DNA of 34,356 nt from positions 1-34,356 of the forward strand of contig MNZR01000239.1 of NCBI GenBank assembly GCA_001873705.1, given 5' to 3'. The position numbers and the translations under genes are program-made. Positions within the stretch are counted from its first letter, which is position 1. Each line of letters starts with the position of its first letter. Shown here piece by piece: positions 1 to 34,356 of this stretch. Below the pieces are notes generated by a model. The model had not been told where the DNA came from, did no database searches, and saw only the letters and a list, made by a program, of their open reading frames with translations. This DNA is from Syntrophobacteraceae bacterium CG2_30_61_12 (GTDB taxonomy: Bacteria; Desulfobacterota; Syntrophobacteria; Syntrophobacterales; DSM-9756).

Positions 1-34
1 CACGAATTGAAATTTTTTATCCTTAACCAATATA
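1..34 (+). repeat. Right end of a MITE-like repeat copy, cut by the window edge
   Basis: CACGAATTGAAATTTTTTATCCTTAACCAATATA matches the right end of the copy at 16384 (CGCGAAATGAAACTTTTTACCCTTAACCGGTATA). Confidence 0.7.
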
Positions 35-57
35 TCTCCGGCAGTGCTCAGCATACC

Positions 58-673
58 TTATTTTGCATAGGCAAAAACCAGCTCAGGATTGAGCCCATTG
101 GTCCAGGGGGGCGGTAGAATTTTTCCGGCCGTTTTTCAGGCGTTTGCCCTTGAAGTAACTGTCTTCGTCCGTCACTTTATCGCCTTCAAAACCGTCCACC
201 ATGTTGAAAACATTGGTGAAGCCGGCCTATTCCAGACGTTCGACGGCTGCGGCGCTGCGCTGACCCAATCGGCACATGACCAAAATCGGCTCGTCCGGTT
301 TGAACCTGGCCTTAACCTGAGCCTCGAAATCCGGATTGCTGACCAGAGCGAAAGCCTTCTTCTCTGCATTCCACTGACCCGACCAAAGCTCGGAAGGAAT
401 ATTAACCGCCATCGGAGCGTGACCTACAAAGTCATATTCCTCCGGGGTCTTCACATCGAGTACCTTCACTTTCTGCTGGTCGGCTTTCCACATCTCGTAG
501 GCTTCCGCAGCGGTGACGTATTTACCCAAACTGGTGTGTTTCTTCGGGTCCGCTGGCGCATCGCCACCAAATGCGACGGCGATAAGAAGAAGGAAAATAG
601 TGAGGCATGAAAACCAAATCACTGGAAGTGACATGTACAAAGATCTTTTCATACTGATCTCCTCCGTTGGCAA
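58..673 (-). pseudogene. Rhodanese-like domain protein, disrupted (in-frame TAG plus C-terminal frameshift)
   Basis: ORF 227-673 encodes a signal/anchor plus a rhodanese-like domain (KVLDVKTPEEYDFVGHAPMAVNIP...ILVMCRLGQRSAAAVERLE). It stops at TAG (227-229). The same frame continues AGFTNVFNMVDGFEGDKVTDEDSYFKGKRLKNGRK. After a 1-nt frame change, PPWTNGLNPELVFAYAK* ends at 58. Confidence 0.8.
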
Positions 674-753
674 ACCGCTCCCCCATATCCACCAAGGGCA
701 TTATGGACAAAATGCCCACGATTGCCAGATAATTCCGCCGGATTAGCCGAATC

Positions 754-858
754 AAACGCGTTGAGAATCAATTCCTTCACTTCTTGTTGCCCCCTTGCCG
801 GCAGCGTCAGCATCTTGCCCGCATTGGGTAATGAAAGATCTCATCCTAAACCGGTATA
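754..858 (-). repeat. MITE-like repeat copy, diverged
   Basis: Reverse complement TATACCGGTTTAGGATGAGATCTTTCATTACCCAATGCGGGCAAGATGCTGACGCTGCCGG... aligns over about 105 bp. Confidence 0.75.
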
Positions 859-976
859 ATTGCCCCCTAGCCTCGGGGATATTGGTGGCCTGACTCTTGA
901 CTATCCGCTAATCAGCCGTGCGAGAGTCAGTCAGTCATCGCTGGTGATGGAACTTCTTGATCGATTGGAAATAGTG

Positions 977-1001
977 GCGCCCTCCCCTGCAGGGGAAGGG
1001 C
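977..1001. repeat. Hairpin downstream of dsrP (possible terminator)
   Basis: CGCCCTCCCCTGCAGGGGAAGGGCG forms a GC-rich stem with one bulge, about 90 bp after dsrP. No strong U-tract. Confidence 0.45.
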
Positions 1002-1091
1002 GTCTGCCTTGCGCGATTCATCCGCTTTGAGGCCCATCGGATCTCGCCAGCGGTGTGCGGAGCAATTGCCGACGGTAGTCGGGCACAACGG

Positions 1092-2246
1092 CTAGAGGTT
1101 TTCTTCCTTCACCGCGATGGCCACCTTATAGAGCACCGTGAGCACCAGGAAACCGGTGGCGTAAACGCCGATGGTGATCCCCAGTTCCGGGAAGGTCGGC
1201 CAGTATTCGGTGACCGTGTTGAAGGGGTTGGGAATGAAGCCGGTGATCACCAGGCCCAGGCCCTTTTCCAGCCAGAGCGCGATAAACACCAGCACGCAGG
1301 CGATCTTCAGGGTCTTTTCCTGGCTCCGCTTCTTCTTGCTGAGCAGCATCAGCACCGCGATCACCGACAGGATCGCCGACAGCCACATGAACGGCATCAG
1401 CTTGCCATGGCCTTCGAGGCCGCTGAACTGGTAGATGAACCCTTCCATGTGCGACGGTATGCCGCTGTAGAAGGAAGTGAACAGTTCCAGCAGCACAAAG
1501 AACACGTTCACGCACATGGCGTAGGCGACCACCTGGCTGAGCTTCTCGAAGGCTTCGTCGCCCGGATCGAATTTGCTCCGCTTACGCACGAAATAGGCCA
1601 GCAGAATCAGCAGCGACGGACCGGCGGCGAAGGCAGAGGCGAGAAAGCGCGGCGCCAGAATGGCGGTCAGCCAGAAGTGGCGGCCGGGAAGACCCGCATA
1701 CAGAAACGCGGTCACCGTATGGATGCTGACCGCCCAGGGAATGGACAGATAGATCAGCGGTTTGACCCAGGCCGGCGCGGCCACGCCCTTGCGTTCGGCC
1801 CCGAGCACGGTCCAGCCGATCACAATATTCAAAAACAGATAGCCGTTCAGGACCACCATGTCCCAGAACAGCACTGAATTGGGCGTCGGGTAAAGCAGCA
1901 CGTTTAGGAGCCGCATGGGTTTCCCGAGATCCACCACGATGAACAACAGGCACATGGTGACCGATGCCACCGCCAGGAATTCACCCAGGATGGTGATTTT
2001 GCCGAATACCTTCACATGGTGGAGGTAATAGGGCAGCACCACCATCACCGCCGATGCCGCCACCCCGACCAGAAAGGTGAATTGTGCGATATAAAAGCCC
2101 CAGGACACGTCCCGACTCATGCCGGTGATCCTCAGACCCTGGTTTAGCTGCAGCAGGTAGCAGCCGAACCCGATCCCGGCCAAGACCAGGAGCGTCACGA
2201 GCAAACGCCAATAGCTCTTGCTTCCTTCCAGCGCTTTTTCCAGCAT
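1092..2246 (-). CDS. dsrP: DsrP, NrfD/PsrC-type integral membrane subunit of the DsrMKJOP complex
   Basis: 384 aa polytopic membrane protein (MSRDVSWGFYIAQFTFLVGVAASAVMVVLPYYLHH...). Position downstream of dsrO in a complete dsrMKJOP order. Confidence 0.92.
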   Translation of the reverse strand: MLEKALEGSKSYWRLLVTLLVLAGIGFGCYLLQLNQGLRITGMSRDVSWGFYIAQFTFLVGVAASAVMVVLPYYLHHVKVFGKITILGEFLAVASVTMCLLFIVVDLGKPMRLLNVLLYPTPNSVLFWDMVVLNGYLFLNIVIGWTVLGAERKGVAAPAWVKPLIYLSIPWAVSIHTVTAFLYAGLPGRHFWLTAILAPRFLASAFAAGPSLLILLAYFVRKRSKFDPGDEAFEKLSQVVAYAMCVNVFFVLLELFTSFYSGIPSHMEGFIYQFSGLEGHGKLMPFMWLSAILSVIAVLMLLSKKKRSQEKTLKIACVLVFIALWLEKGLGLVITGFIPNPFNTVTEYWPTFPELGITIGVYATGFLVLTVLYKVAIAVKEENL

Positions 2247-2255
2247 GGTGCTCCC

Positions 2256-3044
2256 TCACACGATATAGTAAACGTTCGGTCCGGTTCCCAGTTCGTTTTT
2301 GCGGCGGATGGTGTAATGCTGCTTCAACAGCTCACGGACCGGCGAAGTCGGATCGCCGAGGTTGCCGAAGGTGAGCGCCTTGGCCTTGCACACTTCGACG
2401 CAGGCGGGATAGAGATTCTTCGCCAGCCGTTCGGCGCAGAAGTTGCATTTTTCCACCACGCCCTTGGTCCGGGTGGGGAACTGCATATTGAGTTCCTTGA
2501 TGAACGGTCGCGGGTCCTGCCAGTTGAAGCTGCGCGATCCGTAGGGGCAGCCGGCCATGCAATAGCGGCAGCCGATGCAGCGGTGAAAGTCCATCATCAC
2601 CACGCCGTCCTCGGGGCGCTTGAAGGTCGCCTGGGTCGGGCAGACCCGCACGCAAGGCGGGTTGCTGCAATGGTTGCAGAGCAACAGGAACGGTTTGCCC
2701 TTAGCCTCGGCGGGCGGATACTCATGACCCTCGGTGGGGAAGGCGTGCTGGTAGAGGTCGGTCCAGAGCCACTTGATTTCCCGTTTCGGGTCGGCGATTT
2801 CCGGAACATTGTGAATGCCGTGGCAGGCCGTCATGCAATCGGTGCAGGGCTGCTTCTCCTGGTAGTCCCAGCACTTTTTCATGTCGATCACCATCGCCCA
2901 CTGGAGAGCACCCGCCGCTTCCGCGGCCGCTTCATGACCCGCCTCCTGGGTCGCCGCGAACACGTTCCAGACCCGTACACCGCTCAACCCCAGAACGGAG
3001 AGTCCTCCTATCTTCAAGAAGCTTCTTCTGCTCCCATCCATCAT
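2256..3044 (-). CDS. dsrO: DsrO, periplasmic Tat-exported ferredoxin-like iron-sulfur subunit
   Basis: Tat motif SRRSFLKIGG and multiple 4Fe-4S cysteine motifs (CNHCSNPPCVRVCP, CIGCRYCMAGCPYG). The ORF-track start (3143) is upstream of the likely ATG at 3042-3044, which overlaps the dsrJ stop. Confidence 0.92.
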   Translation of the reverse strand: MMDGSRRSFLKIGGLSVLGLSGVRVWNVFAATQEAGHEAAAEAAGALQWAMVIDMKKCWDYQEKQPCTDCMTACHGIHNVPEIADPKREIKWLWTDLYQHAFPTEGHEYPPAEAKGKPFLLLCNHCSNPPCVRVCPTQATFKRPEDGVVMMDFHRCIGCRYCMAGCPYGSRSFNWQDPRPFIKELNMQFPTRTKGVVEKCNFCAERLAKNLYPACVEVCKAKALTFGNLGDPTSPVRELLKQHYTIRRKNELGTGPNVYYIV

Positions 3045-3427
3045 TGATTCTCCTTCGGTGCGATGTGGCAGTCCCAGCAATATGGCGTCACCCCGGCGTA
3101 GTTGTGGCATTGGTCGCAGAATTTGACCTTGCTGGTGTGGCATTCCATACAGGTGTTCTGCAAACTCGGGTTGAATTCCTTGCCGTCGAGGCCGACGTAG
3201 ACCCGATTGGCCTGGCGCACCACCTGATCACGCCAGTCGTTGAGCAGTTGCATGTGGCCGGCCTTCATGAAGGCGAGCGACTGCACGCAGGTTTTCTGCT
3301 CTTTCGGCAGTTCCGGTTTCGGCGCCGGCGCCGCTCCCCCAATGTTGTACAGGAAGGGGAAGGTGAACAGCCCGACAAGAATCAGCAGCCCGGGAATGAT
3401 CTTGTTGGCATCATAGATCTTCATCAT
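3041..3427 (-). CDS. dsrJ: DsrJ, triheme cytochrome c
   Basis: Three CXXCH motifs (CMECH, CDQCH, CWDCH) and an N-terminal membrane segment. GAGGAGG ribosome-binding site just before MMKIYDANK. The track start at 3439 is less likely. Confidence 0.9.
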   Translation of the reverse strand: MMKIYDANKIIPGLLILVGLFTFPFLYNIGGAAPAPKPELPKEQKTCVQSLAFMKAGHMQLLNDWRDQVVRQANRVYVGLDGKEFNPSLQNTCMECHTSKVKFCDQCHNYAGVTPYCWDCHIAPKENQ

Positions 3428-5033
3428 CTTCCTCCTCAAAGCCGGGGAGCGGTTCGCTACGCAGATCCGTCGTGCGCTGCTTTTCCCCTTCCATCACGAG
3501 CGCGTTTCCAACCAGTTCATGGACCCCGGTAACTCCCACATCCGGGACCCAATAATCCATCAGGGCCGGCAGCACCGCGCGGTCGATGGCGCAGATACAG
3601 GACAGCATGTTGACTCCGTGCTTGTCGTGCACGTGCTTGACCGCGTTGGCCCTGGGGAGTCCGCCGCGCATCCGCATTTCCAGGTATTCACCGGCGTTCA
3701 GACCGGCCCCGGAACCGCAGCAGAAGGTGCGCTCGCGAATGGTGTTTTCGGGCATTTCGAAGAAGTTGTTGCACACGTTCTTGATCACGTAGCGCGGTTC
3801 TTCCAGCAGTCCCATGCCGCGGGCGGGGTTGCAGGAATCGTGGTAGGTGACCCGGAGCTTATCGTTGCGGCTGGGGTCCAGCTTGAGTTTGCCGTGCTTG
3901 ATGAGGTCCGCGGTGAATTCAACGATGTGGATCATCTTGGTGGCACTGGCGTTGTCGAATACCGTGCCGGTGATCGGCGACTTCGGAACTTCCAGGAAGT
4001 CGGCCGGTCCGTTCATGGTTTCCATGTACTGGTTGATCACCCGCCACATGTGACCGCATTCGCCGCCGATGATGTATTTGACTCCGAGGCGCTTGGCTTC
4101 GGCGTACATCTTGGCGTTGAGCCGCTTCATGGTTTCATGGGAAGTGAAGAAACCGAAGTTGCCGCCCTCGGACGCGTAGGTGCTCCAGGTATAATCCAAC
4201 CCGATTTCATGGAACAGCATCAGGTAACCCATCAGGGTGTAGGTGCCGGGATCGGCGAACACGTCCCCGGACGGGGTGACGAAGAGGATTTCGGCGCCCT
4301 TGCGATTGAGCGAGGGTTCCACCCGGACCCCGGTCACCTCTTCGATTTCATCGACGAAAAAGTCCATCATGTCCTTGAAGGCGTGGGGCTGAATCCCCAA
4401 ATGGTTACCGGTGCGGAAACAGTTGGCCGCCGGTGCCGCCACCCAGTCCACGTTGCAGCCGATCAGGTTGAGCAGTTCGCGACCGATGATGGTCACTTCC
4501 GCGGTGTCGATCCCGTAGGGGCAGAACACCGAGCAACGCCGGCATTCGGAGCACTGGAACAGGTAGTAAAACCATTCCTTGAGCACTTTTTCGGTGAGTT
4601 CACGGCCGCCCGAATATTTCTTGAACATCCGCCCGAAGGTGGTGAAATTGCCGCGGTAGACCGAGCGCAGCAGTTCCGCCCGGAGCACCGGCATGTTCTT
4701 GGGGTCGCCGGTGCCGATGAAGAAATGGCACTTATCGGCGCAGGCCCCGCAGCGCACGCAGATATCCATGAACAGTTTGAACGAACGGAACTTTTCCAGC
4801 CGTTCCTTCATCCCGTCCAGCAGGATTTCCTGCCAGTTCGCGGGCAGCTTCCAATCGTCTTCCTCGGGCCGCCATTCGCGCGGATTGGGCAGGCCGAGGA
4901 TTTCAAGATTGTGCGGTTTGCAGGCATAGAGGTAATTACCGGGCTTGAACTCCACCGGGGTTTCCATCCACCCCTGTTGTGGCGGCCGGTGATCGATTTT
5001 TGCAAGTTGGTCTGGTTTGGGAACATTCGCCAT
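3411..5033 (-). CDS. dsrK: DsrK, HdrD-like iron-sulfur subunit
   Basis: 540 aa with two 4Fe-4S motifs (CVRCGACADKCHFF, CSECRRCSVFCPYG) and a CCG-type motif (FCCGSGAGLN). Operon context. Confidence 0.93.
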   Translation of the reverse strand: MANVPKPDQLAKIDHRPPQQGWMETPVEFKPGNYLYACKPHNLEILGLPNPREWRPEEDDWKLPANWQEILLDGMKERLEKFRSFKLFMDICVRCGACADKCHFFIGTGDPKNMPVLRAELLRSVYRGNFTTFGRMFKKYSGGRELTEKVLKEWFYYLFQCSECRRCSVFCPYGIDTAEVTIIGRELLNLIGCNVDWVAAPAANCFRTGNHLGIQPHAFKDMMDFFVDEIEEVTGVRVEPSLNRKGAEILFVTPSGDVFADPGTYTLMGYLMLFHEIGLDYTWSTYASEGGNFGFFTSHETMKRLNAKMYAEAKRLGVKYIIGGECGHMWRVINQYMETMNGPADFLEVPKSPITGTVFDNASATKMIHIVEFTADLIKHGKLKLDPSRNDKLRVTYHDSCNPARGMGLLEEPRYVIKNVCNNFFEMPENTIRERTFCCGSGAGLNAGEYLEMRMRGGLPRANAVKHVHDKHGVNMLSCICAIDRAVLPALMDYWVPDVGVTGVHELVGNALVMEGEKQRTTDLRSEPLPGFEEEDDEDL

Positions 5034-5035
5034 GG

Positions 5036-6040
5036 TTACTCCTTCTCCACCGGTAGGCCAGCCTCAATCATCTTTTCCCTGAACTCTTCTTCATACTCGT
5101 CGTAGGTATGGGTCTTGACCGGGTAATTCCAAGGATTCACATGCCGCACGAAGCGGCTGTTGTTGGCCAGGTTGCGGGTCGGGCTGAGAAACACTCCGGC
5201 CAAATGCACCAGTTTACTGAACGGAAAATAGGCAAACAACACACTCACCAGGAAGATGTGGATGTAAAAAATGGAGCCCACCCCTTCCACCACCGTTGGT
5301 TGCAACGCGGCCAGTCCCAGGGTCATTTGCTTGACCCCGATGATGTCGACCTTGATGAAATAGCGCATCAAAATGCCGGTCAGACCGATACTGAAGATGA
5401 GGACCAGCGGGAAATAATCCGCCGGCAGCGAAATGTATTTCAATTGCGGCACCAGGTAGCGGCGCGCGAACAGGTAGGCGATTGCGGCCAAGAGCACCGC
5501 GCCGGAAAGATAAAAGCGGGGCACCCCCACTTCCAGGAAGCCGTCCAGCCCCTCGAGGCCGCGCACCAAGCCGGCCACCGGTTCGGAAAAGAACCGAAAA
5601 TGGCGGATCAGAATCACCAAAAACGCATAATGGAAGGCGATCGCCCCCAGCCATAGCCATTTGGCCGAACCGTAGAGCAGCTTCGGACCCTCGCGCAGTT
5701 CCAGCTTGACGTTGCGAAACAGCGATCGGAACAGAAACACTTCGAAGAACATCCGTTTGAGGACGCCCTTGGTGTCGACCGGATTCTCGATCGGGCTCCA
5801 TTTTACCCATGGGAGAGACTTCTGCTGCCCGCAGGTGGTCGGAATGCGGAACGGCACGGGGGAACGCGCCCAACCCACGATCCGATACACCATGCCGAAC
5901 AGGAAGATCGCGAACGCCAGATAGGGGATCAGCACTCCGAACAAAAAGTGCATCCCTATGAGGCCCGCGCCGACCCAGGAGAGCAAAACGAGCACCACCA
6001 CGGCCACAAGTGAAAAAACGACGGATTCCTTGGGGTTCAT
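5036..6040 (-). CDS. dsrM: DsrM, NarI-like cytochrome b membrane subunit
   Basis: 334 aa polytopic protein with conserved histidines, directly upstream of dsrK. Confidence 0.92.
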   Translation of the reverse strand: MNPKESVVFSLVAVVVLVLLSWVGAGLIGMHFLFGVLIPYLAFAIFLFGMVYRIVGWARSPVPFRIPTTCGQQKSLPWVKWSPIENPVDTKGVLKRMFFEVFLFRSLFRNVKLELREGPKLLYGSAKWLWLGAIAFHYAFLVILIRHFRFFSEPVAGLVRGLEGLDGFLEVGVPRFYLSGAVLLAAIAYLFARRYLVPQLKYISLPADYFPLVLIFSIGLTGILMRYFIKVDIIGVKQMTLGLAALQPTVVEGVGSIFYIHIFLVSVLFAYFPFSKLVHLAGVFLSPTRNLANNSRFVRHVNPWNYPVKTHTYDEYEEEFREKMIEAGLPVEKE

Positions 6041-6079
6041 TTAACGGCACCTCGCTTTACATTTGGTTAATAATGGATG

Positions 6080-6619
6080 TTATGATTCAGGGACTCGGGA
6101 GCGCTGCGCCCGTTTCTCCCATAAAGCATTGGCGCGTTCCAGAAGCTTGCCGGCCCGCTGTTCGCTTTCCTTGACCCTGATGCTGTAAAGCTGGGCCCGG
6201 CAGTTGGTGTAAATGTCGAACGCCAGCAGGGCCAGCCGATCGATGCGGGGGGCAAATTGCCGGAGTTGGCGAGACAGTTCCGGTTCCTCCAGGTCCTCGG
6301 CCAGCACGTCGCTCAACACGCGTTTCAGCTGGAAGATGAAAACCAGGGCCCGCGCCGGGCTGAAATCCTGCAGCGCCCGTACCCGAATGATATCGTCGAG
6401 AAACGTGGTGGCTTCCACTTCGTCCTTGTTTTCCAGCAGCAGGTCCAAAATTCCGTTGAGGCCGTCGCGAACGGTCCGGCCCACCGGATTGGCGAAGGGA
6501 TCTTGTTCTTTTTTCAGGAACTGAGCGGTTTCTTCCGGGTAGGAATCGATCACCGCCTGGAACCAGCCGGTGAGTATTGCGGAACGTTTCTTTGCTAAAA
6601 GTTTCTCAAATGCCATCAT
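6080..6619 (-). CDS. RsbRD N-terminal-domain-like protein at the head of the dsr operon
   Basis: About 180 aa helical protein (FEKLLAKKRSAILTGWFQAVIDSYPEETAQFLKKEQDPFANPVG...), typical of RsbRD_N-like proteins. 40 bp upstream of dsrM on the same strand. Confidence 0.75.
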   Translation of the reverse strand: MMAFEKLLAKKRSAILTGWFQAVIDSYPEETAQFLKKEQDPFANPVGRTVRDGLNGILDLLLENKDEVEATTFLDDIIRVRALQDFSPARALVFIFQLKRVLSDVLAEDLEEPELSRQLRQFAPRIDRLALLAFDIYTNCRAQLYSIRVKESEQRAGKLLERANALWEKRAQRSRVPES

Positions 6620-6887
6620 CACTTACCTTGCCTGTGCCGCGGTGCCATCCGTGGCCCACCGGGACGCCGAAGTCAACGGCCGCGGCGCCCGCGCCCGGCC
6701 GATGCGCACCCTGACGGCGGCCTGGAGACCGGACGCGCACCCGGCACCCGCTGGCTCCGTGGGCCTTCCACCTTATCTTGTGAACTAGCGCACTATAGAC
6801 CCATCCTGCAAGCCTGTCAAGGCTGATCCAACGGCCTTCTACCGACTTTCAACCGGTCGGGATGGACCCTTGAATAACCGCGTTGAC

Positions 6888-6915
6888 GGACCAAGGATGA
6901 GCCTTATCTTGGTCC
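6888..6915. repeat. Inverted repeat GGACCAAG-N12-CTTGGTCC
   Basis: Perfect 8-bp arms downstream of the radical SAM gene. No clear T-tract, so termination is not claimed. Confidence 0.5.
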
Positions 6916-7004
6916 TCTTGCCGCGCCAGATGCCATGCCGGGTGCTGGCCGCGAGCACGCGCGGTTGTTGGATTTCGGTTTCGCTGCAGGAAACAGCGGG
7001 TCGC

Positions 7005-9101
7005 TCACCTTTCATCTCGCACCCTCCCTCGGATCGTTCCGGCCAAGGTTTCGATATAGCGCCCCTTCCCTGGTCGATTGTTGTAGCGGAAGATCGTGTC
7101 CACCAACTGCCGGTGCAGACGTCCAAAACGCTCTGCATAGAGCCGGCTCAGCCACCGGTAGTACTTTTCCATGCTCTTCATGTTCTGGGTGAATTGAACC
7201 GTCACCAATTCGTCGATCAGGCGATCGACCGCACCGTCGAAGAACCCGTCCATGGACGGCTCAGGGCCATTCGGTATGGGTTGATAGCATTGCACGAAAA
7301 CATAGGCCCCCGGCAGCGAGCGGAGAAAGCGAAACCGTTCCAGGTCCTCGGCCAGGGTCGTTCGGTAACCGTACATGCAGATAAATTCGACGTTATCCGA
7401 TGCGCGGAAATCGAATAGGCCATATTTTTCCAGGACCAGGTCGAGTCCGCTGCAGTCATTCAGGCTGAAATGATAGTTGCGGCGGGTGAAGCGGGTATTG
7501 GAACAATGAATTCGCTTCAGCAGATCGGCCCGCTTTCGATCGACCAATCGGATATCCAGGGTCTGGGTGAAATTCACCTGAATCCGGCGAGACGCCATCT
7601 GTTCCAACAGCGATTCCGCACCGGGTGCCGCCAGCAAGTTGTCGTCGAGAAGAATGAGCTTGTTTCCGCGCCCGCCTTGCAACAAATCATCGAGATCGCC
7701 CACCAGCCGGGGCGAGCCCTCCTTTTTCGGTACGATGCAAAAAGCGCAGTGACGGGGACAGCCGCGGGTGAGAAACCCGATGGCCCGATCGCCGAGATTC
7801 GGGTACAGATCATAATCCGAAGGCAGACCCTCAATCTCCGCGGGCAGCCGCTGGTACAGATCGACTCCGGATCCGCCCAAATTCAGCTTGTCCCCGTAAT
7901 GGCGCTTCAGCGTCTCGATTTTTCGGCGCGTGTGGTCATTGTGGAAAACCGCGCTGGCGTACACTTCCGCCGCCGACCGAAGCAACGCGGTCCCGCGCGC
8001 CAGGGTCACTTTCCGGCCCTGGTTTTTGAAATGACGCGAGAGCTTCATCAGGGCCAGGTTGGGGAGGCGACTGTCCACATCGATCAGCAAGATATCCACG
8101 GTTCGCAACCGAATCGGCCTGCTCCTCGGCGGAGCCTTGGCCAGATCGAGGCGCAACCGTTCACGGAGCAACGCCGGGGGAGCGGTTCGGGCGATCCGTG
8201 GCGCTAGATTCACGATGAATTGAAAATTCGGCAACCATTGATCCCAGAACGTCATCCAGGTTGAGAGCCCGAGGCCTCCTACCCTGCACGCCGGCCGGTC
8301 GAACAGGATGACACCCGGCTGATCGAGCGGCGCCGGCGATTTCGGAAACGCATCGAGCAGGTGTCGACCGGCGTCGAGCGCTGGAATCAACAGTACTCGC
8401 GCTTCCGGAGGGAGCGCCGCCCAGCGGTCCTTTTCATGCCAGGCGGATTTGTCAACGGAAAAATGGTCCTGGAGCAACCCCCGCAGGCGATCGAGAATGT
8501 GCCGGGGGCCGAATCGCCGGTACGTCGCCCGGCGGTGCAGGTTCCTCAAAAAAGCACTCGGGTCGGTCAGCCGTGCCGTGGCGGAAAAAAGGGAATGAAA
8601 GCGACGCCGTCGAGTCCATGAGTCCATGAAATCGAAATCATCGGTCCCTGCATGGACCTTCCACCGCGACCCATACGCCAGGAGGAAACCATGCCGCAGC
8701 CTGGCGCGGCTGCAAATATTTCGCAATCTGCCGATAGTCCCGCCCAAATCCTGTTTCTTGAGCGGCTTCGGCAGCTCCGCCGAGCGCTGCTGAAGCCCGC
8801 CGACGAACAACTGCAGCGGGCTGGTTGAGGTATCCTGGGGACAATGCCAGGCCGCGAGATACTCAACCCCCATGGGGAGTACCGGATTCCCGTGAAGCCT
8901 GGCAAGATCGTGCGGGAACCAAGCCCAAAAAGCGGCGCTGTTCGCGGCCACCACGCACAGCCGAAGCTGCTCTAGTCGGGCCGGACCGCATTCGAATAGA
9001 TTCCATTTCGGCAAGCCGGGCGGATCCTGCCGATCATGCAAGACCAGGCTGCCGGTGCCGTTTTGGGTAGTGTTTCGATAACTCACGGTCAGCAAATACA
9101 C
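7005..9101 (-). CDS. Radical SAM protein with an uncharacterised N-terminal region
   Basis: CX3CX2C motif in GFLTRGCPRHCAFCIVPKKEG. Preceded by a B12-binding-like segment (VDILLIDVDSRLPNLALMKLSRHFKNQGRKVTLA). Start proposed as GTG at 9101 after GGGAGGAAAGC. The track start (9635) would run antisense through tetR. Confidence 0.75.
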   Translation of the reverse strand: MYLLTVSYRNTTQNGTGSLVLHDRQDPPGLPKWNLFECGPARLEQLRLCVVAANSAAFWAWFPHDLARLHGNPVLPMGVEYLAAWHCPQDTSTSPLQLFVGGLQQRSAELPKPLKKQDLGGTIGRLRNICSRARLRHGFLLAYGSRWKVHAGTDDFDFMDSWTRRRRFHSLFSATARLTDPSAFLRNLHRRATYRRFGPRHILDRLRGLLQDHFSVDKSAWHEKDRWAALPPEARVLLIPALDAGRHLLDAFPKSPAPLDQPGVILFDRPACRVGGLGLSTWMTFWDQWLPNFQFIVNLAPRIARTAPPALLRERLRLDLAKAPPRSRPIRLRTVDILLIDVDSRLPNLALMKLSRHFKNQGRKVTLARGTALLRSAAEVYASAVFHNDHTRRKIETLKRHYGDKLNLGGSGVDLYQRLPAEIEGLPSDYDLYPNLGDRAIGFLTRGCPRHCAFCIVPKKEGSPRLVGDLDDLLQGGRGNKLILLDDNLLAAPGAESLLEQMASRRIQVNFTQTLDIRLVDRKRADLLKRIHCSNTRFTRRNYHFSLNDCSGLDLVLEKYGLFDFRASDNVEFICMYGYRTTLAEDLERFRFLRSLPGAYVFVQCYQPIPNGPEPSMDGFFDGAVDRLIDELVTVQFTQNMKSMEKYYRWLSRLYAERFGRLHRQLVDTIFRYNNRPGKGRYIETLAGTIRGRVRDER

Positions 9102-9201
9102 GCTTTCCTCCCGGTCAGCCCTTCCTTGGCAAACCACCAATACCGGGCATTGCCCCACAGTGGCCGAATTCCATCGTCTTTCCTTGTATCCGCTTGCTGG
9201 T

Positions 9202-9237
9202 TGTTTTGCAAAGCCGGCATGCCGGCATTGACAAACA
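9202..9237. promoter_or_regulatory. Putative TetR operator in a divergent intergenic region
   Basis: Perfect 14-bp palindrome GCCGGCATGCCGGC (9213-9226) inside a larger dyad TGTTTnnCAA-n-core-n-TTGnnAAACA. 15 of 18 base pairs are symmetric. Confidence 0.6.
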
Positions 9238-9257
9238 GCGGGCACCGGTCCTAGAAT
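9228..9257 (+). promoter_or_regulatory. Sigma70-like promoter for tetR-mqn
   Basis: TTGACA (9228-9233), 18-bp spacer, TAGAAT (9252-9257). The -35 overlaps the right half of the dyad. Confidence 0.6.
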
Positions 9258-9311
9258 GACCACCTGGTCACTTTGCTGCCCGCTGGTGTGCTTTTGAGCG
9301 AAAGGTCGGAT

Positions 9312-10016
9312 GTGCCGGTTACCGAACGATTCAATAATCTGGATCAGGCCAAGCAGCGGAAAATCCTGGCGGCGGCGGTCGAGGAATTCGCCGAGCAGGG
9401 CTTCATGCAGGCCAGTATGAACCGGCTGGTGCACAAACTCGGCATCGCCAAGGGTTCCCTGTTCCAGTATTTCGGCAGCAAGGAAGGCCTGTTCCGCTTC
9501 ATCTTCGAGCACGCCGTGGACCTGGTTCGGCAATCCCTCCGGCAGGTCAAGCGGGACACCGCGGACGCGGATTTTTTTCTGCGCATTCGGCGCAGCCTGG
9601 CCGCCGGCGTGGCGTTCATCGACCGTCATCCACAAGTCTACCAGATCTACCTGAAGATGATCTTTCAGGAAAAATTCCCTTACCGCACCGAATTTTTACA
9701 GCAGGTTCACCTGTTTTCCGCGGAATACCTGACGCCTTTGGTGGAAGCCGGAATCGAACGGGGCGAACTGCGTGCGGATCTGGATGTCGCCACCACCGTG
9801 TTCCTGCTGGACGCGGTGCTGGACCGGTTTCTCCAGGCTTACAGCGTGTCCTTTCTGGACGCGGGGATGGGAATCTACCGAGCCGGGGAAGACCAGGTGA
9901 AGGAACGGATCGAGCGGGTGATCGAGGTGCTGCGCCAGGGGCTTGGCAGCAGCGAAGCCGACCCTGCGCCGCGGAGCGGCGCGGATCAAAAAGGGAGTAA
10001 ACGCCGCCATGTTTGA
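9312..10016 (+). CDS. TetR/AcrR family transcriptional regulator
   Basis: N-terminal HTH (KQRKILAAAVEEFAEQGFMQASMNRLVHKLGIAKGSLFQYFGSKEGLFRFIFEHA). GTG start at 9312 preferred over the track start at 9273. The 3' end overlaps mqnE by 8 bp. Confidence 0.85.
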   Translation: MPVTERFNNLDQAKQRKILAAAVEEFAEQGFMQASMNRLVHKLGIAKGSLFQYFGSKEGLFRFIFEHAVDLVRQSLRQVKRDTADADFFLRIRRSLAAGVAFIDRHPQVYQIYLKMIFQEKFPYRTEFLQQVHLFSAEYLTPLVEAGIERGELRADLDVATTVFLLDAVLDRFLQAYSVSFLDAGMGIYRAGEDQVKERIERVIEVLRQGLGSSEADPAPRSGADQKGSKRRHV

Positions 10017-11151
10017 ACCAAAGTGGTACCAATCCCTTGGCTTGGAGGATATTGCCGCCAAGGTGCGGGACGGCGTCCGGCTCAGCCTGGAAGACGGCGA
10101 GCGGCTCTACCGCTGCCCGTCGCCGCTGGCGGTGGGTGCCCTGGCGCATCAGGTGCGAACCCGTTGCCACGGCAACCGCACCTTTTACGTGCTGAACCGG
10201 CACATCAACTATTCCAACATCTGTGTGAACGGCTGTTTGTTCTGCGCCTTCAGCCGGGAAGCCGGGGCCCCCGGCGCCTTCCAACTGTCGCTGGAAGATA
10301 TTCTCGGCAAGCTCACTGAACCCGAAGCGGCCGCCATCACCGAAGTGCACATCGTCGGCGGCTGTCATCCGGACCTGCCGCTCGCCTATTTCGAAACCAT
10401 GCTCCGGGAAATCAGACGGATTCGACCGCACCTGGTGATCAAGGCCTTCACCGCGGTGGAAATCCAGCACTTCGCAGACCGTGAAAAAACCAGTGTGGGC
10501 GCGGTGCTGGCACGGCTGCAAGCGGCCGGGCTCGAGCTGCTCCCGGGCGGCGGCGCGGAAGTCTTCAGTCCGCGGGTCCGCCGGTTGCTCTGCCCCAACA
10601 AGCTGAGCGGCGCCGGCTGGCTGGCGGTGGCGCGGGAAGCGCACCGGATGGGGATTCGGAGCAACGCCACCATGCTTTACGGCCATCTCGAATCGCACCG
10701 GGAACGGCTGGAACACCTGGACGCGCTGCGCTGTCTCCAAGATGAGACCGGCGGCTTTCTCTGCTTCATCCCGCTGCCGTTTCAGCCCGATCATACCCTG
10801 ATCGAGAACGCCCGCGCCACCACCGGGGTGGATGATCTCAAGACCATCGCGGTGAGCCGCCTGATGCTCGATAACATCCCCCACATCAAAGCCTATTGGG
10901 TCATGCTCACGGTCAAGGTGGCCCAGACGGCGTTGCACTTCGGCGCCGATGATCTCGACGGCACCGTGATCGAGGAAAAAATCGGCCACATGGCCGGGGC
11001 CGAATCGGACCAGGCCCTGACCCGGAGCCAATTGGAACGGCTGATCCGGGACGCCGGGTTCGAACCGGTCGAGCGCGATTCCTACTTCCAGCCGGTGGCG
11101 CGACCGGACCAAACCGAGGCCGCGCCGGCCCGCCATCACCCATGCCCGTGA
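10009..11151 (+). CDS. mqnE: Aminofutalosine synthase (radical SAM)
   Basis: NICVNGCLFCAFSRE (CX3CX2C), MqnE-type C-terminus and gene context. ATG at 10009; the track start at 9943 adds 22 residues. Confidence 0.9.
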   Translation: MFEPKWYQSLGLEDIAAKVRDGVRLSLEDGERLYRCPSPLAVGALAHQVRTRCHGNRTFYVLNRHINYSNICVNGCLFCAFSREAGAPGAFQLSLEDILGKLTEPEAAAITEVHIVGGCHPDLPLAYFETMLREIRRIRPHLVIKAFTAVEIQHFADREKTSVGAVLARLQAAGLELLPGGGAEVFSPRVRRLLCPNKLSGAGWLAVAREAHRMGIRSNATMLYGHLESHRERLEHLDALRCLQDETGGFLCFIPLPFQPDHTLIENARATTGVDDLKTIAVSRLMLDNIPHIKAYWVMLTVKVAQTALHFGADDLDGTVIEEKIGHMAGAESDQALTRSQLERLIRDAGFEPVERDSYFQPVARPDQTEAAPARHHPCP

Positions 11152-11173
11152 TCCCATCCCGAGGCCACCGCCG

Positions 11174-12253
11174 ATGCTCGATCAAGCACTCAAAACCAAA
11201 GTCGAAGGCCACGCTCGCCTGAACCTGGACGAAGCCTGGCAGGTGTATGCCCAGGCCGATTTCCACTGGCTCGGGTTGCAAGCGCATCAGGTGCGCCTGG
11301 ACAAACACCCGGAACCGGTGGTCACCTACGTGATCGACCGCAACATCAATTATTCCAATATCTGCGTTTGCGGCTGCCGGTTTTGCGCCTTCTTCCGGCC
11401 ACCCGACCATCCGGAAGGCTATCTGCTGAGCCAGCCCGACCTGGCCGCGAAAATCGATGAAACCCTGGCTCTCGGCGGCACTCAGATCCTGATGCAGGGC
11501 GGCCACCACCCGGGGCTCCCGCTCGGCTATTACGAAGATCTGCTGCGCTTCATCAAGCGTCACGCGGCGATTCACGTGCACGCCTTTTCGCCGCCGGAAA
11601 TCGTTCACTTCAGCAAACTCAATCGGCTGTCCGTGGGCGAGGTCATCGCCCGCTTGAAGCAGGCGGGGCTCGATTCGATCCCCGGCGGTGGCGCCGAAAT
11701 CCTGGTGGACGAGGTGCGCCGTAAGGTTTCGCCCAACAAGTGCGGATCCGATGAGTGGCTGGCGGTGATGGAAGAAGCTCACCTTCAGAGGCTCCGCACC
11801 ACCGCGACCATGATGTTCGGCCACCAAGAAGAACCGATCCACCGTCTGGAACATCTATTCAAGCTGCGCGATTTGCAGGATCGCACCGGCGGTTTCACCG
11901 CTTTCATCCCCTGGAGTTTCCAGCCCCAGCACACGGCGATCCAGCGCGAACCGGAAGGCGCCGTGGCCTATCTCCGGTTGCTGGCGGTGTCCCGGCTGGT
12001 GCTCGACAATTTCGACAACCTGCAGGCTTCCTGGGTCACCATGGGGCCGAAGATCGCCCAGATGGCCCTGTTTTTCGGGGCCAACGATTTCGGTTCCACC
12101 ATGATCGAAGAAAACGTGGTGGCGGCCGCCGGGGTCCGGTTTCGCCTGTCTCTTGATGAGATGTATCGGCTGATCGAAGCGGCCGGGTTCCGCCCGCGGC
12201 AGCGCATCATGGACTACCGCCGGGTGAGCGGAAAGGCGAGCTATACCGGTTGA
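11174..12253 (+). CDS. mqnC: Cyclic dehypoxanthinyl futalosine synthase (radical SAM)
   Basis: NYSNICVCGCRFCAFFRPP (CX3CX2C), GGTQILMQGGHHPGLPL, and position next to mqnE. Confidence 0.9.
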   Translation: MLDQALKTKVEGHARLNLDEAWQVYAQADFHWLGLQAHQVRLDKHPEPVVTYVIDRNINYSNICVCGCRFCAFFRPPDHPEGYLLSQPDLAAKIDETLALGGTQILMQGGHHPGLPLGYYEDLLRFIKRHAAIHVHAFSPPEIVHFSKLNRLSVGEVIARLKQAGLDSIPGGGAEILVDEVRRKVSPNKCGSDEWLAVMEEAHLQRLRTTATMMFGHQEEPIHRLEHLFKLRDLQDRTGGFTAFIPWSFQPQHTAIQREPEGAVAYLRLLAVSRLVLDNFDNLQASWVTMGPKIAQMALFFGANDFGSTMIEENVVAAAGVRFRLSLDEMYRLIEAAGFRPRQRIMDYRRVSGKASYTG

Positions 12254-12346
12254 GGATAAAATCTCTCATTATCAAGGGCGGGCAAGATGCCCGCGCTCCC
12301 AGGCAAGAGCCCACACGAAATGAAGGTTTTTAGCCCTAGCAATACT
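12242..12346 (+). repeat. MITE-like repeat, copy at the mqnC/mqnX junction
   Basis: TATACCGGTTGAGG...GGGCGGGCAAGATGCCCGCGCTCCC...CACACGAAATGAAGGTTTTTAGCCC. Same architecture as the copies at 16384 and 27834. Confidence 0.8.
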
Positions 12347-12349
12347 GAC

Positions 12350-13630
12350 ATGGTGCAAGCGACCCTCTTGCGGCGGGCGCCCTGGGTGCTGCCCGGCCGC
12401 GGCCCGGTGATCGAAGACGGCGCGGTGCTGGTGCGCGGGCGGACCATTGAAGCCGTGGGGCGTTATGCCGATATCGCTCGAATCGCCGCCGCGGGCACCA
12501 GGACCATCGACCATCCGGACCAGGCTCTCATCCCCGGCCTGGTGAACGCCCACACCCATCTCGAATGGAGCGGTCTGGCGGGCCGCATTCCGTTGCCCCA
12601 GAACGGGTTCCCGGCCTGGCTGCAAGCCTTCAACCGGGAGCGCGCCGGGCTTTCCGGTTGCGATCGAGCCGCCGCCGTCGCCGCCGGACGAAGAGCACTC
12701 ATCGAGGCGGGCACGGCTGCCTGTGCCGACGTCGGCTGCACCCTCGAACCCTTCGAGCCGGACCGGAGCGCTCACCCGGATGCCGCTCCGGATGCCGCGA
12801 CTCCGCCGACCGCCGAAGCCTGCCCGGAATTGTTTCTGTTCGAGGTGCTCGGCTTCAATCAAACCGATCTCCACCGGGTGGCACCGCTCGAACGATTGGC
12901 GGCGCATCCGCCGGCGGCTTCCGGCGGGCCGATGATGAGTCTCGCGGCCCACGGCTGCTATTCCACTTCGGCCGCGCTGATCGCTCAGGCCAAGGCCTGG
13001 ACCCGCATGAGAGGGTTGCCGTTTTCCATCCATGTGGCGGAACATCGGGAAGAACTTGAATTGCTTCAAACCGGCACCGGGTTCTTTCGCGATTTCCTGG
13101 AATCTCTCGGCCGCTGGGTGCCGACCTGGACGCCACCCGCAACCAGCCCGGTGGGTTTGCTCGATTCTCTGGGGGTGCTTGATTCCCGAACCCTCCTGGT
13201 CCATGCCGTCCACCTGAGCGCGGCCGACTGGGACCTGGTGGCCCGGCGCGACTGTAAGGTCTGCTTCTGCCCGCGCAGCAACGCCGCCATCAACGTCGGT
13301 CGGCCGGACCTCGCGGCGGCGCTCGAACGCGGCATCGCCACCGCGCTCGGCACCGACAGCCTGGCCAGCAACCAGGACCTCAACCTGTTTCGAGAAGCCG
13401 CCCGGGTGCTCGATGCTTACCCGGAGATCCGGTCCGAGCAGGTGCTGCGCATGATCACCGTCGGCGGGGCCGTCGCGCTGGGCTGCGAGGATCATTTCGG
13501 CAGCCTCGCTCGCGGCCGTTCCGGGCACTTTCCGGCGGTCGCCGTGCCGGCCCGGACCGCCCCGAAGCACCTGGTGGAAACCATCATCGCACAAGGAGCC
13601 GCGGGAAAATGGCAGTGGACGCGCGCCTGA
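12350..13630 (+). CDS. mqnX: Amidohydrolase, probable aminodeoxyfutalosine deaminase
   Basis: Metal-binding NAHTHLEW, IHVAEH and LVHAVH motifs, within the mqn cluster. ATG at 12350; upstream codons from 12287 are repeat-derived. Confidence 0.8.
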   Translation: MVQATLLRRAPWVLPGRGPVIEDGAVLVRGRTIEAVGRYADIARIAAAGTRTIDHPDQALIPGLVNAHTHLEWSGLAGRIPLPQNGFPAWLQAFNRERAGLSGCDRAAAVAAGRRALIEAGTAACADVGCTLEPFEPDRSAHPDAAPDAATPPTAEACPELFLFEVLGFNQTDLHRVAPLERLAAHPPAASGGPMMSLAAHGCYSTSAALIAQAKAWTRMRGLPFSIHVAEHREELELLQTGTGFFRDFLESLGRWVPTWTPPATSPVGLLDSLGVLDSRTLLVHAVHLSAADWDLVARRDCKVCFCPRSNAAINVGRPDLAAALERGIATALGTDSLASNQDLNLFREAARVLDAYPEIRSEQVLRMITVGGAVALGCEDHFGSLARGRSGHFPAVAVPARTAPKHLVETIIAQGAAGKWQWTRA

Positions 13631-14478
13631 CCGAGCGGATCAACCTCGGTAAGTTCGGCTTTTTGAATGTCCTTCCCATCTACTACCCGATCGAATCCGG
13701 GGTGGTGGCGAGCGCCAGTCGCCTGGTGACCGGTCCGCCCGCCCGCCTGAACAAGCTCATGGCCGAGGGCCGGTTGGACATCAGCCCGGTTTCATCGATT
13801 GAAGCCGCGCTGCACGCGGAGCGCTATGTCCTGGTGCCCGACCTTTCCATCAGTTCGCGCGGGCCGGTGCTGAGCGTTCTATTGATGAGCCGACGACCGG
13901 TTCACGATCTGAGCGGCTGTTCGATTCTGGTGAGCGCCAAGTCGGAAACCTCGATCGCGCTGCTGGAACTTTTGACCCGCCTGCGCTGGCACCTGCGCGA
14001 TGTGAAAACCTTCAAAGGCTGCGTCACCGCCAGCTTGAATCACGGGGAACGGCCCACCGCCTTTCTCGCCATCGGCGATGAAGCCCTCACCTGGAGCCGG
14101 CAGGAAGAATATCCTTACCGGTTGGATCTCGGTCAGGCCTGGTTCGAGTGGACCGGTCTGCCGTTTGTGTTCGGTCTGTGGACGGTGCGCCGCGACAGTC
14201 TGGCGGCAAAACCCCGGGGGATTTTTCAGACCGTCGATGAACTGATGGCGGCCAAGACCTGGGGCCGCGGTCACATGCCGATCATCTGCCGCGAAGCGGA
14301 ACGCCTGAGCGGGTTTGATCAAGAGGCCCTGAGCGATTACTACCGGCACCTTTGCTTCGATCTGGGAGCGGCTGAGCAGTGCGGCTTGCGGCATTTTTTC
14401 CGGTTGCTTTACCAGACCAATAGGCTACCATCAATTCCTGAACTGGAACCCCTGACCCGCTTTGCGCAAGTGGCGTGA
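13609..14478 (+). CDS. mqnA: Chorismate dehydratase
   Basis: LGKFGFLNVLPIYYPIE...; overlaps mqnX by 22 bp; MqnA-type sequence. Confidence 0.88.
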   Translation: MAVDARLTERINLGKFGFLNVLPIYYPIESGVVASASRLVTGPPARLNKLMAEGRLDISPVSSIEAALHAERYVLVPDLSISSRGPVLSVLLMSRRPVHDLSGCSILVSAKSETSIALLELLTRLRWHLRDVKTFKGCVTASLNHGERPTAFLAIGDEALTWSRQEEYPYRLDLGQAWFEWTGLPFVFGLWTVRRDSLAAKPRGIFQTVDELMAAKTWGRGHMPIICREAERLSGFDQEALSDYYRHLCFDLGAAEQCGLRHFFRLLYQTNRLPSIPELEPLTRFAQVA

Positions 14479-14509
14479 ACCGGCTGGAGAGCGCTGGAGG
14501 CCTCAAGGC

Positions 14510-15313
14510 ATGAGCACCGGCAGGACGCTGCGACTGAAGCGACTGGTCAATCCGGAAGACGGGCGGATCGTCGTTCTGCCGCTGGACCACGGGGTGAGCT
14601 GCGGGCCGATTCCGGGGTTACAGCAGATGGACCAGGCGGTCCGGACCGGGGTGGCCGGAGGCGCCGACGCCATGGTGCTGCATAAGGGCATGTTCCGCTA
14701 CCTGGACGGGCTGCCGCATCGCCTGCCGGGCCTGTTCCTGCACCTTTCCGCCAGCACTCAACTGGGACCGGACTTTCATCACAAGGTGCTGGTGGGCACC
14801 GTGGAAGAAGCCCTACGGCGGGGAGCCGACGGCGTTTCCGTGCATATCAATCTGGGTGCTCGGGAAGAGCGGGAAATGCTGCTGGACCTGGGCCGAGTGG
14901 GAACGGCCTGTGCCGAATGGCAACTGCCGCTCCTGGTGATGATTTATGTGCGCGGCGCCTATGCCCCCAACCCCATGACCGATGCGGCCCTGGCCCATGC
15001 CGCTCGAGTCGCGGCGGAACTGGGCGCCGATCTGATCAAGATGCCGGCACCCCGCGACCCCGACAATCTGGCCCGGATCACGGCCGGAAGTCCGGTACCG
15101 GTGCTGGTCGCCGGTGGCGGCAAGGCCGGCGACAGTGGCGAATTTCTCTTGCGGATCGAACAGGCGCTCAGTGCCGGCGCCGGCGGCGTGGCGATCGGCC
15201 GCAACGTGTTTCAGCATGAGCGCCCGGTGGTTTTTCTCAAGCTGATCGCGGCCTTGGTCCACGGCCACCTGAGCGCCGTGGAAGCCGCCGCCCGCCTGCG
15301 GGCCGACGCCTGA
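14510..15313 (+). CDS. DhnA/ADHS-type class I aldolase family protein (FBA or 2-amino-3,7-dideoxy-D-threo-hept-6-ulosonate synthase-like)
   Basis: PLDHGVSCGPIPGL, MIYVRGAYAPNP, LIKMPAPRDP and GGGKAGD motifs. ATG at 14510. Confidence 0.75.
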   Translation: MSTGRTLRLKRLVNPEDGRIVVLPLDHGVSCGPIPGLQQMDQAVRTGVAGGADAMVLHKGMFRYLDGLPHRLPGLFLHLSASTQLGPDFHHKVLVGTVEEALRRGADGVSVHINLGAREEREMLLDLGRVGTACAEWQLPLLVMIYVRGAYAPNPMTDAALAHAARVAAELGADLIKMPAPRDPDNLARITAGSPVPVLVAGGGKAGDSGEFLLRIEQALSAGAGGVAIGRNVFQHERPVVFLKLIAALVHGHLSAVEAAARLRADA

Positions 15314-15384
15314 ATCCGAAGCCAGGACGGTGCCGGGACCGCCACGCCCCAGCGCGGCGCGTTTCCGGTGGCACCCAATGGGAG

Positions 15385-15407
15385 CTTAACCCTCCATCCT
15401 GGTTAAG
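15385..15407. repeat. Short inverted repeat CTTAACC-N9-GGTTAAG
   Basis: Perfect 7-bp arms in the aldolase/ubiX intergenic region. Confidence 0.5.
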
Positions 15408-15516
15408 GACCCATCCCCACGCCTAACAAGAGCATCCAGTTGCAACCACCTGACCAGCAACCATCAGTCATCAACCGCCCGCGCAACCAAAGGCTGCCGT
15501 CGTGGATCATGGCCGG

Positions 15517-16116
15517 ATGAAAGCTTCCCAGTACATCGTTGCCGTTACCGGCGCCAGTGGCGCTCCCTATGCCCGGACCCTGCTCGATCAATTGCTCCGG
15601 AGACAACTGCCGATCCACCTGGTGGCGTCCAAGGCCGGCCGCCTGGTCTACCGACTGGAAACCGGTTGCGATCTGCGCGAGCAGTTCGGCGATCGGGTGT
15701 GGTTCCATGATGCCGCCGATTTCACCGCTCCCATCGCCAGCGGTTCGTTTCCCGCCGCCGCCATGGTGGTGGTGCCCTGCACCATGGGGACCCTGGCCGC
15801 CATCGCCCAGGGCATTTCCAGCAATCTGATTCATCGGGCCGCCGACGTGTGCCTCAAGGAAGGCCGCAAACTCCTGCTGGTGCCGCGGGAAACCCCGCTC
15901 AGCCGGATTCATCTCGGCAACATGCAGCGGGCCGCCGAGGCTGGAGCGGTGATCCTGCCGCCAATGCCCGGATTTTATCAGCGGCCGCGGTCGGTGCAGG
16001 ACCTGGTGGATTTCGTGGTGGCTCGAATTCTTGATCAGTTGGGCCTGGTTCAAGATCTGATCAAGCCCTGGGACCCGGAAACCGCGTTGGACCCGGCAGC
16101 AGAGTCGAAAGCCTAG
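15517..16116 (+). CDS. UbiX-like flavin prenyltransferase
   Basis: VAVTGASGAPYARTLLDQLL, VVVPCTMGTLAAIAQGISSNLIHRAADVCLKEGRKLLLVPRETPLSRIHLGNM. Confidence 0.88.
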   Translation: MKASQYIVAVTGASGAPYARTLLDQLLRRQLPIHLVASKAGRLVYRLETGCDLREQFGDRVWFHDAADFTAPIASGSFPAAAMVVVPCTMGTLAAIAQGISSNLIHRAADVCLKEGRKLLLVPRETPLSRIHLGNMQRAAEAGAVILPPMPGFYQRPRSVQDLVDFVVARILDQLGLVQDLIKPWDPETALDPAAESKA

Positions 16117-16125
16117 GATGGGGCG

Positions 16126-16205
16126 GCGGAAACCCTCACCCGTTTGTTGGCAAGCCGGAGGGCGTTTCGGGCAGATCCCGCCCAGGTCCACGTGAGGGTT
16201 TCCGC
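16126..16205. repeat. 80-nt inverted repeat/hairpin downstream of the ubiX-like gene
   Basis: GCGGAAACCCTCAC (16126-16139) and GTGAGGGTTTCCGC (16192-16205) are perfect 14-nt arms around a 52-nt spacer that can also fold (CGGGcagatCCCG). Confidence 0.75.
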
Positions 16206-16259
16206 TGGTTCCGCTGACGCTACCGACTCAGCGGACCACCCTGACCCCATTGACCCGGC

Positions 16260-16387
16260 TATACTTGTGAAGGCTTGAAAGTTTCATTTCCGCGCGGAGA
16301 CGCAGAGACGCGGAGGTTGATTTCAGGGCTCTTCTCCGCGCTCTCAGCGCCTCTGCGGGAGCACAAAACGTAACTTCTCAAGCTATA
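16260..16387. repeat. Second TIR-bearing repeat family, TATACTTGTGAAG...CTTCTCAAGCTATA
   Basis: Imperfect terminal inverted repeats around CGCGGAGACGCAGAGACGCGGAG and CTCCGCGCTCTCAGCGCCTCTGCGGG. Shares TATA with the next element. Confidence 0.6.
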
Positions 16388-16489
16388 CTGGCTTAGGATC
16401 AGATGTTTCATTACCAAAAGCGGGCAGGATGCCCGCGCTCCCGGGAAAGGGCGCACGCGAAATGAAACTTTTTACCCTTAACCGGTATA
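16384..16489 (+). repeat. MITE-like repeat copy
   Basis: TATACTGGCTTAGGATCAGATGTTTCATTACCAAAAGCGGGCAGGATGCCCGCGCTCCCGGGAAAGGGCGCACGCGAAATGAAACTTTTTACCCTTAACCGGTATA. Confidence 0.85.
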
Positions 16490-16587
16490 ACTCCGCTGGC
16501 TTTGCTGGTTGCGCCGGTTCCCTGCTGCCAGTTTGGGGCCCCGGTGCGCGAAGCTCCTGCTTCCTCGGCCGCCGAAGCGCCGAAGTC

Positions 16588-16603
16588 GTGGCTGGAAAGC
16601 CAC
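16588..16603. repeat. REP-like hairpin GTGGCTGGAAAGCCAC
   Basis: Perfect 6-bp stem with a GGAA loop. The minus strand reads GTGGGAGTGGCTTTCCAGCCACGACTTCGG. Confidence 0.55.
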
Positions 16604-16732
16604 TCCCACCGGAGCGCATCCAAGCGCCCAGCCTACCGGCACCAAGTTGCCACCGCGGTTTCCCGCGGCACGCCGGAAACCGGGCGGCGTCAGCGGCGCT
16701 GGTCGCGGTTGGCCGGGCCGCGCCGTGCCGGA

Positions 16733-18022
16733 TCAATGCTTGAAAGCGCGCTGACCGGTGAACACCATGGTGGCGCCGGCTTCGTTGCAGGCTTCGATCA
16801 CTTCCCAGTCACGCATCGAACCGCCCGGCTGGACCACGGCGGTGATGCCCTGGCGCAGCCCCACATCGAGGCCGTCGCGAAACGGGAAAAAGGCGTCGGA
16901 AACCATGGTCGCGCCGCGCAGTCCGCCTTTGGCTTCGGCGGTGTCCCGATCGATCGCATCCTTTTCGGCGCGCGGTCGCCGGCCCTGGTCAACGGCCAGT
17001 TCCAGGTCCTTGTAGGGGAGCCCGTGGCGGTCGAAACAGAGCGCGTCGGCATATTTTTGATAGGCTTTGTAAACGGCGATTTCCGCCACCCCGACCCGGT
17101 CCTGCTCGCCGGTACCGATGCCCACCGTGCACTCGTCCTTCACGTACAGAACCGAATTGGACGTTACCGCCTGTTCCACCAACCAGCCAAACAGCAGATC
17201 GTTCAATTCCGCGGCGCTGGGCCGGCGGGCGATGCGGTAGGTTTGGCCTTCATGCACGGTTTCGGCAAGCTGCAAGTCTTCCGGCCCCATGATCCGATTC
17301 AGCGGCGACTGCTGAATGATCAGTCCGCCGTCCACCAGCGATTTGAAGTCCACAAAGCGGCGGGTGAGATAATCGCTCAGCCGATCCATGCGGCGCACCT
17401 GAATAATCCGCAGATTGGCCCGACGCGCCAGGATATCCACCGTACCGTCGGCGAATTCCGGGGCCGCCACCACTTCCAGGTAATTTTCCGCCACCGCTTC
17501 CGCCGTTTCCCGGTCGAGCGTGCGGTTGACCACCAGGCAGCCGCCGAAGGCCGCGATCCGGTCGGCCCGGTTGGCGCGCCGGTAGGCTTCCGCCAGAGTG
17601 GCTCCATGGGCCACCCCGCACGGGTTGTTGTGTTTCAGAATCACGGCGGCCGGCTTGGCGGTGAGAAACTTGATCAGATTGAGACCGTTATCGAGATCGG
17701 TCAGGTTGGTTTTCCCCGGGTGTTTGCCGGCCTGAATCATGTCCGCTTCGCTGATGGCGCTGGCGAGACCCAGGCCCGGTTCGATAAAGCGGCAGTCGCC
17801 GAGCGTCAGATGGCCTTCCCGCAACTGGTAAAGCGCCGCTTCCTGGCCCGGGTTTTCACCGTAGCGGAGCCCCTTTTCGATCAGTTCCCCGGTCTTTTCG
17901 TCGGCGATCTTCCAGGTCCGTTTGCGGTACCGGAGCACCTGGTCCCCGAAGCCGATGGTGAGCGTATCAGGGAAATGATCGGCCATCACCGTGCGGTACA
18001 TTTTCTTCAGATCCTGGCTCAT
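16733..18022 (-). CDS. Stand-alone AICAR transformylase (PurH C-terminal domain type)
   Basis: RYGENPGQEAALY, LKHNNPCGVAHG, PGGSMRDWEVIEACNEAGATMVFTGQRAFKH. MSQDLKK start at 18022. No N-terminal MGS/IMP cyclohydrolase domain. Confidence 0.85.
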   Translation of the reverse strand: MSQDLKKMYRTVMADHFPDTLTIGFGDQVLRYRKRTWKIADEKTGELIEKGLRYGENPGQEAALYQLREGHLTLGDCRFIEPGLGLASAISEADMIQAGKHPGKTNLTDLDNGLNLIKFLTAKPAAVILKHNNPCGVAHGATLAEAYRRANRADRIAAFGGCLVVNRTLDRETAEAVAENYLEVVAAPEFADGTVDILARRANLRIIQVRRMDRLSDYLTRRFVDFKSLVDGGLIIQQSPLNRIMGPEDLQLAETVHEGQTYRIARRPSAAELNDLLFGWLVEQAVTSNSVLYVKDECTVGIGTGEQDRVGVAEIAVYKAYQKYADALCFDRHGLPYKDLELAVDQGRRPRAEKDAIDRDTAEAKGGLRGATMVSDAFFPFRDGLDVGLRQGITAVVQPGGSMRDWEVIEACNEAGATMVFTGQRAFKH

Positions 18023-18138
18023 GAGTGACCCTCCAAAAGCGGAAGCCCGGAGGATATCCGGGCTTCCCGTCAAGATTTGCCTGCTTTCCGGGGCGGCCAT
18101 GCCGAGTACCGCCGCGGGGCGTCCCGCAACAACGTGGA

Positions 18139-19422
18139 TCAGAACCGATAGGATAGGCCGGCGCCGATCAGATGGGCATCGCCGTTTTGGAATTCGCCGT
18201 CGTAAACACCGGATTCGGTACGGCCGTCCACATCACGGTCCTTGATCATCAGATAGGTGTAGGAAAGATCCAGGGTCCAGGTCTTCCAATGGAGCCCGGT
18301 GCCCACCGCGAACATCTGCCGATCGTTGGCCGGCACCAGGTAATCCACGGTCGAATCAGGGATCGGGGTCTGGTCGTAGATGTAACCCAGGCGCAGATCC
18401 AGCCAGTCGAGCGCCTTGTATTCGACGCCGACTCCAAAGCGCCAGACATTGTCCCAGTTTTTCGGCACGGTCACCGAGTCTTCGCCGGGAGCCGGTGCCT
18501 GATCGAAATTGATGGTCAGCTCATCGAAGCTGCTCCAGCCGGTGTAAATAGCGTCGAATTCAACCATCAACCGTTCCATGGGCCACACGGCAACACCCAG
18601 AAACAGTTCCTGGGGCAGGGTGATGGTGCCGGAAGCGCCGGTGTCGTTGAACAGAATGGAGGGCAGATTGAGATTGGCCGGAGCGGTGAAGTCCGCGGTG
18701 CCGTCGATGTGCTGGCGAACCTGGCTGCGGTAATTGGCCCCAAGCGCGATCCAGTCACGCGGCTGCATCCGTACGCCCAGGTTGAAGCCGTAGCCCATGG
18801 TATCGCCGGTGAGCGAACTGTCGACGTCGAACTGGGTGGTGGACGGATCGTTTTTCCCGAGCAGGTCGACCTTGTTTTCCAGGGTCAGATCGAAATACAT
18901 GAATTCCATCCCGGCCGCGAGCGAAATCCAGTCGTTCAACTTGAAGGCCACGTTGGGATTGACGCTCACCGTTTTGATCACCGCGTTATAATTGTTGTAA
19001 CGACCGGCCCAGTTTTCATCGAATTCGGTGCCGAGACCGAAGCGGGAAAATACCCCGAGACCAAAATAGAGCTGATCGTTGAATTGATAAGTGGCATACA
19101 AAAACGGTGGGATCCAGGTGTTTTCTTCCGAGGTGGTCTTGCTGGAAGCGCTGCCGTACGGATTGACCGTGGTCACGTCCACCATCGGGGTGATGAAGGT
19201 GGCTCCGCCCATGACCTGAATCCCCTCGAGCTGGGTGATTCCAGCCGGGTTGTAAAACAGGGCCGACGGGTCGTCGGCGGCCGCCGTCAGCGCCCCACCC
19301 AGCGCGTTGCCGCGAGCGCTGCCCTCGTACAGACCGAAACCGGCGCCGTCGGCCTGCCACGGCAAGGCCAGAACGCCGACCAAAGCGACCATGATCATTG
19401 CCCGGGTCATGCAGATTTTCAT
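18139..19422 (-). CDS. OmpP1/FadL family outer-membrane protein
   Basis: Signal peptide and GFGLYEGSARGNALGGALTAAADDPSALFYNPAGITQLEG. Beta-barrel-like C-terminus ending in F (GAGLSYRF). Confidence 0.85.
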   Translation of the reverse strand: MKICMTRAMIMVALVGVLALPWQADGAGFGLYEGSARGNALGGALTAAADDPSALFYNPAGITQLEGIQVMGGATFITPMVDVTTVNPYGSASSKTTSEENTWIPPFLYATYQFNDQLYFGLGVFSRFGLGTEFDENWAGRYNNYNAVIKTVSVNPNVAFKLNDWISLAAGMEFMYFDLTLENKVDLLGKNDPSTTQFDVDSSLTGDTMGYGFNLGVRMQPRDWIALGANYRSQVRQHIDGTADFTAPANLNLPSILFNDTGASGTITLPQELFLGVAVWPMERLMVEFDAIYTGWSSFDELTINFDQAPAPGEDSVTVPKNWDNVWRFGVGVEYKALDWLDLRLGYIYDQTPIPDSTVDYLVPANDRQMFAVGTGLHWKTWTLDLSYTYLMIKDRDVDGRTESGVYDGEFQNGDAHLIGAGLSYRF

Positions 19423-19669
19423 AGACTCTTCCCCCCTCGCACGGATGAAACACAAAGCCCCCGCAGGCCATCGCCTGCTACCCAGCCCCCATGATCCAAA
19501 CGCTCCCGACCACCCCCTTTCCCATCCATTGCCGATCAATTCCGCAGCCCTGGCCAGCCCCGCGCGGATCCAACCCGGCACCCGCGCCCATGCCCTGGGC
19601 AAGCTACCAGAATGAACTTATTTCCACAAGCATATTCCGCACCTATGGGCATCCCGGAAAAGCCCATGC

Positions 19670-20593
19670 TCAGCGGAAGTCGTCCCGATACAGCAACCCT
19701 TCGGATTCCGCGCCGCGTTCCAGAATCACCTGCTGCCGGAGCAGGCGAACGGCCGCAAGATCGTTTGCCTGGAGCTGATCCAGGGCCGTGAATACCTCGG
19801 AGATCCGAAAAAAAATGATGACGGTATCGGGGTCCACCCAATTCACGTCTGGTACCGCGCGCTTGGCTTTGACATCATAAACATAAACCACTCCTTCCAA
19901 GAACTTGAGCAGGCGGCCGATGCCGCTGCTGCGCCCGGAAGGGTCGGGTCGGTCCGCCGTCGGCAGCAATTCCACCTGGCGGCGAAGGAAATAATCCCGC
20001 AGGATCTGAAAATGGATCTTCCAGACGTTTTCACCTCGGTGAACTTCGCGGACCCCGTAGTAGACCGGTTGATCATGCTTCGGTATCGGCTTTTTCAAAT
20101 AGCCGGCAGGCTGTTCCGATCCGGTTGTCTCCTCGGACGGACTTGGGCTTGCGGGGCTCAGTCCCAGTCGCTGTTTGATATCCTTGATGGTCACCTGCTC
20201 ACCGGCAATATTAAAGGGTTCATCGGCGGTGACGATGTGATCGACACTCTGGTCCAGACGGAACAGGTCCTTGCGCTGCTCTTCAGTGGCTTCCGGTGCT
20301 ACCCGGGGCAGCGGCGGTGACGGCGGCAGCGGATTGGGCGCTGACTCACGGCCGGCGGGCGGAGAGGGGATCGGCCGATGCAACGCGCGGCCGGCATCGG
20401 CATCACTGCCCCCGCTGCCCCCGGCCTCGACGGTTGGTGCGGGAGTGGTTTGCTCCAGGGCGCCGGGACCGATTTTTTCCGCATCGTCCGGCGACCCGAC
20501 CCGCGATTGATAGAGTCGTTCAAACCAGACCAGAACCAACCCGACCAGGATGACCACCGCGACGATCCAAATGGTTTTTTGGCGTTTGCTCAT
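19670..20593 (-). CDS. Hypothetical membrane-anchored protein (possible LysM-like region)
   Basis: N-terminal TM segment (TIWIVAVVILVGLVLVWF), Pro/Gly-rich linker, conserved-looking C-terminal region (VHRGENVWKIHFQILRDYFLRR). Confidence 0.65.
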   Translation of the reverse strand: MSKRQKTIWIVAVVILVGLVLVWFERLYQSRVGSPDDAEKIGPGALEQTTPAPTVEAGGSGGSDADAGRALHRPIPSPPAGRESAPNPLPPSPPLPRVAPEATEEQRKDLFRLDQSVDHIVTADEPFNIAGEQVTIKDIKQRLGLSPASPSPSEETTGSEQPAGYLKKPIPKHDQPVYYGVREVHRGENVWKIHFQILRDYFLRRQVELLPTADRPDPSGRSSGIGRLLKFLEGVVYVYDVKAKRAVPDVNWVDPDTVIIFFRISEVFTALDQLQANDLAAVRLLRQQVILERGAESEGLLYRDDFR

Positions 20594-20822
20594 CGTCATC
20601 CCTCCAGATTGCCCAGCCTTCGCCACGGCCGCCGGCAAGGATTTCATGCCCTCCAGGCCGGCTTCAGTGCCCGCATGCGGTGCGTTCGGCCACGGCCGAA
20701 ACGTCGCAGCGCGCGGGGCTGGATTTTGGGATTGACCGAATTCCCGATCCTGTGCTAGGGAATGGCTGAATCCGCTATAATTGTCAATGATATAGATTGT
20801 CGACCCGAGGAGTTACAGGGCA

Positions 20823-21896
20823 ATGCAGGAATGGCAAGCGAACGCCGGGGCGACGGCGGTGGGCAGCATGCCGCACACGGATCGTGCCCGGGTGCTCGAT
20901 TTTCTTTTGCGGCAACTCCCGGAGATCCCCGTGTGGCCGCAATTGGCAAGCTTTCCCGAAGAACGGATGATGGCCCAATATCTGGAAGGGCTGCCCGGGG
21001 TGAGGCGGGAAGGGAACCGCGTCTGGATTCAGACTGAAGGTTCTGAATTCGATCGTGAGCTGTACGAATTTTTCAGTGATTATCTGGCGCTGGAGGAAGA
21101 CGATGCCAACCTGGAACAGTCCCGGTTTGCATTCGGCCGCGAAGCCGGCCGCACTTTCCGGCAATTCCTTCAGACCCTGGGTTCGATCCCCGCGCCCAAA
21201 GCGGTGAAAGGACAGATCACCGGCCCTTTCACCCTGCTGAGCACGCTCAAGGACCAGAGCGGGCGCGCGCTGCTCTATGATGAGCGGTTTCAGGAAGCCC
21301 TGCCCAAACACCTGGCCATGAAAGCCCGATGGCAAGTGCGGCAGTTGCGGCGTTTGCAGCGTCCGGTGATCATCTTCATGGACGAACCGGGCCTGGCAGG
21401 TTATGGATCATCGGCCTTTATCAGCATCTCCGAGCAGCAGGTTCACGACCAACTGGAAGAGGTGACCGCCGGTATTCACCGCGCCGGCGCTCTGGCCGGT
21501 ATTCACATCTGCGCCAACACCGACTGGGGCCTGGTGTTCCGTTCGACCATCGATATCATCAACTTCGACGCCTACAATTATCTTGATAAATTTTTGCTTT
21601 ATGCGGAACCGCTGCGGACCTTCCTTGATCAGGGCGGCACCGTGGCCTGGGGTCTCATCCCCACCTCGACCGAGCCGGCGGCCCTTGGGGAAACCGCGAA
21701 CAGCCTGTTCAACCGCTGGGCCGAGCCCCTGCGGCAAATCGATCTGGCCGGGATGTCGCTGGAGCGGATCGCCCGGCAATCGCTGTTTACCCCCAGTTGC
21801 GGCTGCGGCACGCTGAGCGAGGCGCAGGCCGAGAACACCATCGCTTTGACTAGAGCCGTGAGTGATCTGGTAAAAATTCGCTGCCGGCTGACTTGA
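20823..21896 (+). CDS. MetE-like (cobalamin-independent methionine synthase C-terminal fold) protein
   Basis: ATAVGSMPHTD, KGQITGPFTLL, FMDEPGLAGYG, HICANTDW and CGCGTLS (candidate zinc ligands). Confidence 0.75.
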   Translation: MQEWQANAGATAVGSMPHTDRARVLDFLLRQLPEIPVWPQLASFPEERMMAQYLEGLPGVRREGNRVWIQTEGSEFDRELYEFFSDYLALEEDDANLEQSRFAFGREAGRTFRQFLQTLGSIPAPKAVKGQITGPFTLLSTLKDQSGRALLYDERFQEALPKHLAMKARWQVRQLRRLQRPVIIFMDEPGLAGYGSSAFISISEQQVHDQLEEVTAGIHRAGALAGIHICANTDWGLVFRSTIDIINFDAYNYLDKFLLYAEPLRTFLDQGGTVAWGLIPTSTEPAALGETANSLFNRWAEPLRQIDLAGMSLERIARQSLFTPSCGCGTLSEAQAENTIALTRAVSDLVKIRCRLT

Positions 21897-22045
21897 CCCG
21901 GAACGCCGACGGTCATAATATCCTGTTAAGGAAGTATAAAGAACCGCTTGACTTCGATCAAACGACAACATAAAAAGCTTTCCGTCATCGACACCCTGCC
22001 TCGCTCGATGCGTATTGAACGGGGGGTGCGCTCACTGCCGGGAAC

Positions 22046-22069
22046 GCCGCAATATTGGCCGCAATATTG
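22046..22069. repeat. 12-bp tandem duplication GCCGCAATATTG x2
   Basis: GCCGCAATATTGGCCGCAATATTG. Each unit carries the palindrome CAATATTG. Confidence 0.85.
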
Positions 22070-22271
22070 GGATAGGTCAGGTCAGGATATACTCGGGATT
22101 CAGCGGATGAGTGGGTGTGTGCTGGCGGGGAGCGGGCCAAAACGGCCGGGATGAAGGCGCTGTGCGCGGATAATGGCAAAATGCGGTTACCGAGGATGCG
22201 GCTGGTAATTTGTTCCGCCGCTTATCAGTCAACCAGGTGAGAACCTTGAATCAAAGTGAGGATGGAAAATC

Positions 22272-22730
22272 ATGCAAGTAGAATACAAGAGCATTGACCC
22301 GAAACTGGTGGTCAACGAAATTCGCAATGGCCGTTCGCTCGAAGCGGTGCAGAAGCTGTTCGGCATCAAGTTCAAGAGCGAAGTTCAGGACCTCTATCTG
22401 AAGGGGCTGATGGAACTCGGGGAAATCCCGCAGATGGACTTCACCAAGCAAACCGATCCGGCAGCCCGTTCGCAGCGCGCCGCGGCCGGCACCCCTCCAG
22501 TCGTTCAGAGCGTTTCCAAGCCGCTGGTACGACGCCGCGAGAAGACCCCGGTCAAGAAGCCGGATCTGTTCATCCGCACTCCCAACCTGCGCACCATCGG
22601 ACAGAGTGGCAGCATCACCCTGAACAAGGCGTTGCTGATCGATCAGTTGGGCTTTGAGGTGGGGGATTCATTCGAGATCTGCCGGGAAGACGAGCGCGTG
22701 GTGCTCAACAAGATCGGCAGCCATCAGTAG
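22272..22730 (+). CDS. SpoVT/AbrB-like domain protein
   Basis: C-terminal RTIGQSGSITLNKALLIDQLGFEVGDSFEICREDERVVLNKI resembles an AbrB swapped-hairpin domain. Confidence 0.6.
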   Translation: MQVEYKSIDPKLVVNEIRNGRSLEAVQKLFGIKFKSEVQDLYLKGLMELGEIPQMDFTKQTDPAARSQRAAAGTPPVVQSVSKPLVRRREKTPVKKPDLFIRTPNLRTIGQSGSITLNKALLIDQLGFEVGDSFEICREDERVVLNKIGSHQ

Positions 22731-22940
22731 CCGAAACGCTGCTGCCGCGGCGCGGCGTTCTGGGTCGTCCTCGAGTGGATCCAGCATTCGCTTCCGCCGT
22801 TATATTCGGCAACCAATTGAGGTCTTGCTGTCACGCAGAGGCGGGAAGGCGCGGAAGCGCCGACACCGGGGCTTGTTTTGCGCCCTCCGCGGCGCGGCGT
22901 GAATCCGAGAGCAAACCGGCGTAATCGTCACGGCGGTGAT

Positions 22941-23582
22941 TCAAGATTTGAGATTTTGGAGCACGTGGAGGAACCGTCGGAGTGCCGTGAGGTTGGTGCC
23001 GATGGCCAGCGCCGCCAGAGCCAGCATCAACACGGCATCCTTAAGGCCGGGCAAGGCCAGTCGAGCGGCGAGCCCATTGAACACCGGATTGAGCACACCG
23101 GCCAGACCGATTACGATAATCCGCTCGCCGCGTTGCAGCAGGCCGATCAGGCAGTCCTGCCCCAATCCTTCGGCGCGAGCGCGGGTGTAGCTCACCATCA
23201 GCGAACCGAACAGGATCAGTAAAATGGTCAGCGACAGCAGCGGGGTCGCCGCGTTGTGCCGGTAGAAATAGCACCAGATCCCGAGATAAATCAGCAGTTC
23301 GGTGTAGCGGTCCAGGACCGAATCCAAAAATGCACCGTATTTTCGGACCTGATCGAGGGACCGGGCCAGGCAGCCGTCGAGGGTATCCACCAGGCCGGTT
23401 AGCAGGGTCAGCAAACCGCCCAGGGCCGGCGCGAAAGCGAAGGCGATTCCGGCCAGCAGACTGACCAGCAGGCCGAACAGGGACAGGTGGTCGGGTTTGA
23501 TCCCGAGGCGAGTCAGCCCCGGAATGAGCGTGCGGTGCAGAAGCTGGTAGTAGGACGTTTCGATTCGAGTGCCCTTGAGCAT
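22941..23582 (-). CDS. CDP-alcohol phosphatidyltransferase family membrane protein
   Basis: DGCLARSLDQVRKYGAFLDSVLDR matches DGX2ARX8GX3DX3D. Polytopic. MLKGTR start at 23582. Confidence 0.87.
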   Translation of the reverse strand: MLKGTRIETSYYQLLHRTLIPGLTRLGIKPDHLSLFGLLVSLLAGIAFAFAPALGGLLTLLTGLVDTLDGCLARSLDQVRKYGAFLDSVLDRYTELLIYLGIWCYFYRHNAATPLLSLTILLILFGSLMVSYTRARAEGLGQDCLIGLLQRGERIIVIGLAGVLNPVFNGLAARLALPGLKDAVLMLALAALAIGTNLTALRRFLHVLQNLKS

Positions 23583-23610
23583 GGACCATTCTCCGACTGT
23601 GCCACTGCAC

Positions 23611-24861
23611 TCATGGATCGAGCGGGATCGGGCAATGCAGCGCTGGATCATACAAGGCTGCCGGCACAATGCAACCTTTCTCCAGGGTGCTGAACTCAGG
23701 CACCAGCAGGTAGGCGTTGCGGCGATGGATCCGCGCGAACACCGACCCGGTATCGGTAATCAGCGGCTGGAAGCGCAGCGCGGCGGCGGACCGTTGCAAC
23801 CGCCCCGGCACCATGCGGGCACTGGCGCGCCGATTGTTCAGGGTGCTTTCGAGTACCGCCGGCAGCAGGGTCCCGGCGTCGGGGTCGGCCCCGGCAAGCG
23901 ATCGTAACCAGGGTAAGCCGAGCTGCATGAATACCGCTTCGGCGGCCCAGGGGGAGCCCGGCAAGGCCAGATAGCCGGTGCCGTTTTTGACCCCGAAGGC
24001 GCTGCCCCCGCCGGGGGTCAGACCGAGCCCCCGGAATATCGGCGTGATCCCCAGGATGTTCCAGGCGTCCCGAAGCACATCGCGGTCCCCGAAACCGGTC
24101 CCGCCGGTGCTGATGACCGCCTCGGCCTCGGCCCGGTCCAGGGTCCCGGCCACCGCTTCGGCGTCGTCCGCGGCGTTGCCCAGATTCAGCGCCACCCCTC
24201 CGTGCGCCGCCACCAGCCACTCCATCAGCAGGCGACTGTTGCAATACTGCATCGGAGCACGCCAGGGTTCGCCCAGTTCCAGCAGTTCATCGCCGGTGCC
24301 CAGCACCGCCACCCGGGGCCGTTTCACCACCTCGATCGCGTCCCAGCCGCAGGCGGCACACAGGGCCAGAACGGCCGGCGTCAGAATCCGCCCGGCAGCC
24401 GCGATCGGTTCCCCGCGACGAACATCGGCCCCGGGCGGCAGCACCCAGTCACCGGGCCGAAACGCGGTGGCGATGGCAACCCGACCGGAAAGCAGATGCG
24501 CTTGCTCGTCCGGAACCACCAGGTCGGCCCCGGCGGGAATGGGCGCTCCGGTCAGAATCCGCATCGCTTCTCCGGGGACCACAGCGGTTTCCAACGGGTG
24601 CCCGGCAGCCGCCGTTTCGGGGCGGAGCCGCAGCAGCACCGGCCGTTCCGGCCGCACATCCAGCAGATCCGAGCCGGCCACTGCGTAGCCGTCCATCCGC
24701 GACCGTGCCTGCTCAGGCAGGCTGCGCGGCGCGTAAAGATCACGGGCCGACACCCGGTCCAACGCCGCCGGCAATGGTATCACCTCGCTCGGGCACGGCG
24801 CCGATCGAGCCAGCAAAGCTTGGCGTGCCGCGGCAAGCGGCATGGGGTGCTGGGTCTTCAT
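23611..24861 (-). CDS. moeA: Molybdopterin molybdenumtransferase
   Basis: SRMDGYAV, LTGAPIPAGADLVVPDE, STGGTGFGDRDVLRD, LPGSPWAAEAVF. Confidence 0.92.
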   Translation of the reverse strand: MKTQHPMPLAAARQALLARSAPCPSEVIPLPAALDRVSARDLYAPRSLPEQARSRMDGYAVAGSDLLDVRPERPVLLRLRPETAAAGHPLETAVVPGEAMRILTGAPIPAGADLVVPDEQAHLLSGRVAIATAFRPGDWVLPPGADVRRGEPIAAAGRILTPAVLALCAACGWDAIEVVKRPRVAVLGTGDELLELGEPWRAPMQYCNSRLLMEWLVAAHGGVALNLGNAADDAEAVAGTLDRAEAEAVISTGGTGFGDRDVLRDAWNILGITPIFRGLGLTPGGGSAFGVKNGTGYLALPGSPWAAEAVFMQLGLPWLRSLAGADPDAGTLLPAVLESTLNNRRASARMVPGRLQRSAAALRFQPLITDTGSVFARIHRRNAYLLVPEFSTLEKGCIVPAALYDPALHCPIPLDP

Positions 24862-24940
24862 GGGACCTCCAGGGCATCGCCAGCGGAATCAACCTCCGAC
24901 CCGAGCACTTCGACCGCGCCCTCCGATCCGCTGGAAAACC

Positions 24941-25507
24941 TCAAAGGATCCGCTGAAACTCGTCCAGGGTATTGATGTTTTGAAAGGTGAGTCCATCCGG
25001 GTCGAGGGGTCGCCAGAGATCTTCTTCCAGCCGGGCCACCCGAATCCCGGTATAGAAACGCACAATCTGTTTTTCCCCGCGTTCCAGCAGCGCCGCGATG
25101 AGCGGTAGGCAGCGGATGTGGTAGAGCGCAAACAGCGGCTCATGGAACCCGTTCCGGAGCGGCACCACCACGTCGGAGCCGGGTCTCATTTGGGCCATCC
25201 GTTCCACCACCGCCGGCACCAGGAACGGCATGTCGGTGGCCTTGACCAGCACCCACGGGGTGGGGCTGAACAGCAAGGCGGTCAGGATCCCGCCCAGGGG
25301 CCCCTGGTTCGGCATCACATCACGCACCAGGGTGGCTTCCGCCGCCACATACGGCAACAGGTCGTTGGCGACCACCAGGCAGGTCCGGCACCAGGGCTTG
25401 AGCCCGCGAATGGCGCGATCGAGCAGGCGTTCGCCGTGCAAAGCTTCCAGCGCCTTGTTGCGGCCGAACCGTCGGCTTTGGCCGCCGGCCAGGACCACGC
25501 CGGTCAT
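24941..25507 (-). CDS. mobA: Molybdenum cofactor guanylyltransferase
   Basis: MTGVVLAGGQSRRFGRNKAL signature and adjacent moeA/mobB. Confidence 0.9.
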   Translation of the reverse strand: MTGVVLAGGQSRRFGRNKALEALHGERLLDRAIRGLKPWCRTCLVVANDLLPYVAAEATLVRDVMPNQGPLGGILTALLFSPTPWVLVKATDMPFLVPAVVERMAQMRPGSDVVVPLRNGFHEPLFALYHIRCLPLIAALLERGEKQIVRFYTGIRVARLEEDLWRPLDPDGLTFQNINTLDEFQRIL

Positions 25508-26172
25508 CGATCAGGGTCTCCATCGCATTGGATTTCGACCGTGATCCGATTGGGTTCTTTCCAGCCCCGCAGGGAACTCAGCATGCCCCGCAGCGCTCCC
25601 TGAATGATGTCCTGTACAAAGCCCTTCAAGGGCAACTTCTTGCCATCCAGGCGCACTTCGACCGGGTGCTGCTTACGCTCCTTGAGATAACGCTCTTCCA
25701 GCAACGCGGCCAGCTCATCGATCTGCTGGAAGCCGTAGCAGGGGACCTCCACCGGCGGCGGATCATCGCTCACCATGGCGATCAGATTGTCGCCCGGCTC
25801 GGTGCACAGCGGTTCTGCCGCCAGTTCCGCGCGGAACACCTCGATCTTGGGAAAATGCGAGCGTTTGTAGCCTTCCGCCAGCACGATCCGCTCGCTCCAA
25901 AAATAGCGCGCCACCGTCTCCTCGATCGGCATCTCGGCCGCCGTCGAGCGGATGCTCGCGACCTGGGTCGGACCGGCGATGGCGATGGTGTCCGCCCCGG
26001 CGCGTTTGTGTTTCCAGGTATCTTTCCCTTGGTGATCCATCTCGAACCCGTGCACATCGTGCTTCAGGGCCCCCACCCGGTAGCCGCGCCGCTTCAGCGC
26101 CGGAATCAGTTGCTCCAGGACCGTGGTTTTGCCGACATTGGCGGATCCCACGATGCAAATGATTGGAATCAT
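25504..26172 (-). CDS. mobB: Molybdopterin-guanine dinucleotide biosynthesis adaptor (MobB-like)
   Basis: P-loop VGSANVGKTTVLEQLIPALKRRGYRVGALKHDVHGFEMDHQGKDTWKHKRAGAD. 4-bp overlap with mobA. Confidence 0.9.
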   Translation of the reverse strand: MIPIICIVGSANVGKTTVLEQLIPALKRRGYRVGALKHDVHGFEMDHQGKDTWKHKRAGADTIAIAGPTQVASIRSTAAEMPIEETVARYFWSERIVLAEGYKRSHFPKIEVFRAELAAEPLCTEPGDNLIAMVSDDPPPVEVPCYGFQQIDELAALLEERYLKERKQHPVEVRLDGKKLPLKGFVQDIIQGALRGMLSSLRGWKEPNRITVEIQCDGDPDR

Positions 26173-26217
26173 GATTGCCCCCGTTGCCGCGGCCGGCGTC
26201 GGTTCGGCCCGGCCGCT

Positions 26218-27660
26218 TCAGTAGGAAAGGTAGATGGTCTTCGGCTCGGTGAATTCTTCCAGCCCGAAGTGGGATTTTTCCCGACCCAGACCGCTCTGTT
26301 TGACCCCTCCGAACGGCGCGTGCGAATACGCCGGATGAATCCGATTGATCCAGAGCGATCCCACTTCCAGGTCCCCGGCATGATCCAGGGCGGCGCCGAG
26401 ATCGCGGCCAAACCAATAGGCCGCCAGCCCATAGGGGGTGGCATTGGCCCTGGCCACCGCTTCGGCCACTCCGGAGACCGGGCTGATGATTACCACCGGG
26501 CCGAAAATTTCTTCCCGGGTGTGCTCCGGATCGATCCGGGCGCCGTCGATCACGGTGGGGCCGAGATAATAGCCGAGCGGAGGCCGTGCGGCCTGGCGCC
26601 CGTCCAGCAGCAGGCGGCCGCCCTGGTTCACCAGTTGCTCGATTTGCGCGCGGACCCTGGCCAGAACTCCCGGATTGTTGAGCGGCCCCAGGTCGGTGTC
26701 GGGGTCCCCCGGCGGTCCCAGCCGAAGCGTGGCCGCGTGCTTCACGAATTGGTCGAGGAACGCTTCGAACAGGCTGCGGGCCACATAGATCCGGCTGATC
26801 CGATAGCAATACTGGCCGCTGTTCTTGAAAGTTTGCTCGACCAGGTCCGGCAGGACCGCGGCCCAATCGGCATCCTCACAAACAATCGCGGGGCAATTCC
26901 CGCCCAGTTCCAGCACCGATTTGCGTACTCGAGCGGCATTGAGCGCCAGGATTTCCCGACCCACCTGAGCGCTTCCGGTGAATGCGACCAGCCGTGGCAG
27001 GGGGTGTTCCACCAGAAAGCGGCCGGTTTCCGGCCCGGGTCCGGTCACTACCTGCACGGTCCCTTGGGGATAACCGACGGCGCCGGCCAGGCGCGCGAGC
27101 AGCAGCGCGGTGAGCGAGGTGTGTTCATCCGGCTTGGCCACCACCGTGCATCCCACCGCCAGGGCCGGGGCCAGTTTACAAACCAGGTTGCTGAGGGGAT
27201 AATTGAATGGGGTGATCGCCGCCACCGTGCCCACCGGTTCGCGCACCACCAGGACCTGCTCGCGCCGGCAAGCGCCCGGGAGCAATTCTCCCTTCAGACG
27301 CAGCATCTCTTCGGCGAAATAATGGCACAATCGGGAGGCGCTCCGCACTTCAGCGCGGGCCGCTCGAAGCGGCTTGCCCACTTCCTCTACCATCAGGGAG
27401 CTGAGTGCTTCTTGTTCGCCCGCGATGCTTTCGCCAAGCGCATGCAGCAAAGCACCGCGCTCGGCCGCCGGGACCCTTTTCCATGATTCCTGAGCGTGAA
27501 CGGCGCCCTGCACGGCTTCATCCACCAGCGCCCGATCGGCTACCGTGATCGCGGCGAAGGCCTGCTCGGTGGCCGGGTCGATAACCGGGACCCAGTCCCC
27601 TCCGCTTCGTTCCTCGCCATCGATCCAGCAGCCGCGGCGTTGTTGCACGTATCGATCCAC
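26218..27660 (-). CDS. Aldehyde dehydrogenase family protein
   Basis: ITPFNYPLSNLVCKLAPALAVGCTVVAKP, FTGSAQVG, ELGGNCPAIV, FKNSGQYCYRISRIYV (catalytic Cys). Confidence 0.9.
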   Translation of the reverse strand: MDRYVQQRRGCWIDGEERSGGDWVPVIDPATEQAFAAITVADRALVDEAVQGAVHAQESWKRVPAAERGALLHALGESIAGEQEALSSLMVEEVGKPLRAARAEVRSASRLCHYFAEEMLRLKGELLPGACRREQVLVVREPVGTVAAITPFNYPLSNLVCKLAPALAVGCTVVAKPDEHTSLTALLLARLAGAVGYPQGTVQVVTGPGPETGRFLVEHPLPRLVAFTGSAQVGREILALNAARVRKSVLELGGNCPAIVCEDADWAAVLPDLVEQTFKNSGQYCYRISRIYVARSLFEAFLDQFVKHAATLRLGPPGDPDTDLGPLNNPGVLARVRAQIEQLVNQGGRLLLDGRQAARPPLGYYLGPTVIDGARIDPEHTREEIFGPVVIISPVSGVAEAVARANATPYGLAAYWFGRDLGAALDHAGDLEVGSLWINRIHPAYSHAPFGGVKQSGLGREKSHFGLEEFTEPKTIYLSY

Positions 27661-27833
27661 TGTTCTCCCTGATCGGTTTCATCGTGAGCGCCATCCCCCC
27701 GACCTGGAGGCGAGTGAAACTATGGCACATGGGTTTCCGCCTGTCAACGCATCGGCCATCCAAGGCAGACTCCGGCCTAATGCGCCAGGCACTGAATAAT
27801 GGTTGGGTGCAACCCAGGTCCATGGCGAGTTCG

Positions 27834-27939
27834 TATACTGGTTTAGGATTGGATGTTTCATTACCAAAAGCGGGCAAGATGCCCGCGCTCCCGGGAAAGA
27901 GCGCACACGAAACGAAACCTTTTGCCCTTAACCGGTATG
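27834..27939 (+). repeat. MITE-like repeat copy
   Basis: TATACTGGTTTAGGATTGGATGTTTCATTACCAAAAGCGGGCAAGATGCCCGCGCTCCCGGGAAAGAGCGCACACGAAACGAAACCTTTTGCCCTTAACCGGTAT. Confidence 0.85.
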
Positions 27940-28156
27940 GATCGTAGGTCGGGTTGCGACCAGCGGGAGCTACCCGACGGACCGGCAACGCCCCCAATCC
28001 ACGACCCCACACCGGATCGTCAGGGAGTGCCCGGCTCACCCCGACCCACACTGTTTATTGATCATTAGAAAGACGAACCGCGGGCGCAGGGCGGTAGTTT
28101 CGCGCCATGGCGGGGTTCAGCTCAGCTCGCTCGACGATCGGGCAGTTACCATGGAT

Positions 28157-28261
28157 ATACCCGTTGAGGAGGAAACCCTTCACTCCTTATGGGCTTGTTC
28201 CCGGGAGCGCGGGCATCTTGCCCGCATTTGACAGCGGATTTCAGCCCCTGACCGCCCCGTG
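28157..28261 (-). repeat. MITE-like repeat copy, inverted orientation, diverged at one end
   Basis: TATACCCGTTGAGG...TTCCCGGGAGCGCGGGCATCTTGCCCGC; same spacing as the reverse complement of the other copies. Confidence 0.7.
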
Positions 28262-28338
28262 AGTATTCCTTGGCGCCCACCAGGGCCGCGGCACCAGGGC
28301 CGCGGGGGCAAGGAGGCGGTGAACGGTAACCGGTTCAT

Positions 28339-30324
28339 TCAAGCCGGATATTGGCCGAGATTGCCACTCGCCGCCGGCTCGTCGGCGATGATTCCCTCGC
28401 CCAGCCGGAACACGCCGCTCATGGTCCTCCTCAAGTCATGAATGCTGGAAAAGGGGAGCATCCTTAGGAGTTCGTCGGGATTGGTCATGCCTGCCCGGAG
28501 TTTGGCGAGGGCATCGGTGGCCATGGGTACCGTGCTGTTCCTCGAGCTCTCGCGAATTTCGTCGAAGGACGCATTCTTGCTGATGAGGAGCATGTCGGTT
28601 TCGCTGGGCACCCACAGTTCACCGATGGCGAAGCGGCCCTTATAGCCGCGGAAATTACATTCGGGGCACTTACGCCCCTGATAATGCTTCATGCCCGGGG
28701 TCAGGGTGCGAAACAACTCGGTCAGGGTCTTTTCCGAAGGTTGATATTCTTCCTTACACACTGGGCAAATCTTCCGCGTCAACCGCTGCGCCAGGACCCC
28801 GGCCAAGCAGGCATTGATCAGGCTGGGTTCGATGCCGAGACCGAGCAGACGGGTGATGGTGCTGACCGCATCGTTGGTGTGCATGGTGGAAAGCACCAGA
28901 TGTCCGGTTTGGGCAGCGCGAAACGCCATTTCCGCCGTTTCCGCATCGCGGATTTCACCGATCAAGATGATGTCCGGATCTTGTCTCAGGAAGGCTCGGG
29001 TGTAGTTGGCGAAGGTGTTGTTGATTTTTTCGTTCACTTCGCATTGGGTGATGCCGTTATACACGTATTCGATCGGGTCCTCCGCCGTGAGGATCTTGAT
29101 GCCGGGCTTGAATACCGTCATGAGGGCCCCGTATAGGGTGGTGCTCTTTCCGGAACCGGTCGGGCCGGTGACCAGCATGATGCCGGTGGTGCGTTCCAAC
29201 AGGCTGTGCATGGAATCCAGGATTTCCGTGCAGAAACCCAACTCATCGATGGAACGCGGCGCGTTGTTGGGATCCAGGATGCGGAGCACGGCGTTTTCCC
29301 CGAAATAGCCCGGTACCACGGAAATGCGGATATCGATCTTGCGGGTTTCCTCGCCCTCCACTACCCGGGTTCGAAAACTCCCGTCTTGTGGCCGACGCTT
29401 TTCCGCGATATCCAGCTTGCCCAGGATCTTGACCTTGGAAATGAGTTCCTTGCTGCGTCGATTGATATCATTTTGCAGATCGGGCAGGTTCGCTTCTCGC
29501 AATATACCGTCGATCCGGTAGCGGATCAGCATCTGCCGATCAAGGCTCTCGAAATGGATGTCCGAGGCGCGGTTGCCGAGAGCGGTGCCGATGATGAGCT
29601 GGATCAGGCTGTCCACTTTCTTGTCCGGAGGTGCTTCGGTCTGCTGCGCACCGACGGCTGCCGGCGCCTCGTCGACCGTCCGCAAGTCAAGCTCCGGGTA
29701 TTCGTTGAGACCCTGCTGGTCCTTGTTCTGATACAGACGATCGATGGCCCGCTCGATCGCGGCTCGGACGGCCGTGGCCACGTTGATCTTCTGGCCGGTG
29801 AAATAGGAGAGTTCCTCGGCAAGCCTGAAGTTGGTGGGATCGTCCATGGCGATGGTGATCGCCCCGCCTTTTCTGGAAAGGGGCACCACCAAGTTCTTTC
29901 TGGCGTATCCTTCGCTCATGACCGTCACCAGACTGTTGTCGAGGGTGGCCTTGTCGAGGTTCAGCAACGGGACATCGAGTTGGGTGCTGATCGCCTTGCG
30001 CATCGCTGTCTCTTCGAGGTAGCCGAGCTTGATCAGGACCTCGCCCAGGGGCAGTTTCCATTCCTGCTGTTGCCGCAACCCGATTTCCAGTTGTTCCTGA
30101 CTGATGGCGCCGGACCGAATCAGGACCTGCCCCAGCAGGGGACGCTTGAAATAGTGATCGAGTACGAAATTCAGCTGCTTTTCGGTGAGCGCCTTCATGT
30201 CCACCAGGATTTTCCCGATCGGCTTGTATTCGGCGAGCTTCTCCTGAATGCCGGCGGCCAGTTCCACTTGCATCTGATCGACCATGCCTTCGGCAACCAG
30301 CAATTCCCCGAGCTTTTTCGTCAT
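28339..30324 (-). CDS. GspE/PilB family secretion or pilus assembly ATPase
   Basis: Walker A GPTGSGKSTTLYGAL, AEDPIEYVYNGITQCEVN, CPVC...CPEC zinc motif, two N-terminal MshEN/GspE_N-like repeats. Confidence 0.9.
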   Translation of the reverse strand: MTKKLGELLVAEGMVDQMQVELAAGIQEKLAEYKPIGKILVDMKALTEKQLNFVLDHYFKRPLLGQVLIRSGAISQEQLEIGLRQQQEWKLPLGEVLIKLGYLEETAMRKAISTQLDVPLLNLDKATLDNSLVTVMSEGYARKNLVVPLSRKGGAITIAMDDPTNFRLAEELSYFTGQKINVATAVRAAIERAIDRLYQNKDQQGLNEYPELDLRTVDEAPAAVGAQQTEAPPDKKVDSLIQLIIGTALGNRASDIHFESLDRQMLIRYRIDGILREANLPDLQNDINRRSKELISKVKILGKLDIAEKRRPQDGSFRTRVVEGEETRKIDIRISVVPGYFGENAVLRILDPNNAPRSIDELGFCTEILDSMHSLLERTTGIMLVTGPTGSGKSTTLYGALMTVFKPGIKILTAEDPIEYVYNGITQCEVNEKINNTFANYTRAFLRQDPDIILIGEIRDAETAEMAFRAAQTGHLVLSTMHTNDAVSTITRLLGLGIEPSLINACLAGVLAQRLTRKICPVCKEEYQPSEKTLTELFRTLTPGMKHYQGRKCPECNFRGYKGRFAIGELWVPSETDMLLISKNASFDEIRESSRNSTVPMATDALAKLRAGMTNPDELLRMLPFSSIHDLRRTMSGVFRLGEGIIADEPAASGNLGQYPA

Positions 30325-30488
30325 TTCCGAATTCCCCCTGATCTCGCAAGGCGAAGGTCACTTATCCTGATTGACATTGGGATGTTTGCTGCTCAACGCA
30401 CAGCCGGGCCCTTATCATCGCCCACGGCCGCGGCACTCGCGGGGGTCATATCGCGGCGTTTCTCCGCGGACTCCGCGATTCCGCGTGA

Positions 30489-30511
30489 GTTGAGAAGAGC
30501 CTATTCTCAAC
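30489..30511. repeat. Inverted repeat GTTGAGAA-N7-TTCTCAAC
   Basis: Perfect 8-bp arms in the pilZ/gspE-like intergenic region. Confidence 0.6.
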
Positions 30512-30631
30512 CCCGAAAAACCCAGCGGATCGGGCCCCCTCTAGGCCGCGCCGCCTTCGACCAAGGCTGCCGCGCGAACGAGTCCTGCCTGATTTGCACT
30601 CAGCATTCGCGCTCCCTGTCGCGGGTCGGGA

Positions 30632-31120
30632 TCAAACCATTAGGGTAAAGCCAATCACCTCCCTGGCCTTATATTCCATATTGACGAACTCAGCACCGAT
30701 CCGGGTCCCAAGAATATTTCGAACCACCACGCTACAGCGGATCTCCACCCCACCCAGTGGAAATTCAATCTTCAGTTTATCACCGAGGGTAATCTTTTCC
30801 ATCCCTTCCGGTCCCATTTCCATTCGCAAACCATTGAGGGAAATGTTTTCCAGAGTCATCCAGCGCTTGATCGATCCCGGTTCGACGCACCAATAGCAAC
30901 CGCGGATCGCCACCGGTTTGCGGTAGGTGTCCCGTCTTTCCAGAAAAACCTGGAACCTGACCCCGCAAGCGCACTTGACCGGAACCGTCTTGCCGCCATG
31001 GCTTCTCAACCGTTCGGCCTCAAAACTCTTGAACCGGCCGCAGTGTTGGCAAACAACGGTAACCGATTTCTTGCCCTCGAAAAATACCGTCTGGGTCATT
31101 GTGCTCATGGTTGTATCCAT
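30632..31120 (-). CDS. PilZ domain protein with an N-terminal zinc-ribbon-like cysteine cluster
   Basis: RDTYRKPVAIRG (RX3R) and ENISLNGLRMEM (NXSXXG) PilZ motifs. N-terminal CQHC...CACG. Confidence 0.78.
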   Translation of the reverse strand: MDTTMSTMTQTVFFEGKKSVTVVCQHCGRFKSFEAERLRSHGGKTVPVKCACGVRFQVFLERRDTYRKPVAIRGCYWCVEPGSIKRWMTLENISLNGLRMEMGPEGMEKITLGDKLKIEFPLGGVEIRCSVVVRNILGTRIGAEFVNMEYKAREVIGFTLMV

Positions 31121-31496
31121 CTTTTCATCGGACTAAGATTGGGTATGGGCCAAGCGCCACGCATCCCACCCGCCGGGTCACGGAACGCCGTTGCGCCCGC
31201 GCTACCCGACGATTCCGAACGCACTTCCCATCGCTCTTATGATCGGTCAATGAGGGGTGAGGCTTGAGCCCGGTGTTCCTTCCCCGAATTGGGTTTCGAG
31301 TCGCGATTCGAGCACCGATCTTTACGAATGCAATGAAGTGCGGTAGTAGCTTACCGATGAAATGGTTGACGATCAGTTCCCTGCTCATCGAAACGAAATT
31401 CAAATGACGATTGCCTGGACGCGGCTCTTCCGTAACGAGGGTCTGGTTTGGATGGGGTCGAGCAAGCGCGTTCAATCCTTTGAGGAGTGCGCGAGC

Positions 31497-32534
31497 ATGT
31501 TGGCCGGGGTGGATTGTCGGCGCTTCCTGGCAGCCGTTTCCCTGCTGCCGATCCTGATCTTTTCCGGTGCCTGGGCGGGAGCGGCGGAATCGCCGACGAG
31601 CGGGGAAACCTTCACCGCGATGCCGGCCGGGCGCGAAGTCACGCTCACCGGCTACACCCGGGCCCGCAGCCTGATGGAAATAGTGAGCGAGGAACCAGGT
31701 CGCTGCCTCAACGTCCAGGCGGACCTGGGCGATCGGATCGGCCCCGATGGAGTGTTCGCCGAACTCGATCCGACCTTCATCGATCTGGCCATGAAACAGA
31801 ACCGGGTGGCTCGGGATCGGCTGCGCAATCAGATCGCCTATTTCGACAAGGATGTGCGCCGGTACACGGAACTGGTGGGGCGGGCCGCCGCCGCCCAGGC
31901 GACGCTCGACGGGGTGCGCCAGCAAAAGGATCAGGCCGCCTTTCAATTGCAGGCGATCGAGGTGGAACGAGAAAATCTGGAAGAGCGGCGGCGGCGCCTG
32001 TCGATCACCGTGCCCGCCGGCTGGACGGTGAGCGAGCGTCTGCTGGAACCCGGTGCCTGGGTGCCGGTGGGCCGCCCGCTGGGTCAGGCCGGCGACTATC
32101 GTACGCTCCTGGTCCCCTTTGCCCTGGCACCGGAAGAATATCAGGCCCTGTTGCGGGAGCGCGAACGGCTGGTGCTGTTGTTCCCCGATGAGGGAACGAA
32201 GGGGGCAAGCGTTCCGGCCGTGCTCGAACGGACTTCTCCGGCCTTCGACGGCGTGACTCGAAAAATCGGCGTGGATCTGGCGGTGCGCGGCGGTCTCAAG
32301 GAACTGCGCGGCGGCCTGCGCGCCGAACTCACCCTGCACCTGGCCGACTCGTCCGGAACGCTTCTGGTGCCGGCCTCGGCCCTCGTGGAACGCTACGAAG
32401 AGTACTGGCTGGTGCGCACCGACGGCGAGCGGGTGAAGGTCGTCTATCTTGGCAAGGGCCCGGACGGCACCGCCAGGATCCGTGCCTCCCGGGTGCGGGC
32501 CGACGATCGATTTCAGCTGACCCCCCAGTGGTGA
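31497..32534 (+). CDS. RND efflux periplasmic adaptor (HlyD/MFP family)
   Basis: Signal/anchor then adaptor-like features (coiled-coil QNRVARDRLRNQIAYFDKDVRRYTELVGRAAAAQATLDGVRQQKDQAAFQLQAIEVERENLEERRRRLSITVPAGWTV). Directly followed by an RND permease. Start uncertain (31362-31497). Confidence 0.8.
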   Translation: MLAGVDCRRFLAAVSLLPILIFSGAWAGAAESPTSGETFTAMPAGREVTLTGYTRARSLMEIVSEEPGRCLNVQADLGDRIGPDGVFAELDPTFIDLAMKQNRVARDRLRNQIAYFDKDVRRYTELVGRAAAAQATLDGVRQQKDQAAFQLQAIEVERENLEERRRRLSITVPAGWTVSERLLEPGAWVPVGRPLGQAGDYRTLLVPFALAPEEYQALLRERERLVLLFPDEGTKGASVPAVLERTSPAFDGVTRKIGVDLAVRGGLKELRGGLRAELTLHLADSSGTLLVPASALVERYEEYWLVRTDGERVKVVYLGKGPDGTARIRASRVRADDRFQLTPQW

Positions 32535-32536
32535 TC

Positions 32537-34356
32537 ATGAAAGCTTTCTTTTCCTTCTTCATCGGCCAGAAGGTCCTGGTCAACCTGCTCTTTGCCCTGG
32601 CCATGGTGGTCGGCCTGATCGCTCTGTTCGCTCTTCCGGTGGAGCGCTACCCAAACGTCCACATGGGGAAAGCGGAGGTCACCACCATTCTGCCCGGGGC
32701 CTCGCCGGACGAAATCGAGACCCTGATCACCCGCAAAATCGAAGACGCCCTGGACGACCTCGATGAGGTGGAATTCATCCAGTCGGCTTCCTACCGCGAG
32801 CGCTCGGTGATCACCGTGAAATTCATCGATGATACCGACTACGGCACCCTGTTCGACCGGCTTCAACTCAAGGTCCTGAGCATCATCAAGGACCTGCCGG
32901 CGGGGATCGAACCACCGATCTTCAATGAAATCAGGATAGCCGAATGGCTGCCAGCGGTGTCGGTGAACCTCATCGGCGATCGCGGCAATCGTGCCCTGTC
33001 CCTGATGGCTGAAGAAATGAAGCTGGAACTCCGGGCCATCGCCGGGGTTCGGGAAGTGCAACTGCACGGCGAACTGGTGCGCGAATTTCATGTGCTGCTG
33101 GACCTTGGGCTGCTCAACAAGTACGGTCTCACCTTCGACGACGTGGCCGCCGCCCTGATTCAGGCCAATCTGTCGATTCCAGCCGGCACCTATGAAAACG
33201 AAGCCGGCGAATTCGTGCTGGTGGCCGATGAACGCTTCCGCACCCGGGAGCAGGTGGGGGCGGTCATCATCCGTCGCGACGGCGACGGTTCCTTCGTGAC
33301 CGTCGCCGATGTCTGGTCCGATGCCCACATGGCTTATCGCAACCCCTATGTGATCACCTCGGTCAACGGTAAGGATTGTGTCACCCTCAAGGTGATCAAG
33401 ACCGATCAGGGCAATGTGCTGGATATCGTGCCCGCGGTCGAGGCCGTGCTCGATCGCCACCGTTCGGCCCTGCTCAAGGAACAAGTCGAACCGGTGTTGA
33501 CCCAGGACCAGCGGGTCTACGTTTACGATTCCATCCGCACCCTGGGTTGGAACCTGGTTGCGGGCGTGATCCTGGTGAGCATCCTGATCTATCTCTTCCT
33601 GGGGCTCCGCAACGCGGTCTTGACCGTGGTCGGGATCCCGTTTTCCTTTCTCATGACCATGACCATCCTCTGGGTGATGGGCAAGTCGCTCAACGAAATC
33701 ACCCTGTTCGCCCTGGTGCTGGCGAGCGGCATGATCGTCGACGATGCCATCGTTACGTTGGAAAATATGTACCGGCACTTGCAGTTGGGAGCGAGCCTGC
33801 GCGATGCCGCGGTTCAGGGGGCGGCCGAGGTGGCGGCGCCGGTGCTGGCTTCCACCGCCACCACCATTGCCGCGTTCCTGCCGATGCTGATCATGACCGG
33901 GTCAACCGGAGAATTCTTCGCCCAGATCCCGATCGGCATCACCGCGGCGCTGTGCGCTTCCTTGTTCGAATGCCTGCTGATCCTGCCCCCCCACTTCGTC
34001 GACTGGCCCGCGAAAGAGGCGCTGGCCAGGACCGCGCGAGGTGGCCAACCGATCGAACAGGAGCGCCGCATCATGGTCTGGATCCGCCGCCTCAATCAGC
34101 CTCTGATCCGTTTGACCATGCGCTTTCGGATCACCAGCCTGGTCCTGGTGTTGGCTGCGTTCCTTGCGGCACTGGCGGTTCTTGGAGTTTCCGCAAGCGG
34201 CCTGTGGCCGATCATCAAGATCAAGTTCTTCCCCGAGGAATACAATTATTACTATATCGAAATTGAAGGGCCGCCGGGGACCCCGATTCACACGACTCAT
34301 GAAAAACTGAAGCAAATCACCAGCGGGATCCTACCGGGACGGCCCGGCCAACTGCG
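32537..34356 (+). CDS. RND family transporter permease (AcrB/CusA-like), truncated by the window end
   Basis: MKAFFSFFIGQKVLVNLLFALAMVVGLIALFALPVERYPNV...ILPGASPDEIETLITRKIEDAL; TM region with ASGMIVDDAIVTLENMYRHL. Absent from the ORF track because no stop occurs before 34356. Confidence 0.9.
   Translation, partial: MKAFFSFFIGQKVLVNLLFALAMVVGLIALFALPVERYPNVHMGKAEVTTILPGASPDEIETLITRKIEDALDDLDEVEFIQSASYRERSVITVKFIDDTDYGTLFDRLQLKVLSIIKDLPAGIEPPIFNEIRIAEWLPAVSVNLIGDRGNRALSLMAEEMKLELRAIAGVREVQLHGELVREFHVLLDLGLLNKYGLTFDDVAAALIQANLSIPAGTYENEAGEFVLVADERFRTREQVGAVIIRRDGDGSFVTVADVWSDAHMAYRNPYVITSVNGKDCVTLKVIKTDQGNVLDIVPAVEAVLDRHRSALLKEQVEPVLTQDQRVYVYDSIRTLGWNLVAGVILVSILIYLFLGLRNAVLTVVGIPFSFLMTMTILWVMGKSLNEITLFALVLASGMIVDDAIVTLENMYRHLQLGASLRDAAVQGAAEVAAPVLASTATTIAAFLPMLIMTGSTGEFFAQIPIGITAALCASLFECLLILPPHFVDWPAKEALARTARGGQPIEQERRIMVWIRRLNQPLIRLTMRFRITSLVLVLAAFLAALAVLGVSASGLWPIIKIKFFPEEYNYYYIEIEGPPGTPIHTTHEKLKQITSGILPGRPGQL

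Follow-up and report, generated by a model that had tools for sequence, protein, structure and literature searches.

A predicted TetR-family regulator of futalosine menaquinone genes and its candidate operator in Desulfobacterota

Local repressors of the TetR family, of which AcrR and MtrR are examples, are encoded beside their targets and act from palindromic operators lying over the promoter, and a TetR repressor placed over its own biosynthetic operon is already a known type of system. RutR, the TetR-family pyrimidine regulator of E. coli, has a palindromic box of about 16 bp upstream of its own gene and of its target genes (PMC10891134). Two surveys of the futalosine route describe the enzymes, and no dedicated TetR regulator appears in them (PMC4746308, PMC3914697). 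We found neither a regulator of the futalosine pathway, TetR or other, nor any match to the operator letters reported below in the open-access literature, a scope outside which most subscription journals fall, and the regulation of menaquinone supply on this route appears to be little described. Here we consider a window of 34,356 nucleotides (the whole stretch of DNA that was analysed) from contig MNZR01000239.1 of Syntrophobacteraceae bacterium CG2_30_61_12, in which a tetR gene precedes a futalosine gene cluster. On the basis of sequence comparisons we think it highly likely that the product of this gene, called MqnR for convenience, is a dedicated repressor of the futalosine pathway that would act on the inverted repeat TGACCACCTGGTCA, control its own gene, be released by a ligand and, in other genomes, work in trans.

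The regulator gene and its surroundings

MqnR combines an N-terminal TetR helix-turn-helix domain (PF00440, 54 bits against a cut-off of 24) with an all-helical fold carrying a TetR-type C-terminal domain (PF21256), and is placed in the TetR family on these grounds. The AF2 model (mean pLDDT 88) has TetR structures as its best PDB matches, the nearest solved folds being those of Caur_2714, TM1030 and RutR. The GTG start codon at 9312 is backed by the N-terminus at the orthologous locus L031, and almost every one of 60 related genomes encodes a clear orthologue.

The genes that follow (Table 1) form a predicted futalosine operon, as judged from mqnE and mqnC equivalogs above their cut-offs together with mqnA, and the cluster order recurs, complete or partial, in relatives. 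Like described futalosine (mqn) clusters, this one holds mqnE, mqnC, mqnA and a probable aminofutalosine deaminase together; the last of these, MqnX, scores 120 bits against the aminofutalosine deaminase family PRK08418, which is below the cut-off, and its place in the operon is conserved. The aldolase encoded further along is the archaeal-type (alternative) shikimate entry enzyme, found here, and in many relatives too, within a menaquinone operon. A repeat of about 105 bp with the core GCGGGCAGGATGCCCGCGCTCCC is seen three times in the window (12242-12346, 16384-16488 and 27834-27938) and in at least 40 copies in the genome, with 92-100% identity among the matches listed and 285 candidates at first look. 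The first of these copies lies between mqnC and mqnX, with the annotated mqnX start inside it, and could interrupt the operon.

Table 1. Positions of the genes and sites discussed in the text
Feature	Position	Strand	Basis and remarks
Radical SAM-like gene, CxxxCxxC	7005..9101	-	GTG start 9101 backed by homologues; sporadic, no conserved neighbour
Dyad around GCCGGCATGCCGGC	9202..9237	.	Real; specific to own genome; outside the conserved regulator-operator system
Sigma70-type promoter of tetR-mqnE, TTGACA-N18-TAGAAT	9228..9257	+	11/12 match; register conserved in orthologous loci
Predicted TetR operator TGACCACCTGGTCA	9257..9270	.	6-bp arms, 2-bp spacer; conserved at orthologous tetR
tetR-family regulator gene (MqnR)	9312..10016	+	PF00440 and PF21256 above cut-off; GTG start
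mqnE, aminofutalosine synthase	10009..11151	+	TIGR03700 500 bits, cut-off 434.55; ATG overlaps tetR stop
mqnC, cyclic dehypoxanthinyl futalosine synthase	11174..12253	+	TIGR03699 486 bits, cut-off 428.1
Amidohydrolase, probable aminofutalosine deaminase (MqnX)	12287..13630	+	PF01979; start codon uncertain
mqnA (chorismate dehydratase)	13609..14478	+	PF02621 212 bits; operon position
DhnA/ADH-synthase-type aldolase	14462..15313	+	PRK07226 above cut-off; same operon in many relatives
UbiX family flavin prenyltransferase	15502..16116	+	TIGR00421 above cut-off; operon order

Two inverted repeats upstream of tetR

A sequence-only reading of the window had proposed a GCCGGC dyad at 9202-9237 as the single site to which the TetR protein binds in order to repress both tetR-mqnE and the radical SAM gene on its other side. 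The elements that it named are present: the perfect 14-bp palindrome GCCGGCATGCCGGC occupies 9213-9226, the surrounding 36 bp contain 15 symmetric pairs out of 18 (19 of 25 when the dyad is widened to 9195-9244), and TTGACA (9228-9233) and TAGAAT (9252-9257) read toward tetR with 18 nt between them. Perfect 14-bp palindromes are ordinary here, with 8 in the window versus 3.4 expected from dinucleotide shuffles. The 36-bp dyad is the only one of its kind in the window, and such a dyad arises in 4% of whole-window shuffles and, when the intergenic region alone is shuffled, in 0 of 2000 cases; this rarity, together with the overlap of the dyad with the -35 box of tetR, speaks for the proposal. 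The promoter that faces tetR is likewise beyond chance (0 of 300 shuffles; 0.2 expected at the promoter-search threshold). On the minus strand, the letters of TTGCAA (9211-9206)-N17-TACAAG (9188-9183), which had been assigned to the radical SAM gene, are also in place, but as a promoter this 8/12 match stands at chance level, about 1.4 such matches being expected by chance in the intergenic region.

On the evidence of footprinting in orthologous tetR loci, the dyad was rejected as the TetR operator. When the upstream regions of tetR in 55 relatives, none of the same genus, were searched for GCCGGCATGCCGGC with a tolerance of 3 mismatches, a similar palindrome was found in only one, and there at 3 mismatches. 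Neither Pfam nor NCBIfam gives a match at 0.001 for the radical SAM-like protein, which has the motif GCPRHCAFC, and its gene adjoins tetR in the window and at no other orthologous locus; close homologues (51-53%) are encoded in four of the 60 relatives, and a partial one in a fifth, in each case elsewhere in the genome and with no comparable dyad. A shared switch for menaquinone synthesis and the radical SAM protein is unsupported because the gene never lies beside tetR elsewhere and its homologues are sporadic and lack the dyad; a conserved divergent pair with an operator between its members was not found among the orthologous loci. The idea that the radical SAM gene is under divergent control was rejected in view of its neighbourhood, its sporadic homologues and its chance-level promoter, and since a different site (9257-9270) passes every sequence test, we regard the proposal as a whole as extremely unlikely. 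Within the same family, the divergent neighbour of tetR-mqnE is rsbRD-dsrM, as seen at four loci of the first set (L031, L037-L039) and also at L120-L123; in the window (5036-9312) the radical SAM gene sits between tetR and rsbRD-dsrM.

The dyad itself may be a product of chance or a lineage-specific site for another regulator. A role as an RNA hairpin was set aside as unlikely, given that the dyad precedes both predicted promoters and their start points. This position, the strong dyad symmetry, and the lack of any further exact copy of the 9213-9226 palindrome elsewhere in the genome would suit a second site for some other dimeric regulator, perhaps one serving the radical SAM gene, beside the conserved TetR operator. 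The homologous radical SAM genes have no such dyad, however, and its outer symmetry comes partly from TTGCAA and TTGACA, which happen to be equidistant from its centre, so we hold this second-site explanation to be possible but doubtful.

The site to which we assign MqnR is a second inverted repeat, TGACCACCTGGTCA (TGACCA-CC-TGGTCA), which was overlooked in the sequence-only reading and is centred about 44 bp downstream of the centre of the first palindrome. It begins with the T that ends the -10 box and spans the expected transcription start, which coincides with its centre and is a natural position for a repressor. The pattern TGAC[CT]N4GGTCA occurs upstream of tetR in all 56 orthologous loci drawn from the 60 related genomes, as against 5 of 11,200 shuffled upstream regions; 55 of the 56 have TGACCN4GGTCA, and the remaining locus has TGACTACGTGGTCA. 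A change in one arm is often matched by a change in the other (TGACCGACCGGTCA and similar), and several genomes have a second copy of the operator, lying upstream by about 50 bp or downstream by about 15 bp. In 48 of the 56 loci the operator and a -35/-10 pair, usually TTGACA-N16..18-TATAAT, are joined in a single register, defined by at least 4/6 matches in each box, a spacing of 16-18 nt and fusion of the -10 box to the operator. Because this register is constant while the distance from operator to start codon varies between 28 and 178 nt, the operator tracks the promoter. Its conservation with tetR and the futalosine genes makes TGACCACCTGGTCA very probably the docking site of this TetR-type regulator. 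Of what had been proposed for this region, self-control by TetR together with control of the menaquinone genes through the named sigma70-type promoter is supported by the sequence, but not through the named dyad, nor as one switch that also serves the radical SAM gene. The locus shows how a conspicuous local palindrome can mislead when it is a plainer one that has been conserved.

Distribution of the regulator and the operator

A wider set was made up of the 80 closest relatives of MqnR that named genomes yielded, which include Syntrophobacterales, Desulfovibrio, Pseudodesulfovibrio, Desulfobacterales, Desulfarculus, Desulfofervidaceae and others. The operator is found upstream of 47 of the 48 regulator genes linked to mqnE, the exception being L144, where mqnE is about 1.7 kb away, and upstream of none of the 31 regulator genes located away from mqnE; one further regulator gene, at a contig end, has the operator. 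All 31 unlinked regulator genes are followed by a homologue of the futalosine hydrolase gene mqnB; the tie of the regulator to the futalosine pathway thus persists where it has parted from mqnE. Four of four mqnB homologues checked (three of these 31 and that of G236, see below) score above the TIGR03664 cut-off, and the mqnB matches beside the regulator in Desulfarculus-type genomes are weak (22-26%). Action of the unlinked regulators in trans on mqnE would call for an operator at the distant mqnE promoter. This prediction was tested in 30 genomes, including that of L144, which is not of the unlinked kind and gave no match; an mqnE match was obtained in 24, and 21 of these 24 loci have the operator within 300 bp upstream. 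Of the three misses, two are truncated by contig ends, which leave only 19 and 104 nt of upstream sequence, and the other is an incomplete mqnE match below the family cut-off. In place of the operator, some mqnB-linked regulator genes of Desulfobacterales (in the set L140-L177) have ATTATCATGATAAT-like repeats upstream (L147 and L152, and in partial form L154, L155, L169, L174 and L175), which are perhaps another control of the tetR-mqnB pair.

A blind scan for the promoter-operator pattern TATNATGACCRNNYGGTCA covered 198 genomes sampled evenly across the phylum. The pattern is strict and leaves the window's own -10 box TAGAAT unmatched, so that the ten matches obtained are a lower bound. Three of them are known loci, and four are new loci directly before tetR-mqnE-mqnC-mqnX (one family, outside the first 60 relatives). 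Another belongs to G236 and precedes an mqnE start by about 40 bp, inside the spacer of a TTGACA-N17-CATAAT promoter, and the regulator gene of this genome is on another contig, between aroQ and mqnB. The matches in G245 and G125 have no mqn gene nearby and were counted as chance.

These distributions bear on two other explanations of the conserved site. A protein other than the adjacent TetR could recognise TGACCANNTGGTCA, TetR binding being itself a prediction; against this, the site and this TetR lineage co-occur in linked and in unlinked genomes, two genomes that have mqnE and lack a close regulator also lack the site, and the exact site is present once or twice per genome in most members of the order, one copy being at the tetR-mqnE promoter. 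We therefore consider binding by some other regulator very unlikely. Being locked to the -10 box, the conserved site might be read not as a repressor operator but as an activator site, or as no more than a piece of an extended promoter element. The palindromy and the paired changes in both arms fit repression better, however, as do the second copies at a spacing of about 50 or 15 bp and the position of the G236 site between the -35 and -10 boxes, and an activator site or promoter element seems to us highly improbable.

Returning to the predicted TetR operator, the regulon appears to be small. The genome of the window contains one other exact site (C18), inside a coding frame, and nine sites with one mismatch, eight of them inside ORFs and one intergenic with no recognisable -10 box in register; the total of 11 is below the 16 obtained with a reversed-pattern control. 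A wider regulon in this genome was rejected in view of these coding-frame locations and of the count. The mqnB and mqnD genes, on another contig of the same genome, have no site within one mismatch and were ruled out as targets, which implies that the later steps of the pathway are not under the regulator; judged by its sites, it probably controls the early futalosine steps only. Further exact sites in relatives are mostly inside ORFs. In G003 (L065-L070), eight further exact copies of TGACCANNTGGTCA share one flanking sequence and look like the termini of an element that is repeated and probably an insertion element. In G029 (L074, position 1572), an intergenic exact copy near a contig end is preceded by TAAAG; no target gene was found for it, and it may mark another target.

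Proposed regulation and known TetR systems

The operator, its promoter register, its conservation and the constant linkage to futalosine genes are read directly from the sequences compared, and the following steps build on them. A dimer of the TetR protein would bind the site fused to the -10 box, over the start point, and would block RNA polymerase at what is predicted to be the single promoter of tetR-mqnE-mqnC-mqnX-mqnA-(aldolase)-ubiX. Since a block at this one promoter would affect the whole cluster, the regulator, where linked to mqnE, would repress itself and the early pathway steps together; repression is what we infer from the position of the site. To judge from the conserved arrangement, the sigma70-type promoter is very probably the point at which the TetR protein governs both its own expression and the menaquinone genes that follow. 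By analogy with other TetR proteins, a small ligand might release the regulator and allow more menaquinone synthesis, and as a guess this ligand could be a futalosine-type nucleoside, the naphthoate product or a precursor. In other lineages of Desulfobacterota, with the regulator gene beside mqnB and the same operator at a distant mqnE promoter, action would be in trans. We lean slightly toward a broader picture, in which a dedicated and widely conserved futalosine regulator of the Desulfobacterota senses an intermediate or product of the pathway and sets the menaquinone supply of sulfate reducers; on this view some lineages have it act on its own operon, whereas in others it would reach mqnE solely in trans.

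The dsr membrane complex is thought to use menaquinol, and in one family the operon adjoins rsbRD and the genes of this complex. One predicted regulator with a defined 14-bp site in several lineages of Desulfobacterota, including Desulfovibrio and Pseudodesulfovibrio, makes the proposal testable in genetically tractable sulfate reducers, and the ligand would reveal what the cell measures when deciding on menaquinone synthesis.

Among solved TetR proteins, Caur_2714 of Chloroflexus aurantiacus (3nrg) and TM1030 of Thermotoga maritima (2id6) are the closest to MqnR by profile (3.5e-40 and 5.8e-21) and by fold, at 29% and 18% identity; the structure records of both name no menaquinone link. RutR resembles MqnR in being among the nearest folds (4jyk, rank 3), and the consensus of its box, TTGACCANNTGGTCAA, is nearly the same as the operator described here, but MqnR falls short of the RutR cut-offs (35.5 of 368 bits for TIGR03613 and 34.4 of 230 for PRK15008), shows about 20% identity in the structural match, and is linked to futalosine genes rather than to pyrimidine use. 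MtrR is the top NCBIfam match of MqnR (53 bits), albeit below the family cut-off. Unlike AcrR and MtrR, whose targets are efflux pumps, MqnR is associated with biosynthetic genes and with an operator fused to the -10 box.
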